Origin: Archaeoglobales archaeon
GTDB lineage: Archaea > Halobacteriota > Archaeoglobi > Archaeoglobales > Archaeoglobaceae
Assembly: GCA_003662995.1 (NCBI GenBank)
Contig: QMZC01000012.1
Span: 1-37,901 of the forward strand
Length of the DNA: 37,901 nucleotides
Direction: 5' to 3'
Notes under the pieces: model-generated
Told to the model about the DNA's origin: nothing
Database searches by the model: none
Seen by the model: the letters and a program-made list of their open reading frames with translations, nothing else
In this document: piece after piece, positions 1-37,901 of the stretch
Layout: the number at the start of each line of letters is the position of its first letter
How positions within the stretch are numbered: position 1 is the first letter of the stretch
Position numbers and translations under genes: made by a program

Positions 1-516
1 AATGAAAAACTGGATGTGAAAATAACAAGACCAACGTTATCAAGCCATCTTAAAAAACTGGAAGATAAGGGTGAGATTGAAAGAACAATCGTTCCAGGAA
101 AACAAGGAGTTCATTATATTCTCGTAGATAAAAAATACATTGAAAACGCACTCATTGCCGCAATATTATGGCAAGACGCTTTGTATTTAGCGGAGGATTT
201 TGCAAAGAACTGTAATGTGTCCAAACCATTCGGTCACACCTTAGCCTTAATGACAAATCTTTTAATTGCCTTCTCTTTCTTCAAAGAAGACCAAGAGAGA
301 GCTTTTGGGATTGCAGAATACATTATAGATTGGTTATTCAAGGGTGCACGAAATTTCAAGCTTGAGGAGGGGTATAAAAGCATATACGAAGATTTTAAAA
401 AAATTATGAGTGCGATAAAAGAAAAAGACGCAGACGAGTTGAGGGCAATCTTTCACAAAACTAGGGAGGAGATAAACAAACTCCAGGATGAGATAAGAAA
501 CGAGTGCTGCAAATAA
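1..516 (+). CDS. Winged-helix transcriptional regulator, 5' end cut by window
   Basis: The frame is open to the first base of the window, so the N-terminus is missing. A GTG at 16 is an internal codon, not a convincing start, because it falls inside the helix-turn-helix. The first visible residues (ITRPTLSSHLKKLEDKGEI) are a recognition helix, followed by a wing with a basic turn and the strand VHYILVDK: the ArsR/MarR-like fold. After it come about 110 residues of mostly helical sequence without a recognised domain, ending in a Cys-Cys pair (NECCK). The effector is unknown. The final cysteines could bind metal or be redox-sensitive, but that is a guess. It converges on the recombinase-toxin cassette. 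Confidence 0.7.
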   Translation, partial: NEKLDVKITRPTLSSHLKKLEDKGEIERTIVPGKQGVHYILVDKKYIENALIAAILWQDALYLAEDFAKNCNVSKPFGHTLALMTNLLIAFSFFKEDQERAFGIAEYIIDWLFKGARNFKLEEGYKSIYEDFKKIMSAIKEKDADELRAIFHKTREEINKLQDEIRNECCK

Positions 517-654
517 TTACTTGGAATTTTCATCTTCCTTATTTGGTTGGCGACATATGATGGTTTGATATACACTTAAAAATCATTTCGTCATATAAGT
601 CTTTTATAAATTATTTTCTTTGTTTTTTCTAAAAATTACTTGAAAAATAGCAAA
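517..654. other. Convergent intergenic spacer
   Basis: AT-rich spacer between the end of the winged-helix regulator and the end of the minus-strand antitoxin candidate. It has T-rich runs on the plus strand around 613-632, the kind of U-tract that ends archaeal transcripts. I see no tRNA, att-like repeat or further ORF in it. Confidence 0.4.
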
Positions 655-804
655 TCAAGGCTTAGAAACTACCTCTTTCTTCTTTCCCCTCTCTATAACA
701 ATCTTAACATTCTCAATACCATCAACTACTACGCTTTCTCCTTCTTCAAGTTCAACCTTCAACAAATCTTCAACATTCTTCAGTCTTCCAACTTTTTTAA
801 CCAT
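655..804 (-). CDS. Candidate antitoxin, 49-aa acidic/basic small protein
   Basis: The ATG at 804 opens a 49-codon frame ending in TGA at 655-657. The protein begins MVKKVGRLKNVEDLLKVELE and ends in a basic tail. A ribosome site (AGGTGAT) overlaps the stop codon of the upstream BrnT-like toxin, and only 5 bases separate the genes, so the two are translationally coupled. Its size, position after a toxin-family gene and acidic middle segment (ELEEGE) fit a small antitoxin. I do not recognise it as the ribbon-helix-helix BrnA that classically pairs with BrnT, so it would be another antitoxin type. Function is inferred from context only. Confidence 0.55.
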   Translation of the reverse strand: MVKKVGRLKNVEDLLKVELEEGESVVVDGIENVKIVIERGKKKEVVSKP

Positions 805-809
805 TAATA

Positions 810-1070
810 TCACCTTGTCTCTTTCTTATAAAACCTTTTCTCAGAATCCGTCGAATCTCTTGCAGTAACAACTTCCAAATCTACCCCAACCTTGTCTAAA
901 AAGATTGTCAGGTATCTACCTGTAATTGTTTTTCCTATGACTCTGTAGCGATTCTTTTTCACCCTAGTGAAAATGAACCTACCCTCAAAAACCTCATAAA
1001 CTTCCTCGATATCAACGGCATGCTTATCTCTGATTTTTGCTAAGATTTCAGGTTTGATTTTTATTGGCAA
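810..1070 (-). CDS. BrnT-like / DUF4258-like toxin (RelE-fold RNase family)
   Basis: 86 residues. The pattern is that of BrnT-type proteins: an N-terminal helix (ILAKIRDKHAVDIEEVYEVF), then strands with RYRVIGKTITGRYLTIFL, and a C-terminal VVTARDSTDSEKRFYKK matching the family's 'ARdmTrkEkRfY' ending, whose basic and tyrosine residues lie at the presumed RNase site. The start is TTG at 1070; a GGAG at 1079-1082 precedes it, just after the recombinase stop codon. It lies 12 bases downstream of the recombinase and 5 upstream of the small antitoxin candidate, so all three form one transcription unit. Family membership is by eye; a related DUF4258 assignment is possible. Confidence 0.7.
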   Translation of the reverse strand: MPIKIKPEILAKIRDKHAVDIEEVYEVFEGRFIFTRVKKNRYRVIGKTITGRYLTIFLDKVGVDLEVVTARDSTDSEKRFYKKETR

Positions 1071-1082
1071 ATTATCAACTCC

Positions 1083-2267
1083 TTATTCTTTCTTAGGTTC
1101 AAGAAACATCTTCAGCATCGGCAAACTATCTGGATCTTCCATTGCTATCTTGGCAAAAGCTGTGAATGCTTTCTCGATTCGATTAAGCCTATCCTTTAAC
1201 TTTTTATTCTCCAAAACTAACTGTTCAACAATTTCAGCAAACTCAGCCTTAACCTCTTTCTTAATTTCTTCAATTGGCTGGTTTTGTGAGGTTGTTATCA
1301 AATGCTCACCTTTCAAGTAGTATTCAGCCATCTGCTTTTTCGTGTATCTCCTGTAAGCTTCAGTTAAATAACCTTCATGTCCCATCAGAGCTTCAACAAT
1401 ATCAACAGGCACAGCTAAAGCCAATTGACTTCTAAAGAACTTTCGCAAGGCGTGAATTCTTACCTGACTTCTCCCAGTTGAATTGTCCTTATTCCACAAC
1501 CCCGCTTTCTTCAAAGCCCTCTCCCACATTTCCCTGACGTTCCTATCTGAGAATGGGAATAACCTATCATCATCAAGCATTTTCTCTTTAGCTTCAGCCT
1601 TCTCAACCAATGCTTTATTTCTATTCCTAGCAGATTCTAAATATTGATCCCTAACTTTCAACCACTCTTTTAGAGCTTCCTTAGCTTCCCTTGATATGAA
1701 TACTACCCTTGTGTCTCCACTTTTGGTGTATTCTCCTCTCACAACAATCTCCGCTGGTGTTTTTGATAGATCAACATCTGATAATCTAATCTGTAAAGCT
1801 TCACCAATCCTCATACCTGAGCTAGCCAAAGTTAAAACCAAAGCTCTAAACTTCAAATCACCATGAGCTAAAATCTTTCTCAGCACATCTACATCCACAT
1901 CTTTCTCCGCTGTCCGTGCCGTCTTCCCTTTTGGCATCTTGGTTGACAACATCTTAAGCTGTCTTTGTGTAAGCTCAACACCATGATAACTCAAAAACTC
2001 CTTCACACCACTAATCTTTGCCCTAGCTCCAACCGGTGCTTGTCCATTCATGTAACCAACAAACTTTAACAGATCTTCAAAATAATCTCTATCCTCTTCA
2101 AAATACCTTTCAGCCAATCTCTCATATTCTTCCATCTCTTCTTTTGTTACACGCTTTCCTTTCCTAATTTTGCCATAGGTACAGTCAAAGAAATCTAAGA
2201 TCCCGCTTCTATAAACGTTTTTTGTATTCTGTTTGGGATACAAATCCAAAAATTTCTGGATTTTCAT
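1083..2267 (-). CDS. Tyrosine recombinase / integrase (archaeal phage-integrase family)
   Basis: 394 residues from the ATG at 2267. A GTG two codons upstream is also in frame, but a TATA-like box at about 2289-2298 puts transcription start near 2269, favouring the ATG as a leaderless start. The N-terminal half is a helical core-binding domain. The catalytic domain shows the expected residues: Arg about 153 (SSGMRIGEAL), Lys about 182 (YTKSGDTRVVF), HxxR about 272-275 (IHALRKFF), GH at 296-297 (ALMGHEGYLTEAYRRY) and the nucleophile Tyr at about 306 or 308. A C-terminal charged coiled coil follows (EFAEIVEQLVLENKKLKDRL). It heads an operon with a toxin-antitoxin pair, suggesting the edge of an integrated element. 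No tRNA or att repeat is visible nearby. Confidence 0.85.
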   Translation of the reverse strand: MKIQKFLDLYPKQNTKNVYRSGILDFFDCTYGKIRKGKRVTKEEMEEYERLAERYFEEDRDYFEDLLKFVGYMNGQAPVGARAKISGVKEFLSYHGVELTQRQLKMLSTKMPKGKTARTAEKDVDVDVLRKILAHGDLKFRALVLTLASSGMRIGEALQIRLSDVDLSKTPAEIVVRGEYTKSGDTRVVFISREAKEALKEWLKVRDQYLESARNRNKALVEKAEAKEKMLDDDRLFPFSDRNVREMWERALKKAGLWNKDNSTGRSQVRIHALRKFFRSQLALAVPVDIVEALMGHEGYLTEAYRRYTKKQMAEYYLKGEHLITTSQNQPIEEIKKEVKAEFAEIVEQLVLENKKLKDRLNRIEKAFTAFAKIAMEDPDSLPMLKMFLEPKKE

Positions 2268-2273
2268 AGCCAC

Positions 2274-2380
2274 GATTCTATCATACTGTTTATAAAATTA
2301 ACTATTTATTGGAAAGTTATCTGCTTAATAATACCTTTATTTTCACTTCAATCGGCAGGTTAATTAACAATTAAAAACAA
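2274..2380. promoter_or_regulatory. Divergent promoter region, integrase / zinc protein
   Basis: About 100 bases between the divergent recombinase and zinc-protein genes. The minus-strand TATA-like box (TTTTATAAA, about 2289-2298) lies about 25 bp from the recombinase ATG. On the plus strand a weaker candidate is CCTTTATTTT near 2334-2344. The element TTAATTAA occurs at about 2360. Confidence 0.4.
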
Positions 2381-2608
2381 ATGTCTGTTGTGATTTGCGA
2401 TAGTTGTGGAAGGGAAAGTGAGGACTTGAGGCAATGTAGTGTTTGCAAGAAAAATCTCTGTTCGGATTGTGCTAGATACATGGTTGTTAAAAGAAAAACA
2501 ATTTATAAAGAATTTGAAGATTCTATACCCGTTTGTAAAGACTGCTTGCCCACCACATCTCTGAAAAAGAAACTTGTAGATATTGTAGATGCTGTACTGG
2601 GAAGGTAA
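2381..2608 (+). CDS. Small double zinc-ribbon / treble-clef protein
   Basis: 75 residues with four CxxC pairs: CDSC (6-9), CSVC (18-21), CSDC (26-29) and CKDC near the C-terminus. The spacing suggests two zinc ions in a cross-braced (B-box/FYVE-like) or double zinc-ribbon fold. After the last pair is a short helix (LKKKLVDIVDAVLGR). No enzyme motif is present and I do not recognise a named family. It lies alone between the recombinase and hisD on the plus strand, with its own start and no good Shine-Dalgarno. A nucleic-acid or protein-binding role is plausible but unproven. Confidence 0.65.
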   Translation: MSVVICDSCGRESEDLRQCSVCKKNLCSDCARYMVVKRKTIYKEFEDSIPVCKDCLPTTSLKKKLVDIVDAVLGR

Positions 2609-2646
2609 TTTCTCTGTCTGAATTTTGTAACAAAAACATCTGAAGA

Positions 2647-2655
2647 TTTTAATAA
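2647..2655 (+). promoter_or_regulatory. TATA-like box of hisD (leaderless)
   Basis: TTTTAATAA is centred about 25 bp before the hisD ATG, and no Shine-Dalgarno precedes that ATG. This is the usual geometry of a leaderless archaeal transcript. Confidence 0.45.
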
Positions 2656-2675
2656 CCTGTTTATGTTTCAACAGC

Positions 2676-3893
2676 ATGATTGTTGATGTTGATGAGTTGA
2701 AAAGAACAAAGCTGGATTTCGATGAGTACATAGCAAAAGTTGAGGAAATCATTGAAGAGGTCAAAAAAAGAGGAGATGAGGCAGTGATTGAGTTTACAAA
2801 AAAATTTGACGGGATTGAATTAAAAAAGTTAAAGATTGATGATTCTGAGATCGATGATGCTTATGATAGGGTGGATGATGAACTAATTGACGCCTTAGAA
2901 GTGGCTAAGGAGAATATCGAGAAATTTCACATGATAGCGAGTGTAGATAGGGACATAAGGGTGGACTTCGATGAGATTGTTCTGGGAAAGATGTACGTTC
3001 CCCTAGATTCAGTTGGAGTTTACGTGCCAGGAGGTAAAGCAAGTTATCCATCAACAGCCCTAATGGCAGGCATTCCTGCAAACATAGCCGGAGTAAGAAA
3101 GATTGTCGCTTGCACACCTCCGAGTGAGAATGGAGGGGTAAATCCGTTAACACTTGTGGCTTGCGATATCGCTGGAATTGATGAAATTTACACTGTTGGC
3201 GGTGCTCAGGCTATTGCCGCCATGGCTTACGGGACAGAAAGCATACCTAAGGTTGATAAGATTGTAGGTCCAGGAAATATCTACGTTACAGCAGCAAAAC
3301 TTGTTGTTCAAAAGGATGTTCCAATTGACATGCCTGCTGGACCATCCGAAATCTTAGTCATTGCAGATGACACAGCCAATCCACACTTCGTAGCATTGGA
3401 TTGCGCCGCACAGCTTGAACATGATCCAATGGCTTTAGCAGTAGTTTTAACACCATCAAAAAGTTTTGCAGAGAAGGTTGAAGAAATGGCTGTTGAACTG
3501 AAATGCTCTGACAGAGTGAAAATTGCAGTTGTGGATATAGACAAAGCCATTGAAATTGCAAATAAATTTGCTCCAGAACACCTCTCTCTCATTTTTGAGG
3601 ATTGTGAGGACTACCTAAACAAAATCAGACATGCAGGTAGCGTGTTTTTGGGAAATTACTCGCCTGTTGCTGCTGGAGATTACGCTTCGGGAACGAACCA
3701 CATTTTGCCAACTGCAGGTTTTGCAAAGGTGTTCTCTGGATTGAGCGTTGAGTCGTTTCTAAAACATACAACTTATCAGATATTGACAAAAGATGGTTTA
3801 AAGAGGATAGGAGATGTAATAATACGATTGGCGAGGGCTGAGGGTTTAAGAATGCATGCAAAGTCTGTTGAGGAGAGATTAAAAGATCAATAA
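2676..3893 (+). CDS. hisD: Histidinol dehydrogenase
   Basis: 405 residues, about the family's usual length (400-430). HisD carries out the last two steps of histidine synthesis, oxidising L-histidinol to L-histidine with 2 NAD+ and one zinc ion. Recognisable blocks are VPLDSVGVYVPGGKASYPST, the NAD-binding-like GGAQAIAAMAYGTE, KIVGPGNIYVTAAK, PAGPSEILVIAD, the substrate/zinc segment QLEHDPMA, the catalytic APEHLSLIFED (Glu-His pair) and AAGDYASGTNHILPT. It is transcribed alone from a leaderless-type promoter and converges on the F420:NADP oxidoreductase gene with a 17-base gap. No other his gene is in the window, so the pathway is scattered in this genome. Confidence 0.97.
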   Translation: MIVDVDELKRTKLDFDEYIAKVEEIIEEVKKRGDEAVIEFTKKFDGIELKKLKIDDSEIDDAYDRVDDELIDALEVAKENIEKFHMIASVDRDIRVDFDEIVLGKMYVPLDSVGVYVPGGKASYPSTALMAGIPANIAGVRKIVACTPPSENGGVNPLTLVACDIAGIDEIYTVGGAQAIAAMAYGTESIPKVDKIVGPGNIYVTAAKLVVQKDVPIDMPAGPSEILVIADDTANPHFVALDCAAQLEHDPMALAVVLTPSKSFAEKVEEMAVELKCSDRVKIAVVDIDKAIEIANKFAPEHLSLIFEDCEDYLNKIRHAGSVFLGNYSPVAAGDYASGTNHILPTAGFAKVFSGLSVESFLKHTTYQILTKDGLKRIGDVIIRLARAEGLRMHAKSVEERLKDQ

Positions 3894-3910
3894 GAAATTG
3901 ATAAAAAAGA

Positions 3911-4567
3911 TTAGACAAATCTCACCCCCAAGTCCTTTGAGCCACTTTTGATTGCCAAATTTATCAGCAAAGGTGTTATACTTTCAACCATCCTTGATAC
4001 TGCCAGCGAACCAGCATCCAAAGCCCTTAAACCTTCAATTTGGTTTATTAATCCAATTACCACTTTTTTAGCCTCTTCATCATCACCACACACCGCAACA
4101 TCCAATTCAAATTTTTCATCAAACTTAGCAAACCTAGCAGCGGGTATGTTGTGAAATGCTGATACAATTCTGCTTTTTTTCAGTATTTCAGCTAACTTTT
4201 CGGCAGCAGAACCCTCAGGTGGTGGAGCATATATAAAAAAGTCACCCATTCGTTCCATCGGAACAAGTGGAGACACGACTATCTTGTCAGTCAATAGATC
4301 CTTAAGCCGTTCAGCCGTAGAAAATGCGTGTCTCCATGGAATTGTAAAAACTGAGACGTCTGCTTTTTTTGCTGCATCCTCATTTTGCAATCCTATTACC
4401 CTTGAATTGCCTCCCAATTTCTTAAGCACTTCGTTGTACTTAACAGCCCTTTCCTGGGCTTTTTCAAACTTTCTCGAGCCAACAATAACTTCATATCCAA
4501 TCTGTGCAAATCTAACAGCCAATCCCATTCCCAAATTTCCAGTTCCGCCCAACAAAGCAATTCTCAT
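3911..4567 (-). CDS. fno: F420-dependent NADP+ oxidoreductase
   Basis: 218 residues from the ATG at 4567, which has a perfect GGAGG seven bases upstream; an in-frame GTG at 4570 is less likely. Fno transfers hydride between reduced F420 and NADP+, linking catabolic F420H2 to biosynthetic NADPH. The N-terminal Rossmann motif is MRIALLGGTGNLGMGLA, followed by the NADP 2'-phosphate loop VGSRKFEKA. Also visible are VFTIPWRHA, KIVVSPLVPM and SAFHNIPAARFA, which form the F420 pocket in the Archaeoglobus enzyme, and the conserved VAVCGDDEEAKKVV. Length and motifs match the roughly 212-residue A. fulgidus protein closely. Confidence 0.95.
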   Translation of the reverse strand: MRIALLGGTGNLGMGLAVRFAQIGYEVIVGSRKFEKAQERAVKYNEVLKKLGGNSRVIGLQNEDAAKKADVSVFTIPWRHAFSTAERLKDLLTDKIVVSPLVPMERMGDFFIYAPPPEGSAAEKLAEILKKSRIVSAFHNIPAARFAKFDEKFELDVAVCGDDEEAKKVVIGLINQIEGLRALDAGSLAVSRMVESITPLLINLAIKSGSKDLGVRFV

Positions 4568-4741
4568 CACTTCTCCTCCGGTGGAGACTTTATGAATCTT
4601 GATCCATTGGTCTTTTAATTTTTCTCTGTGTTGATTGCTTGTAGCAATGGCTTTGAAAGTTGAGGGTTAATTAGAGGAGGATGGTTTTTACAGCATCAAA
4701 AACCAAAACATATTTATTTGATTAAATGTCAAATTATATTT

Positions 4742-4837
4742 ATGAGAACCGCAATTTGGGTTGCGAGTATGGAAATCTTGAGGAAAGTTGCACCTCACGA
4801 ATTAGAGGAGTTTGAAAATTCCGAGAATGGAGAGTGA
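4742..4837 (+). CDS. Very short ORF (31 aa), doubtful
   Basis: In the 275-base gap upstream of fno, an ATG at 4742 opens a 31-codon frame (MRTAIWVASMEILRKVAPHE...). A TATA-like box (CATATTTATTT, about 4708-4718) lies about 28 bp before it. The amphipathic helix ILRKVAPHELEEFENSE looks protein-like, but the frame is too short to judge and could be the remnant of a decayed gene. The rest of the gap shows no feature I can support. Confidence 0.25.
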   Translation: MRTAIWVASMEILRKVAPHELEEFENSENGE

Positions 4838-4845
4838 ATAGCGTA

Positions 4846-6711
4846 TTAACCGTAAACGTCTAAACTTCTAACCTCATCAAAAACTCCGACAATCTGATAA
4901 AAAGTAGTTACACTCTTCAATTCTACCAAATCTTCATCACTCAACGCCTTTTCAACTTCAGCAAAGAATATGTAGTCTCCAAGCTTTCCCGACGGTCTTG
5001 ATTCCAGCTTTCTCAAATTCATTCCTTTTTTGTAGAAAACCTCTAAAACATCCTTTAGTGCCCCTGGTTTGTCTTCTACACCAAAAAACAAGCAAGTAAC
5101 ATTGCCTTTCTTTTTGTCATCACCCTTCTTCCTTATCAGATAAAACCTCGTGATGTTTCTGCCCTTTAAATCTTCTATGTTCTTCTTTAGAATGTAAAGC
5201 CTGTTAATTCTTGCAGCATTCTCCGAAACGATGGCTGCTGACAAATCGTCTAGCAATTGAATGGCATCTGAAGTGGAGTAGGTGTATCTAAGCTCAACAT
5301 GTGGTAGATAGTTGTTTATGAATCCCATGCATTGAGCTATAGCTTGAGGATGAGAGTAAATAACTTTGATGCTTTTAAAATCCAGCTTCCTCTTTGCAAC
5401 CAAGCAGTGATTGATTTCTAGAGTTGTCTCACCAAAAACCTCAACTTTGTGGCTTAGCAAATCATCTAAAACGGGCAACACAGTCCCATTTATCGAATTT
5501 TCAATCGGTATTAGTCCATACTCAGCTTCACCACTCTCAACAGCCTTAAATATCTCGCTTGTTGTTGAGCAGTACTTCAACGGCAATCTGGAGTTTACGA
5601 GCTTCAATGCAGCCTCCTCACTAAAACTGCCCTTTGGCAATACAGCCAACCTCTTTTTTATTCCCAAGGTTTTGTACTCCTCTTCTTTTGTTAGTTCCAT
5701 TATCAGGCTAAAAATCTCCTGAATTCTTAATGGGTTTAGCTGGGTTTTCAAGGTTAAATCTTTAAGCTTGACCTCCTCAATGTCCTGAAGTTCAATCGGC
5801 TCATTTAACTGTTGTTTATACTTTGCAATTCTCTTGCCAGCTTCAACCCTTCTTTCCAGTAACCGCAGAATTAGGGAATCGACTGCCCTTATGTATCCCC
5901 TGAGCAAATCTATGTCGTCAACATCTTCAGTCGCTTTGAATGCATCTAATATTAAAGTACTACCTTTAAAGTCTGAATAGGCTTTTGATTTCTCCTTAAA
6001 AAACTCTTCAAATCTCTTTTTGTCCTTTAACAGCTCATGAAGTTTTATACTCTCATCTAAGAATTGCTCTCTAAGCTTTTCAGCATTCTTTTGAATGTAG
6101 TAGTACATTCTCCGGTCCTGATTCAGTATCCTTGAGGCCAACTTGAACAAAACACTGAAGATTGGCGATGCATACATCAAGTCCTGCTTTTTTACATCTA
6201 AAAAGTTGGCAATGCTTGTGAGCATGAAGTGTGCAATTCCTTGAATTTCAGCCATCTTTTTGTCATGCTTGTCCCTATCAATCTTGCTCAAGATTGCTCC
6301 AGCCTTTTTAAATTCGTTAAGAATTACCTTCTCTTCGCTCCGACCAGACTCAACAACAACGATTATGTTTGACAATCCAATCTCGCTATCTGGCCCAAAC
6401 ATAGGGTGTATGCTCAGATAATCGAAACCTGAGTTGTCTAACAAACCCAAAAACGGGTCTTTAATCGATGAAATGTCTATTAGTAGTGGGTTGAATGAAC
6501 CATCCTTTAACTTTGTTAAACTTTCTACAGCATTCTCCATCTCGTCCATCGGAACGCATAGAAATACAACGTCAAAATTCTTAATTTCATCAAAATCAAC
6601 GTCTCTTTTTTTCTCAACAACATCGTAACCTTTAACGTAATAGCCCCTTGAATAGAAGAAATCCTTGAAGAATCCGCCCATTCCACCAACGCCGTAAATC
6701 AGTATTTTCAT
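4846..6711 (-). CDS. Trifunctional prephenate dehydrogenase / chorismate mutase / prephenate dehydratase
   Basis: 621 residues carrying three enzymes of the phenylalanine/tyrosine branch. Residues 1 to about 255 are a TyrA domain: Rossmann motif ILIYGVGGMGG (G8/G10), HPMFGPDSE (102-110) and catalytic-type His in IQGIAHFMLTS. Residues about 262-345 are an AroQ-type all-helical chorismate mutase (DDIDLLRGYIRAVDSLILRL). Residues about 350-530 are a PheA prephenate dehydratase, with GSFSEEAA (361-368), GLIPIENSINGTV (399-411) and the TRFYL motif. The C-terminal about 80 residues form an ACT regulatory domain (KPGALKDVL, ESRPSGKLGDYIFF) for phenylalanine feedback. The same fusion is known in Archaeoglobus fulgidus (AF0227). 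It is the last gene of the aro operon; its ATG overlaps the aroD stop by 4 bases. Confidence 0.95.
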   Translation of the reverse strand: MKILIYGVGGMGGFFKDFFYSRGYYVKGYDVVEKKRDVDFDEIKNFDVVFLCVPMDEMENAVESLTKLKDGSFNPLLIDISSIKDPFLGLLDNSGFDYLSIHPMFGPDSEIGLSNIIVVVESGRSEEKVILNEFKKAGAILSKIDRDKHDKKMAEIQGIAHFMLTSIANFLDVKKQDLMYASPIFSVLFKLASRILNQDRRMYYYIQKNAEKLREQFLDESIKLHELLKDKKRFEEFFKEKSKAYSDFKGSTLILDAFKATEDVDDIDLLRGYIRAVDSLILRLLERRVEAGKRIAKYKQQLNEPIELQDIEEVKLKDLTLKTQLNPLRIQEIFSLIMELTKEEEYKTLGIKKRLAVLPKGSFSEEAALKLVNSRLPLKYCSTTSEIFKAVESGEAEYGLIPIENSINGTVLPVLDDLLSHKVEVFGETTLEINHCLVAKRKLDFKSIKVIYSHPQAIAQCMGFINNYLPHVELRYTYSTSDAIQLLDDLSAAIVSENAARINRLYILKKNIEDLKGRNITRFYLIRKKGDDKKKGNVTCLFFGVEDKPGALKDVLEVFYKKGMNLRKLESRPSGKLGDYIFFAEVEKALSDEDLVELKSVTTFYQIVGVFDEVRSLDVYG

Positions 6712-7352
6712 TCTTTTACCCCCAAAATTTCAAGTATTTTTCGTGCATCAACGGCATTTATTTGCCCCTCAGCAACAGCCCTTCCGTAATGGCAGTAGAT
6801 TAGAGGGGAGCCTAAGAATGTGGCAAGAATCCTTGAAAAAGCAAAATCCTTGCCCATCAAAAAAGCTACAACGTCTTCGTAGTTGCAGAGGATTTTTACC
6901 AATTTCTCCAAATCTCTTTTATTGCCGACAGTTGCTATCTTGAATATGTCTCCACGCTTTGATTCCACCATGTTTTTTAATTCTTCGTAGCTGGGTGTTT
7001 CCTTGAAATTGTGGTAGGATTCTATAATCTTACATTTGACCTTAAAAGCATCATCATCCAAATCGCTTTCTAAGTCTATATAATCTGCATGGCTTGAAAG
7101 TTTTTTTAGCATTTCAATTCTTAACGTTTCATCGCCCTTATACTTTCCACCATCCACTTCACGCCTTATTGTAACGATTTTTGGCTTGTTTATCTTGTTT
7201 ATTCCTTCAAATTCGAAACTATCGAGATTATCAAGATTATTAAACAAATCATTAAACCCTTCAAACAAATCAAACCTAAATTCGATTACGTCTGCAACGT
7301 TCAACGCTTTTAAAGCCTCATCGAAACTTGAGACAGATACAACTATTTTCAT
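6708..7352 (-). CDS. aroD: 3-dehydroquinate dehydratase, type I
   Basis: 214 residues from the ATG at 7352. An in-frame TTG 21 bases upstream lies inside the previous gene and is less likely. AroD dehydrates 3-dehydroquinate to 3-dehydroshikimate through a Schiff-base lysine. The type I barrel motifs are present: VIEFRFDLFE near the start, KPKIVTIRRE, the catalytic His in IIESYHNFKETP and the Schiff-base Lys in GDIFKIATV, then FAFSRILATFLGSPLIYCHYG. It sits between DHQ synthase II (10-base gap) and the TyrA-PheA fusion (4-base overlap), and so is co-transcribed with both. Confidence 0.95.
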   Translation of the reverse strand: MKIVVSVSSFDEALKALNVADVIEFRFDLFEGFNDLFNNLDNLDSFEFEGINKINKPKIVTIRREVDGGKYKGDETLRIEMLKKLSSHADYIDLESDLDDDAFKVKCKIIESYHNFKETPSYEELKNMVESKRGDIFKIATVGNKRDLEKLVKILCNYEDVVAFLMGKDFAFSRILATFLGSPLIYCHYGRAVAEGQINAVDARKILEILGVKE

Positions 7353-7362
7353 TTCTTTATAC

Positions 7363-8334
7363 CTATTTCTCAATTATAAACTCATCAACTTCCATTCCAA
7401 AGTGTCTCGCCTTTTTTCCCACCCATACCAACACTTCATCCCCCTCTTTGAGCTTTGCAACAGACAAATGCTTTCCATCTGGATTAACAAGTTTGATTGT
7501 TTCAGCATTCTGCAGTATTATCGTCCCATCCTCACCATCAACTTTCGCTTTGATTAAAATCAGCGGTCTTCTTTCTATCTTTACCCTTCCAACGTAACTC
7601 TTTTTCACACTGCCATCGTATCTAACAACATCCACCTCATCCCCAGCCTTTAGTTCAGCTAAATACTTCGTTTTGTCTCCAACCTTTACGTAAGCATTAA
7701 CACTGCCAGCATTAACTCTAAAGGGGCGTGATGAGACGTATTCACTTTCCTCACTCTCACTTGCCACTAAAAACATGAACGCTGCTTTATTGCCAACGAG
7801 CATACCTTCTCCAACACCCATCAAGGACGTTGTATCGATGCAAACCCTTTCACCAACACCTAACGGCTTAATTTCAACTATTTTAGCTTTCTTCAACTCA
7901 ACTGCTTTATCGACGCCTTTAACAACGCTAAAGTATTCTAAAAGCTCAGCCCTATCTCCTCCAACCAGCACACCATCAGCACCCTTCTCAAGTGTCTTTA
8001 AAACGAGTTTAGCTTCTTCAACATCATTAACAAATGCTATAAGTTTGCAGTTCTTTTTCATCGCAATTAGGTTCTCCAAAGGTATTATCTTCCAGTCCAA
8101 AAACTTCAGAAAGATGTAATCAAGGCTTAAATCAATGCTTTGCAAATCTTCAGCGGATCTTATCTCAAATACAAAATCTTTGCTTTTAACTTCAATTCTT
8201 CCAAGATTCTTGGCTTTATCAATGTACTCACTCCTAACAACAACACCATCAAATCCTATTTCAATAGCATCCTTGATTTTCTCTTTTGCATCATCCCAAT
8301 TTTCATCAAGGCTTAACAACCATATCTCCTTCAT
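7363..8334 (-). CDS. 3-dehydroquinate synthase II (archaeal, aroB')
   Basis: 323 residues. This archaeal enzyme converts 2-amino-3,7-dideoxy-D-threo-hept-6-ulosonate (ADH) to 3-dehydroquinate by NAD-dependent oxidative deamination, replacing bacterial AroB. Family features are the [20 protein letters not shown] start, the ADGVLVGGD block, LGVGERVCIDTTSLMGVGEGMLVGNKAAFMFLVASE split across conserved segments, and RPFRVNAGSVNAYV. The ATG at 8334 has GGAGG seven bases upstream, and the start overlaps the ADH synthase gene by 29 bases. The closing beta-rich segment (EGDEVLVW...) matches the family length of about 320-360. Confidence 0.95.
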   Translation of the reverse strand: MKEIWLLSLDENWDDAKEKIKDAIEIGFDGVVVRSEYIDKAKNLGRIEVKSKDFVFEIRSAEDLQSIDLSLDYIFLKFLDWKIIPLENLIAMKKNCKLIAFVNDVEEAKLVLKTLEKGADGVLVGGDRAELLEYFSVVKGVDKAVELKKAKIVEIKPLGVGERVCIDTTSLMGVGEGMLVGNKAAFMFLVASESEESEYVSSRPFRVNAGSVNAYVKVGDKTKYLAELKAGDEVDVVRYDGSVKKSYVGRVKIERRPLILIKAKVDGEDGTIILQNAETIKLVNPDGKHLSVAKLKEGDEVLVWVGKKARHFGMEVDEFIIEK

Positions 8335-9112
8335 TCAAAACCTCCTTAAGTACTTCCCTCGCCTCATACACTTCTGCATCTTCATGGATTATCATTCTCA
8401 AAGCCTTAACAATCAACCTTGGATTTTTGTGTTGAAATACGTTCCTGCCTATTGCAACTCCTGCAGCACCAGCAAGCATCGCATCTTTGACGTCTTCCAA
8501 AAGTTTGACATCATCGATCTTACTACCCCCAGCCATGACAACGGGTATTTGGGCAACTTTCACAACCTTCATGAAGCTCTCTATGCTTCCAGTGTAGCTG
8601 GTCTTCACTATGTCTGCTCCCAGCTCAAAACCAACTCTAACGGCATGCTTTATTGATTCCACGTTTTCTTTTACTTTTTCACCCCTTGCATACATCATCG
8701 CAAGTAAAGGTATTCCATAGCTATCGCATGTCTCTGCAATCCTTCCCACTTCCACGATTTGATTTGCCTCACTCTCACTCCCAACATTTACGTGGACGCT
8801 TACAGCGTCAGCTCCCAAGCTTATTGCATTCTCAACTGTTGTGATAATCCTCTTATCGTTGGGGTCTTTAGATAAAGACGTTGATGCGCTCAAGTGTACG
8901 ATTAACCCCAACTCTGCTTCTGGCAAATAGCAAGAGTGCTTTGCCACACCTTTATGCAAAACAACCGCATCAGCAACACCATCAATGGATTTCAGAATTC
9001 TATCAACGTTCTCCAACCCTTCTGGTGGTTTTGTTATTCCATGGTCCATTGGCACTATCAATGTTTTTCCTTTCCTCATTATCCTTTTCAATCTCCTCTT
9101 CTTTCCCAACAT
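8306..9112 (-). CDS. 2-amino-3,7-dideoxy-D-threo-hept-6-ulosonate (ADH) synthase
   Basis: 268 residues from the ATG at 9112; GGTGG immediately upstream serves as its ribosome site, and the GTG at 9121 lies within that site. It belongs to the DhnA/class I aldolase-like family of archaea (MJ0400 type), which condenses 6-deoxy-5-ketofructose 1-phosphate with aspartate semialdehyde to begin aromatic synthesis without DAHP. Conserved blocks: [28 protein letters not shown], the Schiff-base Lys in [19 protein letters not shown] and [15 protein letters not shown]. It is the first gene of the aro operon. Some relatives act as fructose-bisphosphate aldolases, but the adjacent DHQ synthase II makes the ADH role much more likely. 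Confidence 0.93.
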
Positions 9113-9138
9113 ATAATCCACCTTTTATTTTTTTGGAC

Positions 9139-9148
9139 ATATATATTA
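9139..9148 (-). promoter_or_regulatory. TATA-like box of the aro operon
   Basis: TAATATATAT on the minus strand is centred about 30 bp before the ADH synthase ATG, giving a very short leader that holds the GGTGG ribosome site. Confidence 0.5.
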
Positions 9149-9149
9149 G

Positions 9150-9408
9150 AGGACACGGATTTTGACAAAACAACCACCCCCAACAGTCAAAATTGATTAC
9201 TGATAGCTAAAGCTAAACTGGAAAAAATAAAAGTCGTTGGTAACACGCCATGTTGATGACATTAGATATGACATTTGATAATGCTAAATCTTCCATTATT
9301 TAAAATTTTTGTTAATTGCTATTGAGATTTGATCATCTGAAAATATTCAAACAACAACAAACAATCAAATTTAAATAAAGCGTAAATGGGAAGATTGAAG
9401 GTGATGAT
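9150..9408. promoter_or_regulatory. Divergent intergenic region with plus-strand promoter
   Basis: About 260 bases with no credible ORF or RNA. At 9257-9280 a 12-bp tandem repeat occurs (TGACATTAGATA followed by TGACATTTGATA, 11 of 12 identical). At about 9366-9377, CAAATTTAAATAAAG gives a good BRE/TATA for the following exported-protein operon, with a short leader carrying AGGTGAT before the ATG at 9409. Confidence 0.45.
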
Positions 9409-10788
9409 ATGGACAGCAAAAACTTGAAGCTACGTTTACCACTACTGATAGTGGTGTTGCTGACTTTAAACTTAACGACGGCAAATGCACAAGTAGCAGT
9501 CACAAATGTTGAAATAAATCCACAAACATTGCTTGTTGGTGATATTGCGGATTGTAAGCTTACGATTTATAATCCCAACCTTCAGAGCGTTAAGGTTTCA
9601 TCCGTTCAGTTTGATGTACCATCTGGTCTGTCTGTCAAACCCAACTTTGTAAATGTTGGATATATAGCCAAACAATCAAGTTATGACCTCTATTTCTACA
9701 TTGAGGCTAAAAAATCTGGTTTATATTCAATTGAAGTTGAAATCTACGCCGAAAATGGATCTACAACCCAAAGAATAAACGTCGTTGTTGAAGACAGACT
9801 ACCAAAGTTAACAATAACCTCACCAATAAAGCTGAATGAGGTTAATTCAGCAGAAATAGAAATAACAACTCCATTAGAGATCACTCACGTTACCATCGAG
9901 CCACTTTTTGAAGCTGATCAGAAGTATTTATTTTTCGATGAAGTTGAGTATTCAGCAAAAGGTACAATCAAGTTTTACGGCAAAAAGGAGGATTACAAAT
10001 TCAGAATATCATTCTACAATGGAAAAAACTACCATTCCTTCATTCAAGAAATCCAACCAAAATTTGTGGAGTCAAAGAGTCTATTCACCAACATAACGAT
10101 ACCCTACGCAACAACGTACCTCTATGATGTGATTCCAATAAGCGTGGAGGTATCCAATTTGCGGAATGATACAGTATATCAAATCTCAATCTCAACCAAC
10201 TCAGCCAAAGGTAAATTCTCAGATTGCACAAAAGAGATTTCCAAGCTTGAACCTTCAGAAGCAAAGACCGTAGTTTTTTACTACTCTCCAACTGCGAGTG
10301 GTTTTGATGATCTTAGCTTCAACATAACCTACAGAGATGAGATGAACAACGTTTACACTTTTACTGACAAAAGAAGCATTGAAGTGTTAAATCAATCGTC
10401 TGTTTCAATAAGCAACGTTGAAGTTAAAACGCAAAACGGTATTACGATTTCAGGCGATGTGAGCAACAATGGTAGAAGCGAGGTTTTGAACGTGTATGCT
10501 GTAGCATTTCTTGATGGCAACACCAACGACTACTTTGTCGGCAACATCGATCCATCAGACTTTCAGAGCTTTAACATACCAATTTCAGGTAATGGCAGTA
10601 AAGCTCTAGTTAAGATTACTTGGACAAACAAGATTGGAGAAACATTCGAGATTACAAAGGAGGTTAAAGTTAAGCAGAATGTTGTGATAAAAGCAGAAAC
10701 GACCCCGGCAATTCTTGTTGTGGCTGTAATCGTTGTTGTGGTGTTTGTAGCAGTGGCAATTTACAATTACAGAAAAAGAAGGACATGA
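9409..10788 (+). CDS. Exported, membrane-anchored COG1361-type (S-layer/CARDB-like) protein
   Basis: 459 residues. An N-terminal signal (LPLLIVVLLTLNLTTANA, cleavage likely after residue 28) is followed by repeated immunoglobulin-like/CARDB beta domains: VEINPQTLLVGDIADCKLTI, then later repeats near residues 230-330 (IPISVEVSNLRNDTVYQISI) and 335-425 (SISNVEVKTQNGITISGDV). A C-terminal transmembrane helix (about 433-452) with a short basic tail (NYRKRRT) anchors it with the bulk outside the cell. Its stop overlaps the ATP-binding protein start by 4 bases. The exported/ATPase/permease trio recurs in archaea, so it probably acts as the extracellular partner of the transporter. The cargo is unknown. 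Confidence 0.8.
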   Translation: MDSKNLKLRLPLLIVVLLTLNLTTANAQVAVTNVEINPQTLLVGDIADCKLTIYNPNLQSVKVSSVQFDVPSGLSVKPNFVNVGYIAKQSSYDLYFYIEAKKSGLYSIEVEIYAENGSTTQRINVVVEDRLPKLTITSPIKLNEVNSAEIEITTPLEITHVTIEPLFEADQKYLFFDEVEYSAKGTIKFYGKKEDYKFRISFYNGKNYHSFIQEIQPKFVESKSLFTNITIPYATTYLYDVIPISVEVSNLRNDTVYQISISTNSAKGKFSDCTKEISKLEPSEAKTVVFYYSPTASGFDDLSFNITYRDEMNNVYTFTDKRSIEVLNQSSVSISNVEVKTQNGITISGDVSNNGRSEVLNVYAVAFLDGNTNDYFVGNIDPSDFQSFNIPISGNGSKALVKITWTNKIGETFEITKEVKVKQNVVIKAETTPAILVVAVIVVVVFVAVAIYNYRKRRT

Positions 10789-11453
10789 TTCAACTAATAG
10801 ATGTGAAGAAGATATACAAAACAGAATTCTATGAAGTTTATGCTTTAAACGGAATTACGATGGAAATCAAGAAGGGAGAGTTCGTTGCGATAATGGGTCC
10901 TTCAGGAAGTGGAAAGTCAACACTACTTAACATGATCGGTTGCTTGGATAAACCGACAAGCGGTGAGGTAATAATAAACGGTGTTGAGACCTCAAAGCTG
11001 AATGACAAACAGCTTACGGAGTTGAGAAGAGACGCAATCGGTTTTATCTTCCAGCAGTACAACTTAATTCCAACTTTAACTGCGTTGGAGAACGTGGAAT
11101 TACCAATGATTTTTAAGGGGATGAGCAAGCAAGAGAGGGAGCGAAGAGCTAAGGAACTGTTAAAACTCGTTGGAATTGAAGAAGTAGCCAATAGAAGACC
11201 CTTGGAATTGAGTGGGGGACAACAGCAAAGGGTGGCAATAGCAAGGGCGTTGGCAAACAACCCACCAATCTTGCTGTGTGATGAGCCGACTGGTAATTTA
11301 GACACGAAGAGTGGCGAGGCAGTTATGCAGATAATCAAGGAACTGAACGAAAAAGAGGGCGTTACCGTTGTACTTGTCACCCATGACCCATCTTTGTCGG
11401 AGTACGCTGAGAGGACTGTGAGAATTCGAGACGGTGTTGTAGATGTACCTTGA
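10785..11453 (+). CDS. ABC transporter ATP-binding protein, LolD/MacB family
   Basis: 222 residues. Walker A GPSGSGKS (38-45), Q-loop FIFQQYNLIP (about 88-97), signature LSGGQQQR (142-149), Walker B LLCDEPTGNLD (163-173) and H-loop VTHDPS are all intact. The QQYNLIPTLTALENVELPM segment is typical of the LolD/SalX/MacB subfamily, whose members power extracytoplasmic-substrate or mechanotransmission systems rather than importers. It overlaps the exported protein by 4 bases and the permease by 11, implying tightly coupled expression. Confidence 0.95.
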   Translation: MIQLIDVKKIYKTEFYEVYALNGITMEIKKGEFVAIMGPSGSGKSTLLNMIGCLDKPTSGEVIINGVETSKLNDKQLTELRRDAIGFIFQQYNLIPTLTALENVELPMIFKGMSKQERERRAKELLKLVGIEEVANRRPLELSGGQQQRVAIARALANNPPILLCDEPTGNLDTKSGEAVMQIIKELNEKEGVTVVLVTHDPSLSEYAERTVRIRDGVVDVP

Positions 11454-12567
11454 GCTTGCTAAGAGAAACCTTCAACGAACCAAGGTTAGGAGTATTTTGG
11501 CAGTAGTTGGAATAGTAATAGGTGTTATGGCTATTGCATCAATCGGAATTTTCGGGGAAAGTCTAAAAACAAGTGTTTTAGAGAATTTTAAAGAGATAGC
11601 AAATGAGGTAATAATAACTCCCGCTTATTCCAACGGATACTCAAAAATCGACGAATCTGACATAAATAAACTGGAAAAAATGGTCTATGCTGAATCAGTC
11701 ATTCCAATAAAGTCAGACAGGCTTATTGTTGAGTACAAAAAGAAAAGGTCCTACACGACTATCTACGGAATGGATGAAGAAGATGTTGATAAGCTATTTG
11801 ATGCAGATGATGGAAGTATTAAGCTAAAAGGAAGTTGTGTTGTTGGTTACAGGCTTGCAGAGGACAAAGATTTGAGGGTTGGATATAAGATCAAAATTGG
11901 TAACGACAAATTCAGAATCTCAGGTATTTTAAAGAAGGAAGGGAGAAGATTTGACATAAACCCTGATTTTGTCATATTTGTATCTCCAAAAGACTTTGAA
12001 AAGATATCCGATGAAGGATGCTCCATGGTAATAGTAAAAGTTAACGAATTGGAGAACGTTGAAGCGTTTAAAAATGCGGTCGAGAAATCGATAAATGGTA
12101 GGAAAGAGAAGGTAAACATATTTGAGCTGCAGTTGATTACCGAAAGAATTGACGAAGCATTTTCTCAAATAAATACGTTTTTGATGGCTATTGCAGCAAT
12201 TTCTTTGCTTGTGGCTGGAGTGAGTATTTTAAACATCATGCTGATGTCAACGATTGAAAGAACTAAGGAAATCGGAGTGATGAGAGCTATAGGAGCTTAT
12301 AGGCAGACAATTCTGAAAATATTTTTACTCGAAGCTTTAATTTTAGGTGTAATAGGGAGCACTATTGGTGGTGTTTTAAGCATTTTGGGGGGATATGCAA
12401 TAGACATGATAATGCTCCACAATGCCAAATACTTGTTTATGCCATCGACAGCCTTCTATATTGCTGAAGGATTTTTCGTAGGGGTTGTGACGGCTGTGCT
12501 GAGCGGAATCTATCCAGCGTGGAAAGCTTCGAAGCTTGAGCCAATTGAGGCTTTGAGGTATGAATGA
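11443..12567 (+). CDS. ABC transporter permease, FtsX/MacB type
   Basis: 374 residues in MacB/LolE layout. A first transmembrane helix lies at about 17-37 (ILAVVGIVIGVMAIASIGIF), then an extracellular MacB-like domain of about 200 residues (SVIPIKSDRL..., LKGSCVVGYRLAEDKDLRVG), then three helices in the C-terminal FtsX domain (MAIAAISLLVAGVSILNIMLM; about 285-310; about 335-355). The conserved ERTKEIGVMRAIGA coupling segment contacts the ATPase, and the protein ends in the family signature YPAWKASKLEPIEALRYE. Its gene overlaps the ATPase. Together the three genes make a complete tripartite-like export or cell-envelope machine. Confidence 0.93.
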   Translation: MYLELAKRNLQRTKVRSILAVVGIVIGVMAIASIGIFGESLKTSVLENFKEIANEVIITPAYSNGYSKIDESDINKLEKMVYAESVIPIKSDRLIVEYKKKRSYTTIYGMDEEDVDKLFDADDGSIKLKGSCVVGYRLAEDKDLRVGYKIKIGNDKFRISGILKKEGRRFDINPDFVIFVSPKDFEKISDEGCSMVIVKVNELENVEAFKNAVEKSINGRKEKVNIFELQLITERIDEAFSQINTFLMAIAAISLLVAGVSILNIMLMSTIERTKEIGVMRAIGAYRQTILKIFLLEALILGVIGSTIGGVLSILGGYAIDMIMLHNAKYLFMPSTAFYIAEGFFVGVVTAVLSGIYPAWKASKLEPIEALRYE

Positions 12568-12595
12568 TTTCTTGTAATTTACTTTTTCAAGCCTT

Positions 12596-13342
12596 TCATC
12601 TATATATTGAAGCCAAACCATCAACAAAAGCCCTAACGTTCTTGCCCAAGACGCTGTGATTATATCCACCTTCAAGCACAGCAAAACACTTTCCATCACA
12701 CTTTTTATCGGCATGTTTTGCAATAATCTCACCTATTCTTTTGTAATCTTCAGTCTCAAGCATACCGCCCCAATCTTTTTTGTGTCTATCAAAACCCGCT
12801 GAAACGGCTATAATGTCATAATCTCTTTCAACTAAAAAAGTGGTTAGTCTCTCAACACTTTGCATGTGGTGATAAACGACTTTGCTATCGTTTTTAAAAG
12901 TGTTGGCAGTCCCATCTCCAAAGTGTAAATCAAAGTCAACAATTACTGCTTTTCCAATCAGCTCATCCTCTATCAACCTTTTTACAGCTATCGCTACATT
13001 GTTGAAGTAGCAAAATCCCCAGCAACTGTCAGGACTTGCATGATGTCCTGGAGGACGGATTGCTGCAAATGTCAACTCCTCAAACGATATCTCCGCAGCT
13101 TTTATTGCCCCGCCAGCAGCAAGCATTGCCAATTCAAAAATCTTTGGCATGCTTTTAACGTAATCGTAATGTGCTTGAGTGTGAACGAGTAAAATATCCT
13201 CTTCTTTTGCCATTTCAGCTTCAACAAATTCAAAATCTGTCAGTTCTGCTACGATTGATTCCATTCTTCCTGATTCAGCGGCAGGATCATTCGTATAAAC
13301 TTCATAGAATCTCGGATGGAACACGATTTTAATTTCGTTCAT
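12596..13342 (-). CDS. Histone deacetylase-superfamily protein, compact form
   Basis: 248 residues, well short of the usual 300-380. The zinc hydrolase motifs are intact: RPPGHHA with the His pair (100-101), GFCYFNNVAIA, DFDLHFGDGT with metal ligands Asp138 and His140, SAGFDRH with ligand Asp185, and LEGGYNH with the catalytic-type Tyr227. Asp138 to Asp185 is 47 residues, against 89 in human HDAC8, so a loop of about 40 residues is missing and the active-site wall must be rebuilt. The substrate could be acetylated protein, including archaeal histone or Alba, or a small acetylated amine. It stands alone, convergent with the ABC operon. Confidence 0.88.
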   Translation of the reverse strand: MNEIKIVFHPRFYEVYTNDPAAESGRMESIVAELTDFEFVEAEMAKEEDILLVHTQAHYDYVKSMPKIFELAMLAAGGAIKAAEISFEELTFAAIRPPGHHASPDSCWGFCYFNNVAIAVKRLIEDELIGKAVIVDFDLHFGDGTANTFKNDSKVVYHHMQSVERLTTFLVERDYDIIAVSAGFDRHKKDWGGMLETEDYKRIGEIIAKHADKKCDGKCFAVLEGGYNHSVLGKNVRAFVDGLASIYR

Positions 13343-13465
13343 AGGGAGTTGGTAGTAGGTCGATTAGAAATAGTTTATCTTTTACGTAGTCTTGGAAAAT
13401 TAGTAGATTGTTGAAAATCGAATTCTGAGATGAGAATTTTTTAACTTTATTGAAAATTTAATCAT

Positions 13466-14047
13466 ATGAAGTTGAATAAATCAAACAAAATAAACATTGT
13501 TGTTGATGTTGTCGGGTGTGCAATTCCTTTGATTATTTTTCAGGACAAATACTTTGCTTTTCCATTTATAGTGTTTTTAGCATTTTCACTTACTCTTAAT
13601 CTTAGAAATCGTGAAATGACGTACATATCGATTACATCGGCTATTGGAGCGGTTATTTTTTTACCACATGTCTGCTAATTATCCGTATGCAATTAACTTT
13701 TCTTTGTCACATTTTTTATATTATATTACACATCCATCAAAATAGTAACTTATGATTTGTTTTTATTTTCGTATCTTATATCATTACTTGCTGTTATTTC
13801 TACAATCTTTCTTAAAGAGGTTTGCAAAAAGGAAGATATTAGGTCGATCCTAGTCCTTTTTATAATTTTTTATGCCACTTCTCCCCCAGTAGCCTTTTTC
13901 TTTCCACAAGACTCGGGCGGAGTTCATTCTCCTGGATGGGACTACATAATCTATTTACTCATAGGATTTTCCATGCTGATAGGTTACTTTTTTGTTCTCC
14001 ACCTCATTAAATTTTTAATGGTTAAGTTTACAAACAGATATGCCTGA
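13466..14047 (+). pseudogene. Multi-pass membrane protein gene split by two compensating frameshifts
   Basis: Two ORFs in the same frame (13466-13678, 70 codons; 13757-14047, 96 codons from a TTG) are separated by two in-frame stops. The protein-like reading moves to another frame between them. After a T7 run at 13655-13662 the frame starting at TAC 13662 reads YHMSANYPYAINFSLSHF and on through ITHPSK, to a stop at 13743. At the A4 run (13739-13742) the original frame resumes with IVTYDLFLFSYL. The joined product would be about 193 residues with about six hydrophobic segments. One extra T and one missing A explain everything, so this is either a damaged gene, a sequence error at homopolymers, or a slippage-expressed gene. 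No family recognised. Confidence 0.6.
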
Positions 14048-14074
14048 CAACTATCTGCAAAAACATTTAGAGTT

Positions 14075-14084
14075 AAATTTATAT
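14075..14084 (+). promoter_or_regulatory. TATA-like box of the rpoE1 operon
   Basis: AAATTTATATT at about 14074-14084 lies 45 bp before the rpoE1 ATG. The resulting leader of about 20 nt contains GGTGATG as ribosome site. Confidence 0.4.
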
Positions 14085-14124
14085 TGCTAACCAATCTCAC
14101 TTATCTACTCTTTGGTGATGCTCA

Positions 14125-14685
14125 ATGTATGCGAGAATAAAGATTAAAGATACTGTAAGGGTCGCTCCTACCAGGCTTGACGAGGATATTGAATCCGTGA
14201 TAATGGACTTGCTATGGGAGCAGTTTGAAGGTAAGCTGGATAGAGAATACGGAATGATTATAGGAATTGAGGAAATTGAGGATATTGGAGAGGGCAAAAT
14301 AATTGAGGGAGATGGGGCGATATACTTTGAAGTAACGTTCACAGCCATAGTGTTCAAGCCTTTGATGCAAGAGGTTGTGGAGGGAGAAGTGGTTGAAATA
14401 GTGGAGTTTGGTGCTTTTGTTTCCATTGGACCCTTAGATGCATTGCTGCACATGAGCCAGATAACCGAAGACTACATGACGTACGATGAGAAGAACAAGA
14501 GATTGGTTGGAAAAGAGACAAAGAAGGTTTTACAGGAGGGGGACTTTGTTAGGGCAAGGATTGTTGCATTAAGTTTGAAGGAGAGGGAGCCAGATAAGAG
14601 CAAAATTGGTTTGACGATGAGACAGCCTTGGTTAGGGAATTTGAAATGGATTGATGAAGAGCTAAAGGCTTTGGAGGAAGGTTGA
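14125..14685 (+). CDS. rpoE1: DNA-directed RNA polymerase subunit E' (Rpo7)
   Basis: 186 residues. Rpo7 forms the stalk of archaeal RNA polymerase with Rpo4, aiding open-complex formation and binding the emerging RNA. The N-terminal RNP-like tip domain is recognisable (MYARIKIKDTVRVAPTRLDEDIESVI, then GDGAIYFEVTFTAIVFKP), followed by an S1/OB RNA-binding domain from about residue 82 (EVVEGEVVEIVEFGAFVSIGPLDALLHMSQI). The protein ends with the conserved IGLTMRQPWLGNLKWIDEE. It is the first gene of the operon with spt4, the dephospho-CoA kinase, two ribosomal proteins and kae1, a conserved euryarchaeal cluster. Confidence 0.97.
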   Translation: MYARIKIKDTVRVAPTRLDEDIESVIMDLLWEQFEGKLDREYGMIIGIEEIEDIGEGKIIEGDGAIYFEVTFTAIVFKPLMQEVVEGEVVEIVEFGAFVSIGPLDALLHMSQITEDYMTYDEKNKRLVGKETKKVLQEGDFVRARIVALSLKEREPDKSKIGLTMRQPWLGNLKWIDEELKALEEG

Positions 14686-14686
14686 A

Positions 14687-14875
14687 ATGGTGGAATTGGC
14701 TTGCAGGAAGTGCAAGTTTATTAGCGTTGATTCAAAGGTCTGCAAGAATTGTGGAAATGCTGAATTAACGAAGGAGTGGTACGGATACGTTGTAATCATT
14801 GATCCGGAGAAGAGTGAGATAGCGAAAAAACTCGGCATAAACATTCCTGGCAAGTATGCATTGAAGGTTGGCTAA
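14687..14875 (+). CDS. spt4: Transcription elongation factor Spt4 (RpoE'')
   Basis: 62 residues. A four-cysteine zinc ribbon (CRKC at 6-9, CKNC at 19-22) is followed by the family's WYGYVVIIDPEKSEIAKKLGI. Spt4 binds the NGN domain of Spt5, clamping RNA polymerase for processive elongation. It starts one base after the rpoE1 stop, and a GGAGGAAGGTTGAAATG context provides its ribosome site. Archaeal Spt4 is normally 60-65 residues, so this is complete. Confidence 0.95.
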   Translation: MVELACRKCKFISVDSKVCKNCGNAELTKEWYGYVVIIDPEKSEIAKKLGINIPGKYALKVG

Positions 14876-14876
14876 T

Positions 14877-15446
14877 ATGTTGAAACTTCCTGAAAGTTTA
14901 AGAAACGAGTTTGCAAAACCTCATGGTATCCTTTATAAGGGTAGGGGTTTGGACACTATTTTGAAGATCAAAGAACTGAAAAAAAGAGAAAAAGTAGCTT
15001 GTGTTGGTGATCTGGTTAGCTACTACACTTTGAAGGCAGGTTACAAGCCAGACATCGTGATTTTGGATAAGAAGACGATAAGAGGTAAATTAGAAGAGGG
15101 CATTGTTAAAGAACTGGATGAGTTGACAAAAAACTATGACGAACTTGTTGTTGAAAATCCACAGGCAACAATAACTCTTGATTTGGTTAAAACTTTGGAT
15201 AAAGCCGTCAAAAATTTGGGTAAGAAAAAAACAAAGATAGTTGTTGTTGGTGAAGAGGATTTAGCAACGATGCCCTTGGTTTACATGATGCCCTTAAATT
15301 CCATAGTTTTATATGGGCAGCCGAGAAGGGGTGTTGTTGTGATTAGAGTGAGCGAGGATAAAAAAGTCTTAATATCCAACCTCATCGAAAGGATGGAGAA
15401 AGTGAATAATTGGAGAGAGGTTGTTAGGATTATGGGAGGTGATTGA
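14877..15446 (+). CDS. GTP-dependent dephospho-CoA kinase (DUF359)
   Basis: 189 residues from the ATG at 14877, one base after the spt4 stop. A TTG three codons upstream lies inside spt4 and is less likely. The family, biochemically defined in Thermococcus kodakarensis, uses GTP to phosphorylate dephospho-CoA, the last step of CoA synthesis in most archaea. Conserved blocks are FAKPHGILYKG, VACVGDLVSYYTLKAGYKPDI, VILDKKTIRG, the VENPQATI segment, VVVGEEDLATMPLVYMMPLNS and VLYGQPRRGVVVI. It is embedded in the information operon, as in many euryarchaea. Confidence 0.92.
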   Translation: MLKLPESLRNEFAKPHGILYKGRGLDTILKIKELKKREKVACVGDLVSYYTLKAGYKPDIVILDKKTIRGKLEEGIVKELDELTKNYDELVVENPQATITLDLVKTLDKAVKNLGKKKTKIVVVGEEDLATMPLVYMMPLNSIVLYGQPRRGVVVIRVSEDKKVLISNLIERMEKVNNWREVVRIMGGD

Positions 15447-15767
15447 ATGGAGGTTTATGTTGACAGGGAGAGGTACAATCCACTGTTGAAGAGAAGAGAA
15501 ATACACGCAACAGTGAAATACGATGGAGCTACACCGTCAAGGAACGTTCTGAGGGAGAAGATTGCAGGATTGTTTAATGCTGAGCTTGATAGAATCGTTA
15601 TTGACCACATTAAAACAGAATTCGGGAAGACTGAAGCCAAATGCTACGCAAAGATTTATGACACCCATGAAGACATGCTGGAGGTTGAGGAAGACCACAT
15701 AATTCGAAGGAACTTTGGTGAACAGCAAGAAGAAGAAGGCGAAGGTGAAGGTGAAGGAGGAGAATAG
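15447..15767 (+). CDS. rps24e: 30S ribosomal protein S24e
   Basis: 106 residues. The S24e fold is recognisable from YNPLLKRREIHATVKYDGATPSR, REKIAGLFNAE and the strongly conserved IKTEFGKTEAKCYAKIYDT. It begins directly at the previous gene's stop with a GGAGGTGATTG ribosome site. The C-terminus is an acidic, glycine-rich tail (EEEGEGEGEGGE) coded by a short run of GAAGGT hexamers at about 15736-15761. Such a tail is longer than the family core and may vary between strains by slippage. Confidence 0.96.
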   Translation: MEVYVDRERYNPLLKRREIHATVKYDGATPSRNVLREKIAGLFNAELDRIVIDHIKTEFGKTEAKCYAKIYDTHEDMLEVEEDHIIRRNFGEQQEEEGEGEGEGGE

Positions 15768-15828
15768 ATTTAGGTTAATCATAAGTTAATCGATAAAATA
15801 AATCAATCCATTAAAATAGGTGAGTGAA

Positions 15829-15984
15829 ATGGTGGAAGTTGTGTCAAAATTTTACGAAATAAAGGGAGATAAAGTGGTTAGAAAGAGGAAGTTCTGCCCG
15901 AGATGTGGAGAAGGCGTCTTTTTAGCTGAACACAAAGATAGAAGGACTTGTGGGAAGTGTGGCTACACAGAATTTAAGAAATGA
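15829..15984 (+). CDS. rps27ae: 30S ribosomal protein S27ae
   Basis: 51 residues. It begins [20 protein letters not shown] and carries a four-cysteine zinc ribbon, CPRC (23-26) and CGKC (41-44), ending YTEFKK. The length and spacing match archaeal S27ae, which lacks the ubiquitin fusion found in eukaryotes. A ribosome site TAGGTGAG precedes the ATG. Its last codon overlaps the kae1 start (ATGA), giving translational coupling. Confidence 0.95.
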
Positions 15985-16952
15985 GGGCTTTGGGCATCGA
16001 AGGTACTGCTTGGAGTCTAAGTGTTGCCGTAGTTGATGAGAAGGACGTAATAACAATCGCAGAAAAGCCATACATACCAAAGGAGGGAGGAATTCATCCG
16101 AGGGAGGCGTCGCAACACCATTCTGAGCATATAGCTGAATTAATTGCCTCTGTTTTTTCAAAGGTTAAGCCTGATAAAATAGATGTTGTTGCCTTTTCTC
16201 AGGGCCCAGGAATGGGTGGGTGTTTGAGAATAGTGGCTACCGCTGCGAGAACGATTGCTTTAAAGCTGAACAAACCGCTTGTTGGAGTTAACCACTGCTT
16301 GGCTCATGTGGAAGTTGGGAGGTGGAAAACGAAAGCAAAGAACCCTGTCAGCTTGTACGTCAGTGGTGGTAACAGTCAAGTTATTGCTCGCAGAGGAAAC
16401 AGATACAGAGTTTTTGGTGAAACTTTGGATATCGGTATTGGAAACGCTTTGGATAAATTGGCGAGGCACATGGGTTTAAGACATCCCGGTGGTCCAAAAA
16501 TTGAGGAGTTGGCTAAGAAGGGGAGGAAATACTACGAATTGCCGTACGTCGTTAAGGGCATGGACTTCTCATTCAGCGGTTTGGTCACAGCAGCACAAAA
16601 ACTGTTCGATGATGGTGTGAGGAAAGAAGATGTGGCGTTCAGTTTTCAGGAGACGGCATTTGCGATGCTTACTGAGGTTACAGAAAGGGCTTTAGCCTAT
16701 TTGGATTTGGATGAAGTCTTGCTTGTTGGTGGCGTTGGGGCAAATGAGAGGCTACAAGAAATGCTTAAAACGATGTGTGAAGATAGAGATGCCAAATTCT
16801 TCGCCCCTCCCAAACGATTGATGGGTGATAATGGGGCGATGATTGCTTATCTAGGCTTGTTAATGTACAAGCATGGTTATGAAACGCCTGTTGAGAAATC
16901 TACAATAAAGCCCGATTTTAGGATTGAGGAAGTGGTCGTAAATTGGGATTGA
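15981..16952 (+). CDS. kae1: tRNA N6-threonylcarbamoyladenosine transferase Kae1 (KEOPS)
   Basis: 323 residues. Kae1 is the catalytic subunit of KEOPS; it moves the threonylcarbamoyl group to A37 of ANN-decoding tRNAs. The ASKHA fold shows [15 protein letters not shown] at the start, the metal-binding [12 protein letters not shown] histidines (about 38-49), [26 protein letters not shown], the phosphate loop [24 protein letters not shown], and [12 protein letters not shown] with the last metal-binding Asp. No Bud32 kinase is fused at the C-terminus, unlike in methanogens and haloarchaea such as MJ1130, so bud32 must lie elsewhere. It ends the rpoE1 operon. Confidence 0.97.
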
Positions 16953-16990
16953 TAACTCAAAATAATTTAATAATTTAATAAAATAAAAAA

Positions 16991-18028
16991 TTAAGTCTTT
17001 CTAATCAACCTTGTAACCTCTATTGCTGCAGCGGGAGCCAAGCACATCCCGAACTTTCCAAATCCGTTTGCTTGGATGAATCCTTTAACGTTCGTTGTGG
17101 AGATGTTCGGAATGTCTTTACCTTCATCGTAAACGCCAGCCCACTGCCTCAGTATGCACAACCCCTTAAGCTTTGGAATGAGTTCGACAGCCCTTTTAGC
17201 GTATTTGACCAAGAAGTCCAAGCTACCCTTGACATCAATGGATTCGACTTCATTTCCAACAATTCCTCCAACGATTTCACCCCTCATTGATTGACTCAAA
17301 TATATGCCTGTCGTTACGTCGAGCAGATATGGGTCTAGATATGGCTTCAAGCTTTCAGTTACACAAATCTCCTCCTTAATTATCTTGTTGTTCAACTCAA
17401 CTCCAGCCATTCTGCTTATCTCATTGCTCCAAGCCCCGGCAGCATTAACAATAAAGTCAACCTTAAAGAATTCGCCATTAGCCTTTACACCGTCGATAGC
17501 TCTATCTTTAACAACTATTTCCTCAACTGTGGTATAATCCTTAACATCAACACCTAACTCCCTGCATCCCTTGGCGTATCCCCAAATAACTGGCCATGGG
17601 AATATCACTCCTCCTTCCCCATACACTCCACCAATAACAGCATCAGCATTAAAATCTGGAATGAAATCTTTAACTTCGTTCGCATCAATCTGTTTAACCT
17701 TAACCCCCATTCTCTTTTGCAAATTCATCTCTTCTTTAAGCTTATTCAAGTCGTTCTCGGTTGAAGCTACCTTGATATATCCGTCTTTTCTGTAAAGAAA
17801 GTTAAAACCAATTTCAGATTGAACTTCATCGTATATCTTCATGCTCTTCTTTGCCATCTCGATGAGTCTTTCATTGTTTAGCATAGCCGTAATACCACCA
17901 GAGTTTCTGCCACTTGCCCCATAAAGCAAGTACTTTCGCTCGAAAACAACAACATCAACTCCGTCCTTAGCTAAATTGTAGGCAGTTGCCAATCCAACAA
18001 TTCCACCACCTATTATTGCCACCCTCAT
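16991..18028 (-). CDS. FAD-dependent amino-acid/amine oxidoreductase, DadA family (PDH beta-like)
   Basis: 345 residues. An N-terminal dinucleotide motif (GGGIVGLATAYNL, G7/G9/G12, with acidic VVFER after strand two) marks a glycine/sarcosine/D-amino-acid oxidase-family flavoprotein; YGASGRNSGGI is the usual FAD-covering loop. The C-terminal substrate half contains CILRQWAGVYDEGKDIPNIS and the closing FAD motif IQANGFGKFGMCLAPAAA. It is the last gene of a four-gene operon ordered like pdhA-pdhF-pdhX-pdhB of Thermococcales, in which this subunit oxidises L-proline. It is about 35 residues shorter than those homologues, so the substrate is uncertain: proline, sarcosine, another imino acid, or a hydroxy acid. 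Confidence 0.85.
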   Translation of the reverse strand: MRVAIIGGGIVGLATAYNLAKDGVDVVVFERKYLLYGASGRNSGGITAMLNNERLIEMAKKSMKIYDEVQSEIGFNFLYRKDGYIKVASTENDLNKLKEEMNLQKRMGVKVKQIDANEVKDFIPDFNADAVIGGVYGEGGVIFPWPVIWGYAKGCRELGVDVKDYTTVEEIVVKDRAIDGVKANGEFFKVDFIVNAAGAWSNEISRMAGVELNNKIIKEEICVTESLKPYLDPYLLDVTTGIYLSQSMRGEIVGGIVGNEVESIDVKGSLDFLVKYAKRAVELIPKLKGLCILRQWAGVYDEGKDIPNISTTNVKGFIQANGFGKFGMCLAPAAAIEVTRLIRKT

Positions 18029-18297
18029 TTCTCATCACCTTTAGCCAACAAGTAAAGTGGCACTGGGTTTACAGGCTGTCTTTGTGTTGTTACTCCAACC
18101 TCGTCAGGACTCTTACCAGTTTTTGCACACAAAATCCTTATTACATGCATCAAACAACCTTTTCCTTGACATGGGCCACTCGTTGCACCCGTATACCTCT
18201 TCAAGCTTTCTAAATCATCGTATCCTTCTTCAATAGCATGAATGATGTCCTCTTCAGTCAAATCCTCACACCTGCAAACGATCTTTCTGTCCTTCAT
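18025..18297 (-). CDS. BFD-like [2Fe-2S] protein (PDH complex small subunit)
   Basis: 90 residues. The family cysteines CRC (8, 10) and GPCQGKGC (43, 48) of the bacterioferritin-associated-ferredoxin-like domain are present, along with the helical IIHAIEEGYDDLESLKRYTGA between them. These domains hold one [2Fe-2S] cluster between flavin sites. It overlaps its neighbours by 4 bases on both sides. In the Thermococcales proline dehydrogenase an equivalent small subunit passes electrons between the two flavoproteins. The C-terminal 30 residues (TQRQPVNPVPLYLLAKG) probably pack on the large subunit. Confidence 0.87.
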   Translation of the reverse strand: MKDRKIVCRCEDLTEEDIIHAIEEGYDDLESLKRYTGATSGPCQGKGCLMHVIRILCAKTGKSPDEVGVTTQRQPVNPVPLYLLAKGDEK

Positions 18298-18776
18298 TCT
18301 TCCACCTTCCTAACAGCTCTAACTTCGAAAAGCAAATCTGGATCCATCTCAACCCTAACCAACGAAGTTCTGTCGTTCTTTTCTGGTGGTAAAGCCCATA
18401 CAACTTTGCCCTCTCCAACCTCCTCGCCTTTTCTGTTCAACAGCTTTACCTTATCACCCTTCTTCAACCAAGGCGTAAATTCGTATGGCAATGTAAGATA
18501 CCCTTTCCCATCCTTTATTCTCATAATCACGATAGCTAATCCGGGGCAGACTCTAATACACGACATACAGCCATTGCATTTCTCGTAGTCTAACTCAGGT
18601 GGGTCGTTTATGTTATCCATTTTCACAGCATCGTACTTGCAAGCCTCCAAACAAGGTGAGCATGGGATTGGCTGAGGACATTCAATGTACGCTACAGGCT
18701 TCTTCTCCAACCTCTCTCTGCTTGGAAACGGGGGCAATTCGTCGTTCTCCAAATAACCCCTGACCAAGTAATTCAT
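18294..18776 (-). CDS. Di-cluster [4Fe-4S] ferredoxin-like subunit
   Basis: 160 residues. Two cluster-binding sets are visible: C33, C39, C42, C46 (CPQPIPCSPCLEAC) and C67, C70, C73, C77 (CNGCMSCIRVC), each able to ligate a [4Fe-4S] cluster. The spacing of the first set is unusual (Cx5Cx2Cx3C). A C-terminal region of about 70 residues is beta-rich (LKKGDKVKLLNRKGEEVGEGKVVW), with a KOW-like or SH3-like look, and could dock the subunits. It overlaps the large subunit and the BFD gene by 4 bases each and is the counterpart of PdhF. It probably carries electrons out to a quinone or ferredoxin acceptor. Confidence 0.88.
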   Translation of the reverse strand: MNYLVRGYLENDELPPFPSRERLEKKPVAYIECPQPIPCSPCLEACKYDAVKMDNINDPPELDYEKCNGCMSCIRVCPGLAIVIMRIKDGKGYLTLPYEFTPWLKKGDKVKLLNRKGEEVGEGKVVWALPPEKNDRTSLVRVEMDPDLLFEVRAVRKVEE

Positions 18777-20329
18777 GCAACCACCACCTTCTTCAATCCT
18801 GCAACAATCCTTTCGCCAAATGGACCGCTTCTGAACTCTTCCAAGTCTTTCACGACTTCTTCTCTGATTTTTATTGCCTCATCTCCACCATACCCAAGTT
18901 TTATTGCTGCATCAACTCCTGCAATTCTACCTTCCATTATTGCTGCTGTCGCCTCCTCTATCCCAGCAACATCTCCTGCAACGTACAAGCCATTAACAGT
19001 CGTTTCACCATACTTGTTTCTTATTGGAACCAATCCGCCCAATTCTGGTACAAATTTCATCTCACAACCAGCCTGATACAGTAATTCGTGGGTTGGTGAT
19101 AAGCCAACAGCCACACAAATGAAGTCACAATCGATCACCCTTTGACTACCTTCAACAATCTGCCAATTCTCCAATCTTGCTATTTCTGCTGCTTCAACGC
19201 ACTCCTTTCCTATTGCTTTTGTTACCGTGTGGTTAACGTATATAGGCACCCCCAACCTTCTAACCTTTGCTGCATGCACAAAATAGCCACCAATCCTCGG
19301 CATTGCCTCAACTATTGCAGCAACTTTAATTCCAGCCTGCATGAGCTGATATGTCAGAATTAAGCCAACGTTTCCCGAACCAACTATTAGCCCAACATCT
19401 CCGGGCTTAATTCCATAAACGTTCATAAGTGTTTGCACACCACCAGCCCCATAAACCCCTGGCAAATCGTTGTTCTCAAAAATGAGTGTTCTTTCATAAG
19501 CTCCAGTAGCAACGACTATCTTCTTTGGTTTAACCTTTAGCAATTTCTCATCCTTTTGCACAGCAGCAACCACACCATCGTAAATTCCAAAAACCTTTGT
19601 TTCCTTTCTTACATCAACATTTTCCAGCTCTTTAAGCTCATCTTCCAGTATTGTCGCAATCTTAATACCTCTCGTTCCTGCTCTGTGCCTACCGCTTCCA
19701 AAGAATCTGTGTGTTTGCTTCACCAACTGCCCACCCAAAAACGGGTTTTCGTCCATCAACACAACCTTAGCTCCTGCTCTGGCAGCGTAGATTGCCGCTG
19801 ACATTCCTCCCGGACCACCACCAATCACCGCAACGTCTGCCTCAATTTCCTCAAACTCTGCTTTGCCTTCATAAACAGCCTTTGGTGGGTTACCAAAGCC
19901 AGTAAACTTTCTCATCTGCTTCATCATAAACTCCCTTAAAATCCTAGGAGTTGTGAACCTCTTGTAGTGGGCGCCGTGTGGGAATAGCCTGTCGATGATG
20001 TCGTCCAAGGCGGCAAATCTATCCTTTTCAGCATCTGGCGTACCAGTCTGGGTTCTTATCTGCATTCCATCCCTAACGTAAACCTTACACGTCCTCACAT
20101 TCGGAATTCCATCAACCTCCATCATGCAAGCTGAACATTTGCCGATAGCACAAAAGAATCCTCTGGGGCGATGAAATCTAAAAGATCGACTGAAAATTCT
20201 TACACCAGCAGCATAGAGTGCGGATGCGACGGTTTCACCCTCATAAGCTTTGATTGGTTTGCCATTGAAGTAAATCGTTACTTCTTTACCTTTCTTGAAT
20301 TCTAATATTGGATGTTCACCCAATCTCAT
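18773..20329 (-). CDS. Large subunit: [2Fe-2S] + pyridine-nucleotide-disulfide oxidoreductase (PDH alpha / HcnAB-like)
   Basis: 518 residues. Residues 1 to about 100 are a Fer2_4 domain with cysteines at 60, 65, 68 and 81 (FCAIGKCSACMMEV, RTC). From about 165 comes a two-dinucleotide-domain oxidoreductase: VAVIGGGPGGMSAAIYAARA (FAD), a second GLIVGSGNVGLILTYQL (NAD(P) or ATP), VATGAYER and NGLYVAGDVAGIEEATAAIMEGRIAG. The 2Fe-2S domain fused to this reductase is typical of HcnA/HcnB, sarcosine oxidase alpha and octopine-oxidase-type enzymes. It heads the operon; GAGGTGG precedes the ATG at 20329. A likely role is accepting electrons from the beta subunit, possibly with NADH dehydrogenase (diaphorase) activity. 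Confidence 0.87.
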   Translation of the reverse strand: MRLGEHPILEFKKGKEVTIYFNGKPIKAYEGETVASALYAAGVRIFSRSFRFHRPRGFFCAIGKCSACMMEVDGIPNVRTCKVYVRDGMQIRTQTGTPDAEKDRFAALDDIIDRLFPHGAHYKRFTTPRILREFMMKQMRKFTGFGNPPKAVYEGKAEFEEIEADVAVIGGGPGGMSAAIYAARAGAKVVLMDENPFLGGQLVKQTHRFFGSGRHRAGTRGIKIATILEDELKELENVDVRKETKVFGIYDGVVAAVQKDEKLLKVKPKKIVVATGAYERTLIFENNDLPGVYGAGGVQTLMNVYGIKPGDVGLIVGSGNVGLILTYQLMQAGIKVAAIVEAMPRIGGYFVHAAKVRRLGVPIYVNHTVTKAIGKECVEAAEIARLENWQIVEGSQRVIDCDFICVAVGLSPTHELLYQAGCEMKFVPELGGLVPIRNKYGETTVNGLYVAGDVAGIEEATAAIMEGRIAGVDAAIKLGYGGDEAIKIREEVVKDLEEFRSGPFGERIVAGLKKVVVA

Positions 20330-20545
20330 TCTTCCACCTCAGACTACTCTTTTAGTAAAATAAACCCCATTGAAAGACATTTACAGTGCTTTATTTAAGT
20401 CTTATCAATTTCAACATATAAAACAAGCTATATAGTATAGAAAAACTAAAACAATTAATTCTGAACAATTGTTTAAGCTTTTGGTAATTAATCCATTTCG
20501 AAACGTTTATAGACTGCCACAATAACTCTACAGAGGGGTGATACT
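20330..20545. promoter_or_regulatory. Divergent promoter region, dehydrogenase operon / DUF1641
   Basis: AT-rich, no ORF. A minus-strand TATA candidate CTTAAATAAAG (about 20391-20401) would serve the dehydrogenase operon with a leader of about 40 nt. On the plus strand CGAAACGTTTATAG (about 20499-20512) is a good BRE/TATA for DUF1641. Between them lies an inverted repeat, AAACAATT...AATTGTTT, in 20450-20475, which contains the palindrome AACAATTGTT. Confidence 0.4.
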
Positions 20546-20980
20546 ATCATTAGCGAAGCAGAATTAGAGGATAAGGCTGGTGAGTTGCTTTACGAGATTA
20601 TCAAGAAACTATCTTCAAACGGTGACGATATACTCAAAGTTTTGGATAAAGTGATATATTTAGAGAAAAGCGGGATGCTGGACGAGTTTTTAAAATTAGC
20701 AGAATTGGGCGTAAAATTGGCGGAAATGACCCAAGAATCACTCGATTCTGAGGTTGAGGAGTTGATTACAAAGGATGCAGAGATTTTGATGAGCCTTGGA
20801 ATTGTTTTAGCTGATGATAAAACTAGAAAAGTTGTAACAGCGTTGGAGGAGGCGTTACTTAATATAAATTACGAACCCGTTGGATTGATGGGTTTACTCA
20901 AAGCTATGAGGGAGCCAGAGGTTAAGAAAGCTATAGGATTTTTAATTGGATTTTTGAGGGAGTTTGGTAGGCGATTGTGA
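20546..20980 (+). CDS. DUF1641 family protein, apparently with an ATC (non-canonical) start
   Basis: 144 residues if started at ATC 20546. The C-terminal VGLMGLLKAMREPEVKKAIGFLIGFL is the DUF1641 signature, and the rest is helical. No ATG, GTG or TTG stands near the strong ribosome site GAGGGGTGAT (20533-20542). At the place where ATG stands in the window's similar GGTGATACAATG of cytochrome b there is ATC (GGTGATACTATC), followed by ATT. The next in-frame start, TTG at 20585, has no spaced ribosome site and would remove 13 residues. A TATA box near 20503-20512 fits a leader beginning about 20533. Function unknown; relatives lie near flavin disulfide reductases, as here. Confidence 0.75.
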   Translation: MISEAELEDKAGELLYEIIKKLSSNGDDILKVLDKVIYLEKSGMLDEFLKLAELGVKLAEMTQESLDSEVEELITKDAEILMSLGIVLADDKTRKVVTALEEALLNINYEPVGLMGLLKAMREPEVKKAIGFLIGFLREFGRRL

Positions 20981-21119
20981 CTTTTTATTTTTTAGTTTTT
21001 GAATAATTAAAGTCAGTTCTCAGAGCATCCTCGATTCTATCAACCTTTTAATCAAACAATCAAAACAAACATCGAAATAAAAATATAGCTAAATACGTAT
21101 CCGCCTCAAGGTGGTAGGG
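20981..21119 (+). promoter_or_regulatory. Intergenic with dapL promoter
   Basis: A T-rich run just after the DUF1641 stop (CTTTTTATTTTTTAG) is a likely terminator. AATAAAAATATAG at about 21078-21090 is the TATA-like element for dapL, whose ribosome site is AAGGTGG. Confidence 0.4.
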
Positions 21120-22274
21120 ATGTTTGAGTTATCAGACAGACTAACAAAATTACCCCCATACCTGTTTGCTGAAATTGATGCGATGAAGTTTGAGAAGATA
21201 AAAGAAGGTGTCAAAGTAATTGACTTCGGTGTTGGTGATCCCGATTTGCCTACGCCAATTCACATCGTTGAAGCTATGAAAAAAGCTGTTGAAAGGGAAG
21301 AACATCATAGATATCCATCGTACGAGGGGATGTTATCCTTTAGACAAGCAGTAGCAGATTTTTACAGGAGACGTAAGGGTGTGAAGTTGGATGCTGAGAA
21401 AGAGGTGGTATCACTTATAGGTTCAAAGGAGGGTATAGCACACTTGCCTTTGGCTTTTGTTAACAGAGACGATGTTGTTTTGGTTCCTGACCCAGGTTAT
21501 CCAGTTTACTTTGCATCAACAATTTTAGCTGATGGGAAGCCCTACAAGATGCCGTTGAAGAAGGAAAACGGATTTTTACCTGATTTAAATGCAATCCCGT
21601 CCAACGTTGCAAAAAAAGCGAAGATTATGTTTCTAAACTATCCAAACAATCCAACTGCAAGCGTTGCGGAAAAGGAGTTCATCAAGGAGGCAATAGATTT
21701 TTGCATTGACCACGACATCATACTTGCCCACGATGCGGCATATAGTGAGGTAACTTTTGATTACAAGGCTAAGAGCTTTTTAGAAGTAAACAATGCATTT
21801 GATGTTGTTATTGAATTCAACTCACTATCTAAAACCTACAACATGACGGGTTGGCGTGTTGGATTTGCCGTTGGAAATTCAGAAATTTTGGCTGGATTGT
21901 TGAAGGTGAAGACAAATGTCGATAGTGGTGTCTTCCAAGCCGTGCAAGAAGCAGCGATTGCGGCGATGAGTGGTAGTGATGATGTAATAGACAAGAACAA
22001 TGAAATTTATAGGGAAAGAAGGGACTTACTATTTGAAGGGTTAAAAGAAGTGGGATTCAACGTTGAGAAGCCAAAAGCAACGTTTTACGTGTGGTGCGAA
22101 GTGGATATGTCAAGCATGGAGTTCACAAAGAAGTTGCTAAATGAAACAGGTATTTTGGTAACGCCAGGTATTGGGTTTGGTGAGTATGGGGAAGGTTTCG
22201 TCAGATTTGCATTGACAAGGGATGTTGAAGTGATAAGAGAGGCTGTGGAAAGAATAAAGAATGCATTTGGCTGA
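21120..22274 (+). CDS. dapL: LL-diaminopimelate aminotransferase-type class I/II aminotransferase
   Basis: 384 residues from the ATG at 21120; the in-frame GTG at 21111 lies in the ribosome site. A fold-type I PLP enzyme: VIDFGVGDPDLPTP, HHRYPSYEGMLSFRQAVADFY, GSKEGIAHLPLAFVN, DPGYPVYFAST, FLNYPNNPTAS, DAAYSEVTFD and the Schiff-base Lys in NSLSKTYNMTGWRVGFAVG (Lys about 238). These blocks match the archaeal DapL type, which converts tetrahydrodipicolinate directly to LL-DAP for lysine. A general aspartate/aromatic aminotransferase is the main alternative. It converges on shikimate kinase with a single base between the stops. Confidence 0.85.
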   Translation: MFELSDRLTKLPPYLFAEIDAMKFEKIKEGVKVIDFGVGDPDLPTPIHIVEAMKKAVEREEHHRYPSYEGMLSFRQAVADFYRRRKGVKLDAEKEVVSLIGSKEGIAHLPLAFVNRDDVVLVPDPGYPVYFASTILADGKPYKMPLKKENGFLPDLNAIPSNVAKKAKIMFLNYPNNPTASVAEKEFIKEAIDFCIDHDIILAHDAAYSEVTFDYKAKSFLEVNNAFDVVIEFNSLSKTYNMTGWRVGFAVGNSEILAGLLKVKTNVDSGVFQAVQEAAIAAMSGSDDVIDKNNEIYRERRDLLFEGLKEVGFNVEKPKATFYVWCEVDMSSMEFTKKLLNETGILVTPGIGFGEYGEGFVRFALTRDVEVIREAVERIKNAFG

Positions 22275-22275
22275 T

Positions 22276-23109
22276 TCACTTATCAAACAGATACTCTGGG
22301 ATTATCAGATTATCTGCGGGTTCATTTACAATTTTCGTTTTAATAACATCACCAAACTCCTTCCAAATGCCGTATAATTCACTAACTTCTCCAAATGCAA
22401 CATAACAGGGCCCATTTCCTGCTAATCCTGCTGCAACATCGTAACTCAATGCAACGTTTAATGGTTCTATAGGATACCTCAAAGCAGAACAGTAATGCAA
22501 GGAGTTGTGGAGCATCGCATCCTTGTATTTGCCATCCAAAGCCTCTCTAACAGCTTTTTCAACAAATTCAACATCTTTTTTTATTTCACCCATCAAAACC
22601 TCATTTCTCTGCCAAGGTGGAAGTAATATCAAAGCTTCAGCCCGCTTTTTGTCCCATTTTAAAATCTTCATTTTAGAGTTGTTTGTAACAACGATTCCCC
22701 CTAGTAAAGATGCTGATGCATCATCGAAGGCTCCAGTATAACTTATACCCATCTCCAACGATATTCTCGCATTCGTTGTTAATATTGTGTGAGCGTTGAG
22801 CTCTTCTTTCAATTCCTTGAAGAGAGCTGTGATTAAAGCGTTCATAAACGCACTGCTACTACCTAATCCGCTTTGCCTCGGAATCTGACTTTCAACCTCA
22901 ACAACAGCTTTTTTGTTAATCGTTGTCAAAACTCTGTCAACTATTACGTTTTTTACTTCCTTTCCATCCTCATAAACAACATTTTCCTTCAATTCATCTT
23001 CAAATCTCAGCCTTACATTCGTTGTTAAATCAAGGGCAAAAGCACTACCAGAGTTTGTTGCCAAAGCATTTACAATCGTTCCCGCAGCGTAAGCCTTGGC
23101 TTCTGCCAT
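22276..23109 (-). CDS. aroK: Archaeal shikimate kinase, GHMP family
   Basis: 277 residues. This is the archaeal GHMP-kinase form of AroK, unrelated to bacterial AroK, phosphorylating shikimate at the 3-OH. The ATP loop is IPRQSGLGSSSAFMNALITA (about 78-97), the substrate motif is SYTGAFDDASASLLGGIVVT, and the C-terminal GHMP motif is DVAAGLAGNGPCYVAFG. The start MAEAKAYAAGTIVNALATNSGSAFALDL matches the family's usual opening. It supplies the step after AroD, whose gene lies 15 kb away. Upstream is the HDAC-fold gene on the same strand, 34 bases away. Confidence 0.92.
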   Translation of the reverse strand: MAEAKAYAAGTIVNALATNSGSAFALDLTTNVRLRFEDELKENVVYEDGKEVKNVIVDRVLTTINKKAVVEVESQIPRQSGLGSSSAFMNALITALFKELKEELNAHTILTTNARISLEMGISYTGAFDDASASLLGGIVVTNNSKMKILKWDKKRAEALILLPPWQRNEVLMGEIKKDVEFVEKAVREALDGKYKDAMLHNSLHYCSALRYPIEPLNVALSYDVAAGLAGNGPCYVAFGEVSELYGIWKEFGDVIKTKIVNEPADNLIIPEYLFDK

Positions 23110-23143
23110 GGTGATAATTTAAAAATGAATTTATAAATGCTTT

Positions 23144-23986
23144 TCAATCAAGCTTTAGCAGCTCCTCAATTATAGCCAACGTTGACTCCTTTGCTATGTA
23201 AGAAACACTTCCACCACCTAACACAACTACAAGCTTTTCATTGCAGATTTGCTTTGCTAAATCCTTTACAATCTTGGCAATCTTTACGTATTCGTTTACA
23301 GTCAATCCAATATCTCCATAATCTCCTACATGCGTATCGTGTCCAAAATACCAGTAGATCAAGTCGGGTTTGAAGTCCTTAGCCATCTCACAAAATCCGT
23401 TTTTAACAACGTTGACGTATTCTTCCCGATTTAAGTTCCAATAACTGACGTCTACCTTGGTTTTATCATTTGAGATGTAATTGCTTCCGCAAATGCAGAA
23501 GTGCAGCGTATCAGCATCGCTACTCAGCAACTCTCTCGTCCCATCTCCATGATGTGCGTCAGTATCCAAAATTGCGAACCTCAACTTCCCAAACTTGTTT
23601 CTCAAATTTGTAATACTCAAAACGACATCGTTAAAGCAGCAATAACCCCAGAAGTAGCTTTTTCCTGCATGATGTCCGCCAGCACCAATATAACAAAACG
23701 CATTTCTTAATTTGCCTTCATAAACCATTTCTCCAGCCAACACAACTCCACCAGCAGAATGCCAAGCTGTTGAACACAAAGAATCTCTACTTACACCTTC
23801 AAGCAGACCGTTGTCGTGAACCTGTAAAATTAATTTCTCTTCTACCTCTGGACACTCTATTAGTTTAAAATTCTCGTACTTTTTAACCCTATCAAATGCT
23901 GCAGGAAAATCTTGCAATCGAGTCCCTATTGTTAAATAACTTCTCCTACTAAAGCTTTCATGGTAGAATACGCCTGTGGGTAACAT
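23144..23986 (-). CDS. Histone deacetylase-superfamily protein, divergent
   Basis: 280 residues. Arginase/deacetylase fold with the His pair in GAGGHHAG (105-106), YCCFNDVVLS, the metal site DTDAHHGDGT (Asp143, His145) and GHDTHVGDYGDIGLT (Asp217). The catalytic tyrosine motif reads LGGGSVSY: by spacing, Ser260 stands where Tyr is expected, with Tyr263 three residues on. This points to altered catalysis or another substrate. The first block has GAGGHH instead of RPPGHH. The start is ATG 23986, with a minus-strand TATA (GATATATC, 24008-24015) 25 bp away and no ribosome site, so leaderless. It may be co-transcribed with aroK. Target unknown. Confidence 0.83.
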   Translation of the reverse strand: MLPTGVFYHESFSRRSYLTIGTRLQDFPAAFDRVKKYENFKLIECPEVEEKLILQVHDNGLLEGVSRDSLCSTAWHSAGGVVLAGEMVYEGKLRNAFCYIGAGGHHAGKSYFWGYCCFNDVVLSITNLRNKFGKLRFAILDTDAHHGDGTRELLSSDADTLHFCICGSNYISNDKTKVDVSYWNLNREEYVNVVKNGFCEMAKDFKPDLIYWYFGHDTHVGDYGDIGLTVNEYVKIAKIVKDLAKQICNEKLVVVLGGGSVSYIAKESTLAIIEELLKLD

Positions 23987-24064
23987 GTTAGTAATCTATT
24001 AAAGTAGGATATATCATTATCGAAACACAGTAAAAACTATAATTCCTGGTGGTGTACTAACCTT
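23987..24064. promoter_or_regulatory. Divergent promoters, HDAC-like gene / guaAA
   Basis: Short divergent spacer holding the minus-strand TATA GATATATC (24008-24015) and, on the plus strand, a weak GTAAAAACTATAA stretch at about 24030-24042, with GGTGGT before the GTG start of guaAA. Confidence 0.35.
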
Positions 24065-24616
24065 GTGAAGATTTACGTTGTTTATAATTATGGACAGTAC
24101 AACCATCTAATTCACAGAACGCTGAGAGATTTGGGTGTAGAAACAAAATTAATTGATAATACAACGCCTATTGAGGAATTAAAGGACTTAGATGGGATTG
24201 TGTTGGGTGGAGGGCCATTTTTGGACAGGACTGGGAATTGCGAAGAGTATGTTAAGGAGTTGGACATTCCAATTCTGGGAATTTGTCTTGGACATCAGCT
24301 TATTGCCAAGGTGTTTGGTGGAGAAGTTGGGAAGGGCAATGTAGGGGGTTATGCTGAGGTTGAGATTAGAATAATTGAGGATGACGAAATATTTGAGGGG
24401 TTGCCAAGAGTTTTAAAGGTTTGGGCAAGTCATGCTGATGAGGTAAAAAAACTTCCAGAAAGCTTAAAGGTTTTAGCGGAGTCAGATGTTTGTAAAATAG
24501 AGGCTTTAAAGCACAAATCAAATCCGATTTATGGTGTACAATGGCATCCTGAGGTTTATCATACTAAAAGGGGAGTTGATTTTTACAAAAATTTTATAGA
24601 GATTTGTAAAAAGTAA
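24065..24616 (+). CDS. guaAA: GMP synthase, glutamine amidotransferase subunit
   Basis: 183 residues from a GTG. It is the stand-alone class I glutaminase of archaeal two-subunit GMP synthase, feeding ammonia to the ATP pyrophosphatase subunit for XMP to GMP. The catalytic triad is visible: Cys in [16 protein letters not shown], and His and Glu in [14 protein letters not shown]. The first residues [22 protein letters not shown] are typical of GuaAA. The synthetase subunit (guaAB) is not next to it. It lies 8 bases before the helicase gene, so the two are probably co-transcribed. Confidence 0.95.
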
Positions 24617-24624
24617 TTACTCGA

Positions 24625-27192
24625 ATGATAAAACGGGGTAAGGCTTATACCGACGAAGAAGTCCTTAAATCTCTGCATCCATTGGTTAGAGAGTGGTTTC
24701 TATCCAACTACGATACCTTCACACCACCACAAAGACACTCAATCGTTGAGGCTTTTAAAGGCAACAACATCTTAATTTCATCTCCAACAGGAAGTGGAAA
24801 GACACTGGCAGCGTTTTTGGCAGCCATAAGCTTGCTAATTGATAAAGCTGAAAAAAATGAGCTTGAAGATCATGTTTATGTTGTTTACGTTTCACCTTTA
24901 AGGGCTTTGAACAACGATATAAGAAAAAATTTAGAGAAACCTTTAGAGGAAATCTATGAGTTAGCGGAGAAGAAGGGAATTAAGTTACAGAAGATTAGAA
25001 TTGCTGTCAGAACTGGAGATACTGAGCAATCAGAGAGACAGAAGATGATGAAAAAACCTCCCCACATTTTAATTACAACACCTGAAACCCTCGCAATTGT
25101 TTTATCAAGTCCCAAGTTTTCAAAGGCTTTGAGAAGTGTCAGATTTTTGATTGTTGATGAAGTGCATGCTATTGCAGAAAACAAACGCGGTTCGCATTTA
25201 AGTCTATCAATGGAGAGATTGCAGAGAATTCAGGAAGGCAAGATGGTTAGGATTGGGTTGTCTGCTACGATTCATCCGTTGGAAGAAGTAGCAAAGTTTC
25301 TTGTTGGTTGTGAGAATGGAAAGGCGAGAGATTGCATAATTGCAGATGTAACTTTTGAAAAAAAAGTAGATATAAAAGTTGTGTCACCAATTAAGGATTT
25401 TTTTAATGTTACCGCTGAAGAAATCAGTGAGAAACTTTACGATTTACTTGCTGAAATGGTGAAGAATTCGAGGACAACCTTGATCTTTACAAACACAAGG
25501 AGCGCTACTGAAAGGGTTGTCTATTACTTGAAGAAGAGACTGAATTTGCCAATAAAAGCCCATCACTCTTCACTATCAAAAGAAGTGAGGTTTGAGGTTG
25601 AGAGGGAGTTGAAGGAAGGAAAGTTGAGATGCGTTGTGTCTTCGACAAGCTTGGAGTTGGGAATTGATATCGGTTACATAGATTTGGTTGTACTGTTAGG
25701 CTCGCCTAAAAGCATTAACAGGGCTTTACAAAGAATTGGGAGAAGTGGGCATAGATTACATGAGGTTTCAATTGGCAGAATAGTCGTTGTTGACCAAGAC
25801 GACTTGGTTGAATGCACAGTTTTAGCTAAGGAGGCTTTGGATAGAAGGTTGGACAGGATTTACATACCAAAAAAGCCATTGGATGTTCTCTGCCAGCACA
25901 TAGTTGGGATGTCAATAGAAAAGAAGTGGAGTGTTGACGAGGCTTTAAGGCTAATACGGTCAGCTTACCCATACAAAAACCTGACAAAAGAGGAGTTAAT
26001 CTCCGTTTTGAGATATTTGTCTGGCAACTATTCAGAGTTGGAGTCAAAGAGAGTTTACGGCAAAATATGGTTTGATGAGAAGAAGGGAGTTTTTGGGCAA
26101 AGAGGGAAGTTGATAAGACCGATTTATTACTTGAATGTAGGAACAATTCCAGATGAGGTGGCAATTTCTGTAATAACTAAAGAAGGTAGGAGGGTTGGGA
26201 AAGTTGAAGAGGAGTTTGCTGAGAGGTTGGTGAGGGGAGATATTTTTGTTTTGGCAGGAAAAACATTCAGATTTTTGAGATCTAAAGGAATGAACTTGAT
26301 CGTTGAGGAAGTTGAGGGTGAGAGGCCAACAGTCCCAAGCTGGTTTTCTGAGCAATTACCTTTGAGTTACGACTTGGCTTTGAGAATTCAGAGTTTTAGA
26401 GGAACAATTGAGAGGTTGATTGATGAAAGTGAAGAGGCATTAAAGTTCTTGGTAAAAAATTATGGAATCGAGGAAAGGGCTGCAAAAGCCATCCTAAGAT
26501 ACTTCCAAGAGCAAAAGCTGTTTAGTGAAATCCCCACTGACAGAAAACTCGTAGTTGAGAGGCTGGAGGAGGATAAAAACTACTACTTCTTCCACACGCT
26601 GGTCGGGAGAAGGGCAAACAACGCATTGGCAAGAGTTTTTGGGTATAGGGTTGGGTTACTTAAGGATTGTAACGTCCAGATGGCTTTGAACGACAATGGT
26701 TTTGCATTGATTTTGCCAAGAAGGAAAAAACTAAAGGATTCTGAAATAGTCAGGCTTTTCAATCCGCAAAACTTCGAGTTGGATTTGAAGAGGTCATTAG
26801 AGAAGACTGAGATGCTGAGAAGGAGATTTAGGCATGTAGCGGTGAGATCAATGATGATTTTGAGAAACTATTTGGGTAGAGAGAAAAGTGTTTGGAGGCA
26901 GCAATTCAACGCAGATTCTTTACTAAGGTTGTTAAAGAAATACTATCCAGATTTTGTTGTGCTTAGGGAGACTTACAGAGAAATAATGGAAGATTCGATG
27001 GATTTGGCTAACGCCATTGACTTTCTGAATAGGGTAAAGGAGATGGAGTTAAGAATTGTGAGAATACCATATCCGAGTCCATTTGCCTTGAACATCTACG
27101 TTCTAGGCGAAGAGGACGTTGTGCTGATGGAGGACAAAAAGAGGATAATTAGAATGTTGCATGAGAGGATAATGCAGGTGATAAGTTCGTAG
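24625..27192 (+). CDS. lhr: Lhr-type superfamily 2 ATP-dependent helicase
   Basis: 855 residues. SF2 motifs in order: Q-motif region TPPQRHSI, Walker A SPTGSGKT (53-60), Ib TTPETLAIVL, DEVH box (178-181), SAT (213-215), motif IV FTNTRSATE, motif V VVSSTSLELGIDIG and motif VI QRIGRSGHR (369-377). A winged-helix and Lhr-core C-terminal half follows, with VEEVEGERPTVPSW and the later PSPFALNIYVLG. Length and motifs fit the archaeal Lhr2 clade, helicases that act on branched DNA and RNA:DNA hybrids in repair. It follows guaAA by 8 bases without an obvious ribosome site. Confidence 0.93.
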   Translation: MIKRGKAYTDEEVLKSLHPLVREWFLSNYDTFTPPQRHSIVEAFKGNNILISSPTGSGKTLAAFLAAISLLIDKAEKNELEDHVYVVYVSPLRALNNDIRKNLEKPLEEIYELAEKKGIKLQKIRIAVRTGDTEQSERQKMMKKPPHILITTPETLAIVLSSPKFSKALRSVRFLIVDEVHAIAENKRGSHLSLSMERLQRIQEGKMVRIGLSATIHPLEEVAKFLVGCENGKARDCIIADVTFEKKVDIKVVSPIKDFFNVTAEEISEKLYDLLAEMVKNSRTTLIFTNTRSATERVVYYLKKRLNLPIKAHHSSLSKEVRFEVERELKEGKLRCVVSSTSLELGIDIGYIDLVVLLGSPKSINRALQRIGRSGHRLHEVSIGRIVVVDQDDLVECTVLAKEALDRRLDRIYIPKKPLDVLCQHIVGMSIEKKWSVDEALRLIRSAYPYKNLTKEELISVLRYLSGNYSELESKRVYGKIWFDEKKGVFGQRGKLIRPIYYLNVGTIPDEVAISVITKEGRRVGKVEEEFAERLVRGDIFVLAGKTFRFLRSKGMNLIVEEVEGERPTVPSWFSEQLPLSYDLALRIQSFRGTIERLIDESEEALKFLVKNYGIEERAAKAILRYFQEQKLFSEIPTDRKLVVERLEEDKNYYFFHTLVGRRANNALARVFGYRVGLLKDCNVQMALNDNGFALILPRRKKLKDSEIVRLFNPQNFELDLKRSLEKTEMLRRRFRHVAVRSMMILRNYLGREKSVWRQQFNADSLLRLLKKYYPDFVVLRETYREIMEDSMDLANAIDFLNRVKEMELRIVRIPYPSPFALNIYVLGEEDVVLMEDKKRIIRMLHERIMQVISS

Positions 27193-27282
27193 TTATTTTT
27201 TGCGATTTCTGGATTTAAATTTGATATTATTAATTCTGAATATTTCTGAAACTATTATAAAAACTTAACAGAGGTGGGAAGA
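27193..27282 (+). promoter_or_regulatory. Promoter of DUF1847 gene
   Basis: Short spacer. TTATAAAAAC at about 27255-27264 is the TATA-like element, and GAGGTGGG just before the ATG at 27283 is the ribosome site. Confidence 0.4.
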
Positions 27283-27894
27283 ATGGAATGTGGAAAATGT
27301 GGCGTGTTTGCATGTTATAGTGGTGATATAAGCAAAGCTCCAGATTTTTGTCCGATGAAAACAAAAAGTGACGTAATTGACAAGGCATTAAAAAAGTATG
27401 ACGAATTTTATGAAATTGCATCAAACTCTGCATCGGTTGAGGCTGATGGCTACCTAAAATGGAGTAGGGTTGAGGAAACGGTGGAGTTTGCTAAAAGATG
27501 TGGATTTAAAAGAATAGGAATTGCCTTCTGCATAGGGCTGAGAAAAGAAGTCAGAACGTTGATTGATGTTTTCGAAAGAAACGGATTTGAGGTGTTTTCA
27601 GTAGTTTGTAAGACAGGTGGTAATTCAAAAGATGATATGAGGTTTAAAAAGATTAATCCAAACAGGTTTGAGGTCATGTGCAATCCGATAGCCCAAGCTA
27701 TGTTACTCAATGAAGCAAACACCGATTTAAACATCATTTTTGGTTTGTGTGTTGGACATGACAGCCTTTTCATAATGCATTCCAAAGCACCCGTAACGTG
27801 TTTGGTTGCTAAAGACAGAGTGTTGGCTCACAATCCAATTGGTGCAATATACTGCAGTCACCACTATTTCAGGAGGATTTTTGGAAACAAGTAA
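27283..27894 (+). CDS. DUF1847 cysteine-rich, probable metal-binding protein
   Basis: 203 residues from the ATG at 27283; the GTG at 27274 is part of the ribosome site. The N-terminus carries CGKCGVFAC and then DFCPMK, a likely metal or iron-sulfur site. Further conserved cysteines lie in RIGIAFCIGLRKE, FSVVCKTGG, EVMCNPIAQA, FGLCVGHDSLF and APVTCLVAKDRVLAHNP. This is the DUF1847 pattern, found in anaerobes. The eight-cysteine arrangement suggests a bound cluster or metal and a reductive or sensing role, but the function is unknown. It converges on cofD with an 18-base gap. Confidence 0.82.
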   Translation: MECGKCGVFACYSGDISKAPDFCPMKTKSDVIDKALKKYDEFYEIASNSASVEADGYLKWSRVEETVEFAKRCGFKRIGIAFCIGLRKEVRTLIDVFERNGFEVFSVVCKTGGNSKDDMRFKKINPNRFEVMCNPIAQAMLLNEANTDLNIIFGLCVGHDSLFIMHSKAPVTCLVAKDRVLAHNPIGAIYCSHHYFRRIFGNK

Positions 27895-27912
27895 TATTTT
27901 TATTTAATATTT

Positions 27913-28815
27913 TTATATTAAAAATTCCACAACAAATTCCGCCAATTTAACAGCATCATCCTTTCCTTTCATTATTGTTGGAAAAGCTACAATTTCATAT
28001 TCGTAAAAACCTACTAATCCCTTATCGCCCTCATCTACAACCAACACATTCAGAAAATCTTTATAAACTTCAGCGACGCCCAATGGGCTAACCTCGTAAC
28101 CTTTTGCTTTCATCAATTTAGCTGCCGGCCCGCTGACAGGTTTATTCCCGAGTATTGGGGAAATTACTATCACTTTTTTGTCAATCAACCTTTCTCTCAC
28201 ACCTTTAACAGATAGTATTGGTAGTATGCTCGTTATCGGATTACTTGGACCTATTACAACCCCTTTGCATTTGTCTAAAGCATTTAGAACGTCTTTAGTA
28301 GCTTTAGCCTTCTCGACACCTCTAAAAACGACATCTAGCACCTCTTTCTCACCTTTATGCTTAATCCAGAACTCTTGAAAGTGCATCTCACCATCTTTTG
28401 TCAAAACAATTGTTGCAACCTCCTCCTCACACATCGGCAAAATCTCTGCTTTAACGCCAAATCTATTCTTTAGACTCCTTGTTGTTTCAGTCAATGAATA
28501 ACCTTTTCTCAACAGTTCACTTCTAATTATGTGCGTCGCCCTATCCAAATCTCCAATCATCATCGACTCGTCAAACCCAAGCTCTCTAAGCCTTGAGTGG
28601 GTTATGAACGTATCATTCTTGATTCCCCACCACTTACTTTCATCTATCACTCCAGCCATTGCATAAATTACGGAATCTATATCGGGGCATATCTTGTTTC
28701 CAGAAACCCAGACATCTTCGGCTGTATTCACTATTACAGCAATTTCTTCAGTCAATTCCTTTAACCCCTGCAAAAACTTTGGTGTACCAGTCCCGCCAGA
28801 GAGTACGCAGATCAT
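27913..28815 (-). CDS. cofD: 2-phospho-L-lactate transferase (coenzyme F420 synthesis)
   Basis: 300 residues. CofD joins the lactyl-phosphate (or phosphoenolpyruvate) moiety of the guanosine-diphospho intermediate to Fo, giving F420-0. Conserved blocks: [14 protein letters not shown] (GDP-binding loop), [27 protein letters not shown] split over the first 55 residues, GWWGI-like [23 protein letters not shown]-type [26 protein letters not shown] and [18 protein letters not shown]. The start is ATG 28815 with a leaderless promoter (minus-strand AAATAAATATAC, about 28835-28846). Its presence fits the F420:NADP oxidoreductase at 3.9 kb. Confidence 0.96.
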
Positions 28816-28982
28816 TAAGCTGTGTTAAAGTAGAGTATATTTATTTCTTTATCTCCTTATTAATTCTTTGCATCACTGCTAAATTTGAGTTACCAGAATA
28901 CATTTCCATCACGTCCCTTCAATCTAACGTTAGCTAAATCTTCATTCGTAAATGTTTATATTCGCAAGCATTAGCAACGATC
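28816..28982. promoter_or_regulatory. Divergent promoters cofD / hypE
   Basis: About 165 bases without an ORF. The minus-strand TATA for cofD is at about 28835-28846. The plus-strand TATA GTTTATATT (28954-28962) lies 25 bp before the hypE ATG, which lacks a ribosome site, so both transcripts look leaderless. A 10-bp palindrome CTAACGTTAG sits at 28924-28933. Confidence 0.5.
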
Positions 28983-30020
28983 ATGGATGAATTTATTAGA
29001 AAAGAGGATGGGGCGGGAGGCAAGTACATGATGGAATTCTTAAAAAAACACATCATATCGAGGTTTGATTCCAAAGCTAATGAGATATCCTTATCAGATT
29101 TAGATGATTCATCAGACTTTTTTGATTACTTGTTTACAACAGACTCCTACGTTGTTGATCCACCAATATTCCCTGGGGGCAGTATTGGGAGCTTAGCAAT
29201 CTGCGGCACATCCAATGATTTGGCTGTAAAAGGTGCTGAACCAAAATTTTTTTCAATGTCTCTAATACTCCAAGATGGTTTTGGAATCAACGTATTGGAG
29301 AAAATACTTTCTGACATGGAGCACTGGCTTAAAGAAATTGACGGAACAATTTTAACTGGGGATACGAAGGTTGTTGAGTCAAACGTTGGTATAATAATCA
29401 ACACTTCAGGAATTGGTTTGAAAAACAAGCATCTCACCAACAACCTTGAGGTTGTTAGGGAATATAGGGAATATCCCTACAGTTGGGTGAGGGATAAAGG
29501 ATTGAAAGACGGAGAGGCTATAATAGTTTCAGGAAACATAGCTGAACACGGAACTGCAATTTTAGCATTTAGGGAGGGTTTTGAGTTTGAAGTGAACGTC
29601 GAATCCGATGTTTATCCAGTCTGGAATTTTGTTAAAGAGGCTTTGGATGTTGGTGGCATAACGGCAATGAAGGATGCGACGAGAGGCGGTATAGCGGGAG
29701 TTCTAAACGAAATGGCTGAAAAAAGCGGTGTCGGAATACTAATTGAAGAGGAGAAGATTCCAATAAGGGATAATGTAAAAAGTTTCTGCGAACTTTTGGG
29801 ATTGGATCCTCTAAGCATGGCAAACGAGGGTAAGGTGGTTATGGGAGTTATCTCAGATTTAGCCAATGATGTTTTAAAAACAATAAGAAAGTTTGACAAA
29901 AATGCTGAGATTGTTGGTTATGCAACGGATGAGTTTGAGGAGGTTGTGATGGAGACTGTTGTTGGAACACGAAAAGTTGTTCCACAACCATTAGCTGATC
30001 CCATTCCGAGAGTTTGTTGA
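28983..30020 (+). CDS. hypE: Hydrogenase maturation protein HypE
   Basis: 345 residues. HypE accepts a carbamoyl group from HypF on its C-terminal cysteine and dehydrates it to thiocyanate, the source of the CN ligands of the NiFe centre. The protein ends in PRVC, so Cys345 is in place. ATP-binding AIRS-type motifs are visible: RKEDGAGGKYM, TTDSYVVDPPIFPGGSIGSLA, CGTSNDLAVKGAEP, ILTGDTKVVE, GITAMKDATRGGIAGVLNEMA and SMANEGKVV. It lies 150 bp upstream of the structural hydrogenase operon but has its own promoter. HypA, B, C, D and F are not in the window. Confidence 0.97.
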   Translation: MDEFIRKEDGAGGKYMMEFLKKHIISRFDSKANEISLSDLDDSSDFFDYLFTTDSYVVDPPIFPGGSIGSLAICGTSNDLAVKGAEPKFFSMSLILQDGFGINVLEKILSDMEHWLKEIDGTILTGDTKVVESNVGIIINTSGIGLKNKHLTNNLEVVREYREYPYSWVRDKGLKDGEAIIVSGNIAEHGTAILAFREGFEFEVNVESDVYPVWNFVKEALDVGGITAMKDATRGGIAGVLNEMAEKSGVGILIEEEKIPIRDNVKSFCELLGLDPLSMANEGKVVMGVISDLANDVLKTIRKFDKNAEIVGYATDEFEEVVMETVVGTRKVVPQPLADPIPRVC

Positions 30021-30103
30021 ACCTATGCTTTAACCCTATTTTTTTAATTATACACTATTAAATTGAGAAATTTTTAGTTTTTTAACACTACAACAGAGAA
30101 ATC

Positions 30104-30113
30104 TTTAAATAAT
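30104..30113 (+). promoter_or_regulatory. TATA-like box of the hydrogenase operon
   Basis: TTTAAATAAT, preceded by a purine-rich AGAGAAATC (BRE-like), lies about 60 bp before the small-subunit ATG. Transcription should start near 30132-30138, leaving a leader of about 35 nt with GGAGGGA as ribosome site. Confidence 0.5.
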
Positions 30114-30133
30114 AACATAATATAAGATTTTTG

Positions 30134-30148
30134 TAGAGCTAAGCTCTA
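30134..30148 (+). repeat. Perfect 15-bp palindrome at the hydrogenase transcription start
   Basis: TAGAGCT-A-AGCTCTA has two 7-bp arms and a single central base. It starts about 25 bp after the TATA centre, where transcription should begin, so it could be an operator overlapping the start site. As RNA it could form only a very tight or intermolecular hairpin. Confidence 0.55.
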
Positions 30149-30170
30149 TATAGTTGGTTGGAGGGATAGG

Positions 30171-31217
30171 ATGAAGTTGAGTAGAAGGAATTTTATGAAA
30201 ACGGTTGCAGCTATGGGTGCCACTGCTTTTCTGATGAACTACAAAATGGATGTCGTTGAGGCTTTAACGGAAACAAAAGACTACTGGCACGTATGTTGGT
30301 TAAATGGTGCAGATTGCCAGGGTTGCTCAATCTCATTCGTTCAGGCAGTAAATCCAGATTTGATAGAGATACTGACAAATATCCTAGTCGGAAACTCTGG
30401 CTTACCACTGGTTTTGCCAGATTACATGGAAGTTGCTCACCCTGCATCGGGAAGCTTGGCTGAGAAACTGAAGGAAGAGAGATGGATGAAAGCTCCATTC
30501 AAAATCTTGATTTGCGAGGGGGCAGTGCAAGAGGAGGGATACTGCAGTGTTGGTGGAAGGGATTACACAGAGGTCATAAAAGAAGCTGCTGAAGTTGCAG
30601 ATGCTATAATAGCAATTGGTCAATGTGCCACCTTTGGCGGGATTCCATCAGGCAATCCAAATCCAACGAGAGCAATGGGTGTCCAGGAATATCTAAACAA
30701 AGTGGGGATTAACAAAACTGTTATAAACCTGCCTCTATGCCCCATGAATCCGGATCATCTTGTCCTAACTTTGGCAGCTTTGATTATTGGTGTTAAGCCT
30801 GAATTGGATCAGTATGGCAGGCCAAAGGTTTTCTTTGGCAAGAATATGCATATGGAACTTTGCCCATACAGACCGTATTATGATAGGGGTATTTTTAAAA
30901 CGAGACCCGATGGAGAGGGCTGCAGGTTTAAGATGGGTTGTAAAGGGCCGGGAGTTTGGACGGATTGTGCATTGAGAAAGTTTAACAACCATCTAAGTTT
31001 CTGTAACGAAACAAACATATGCTACGGCTGTTCTGAGCCTGAATGGCCTGATAAGTTTTCTCCGTTCTACAAGGAAGTTACAGCTTTACCAAACGTGCTT
31101 GGATGGGATGCTACTGCCATTGGGCAAAGTTTGCTTGGTGCGACAGCAGCTGGTATCGTTGTGCATGGAATTAAGAGGGCTGCTACTAAAGGAAAGAAGG
31201 AGGAAAAGGAGGAGTGA
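30171..31217 (+). CDS. vhtG: NiFe hydrogenase small subunit, Tat-exported (Vht type)
   Basis: 348 residues. A twin-arginine signal (SRRNFMK, Arg5-Arg6, then the hydrophobic TVAAMGATAFLM) with a likely cleavage near VEA31 sends the folded heterodimer across the membrane. The proximal cluster begins with CQGC (49-52). Further ligands lie in ICEGAVQEEGYCS, IGQCATFGGIPSG, NLPLCPMNP, and the distal and medial set CPYRPYYDRG...CRFKMGCKGPGVWTDC, ICYGCSEPEWPD. A C-terminal helix (about 316-336) with a charged KGKKEEKEE tail may anchor it in the membrane. Vht-type, group 1 uptake hydrogenase, electrons passing to cytochrome b. The vht name is by similarity to the methanogen/Archaeoglobus sets. Confidence 0.93.
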   Translation: MKLSRRNFMKTVAAMGATAFLMNYKMDVVEALTETKDYWHVCWLNGADCQGCSISFVQAVNPDLIEILTNILVGNSGLPLVLPDYMEVAHPASGSLAEKLKEERWMKAPFKILICEGAVQEEGYCSVGGRDYTEVIKEAAEVADAIIAIGQCATFGGIPSGNPNPTRAMGVQEYLNKVGINKTVINLPLCPMNPDHLVLTLAALIIGVKPELDQYGRPKVFFGKNMHMELCPYRPYYDRGIFKTRPDGEGCRFKMGCKGPGVWTDCALRKFNNHLSFCNETNICYGCSEPEWPDKFSPFYKEVTALPNVLGWDATAIGQSLLGATAAGIVVHGIKRAATKGKKEEKEE

Positions 31218-31222
31218 TATAA

Positions 31223-32938
31223 ATGGCGAAGGTTGTGGTTGACCCTGTTACGAGAATCGAAGGTCACTTGGGTATAACAATGGAAACCAAGGAGGTTAAG
31301 ACTTCTACTGGCACTTGGACGTTGGTTGATAAAGCCTATTCGCACACGAACCTCTTTAGGGGTTTTGAGATTATATTAAAGGGTAGAGATCCAAGAGATG
31401 CCTATTTCTTGACGCAAAGAATATGTGGTGTTTGTCATGCTGTCCACGGAGCAGCATCAATGCAGGCTTTAGATCATGCGTACGGTGTAACACCACCACC
31501 AGCAGCAGTTTTAGTTAGAAACATCCTGCATGCGTGTTTCTACTGCTATGACCACATGATTCACACGTACTTGCTTGTGGGTCCAGAGCTGGGTGTAGTA
31601 GCAAAATACCCGCCAATGGTACCTCCAGCTTTGGGCAAGGCAGGAATAGCAAAGCTTGGATTGGGCTCAAGTTACGCTAAGTGTGTCGAAATGCAAAGAA
31701 TAGCCAATGAAGCTACTGCTCTCTGGGGCGGCAGAGCCCCATTCCCCGTTGCAGAATATCCGGGAGGTGTAACTGTAAAGCCAACATTGGACAGAATAGC
31801 CGGAACAATTGGCAGAATGAACCAAGTTTGGTACTTTGCCGTCCATACGATGTATAATGATTTAATGGCATTGGTTGAGAGAAATGAGCATATTGGAAAT
31901 GCTATAAGCACACTTTTGGATGTTGAGTTCAGAGGTTTGCAAGATTTAGGCCCATCGTATCCATACCAGTTGTCATACGGACTATTCCCGGATCCGGAAA
32001 ACTACGATGATTGGGTAAAGGCACAGGATGGTGAAAAAAGCAGAAGAAAGAGTGCTGTTATACACGCTGGAGCTTGGGATGGAGACTTTAAGCCATTCGA
32101 GCTGGGTAAAATTAAGGAATACGTAAAATACTCCAAATATTCAAACGAGTGTACAGGGTTGCATCCAAAGGATGGTAAAACTATTCCCGACAAAAACAAG
32201 CCAGGAGCGTATGCATGGGCTAAAGCTCCAAGATACGATGACAAGCCATACGAAGTTGGACCGTTTGCGAGAATGGTTAATACGTTCGGCTTGCGTTGGA
32301 AGTTTGAAGTTACAAATCCCGTTACTGGAGAGAGTTTTACCTTCGACTGGAAGGCGTTAAATCCAAATTCATCTGTAATAGACAGAGTTGCTGCGAGAGT
32401 TGCACAAACAATACTCTTCTCAACAAAGGCCATGGAGTGGGCTATTGAGCTTAAGCAGTACATAAACGAGAAGACGATAAATGAAAAGACTGCAAACTTC
32501 GACTATGTGCCAAATACAGCTGAGGGTTTTGGTTTATGGGATGCTCCTAGAGGTGCATTGTTGCACTACACCAAGATAAAAGGTGGCAAGATTGATAATT
32601 ACCAGTGTGTCGTTCCTAGCACATGGAATCTTGGCCCAAGAGATGACTTTGATCAACCTGGGCCTGTTGAGAAAGCTCTGGAAAATACTTGGCTTCCACA
32701 ATTAGATGTTCCAACGATTGCGAATACCTTGTATCCTGATGCGGACATCGATGCATCCGCTTTTGGTTTGGGTATGGTAAAGTGGGGAGATGCCTTAGCA
32801 GTTGCATTAAAGCCCCTAGGTTTGGCTCCATTGAATATGGAGAACGGTTACAACACATCGTTGGCATTGGCAATAGTCAGAAGCTTTGACCCATGCATTG
32901 CCTGTGCAGTGCATGAAATTGATATTACAATCAAGTAA
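31223..32938 (+). CDS. vhtA: NiFe hydrogenase large subunit (Vht type)
   Basis: 571 residues holding the NiFe site. The L1 motif RICGVCHAVHG gives Cys68 and Cys71, and the L2 motif FDPCIACAVH gives Cys558 and Cys561. After His564 is a seven-residue extension (EIDITIK) that the maturation protease encoded two genes downstream must remove to close the site. TRIEGHLGI near the start is also typical. No selenocysteine codon replaces a nickel ligand. It starts 5 bases after the small subunit with GGAGGAGTGAT as ribosome site. It has no signal of its own and must ride on the Tat signal of the small subunit. Confidence 0.97.
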   Translation: MAKVVVDPVTRIEGHLGITMETKEVKTSTGTWTLVDKAYSHTNLFRGFEIILKGRDPRDAYFLTQRICGVCHAVHGAASMQALDHAYGVTPPPAAVLVRNILHACFYCYDHMIHTYLLVGPELGVVAKYPPMVPPALGKAGIAKLGLGSSYAKCVEMQRIANEATALWGGRAPFPVAEYPGGVTVKPTLDRIAGTIGRMNQVWYFAVHTMYNDLMALVERNEHIGNAISTLLDVEFRGLQDLGPSYPYQLSYGLFPDPENYDDWVKAQDGEKSRRKSAVIHAGAWDGDFKPFELGKIKEYVKYSKYSNECTGLHPKDGKTIPDKNKPGAYAWAKAPRYDDKPYEVGPFARMVNTFGLRWKFEVTNPVTGESFTFDWKALNPNSSVIDRVAARVAQTILFSTKAMEWAIELKQYINEKTINEKTANFDYVPNTAEGFGLWDAPRGALLHYTKIKGGKIDNYQCVVPSTWNLGPRDDFDQPGPVEKALENTWLPQLDVPTIANTLYPDADIDASAFGLGMVKWGDALAVALKPLGLAPLNMENGYNTSLALAIVRSFDPCIACAVHEIDITIK

Positions 32939-32949
32939 AGGGTGATACA

Positions 32950-33603
32950 ATGAAAAAAGTTGAGGTACAACGACACTCAATATTCATGAGGGTTTGCCAT
33001 TGGAGCATAGTGATTACAGGGATACTGCTTGCATTGACAGGAATGCAGATTGGTGGGTTATATGGCATACAAGTTTTGCCAGAGCAGACGATGATAACCC
33101 ACGTTCTTATAGGTTTTGTATTCGGTGCACTCTGGGGTTTGTTCACTTACTACATACTAACCAAAGAATGGAAGTGGATTTCATTAACAAGGATTCCCTA
33201 CAGTCTCAGGTTTTTCTGGGCTGAGACGAAGGCATGGTTCGGAGGGGAGCATGTAGAAGATCCAAGAGCTTATGACCCAGAAAAGGGTGAGTACGTTGAA
33301 AAGATAATCCCCACACAGGTTATGGTGTGGTGGGGGTATGCACTGATTGCATTGCTAATGGGCATAACTGGATTGACAATGTACTATCCCGAATTCTTTT
33401 GGCCAGTAATTGCATTTGCTAATAGTATTGCGCCAATATTCAGTACTGAGAGTGGTTTTCCACTAATCAGAGCTTTACACAGGTTCGGAATGTATCTGTT
33501 TGCAGTAGTTATGATAACGCACATCTATGCAGTAATAATATTCGGTGTACTGCCATCAATGATTAGTGGAAAGAGGGAGGAAAAGGTTGCAGAATCAAAG
33601 TAA
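32950..33603 (+). CDS. vhtC: Hydrogenase cytochrome b subunit
   Basis: 217 residues with four main hydrophobic helices: about 15-35, 49-70, 122-145 and 176-202. Histidines positioned as ligands for two b haems are H17 (RVCHWSIV), H51 (MITHVLIG), H177 (RALHRFGMYLF) and H191 (MITHIYAVIIFG). It takes electrons from the small-subunit clusters to menaquinone or a similar carrier on the membrane. The ribosome site GGTGATACAATG is textbook. The last codons and the stop (GAATCAAAGTAA) lie inside a 12-bp tandem duplication that continues into the overlapping maturation protease gene. Confidence 0.93.
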   Translation: MKKVEVQRHSIFMRVCHWSIVITGILLALTGMQIGGLYGIQVLPEQTMITHVLIGFVFGALWGLFTYYILTKEWKWISLTRIPYSLRFFWAETKAWFGGEHVEDPRAYDPEKGEYVEKIIPTQVMVWWGYALIALLMGITGLTMYYPEFFWPVIAFANSIAPIFSTESGFPLIRALHRFGMYLFAVVMITHIYAVIIFGVLPSMISGKREEKVAESK

Positions 33604-34078
33604 GAATCAAAGTAAAATACTGATAATAGGAATTGGTAACATACTACTCAGGGATGAAGGTGTTGGAGTAAGGGTTGCTGAAGAGCTAAAAAAACGTAAA
33701 CTGCCCAAAAACGTTGAAGTTCAGGATGGTGCAACTTTAGGACTTTCTCTTTTAAATTTTTTGGAGAATTATGATAAAGTGATAGTTATCGATGCTGTTA
33801 AGGGTGGAAAAAAACCTGGAACAATCTACAAATTCGACCTGTACGAGTTCATTGACGATTTTAATTTTCCATTGAGCATGTCATCCATGCACGATTTTGA
33901 TTTTATTTATGCAGTCAAAAATATTGGTAGGGAGTTTTACAAGTTGCCAGAAAAAATTGTTGTTGTTGGAGTGGAGCCTGAAAAAATAGAACCGGGTTTG
34001 GAGTTAACTGAAAAAATAAATAACACGATTCCAGAGATTATTAAGGCTGTTCTCGAAGAATTGAATAATTGGATTTAA
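33587..34078 (+). CDS. Hydrogenase maturation protease (HyaD/HycI family)
   Basis: 163 residues from a TTG at 33587, which has GGAGG seven bases upstream. A GTG at 33566 in frame is possible but has no spaced ribosome site. The protein begins LQNQSKNQSKILIIGIGNILLR, where NQSK is doubled by a 12-bp tandem repeat. Nickel-dependent endopeptidase residues are in place: GIGNILLRDEGVG (Glu/Asp), VIDAVKGGK and SSMHDFDF, and GVEPEKIEPG at the C-terminus. It removes the C-terminal EIDITIK from the large subunit after Ni insertion. It overlaps cytochrome b by 17 bases. Confidence 0.92.
   Translation: MQNQSKNQSKILIIGIGNILLRDEGVGVRVAEELKKRKLPKNVEVQDGATLGLSLLNFLENYDKVIVIDAVKGGKKPGTIYKFDLYEFIDDFNFPLSMSSMHDFDFIYAVKNIGREFYKLPEKIVVVGVEPEKIEPGLELTEKINNTIPEIIKAVLEELNNWI
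33591..33614 (+). repeat. 12-bp tandem duplication over the cytochrome b stop
   Basis: AGAATCAAAGTA occurs twice in a row with no mismatch. The first copy includes the last codons of cytochrome b and most of its TAA; the second lies wholly in the protease frame, adding the residues NQSK. It keeps the protease frame (12 = 4 codons) and leaves the cytochrome stop intact. Confidence 0.85.
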
Positions 34079-34095
34079 AATATTAAGGATGAAAA

Positions 34096-34105
34096 GTATA
34101 TTAAA
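34096..34105 (+). promoter_or_regulatory. TATA-like box of nreA (leaderless)
   Basis: GTATATTAAA is centred about 28 bp before the nreA ATG with no ribosome site between, suggesting a leaderless transcript separate from the hydrogenase operon. Confidence 0.45.
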
Positions 34106-34128
34106 TTCTTTCAGCAACCACTTTTTAA

Positions 34129-35316
34129 ATGGAGTGTGCCAGATGCAAGGGCAACTTACTCTGTGGAAAAATTAAATGCCCGTTACTTCAAAAATTTAGG
34201 TTTTTGAGGGTAATTGAAGTTGGCAATCGTATTGACAATCCAACCCCGCCATCAGCATTTGTTGGTAGGGTTGGCTATCCGAAGGTTTATGCCGGCTCGT
34301 TGGTAGCCATAAATCCAGAAAATTTTGAGAGTATAGAGTTGTTAGATGCCCCTTGGGCGTGGAAGAATAACATTGAAGAGGTGATTAAGTATCGAGTATC
34401 ACTAATAAGAACAACAAAGAGATTAGATGTTAATCTTGCATCAAACCCCGATTACTATTTAATGGAAGTGCAGGAGGCTACTGCATCAATAAAACCCATA
34501 GAAGTGGAGGCTGAAATTAACAGAGTAAACAAGAAACTATCATTCGATGACACGATGCAACCAATGGGCTTCAATACTCTTGTTGACAAATTCAGGGTTG
34601 TGGAAAATCCAAAAATACCAGATAAGGTTGAGAAAGTGTATTACGATGACATTAAAGCCGTAGATTCCTTAATGTACCTCAAAGAGAAGGGGTTTAGCAC
34701 ATATTATCTGCAAAAGCTTTTTTCTGTCGGTATGTTTGGTTACAGAAAAAACAGAAAACTTGTTCCAACTAGATGGAGTATTACGGCAGTTCATGACATC
34801 ATAGGCGAAGAAATAAAGAAGGAGATAGCAACCTTTGATACAATTGACAGACATCTCTTATTCAGCTTTGAACACTTTGGAAACCACTTTGAAGTTGTTT
34901 TAAGCCCTGGAGACTACTCATTCCAACTTATTGAAATCTGGATAAAAAAGTCATTTTGGAGCCCGAACAAAACGTGGGTTGGTGTTGATGGTGAAAGCAT
35001 ACTAAGAAAAAAGGGCTATTCTGTGTTGGGAGGCGGATATTATGCGGCAAGATTGCCAGTGCTGGAGTACATGCAAAAATTAAGGAAAAAAGCATCGGTG
35101 TTAGTAATCAGGGAAATAAAACCTGAATACTACGCTCCACTTGGTGTCTGGGTTGTTGAAGAGGGTGTAAGAAAGGGTATGAACAAAAAACCTCAGATTT
35201 TTGAGAGTTTTGAGGATGCATTGTTAACAGCGTGTAATCGAGTTGTAACAAATAGGGAAGTGTGGATGCGACATCTGAGCAAACACAGACAGTGCACCTT
35301 GACGTCTTTTATGTAA
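34129..35316 (+). CDS. nreA: NreA-type DNA repair protein with PIP box
   Basis: 395 residues. NreA/NreB proteins are archaeal DNA-repair factors linked to PCNA. The N-terminus has a four-cysteine zinc motif, CARC (3-6) and CGKIKC (12-17). The core shows PPSAFVGRVGYPKVYAG, LLDAPWAW, VEVQEATASIKPIE-like LMEVQEATASIKP, FGYRKNRKLVPTRWSITAVHDIIG and YYAARLPVLEY. The last eight residues QCTLTSFM form a PIP box (Q388, L391, F394, M395) for PCNA binding at the very C-terminus, as known for the family. A leaderless promoter separates it from the hydrogenase genes. Confidence 0.93.
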   Translation: MECARCKGNLLCGKIKCPLLQKFRFLRVIEVGNRIDNPTPPSAFVGRVGYPKVYAGSLVAINPENFESIELLDAPWAWKNNIEEVIKYRVSLIRTTKRLDVNLASNPDYYLMEVQEATASIKPIEVEAEINRVNKKLSFDDTMQPMGFNTLVDKFRVVENPKIPDKVEKVYYDDIKAVDSLMYLKEKGFSTYYLQKLFSVGMFGYRKNRKLVPTRWSITAVHDIIGEEIKKEIATFDTIDRHLLFSFEHFGNHFEVVLSPGDYSFQLIEIWIKKSFWSPNKTWVGVDGESILRKKGYSVLGGGYYAARLPVLEYMQKLRKKASVLVIREIKPEYYAPLGVWVVEEGVRKGMNKKPQIFESFEDALLTACNRVVTNREVWMRHLSKHRQCTLTSFM

Positions 35317-35342
35317 CTCAATACCCTTGACACTTTGGTAAG

Positions 35343-35352
35343 TTTATTAATA
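35343..35352 (+). promoter_or_regulatory. TATA-like box of the DUF5619 gene (leaderless)
   Basis: TTTATTAATA is centred about 28 bp before the ATG at 35376, and no ribosome site lies between. Confidence 0.4.
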
Positions 35353-35375
35353 TTCGTTAGTTATAGAGTATAAGT

Positions 35376-35615
35376 ATGGAAGTTGATGTTAAAGTTGATG
35401 CTGATGTTGGATTTGAAAAAGCTTTGGACATTGCAAAATCAATTGCATCAAACTTTGGTGATGCAATAATGCTGTCATGGTGTGATTACAAAACTGGCAA
35501 AAAGATCCCCGATGTGGATTGTTGTGGAGAAAATAGCTGGGAAATCTATGCGAAAAATAGGGGTGGTAACCTAAAAATCAACATCAACGATTACTCGTTT
35601 ATGTTCAAAGTGTAA
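35376..35615 (+). CDS. DUF5619-like small protein
   Basis: 79 residues in an alpha/beta pattern: MEVDVKVDADVGFEKALDIA, FGDAIMLSWCDYKTGKKIPDVDCCG, SWEIYAKNRGGNLKINI and YSFMFKV. The DVDCC pair and WEIYAKNRGG are what I recall of the small archaeal DUF5619 family, whose function is unknown. Three cysteines (one in SWCD, two in DCCG) could be redox-active or bind metal. It converges on the helix-turn-helix gene with one base between the stops. Confidence 0.7.
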   Translation: MEVDVKVDADVGFEKALDIAKSIASNFGDAIMLSWCDYKTGKKIPDVDCCGENSWEIYAKNRGGNLKININDYSFMFKV

Positions 35616-35616
35616 T

Positions 35617-35916
35617 TCAAAGTTTCTTTAAAACCTTATTCATCTCATTTACGGATTTTTTGATGTCAACTATCTCTTTTTTTAATTTTTCTATAACCAA
35701 ATCTGCACCTTCTCTCAGCACAGCACCATGTTGCGTTGGTTCTATAATTCCAAACTGTTCCAAAACTCTCAATGAATACCTGACTTTGTGTTTTGGCATA
35801 TTCATAATCTCGGCAAGCTTGAAAATTCCAATTGGCTGATTTTTTTTCACAACCTCAAGAACATGAAGGTGTCTCAACACAACTTCTGTTTCCTGCTTTA
35901 GTTTTCTCAACACCAT
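35617..35916 (-). CDS. Small winged-helix transcriptional regulator
   Basis: 99 residues. The N-terminal 65 form a winged helix (VLEVVKKNQPIGIFKLAEIMNMP, then HKVRYSLRVLEQFGIIEPTQHGAVL), and the C-terminal 30 form a coiled coil for dimerisation (LVIEKLKKEIVDIKKSVNEMNKVLKKL). It resembles the small archaeal predicted regulators of the COG3432 type. A minus-strand TATA (about 35935-35947) is 24 bp from the ATG, so it is leaderless. Immediately upstream lie two perfect palindromes, good candidates for autoregulation. The gene is divergent from the CopG-ftsZ operon. Confidence 0.82.
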   Translation of the reverse strand: MVLRKLKQETEVVLRHLHVLEVVKKNQPIGIFKLAEIMNMPKHKVRYSLRVLEQFGIIEPTQHGAVLREGADLVIEKLKKEIVDIKKSVNEMNKVLKKL

Positions 35917-35947
35917 GTGTTATTTTTAAAATAAGATATATTAAATC

Positions 35948-35968
35948 TTTTTCATTTAAAATGAAAAA
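35948..35968. repeat. Perfect 21-bp palindrome beside the regulator promoter
   Basis: Arms TTTTTCATTT and AAATGAAAAA (10 bp each) flank a single A. It abuts the minus-strand TATA box (35935-35947) of the winged-helix gene on its upstream side, where TFB binds, so a protein here would block or assist TFB. Confidence 0.6.
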
Positions 35969-35975
35969 ATTTTAT

Positions 35976-35989
35976 AATTTTGCAAAATT
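35976..35989. repeat. Perfect 14-bp palindrome AATTTTGCAAAATT
   Basis: A second perfect inverted repeat starting 8 bp beyond the 21-bp palindrome; the centres are about 24-25 bp apart. Being AT-rich, it could occur by chance alone, but next to the longer palindrome it may be part of one control region. Confidence 0.45.
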
Positions 35990-36057
35990 GATATTTTAAT
36001 TAACATAGGTAATATTATACTAGTTTTATGGTGGTTTTTCATAATGACACCGAAATG

Positions 36058-36067
36058 TTTATATATA
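36058..36067 (+). promoter_or_regulatory. TATA box of the CopG-ftsZ operon
   Basis: TTTATATATA preceded by CCGAAATG (BRE-like) is the strongest promoter-like sequence in the window. Transcription is expected at about 36087-36092, leaving a leader of about 80 nt to the CopG ATG at 36172. Confidence 0.6.
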
Positions 36068-36070
36068 TCC

Positions 36071-36103
36071 TGTCCGACAAATGTATGACAAATGAGGTAC
36101 AAA
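36071..36103 (+). repeat. Three tandem 11-bp repeats TGN4ACAAA, probable operator
   Basis: TGTCCGACAAA (36071-36081), TGTATGACAAA (36082-36092) and TGAGGTACAAA (36093-36103) follow one another without gaps. TG and ACAAA are invariant. The array begins 3 bp after the TATA box and covers the expected transcription start. An 11-bp period puts every copy on the same face of the DNA, which suits cooperative ribbon-helix-helix dimers. Confidence 0.65.
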
Positions 36104-36131
36104 TGGTACCTGATGTGCCCCTATGAGGTAC
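36092..36131 (+). repeat. Direct repeat ATGAGGTAC at 31-bp spacing, with GGTACC inverted repeat
   Basis: ATGAGGTAC occurs at 36092-36100 and 36123-36131, 31 bp apart (about three helical turns). The first is also half of the inverted repeat AGGTAC-AAATG-GTACCT (36095-36111). The surrounding leader (about 36105-36155) is much more GC-rich than other spacers here and has CCCC/GGGG blocks (36118-36121 and 36137-36141) able to pair in RNA. Confidence 0.5.
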
Positions 36132-36171
36132 CCAATGGGGGACGGTGGGAAGGCGTAATGTGGTGTTGAAG

Positions 36172-36345
36172 ATGAGAAAGATATCAATTCGACTGACAGA
36201 ACAGCATTATGAATTTCTCGAGGATTTGGTCGAGAGCGGAGAGTACGCTTCGATTAGTGAAGCAATTAGGGATGCAATAAGAAAGCTGATTGCAGAGAAA
36301 ATGGATACCTTGGAAAAATACCAGAAATTAAAATCTTTTAGTTGA
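36172..36345 (+). CDS. CdrS-like CopG/ribbon-helix-helix regulator
   Basis: 57 residues from the ATG at 36172 (GTGGTGTTGAAG upstream); an in-frame GTG at 36145 would add nine basic residues. The strand RKISIRLTEQHYEFLEDL and helices EYASISEAIRDAIRKLIAEKM make the ribbon-helix-helix fold. The gene is 9 bases before ftsZ. In haloarchaea the CopG-type CdrS is encoded beside ftsZ2 and controls cell division, and the same pairing occurs in other euryarchaea, so this is the likely orthologue. The tandem 11-bp repeats in its promoter may be its own binding sites. The cdrS name is by analogy. Confidence 0.82.
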   Translation: MRKISIRLTEQHYEFLEDLVESGEYASISEAIRDAIRKLIAEKMDTLEKYQKLKSFS

Positions 36346-36354
36346 GGTGGTAGT

Positions 36355-37515
36355 GTGAAGTCTTTTGTTAGTAAAGCCCAAGAATTTTATGAAATGGAGA
36401 GGAGGAATAGGAGAGATAATTTTGACATTGAGGACTTTGGTTTGCCAAAGATAGTTGTTGTTGGTTGTGGAGGTGCAGGAAACAACACAGTTAGCAGACT
36501 GAAGCAGTTGGGTGTTGACAGCGCAACAACTATAGCAATCAACACGGACAAGCAGCACTTACTAATGGTTAAGGCTGATAAGAAGGTTTTGATTGGCAGG
36601 AGTTTGACAAAAGGTTTGGGAGCAGGAGGCTATCCTGAGATTGGAAGAAAGGCTGCTGAGTTAGCAAGGAGCACACTTGAAGATTTGTTGTCAGATGCTG
36701 ATATGGTATTTGTTTGTGCTGGTATGGGTGGTGGTACTGGAACTGGAGCTGCCCCGGTTGTTGCTGAAATTGCTAAAAAGCAGGGAGCGATAGTTATAGG
36801 AATGGTTCAAACTCCGTTTAAGGTTGAGAGGGCAAGAATACTCAAGGCTGAGGAGGGCTTAGAGGAATTGAGGCAGAATGCAGATACAGTTGTTGTTTTA
36901 GACAACAACAAGTTGTTGGAATATGTACCAAATCTACCAATTGAGCAGGCTTTTAGTGTGATGGATCAGCTTGTCTCTGAGACGATTAAGGGCATATCGG
37001 ATACGATAACAAAGCCCTCTTTGATGAACATCGACTTTGCTGATGTTAAGGCTGTTATGGGGTATGGCGGTGTTGCAGTAATGCTTGTTGGAGAGTCGAA
37101 GTCACAGTCGAAGGCTAAGGATGTTGTTAGGGATTGCTTGAGCCATCCTTTGTTGGAAGTTGATTATAGGGGGGCGACAGGAGCGTTAATACACATTTCT
37201 GGGGGTCCAGATTTAACAATAAAGGAGGCTGAGGAGATTGTAAACAATCTTACCTTTGAGATTGACGCCAGAGCAAACGTGATTTGGGGGGCGAGAATAG
37301 AAAAGAACTTTGAGGGGATTGTGAGAGTTATGGCTATCATGACAGGCGTCACATCACCAAATCTGCTGAGCAGTGAAAAGGAATACACAAAAACTTATAC
37401 AACCCATACAAAAGCTAAAACCATCAAGAAGAATTCAATTAGCCAGAAAATCAATCGTGAGATAATAAAGCCAAAGAAAAGGGCAAAGGTGAAGATGGGA
37501 ATAGAATTTCTCTAA
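36355..37515 (+). CDS. ftsZ: Cell division protein FtsZ
   Basis: 386 residues from a GTG with GAGGTGG upstream. The tubulin-like GTPase motifs are intact: [17 protein letters not shown] (34-49), the signature [14 protein letters not shown] (123-136), and the T7 loop [11 protein letters not shown] (225-235) with catalytic acids Asp227 and Asp230. A 25-residue charged N-terminal extension precedes the core. After about residue 345 a basic, Lys/Thr-rich linker leads to the conserved-type end KMGIEFL, a possible SepF-like partner-binding tail. Coupling with the CopG regulator suggests the FtsZ2 clade, though motifs alone do not settle FtsZ1 or FtsZ2. Confidence 0.96.
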
Positions 37516-37558
37516 TTTTTAATTTTATTAAATTTTATTATTTATCTTTTGAATTTTT

Positions 37559-37866
37559 ATGATAGTGGAAATATCAATTGTGCCGATAGGAGTTGGGGAG
37601 TCGTTGAGCAGTTATGTTGCCGAGGCTTTGAAAGTCATAAAGGAGTGGTGTAAGAGTTACAAGCTAACACCTATGGGGACGATTTTTAAAGTGTAAAGTT
37701 TGGGGAATTAAGGAGGAATTTGGAATAAATTTGTTAAAGATTGACAAAAATGGGTGTGCCAAGAGTTTATACTGTTATCAAGTCAGATTTCAGGGTAAAA
37801 AGAACGGATATGGATTACAAAGTTGAAAAGGTTGAGATGATTTTAAAATCCAACACTACAACTTAA
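37559..37866 (+). pseudogene. Decayed MTH1187/YqgV-family (thiamine-binding-like, DUF77) gene
   Basis: The first half (37559-37696) reads MIVEISIVPIGVGESLSSYV and on to LTPMGTIFKV, then a stop. The last third is recovered in another frame from 37750 as MGVPRVYTVIKSDFRVKRTD, then MDYKVEKVEMILK, to a stop at 37864-37866. Together these match the start (MIVEISVVPIG...LTPMGTI) and end (MGVPRVYT.IKID.R.D..) of the family of about 100 residues. The roughly 55 bases between contain stops in more than one frame, so this is decay, not a single sequencing slip. The family binds thiamine or related compounds and forms tetramers. Confidence 0.72.
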
Positions 37867-37901
37867 AGCTGAACACGATATAAGGTGTCACAAAAGTTTC
37901 A
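37867..37901. other. Window end, nothing recognised
   Basis: The last 35 bases hold no recognisable gene or signal. Confidence 0.4.

Follow-up and report, generated by a model that had tools for sequence, protein, structure and literature searches.

The locus and its promoter

The window analyzed here is a stretch of 37,901 nucleotides from an Archaeoglobales archaeon (Archaeoglobaceae; GenBank assembly GCA_003662995.1, contig QMZC01000012.1, positions 1 to 37,901 of the forward strand), and it encodes an orthologue of cdrS, a small ribbon-helix-helix (RHH) protein gene, followed on the same strand and after a gap of 9 bp by ftsZ (Table 1), a gene order that every archaeal outgroup locus checked shares. 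For the regulator, the most likely start codon is the ATG at 36172, where its orthologues begin. Pfam, the relatives in the PDB (ParD and NikR) and the fold matches all place an RHH DNA-binding domain in CdrS: the monomer model (pLDDT 84) is laid out as an RHH fold, and its best fold matches are the RHH chains of ParD, while the ribbon strand forms only in the dimer. Identity to the methanogen and haloarchaeal forms of CdrS is 35–40%, and the profile and the gene order, conserved across the phylum, may place them in one orthologous lineage.

TABLE 1. Features of the cdrS-ftsZ region, in positions of the window.
Feature	Position	Strand	Basis
Divergent winged-HTH-like gene, 99 aa	35617-35916	-	Weak CggR_N and HVO_A0114 matches, below cut-off
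Archaeal promoter, BRE-like CCGAAATG then TATA box	36050..36065	+	Sequence
TATA box TTTATATA	36058-36065	+	Best YTTAWATA match, 8/8
Putative operator unit 1, perfect palindrome TGTCCGACA	36071..36079	.	8/8 to TGTCNGACA
Putative operator unit 2, TGTATGACA	36082..36090	.	7/8 to TGTCNGACA, 11 bp after unit 1
Putative operator unit 3, weak copy TGAGGTACA	36093..36101	.	5/8 to TGTCNGACA, 11 bp after unit 2
cdrS orthologue, 57-aa RHH protein	36172..36345	+	Pfam RHH_1 2.2e-6, above cut-off
ftsZ (386 aa), the operon's second gene	36355..37515	+	Pfam Tubulin 1.6e-45, FtsZ_C 2.7e-34

An earlier note on this DNA had described three gap-free tandem copies of TGN4ACAAA after the TATA box, and these are indeed present, as TGTCCGACAAA, TGTATGACAAA, and TGAGGTACAAA, head to tail, filling positions 36071–36103. 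An adjacent pair of such matches (≤1 mismatch) is found at a single place in the window, which is this array, and two matches occurred in 0 of 100 dinucleotide shuffles. The TATA box and unit 1 are 5 bp apart. Transcription in Archaea usually starts about 26 bp after the center of the TATA box, which would place the start site at approximately 36088, within unit 2, and the units would span roughly −17 to +14.

Conservation in Archaeoglobales

An RHH protein search of 57 genomes of Archaeoglobales returned 50 orthologous cdrS loci, representing 15 genera, and in all 50 of these ftsZ is located directly downstream. Every one of the 50 promoters possesses a perfect TGTCNGACA, positioned 173 to 50 bp before the start codon, compared to a mean of 0.13 of 50 (maximum 1) in shuffled upstream regions. 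Conservation in related genomes, which the earlier note had named as a check on its proposal, is thus evident for this core, and the phasing of the units runs through the phylum. The conserved element is a 9-bp palindrome with a period of 10–11 bp, and, as it is TGTCNGACA that is kept in 50/50 promoters, the palindrome, and not TGN4ACAAA, is the conserved unit. The latter was therefore dropped as a consensus; it is a degenerate form, comprising what the perfect copy and the two weaker ones still share in this genome.

Chains of 2–5 units in 10- or 11-bp steps are present in 34 of the 50 promoters, so that at least two dyad-symmetric units share one DNA face, as in tandem RHH operators, while 16 promoters possess one clear unit, so an extended array is dispensable at some of them. 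The proposed period of 11 bp survives as a strict rule in the methanogen relatives, but the Archaeoglobales mix 11 and 10 bp (44 and 26 of 70 spacings, respectively). The site is placed at the own promoter of the RHH-encoding operon, the first perfect unit following the TATA box by 5–6 or 16–21 bp, most often by 6 or 17, and these two favored offsets are one turn apart. Weak in-phase units are seen in the relatives as well as in the window.

One explanation to consider is that the array arose by chance or by neutral tandem duplication and has no function, as there are just three units here, the third of them weak, and the array escapes Tandem Repeats Finder at score 30 owing to differences in the central part of the copies. 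We consider this extremely improbable, given the 50/50 conservation in promoters whose flanks have diverged, the strict phasing in 35 other leaders and the near single-locus specificity (see below). The array is real and looks functional.

Arrays in methanogens and other Archaea

A CdrS profile detected relatives in 205 of 296 genomes of the phylum (E ≤ 1e-6; the alignment used in the phylum, outgroup, PDB and viral searches has one residue wrong in row 13), and ftsZ follows the RHH gene in all of the 40 loci sampled and in 4 further archaeal loci. The arrays in 35 non-haloarchaeal leaders are typically of six units, and of up to nine, strictly 11 bp apart, with site-to-site distances peaking at 11, 22, 33, 44, and 55 bp (66, 68, 53, 28, and 27 pairs, respectively), the 66 pairs at 11 bp comparing to 0.165 in shuffles. 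A few loci (e.g., L160, L161, L170, and L180) have short arrays, of one to four units. The unit columns in the 35 methanogen-type leaders are symmetric about the center, as for a symmetric dimer. The identity of the center base also varies along with the strand predicted to contact the DNA: Archaeoglobaceae, where the CdrS strand reads K-S-R, have G/C at the center of 63 of 64 perfect units, and the methanogen type, where it reads R-T-R, has A/T in 33 of 40, a match that is just suggestive because these sequences share descent. In one outgroup cdrS leader (L170), the units make a near-perfect palindrome of ~36 bp, at the middle of which two TGTC units flank a GAGCTGCTCATGAGCAGC-like sequence.

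The array of most methanogen-type leaders begins ~30 bp after the TATA box, and in methanogens it reaches to ~10 nt from the start codon, inside the transcribed leader, so it might work in the mRNA, as a leader element for translation or transcript stability. Leaders also fold better than shuffles (mean z of −2.3 and −3.3), and a covarying hairpin is present in 15 Archaeoglobales leaders. However, palindromic units alone raise fold scores, each unit has dyad symmetry and the spacing follows the turns of the DNA helix, and the matching pair at the haloarchaeal ftsZ1 (see below) is upstream of the TATA box, outside the transcript. As to the window's leader, it folds no better than chance (z of −0.59) and a search of Rfam gave no match, and thus neither a known RNA family nor a significant fold was found in this genome. 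A role in RNA is, overall, very unlikely.

The hairpin of the 15 leaders (genera g2, g9, and g13; e.g., L036:1663-1772:-) is a strong one, located downstream of the operator and ahead of the start codon of cdrS. In alignment A4, 90% of the cells pair between columns 36–46 and 60–71, both sides change in 6 of the 11 pairs, and the invariant ACA/TGT pairs are the operator half-sites. This hairpin is not evident in the window's leader.

Specificity of the motif

The genome from which the window comes possesses 15 exact copies of TGTCNGACA, versus 35 for the reversed control, and, with the contexts read by inspection, the cdrS copy alone looks promoter-bound. A regulon in this genome, which the earlier note had suggested looking for, was rejected on the strength of these exact copies, and in this group the array looks like a near single-target, autoregulatory element. 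Among 197 genomes, two perfect units 11 bp apart are found, outside haloarchaea, at cdrS in every case except one. Likewise, three-unit arrays (≤3 mismatches) occur at 16 places in 33 genomes, of which 15 are the cdrS-ftsZ promoter (control, 0), and the sixteenth (G108:C1:21952) resembles a simple repeat. No phased pair precedes the second ftsZ of Archaeoglobales, which was rejected as a target because no site was found there (one such locus, L240, is without a clear start).

Genomes without a cdrS match present the converse case. Among 20 of their ftsZ loci, drawn from 19 genomes, a phased pair is lacking in 18 and a single one is present in each of the other two, and apparent degraded remnants of an array can be seen by eye in two loci of this type (L210 and L211). 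One deletion that removed cdrS along with its leader could account for some of this absence.

Comparison with haloarchaea

Published work has already described the CdrS-FtsZ pair and how widely it occurs (Darnell 2020, PMC7439475; Liao 2021, PMC8406309), and the haloarchaeal CdrS-FtsZ2 system resembles the one described here in that a small RHH gene directly precedes ftsZ and a symmetric motif has been reported. In Haloferax, CdrS binds the ftsZ1 and dacZ promoters, as determined by ChIP-seq, its motif is described as symmetric, and its sites are mostly upstream of the TATA box and seemingly activating (PMC8406309), whereas the array in the window is downstream, at the own promoter, and nearly the sole one in the genome. 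In addition, the cdrS promoter is absent from the 18 Haloferax CdrS ChIP sites (PMC8406309), and so both sign and target differ there.

At the ftsZ1 target, 11 of 12 haloarchaeal promoters possess GTCNGAC-N4-GTCNGAC, a matching 11-bp pair, just upstream of the BRE/TATA (mean of 0.23 in shuffles), and the same pair is present in 4 of 12 dacZ promoters (0.21 in shuffles). The connection of the ftsZ1 pair to CdrS is strong but not closed, because the Haloferax motif was compared by its description (symmetric) alone. This pair, located at a CdrS ChIP target, together with the gene order in every relative and the lack of arrays where cdrS is missing, supports the link between array and CdrS that the earlier note had drawn.

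Separately, allowing one mismatch, GTCNGAC-N4-GTCNGAC is found 17, 40, and 41 times in three haloarchaeal genomes (G078, G145, and G177), versus 4, 4, and 2 for the control, which suggests a real CdrS regulon in these species.

The haloarchaeal cdrS leaders contain no perfect TGTCNGACA. In its place, inverted repeats of the type GTAAGAC...GTCTTAC are seen (e.g., L172-L179 and L181), and these are a candidate site for CdrL, another RHH protein, which in Halobacterium binds the cdrS-ftsZ2 promoter (PMC7439475). This precedent bears on whether a regulator other than CdrS binds the array in the window, either the product of the divergent and adjacent winged-HTH gene or another RHH protein, further RHH genes being present in the genome. 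The published account, however, confines CdrL to Halobacteria (PMC7439475), the HTH neighbor is found beside cdrS in one of the 50 Archaeoglobales loci, the window's own, and was rejected as a ligand because it is not conserved in the other 49, and the presence of the array tracks cdrS. We thus rate another ligand as very unlikely, on a par with a role in RNA, and CdrS as very probably the ligand of the array.

Proposed mechanism

The reading we favor is that the array is, probably, the operator by which CdrS represses its own cdrS-ftsZ transcript. A division operon would then be governed by a tandem RHH operator of the autoregulatory kind, on the opposite side of the TATA box from most haloarchaeal sites. 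We infer that CdrS is the protein that binds, cooperatively and with a single dimer on each unit, and that it represses instead of activating. One CdrS dimer would occupy one TGTCNGACA, inserting its two-stranded ribbon into the major groove, with contacts through K3, S5, and R7, and adjacent dimers, 10–11 bp apart on the same DNA face, would assist each other's binding. Such a row of dimers, over approximately −17 to +14 and beside the TATA box, would block the assembly or entry of RNA polymerase. With CdrS scarce, the operon would be on, and with the build-up of CdrS it would turn off, and this feedback would keep the ratio of FtsZ to CdrS fixed, setting the dosage of FtsZ.

As to the sign, repression is predicted from the position of the array downstream of the TATA box, unlike the upstream haloarchaeal sites, and, should CdrS bind, we regard repression as the strongly favored outcome. 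Activation of cdrS-ftsZ by array-bound CdrS is conceivable, given the apparent activation of ftsZ1 by CdrS in Haloferax: there ftsZ1, whose haloarchaeal promoters bear the matching 11-bp pair, falls upon cdrS-ftsZ2 knockdown (PMC8406309). That pair, however, is upstream of the BRE/TATA, while here and in the methanogens the units are downstream, over or after the start, a position from which archaeal factors usually repress (PMC8406309), and so activation appears unlikely.

A broader scenario, which we offer tentatively and with somewhat less than even confidence, is that of a switch shared by the whole phylum. Anything from one to nine dimers of CdrS would line the promoter and leader of cdrS-ftsZ, and the number and quality of the units would tune the sharpness of the shut-off of FtsZ dosage. 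In haloarchaea this switch would have been rewired, with the pair moved to ftsZ1, upstream of the TATA box, as an activator site, and the own promoter given to CdrL.

Related systems and significance

The Arc, MetJ, and CopG repressors, which are often autoregulatory, likewise place RHH dimers in tandem along short sites at regular intervals. Their sequences and repeat lengths differ from those of the array, the fold matches of CdrS to 1bdv and 1ea4 are weak, and we know of none of the three that controls a cell-division operon. Another example is RelB of Escherichia coli, dimers of which bind adjacent TGT...ACA pseudo-palindromes (TTGTAATGACAT and TTGTAATTACAA) on one face, with essential spacing, and repress their own operon (PMC2812701). 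However, the relO operator consists of two 12-bp units and involves the toxin RelE as a co-repressor, while here there is no toxin, and up to nine units are present in relatives. A further example is SegB of Sulfolobales, also an archaeal RHH protein with palindromes upstream of its own cassette, but its 13-bp TCTAGASTCTAGA sites are scattered on the chromosome for segregation, and the system is segAB, not ftsZ (PMC12284271).

Searches of open-licence papers turned up no account of the operator or its phased arrays, none of autoregulation by CdrS beyond haloarchaea, and no binding, footprint or expression data for Archaeoglobales or methanogens. Thus, while the regulator is known, the sequence of the operator, its phased form, the depth of its conservation and its near single-target specificity appear undescribed. 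The control of FtsZ amount in Archaea is largely open outside haloarchaea, and the array offers a concrete candidate operator along with a candidate ligand, a combination simple enough to assay with a single small protein and a short piece of DNA. The division circuit predicted for methanogens and Archaeoglobales differs from the haloarchaeal one in target and, probably, in sign, and a row of six to nine units, with its strict 11-bp packing, would make a good model of cooperative RHH assembly.

Similar arrays in viruses

No viral relatives of the Archaeoglobales CdrS were found, and a wider CdrS set recovered ten, mostly antitoxin-like, none of them with arrays. Separately, with no convincing RHH gene beside them, 11-bp arrays of a TGTCNGACA-type palindrome are present in virus-like contigs (L347, L354, L360, and L341, and the related group L362/L364/L375), where they extend to up to 14 and 8 units.
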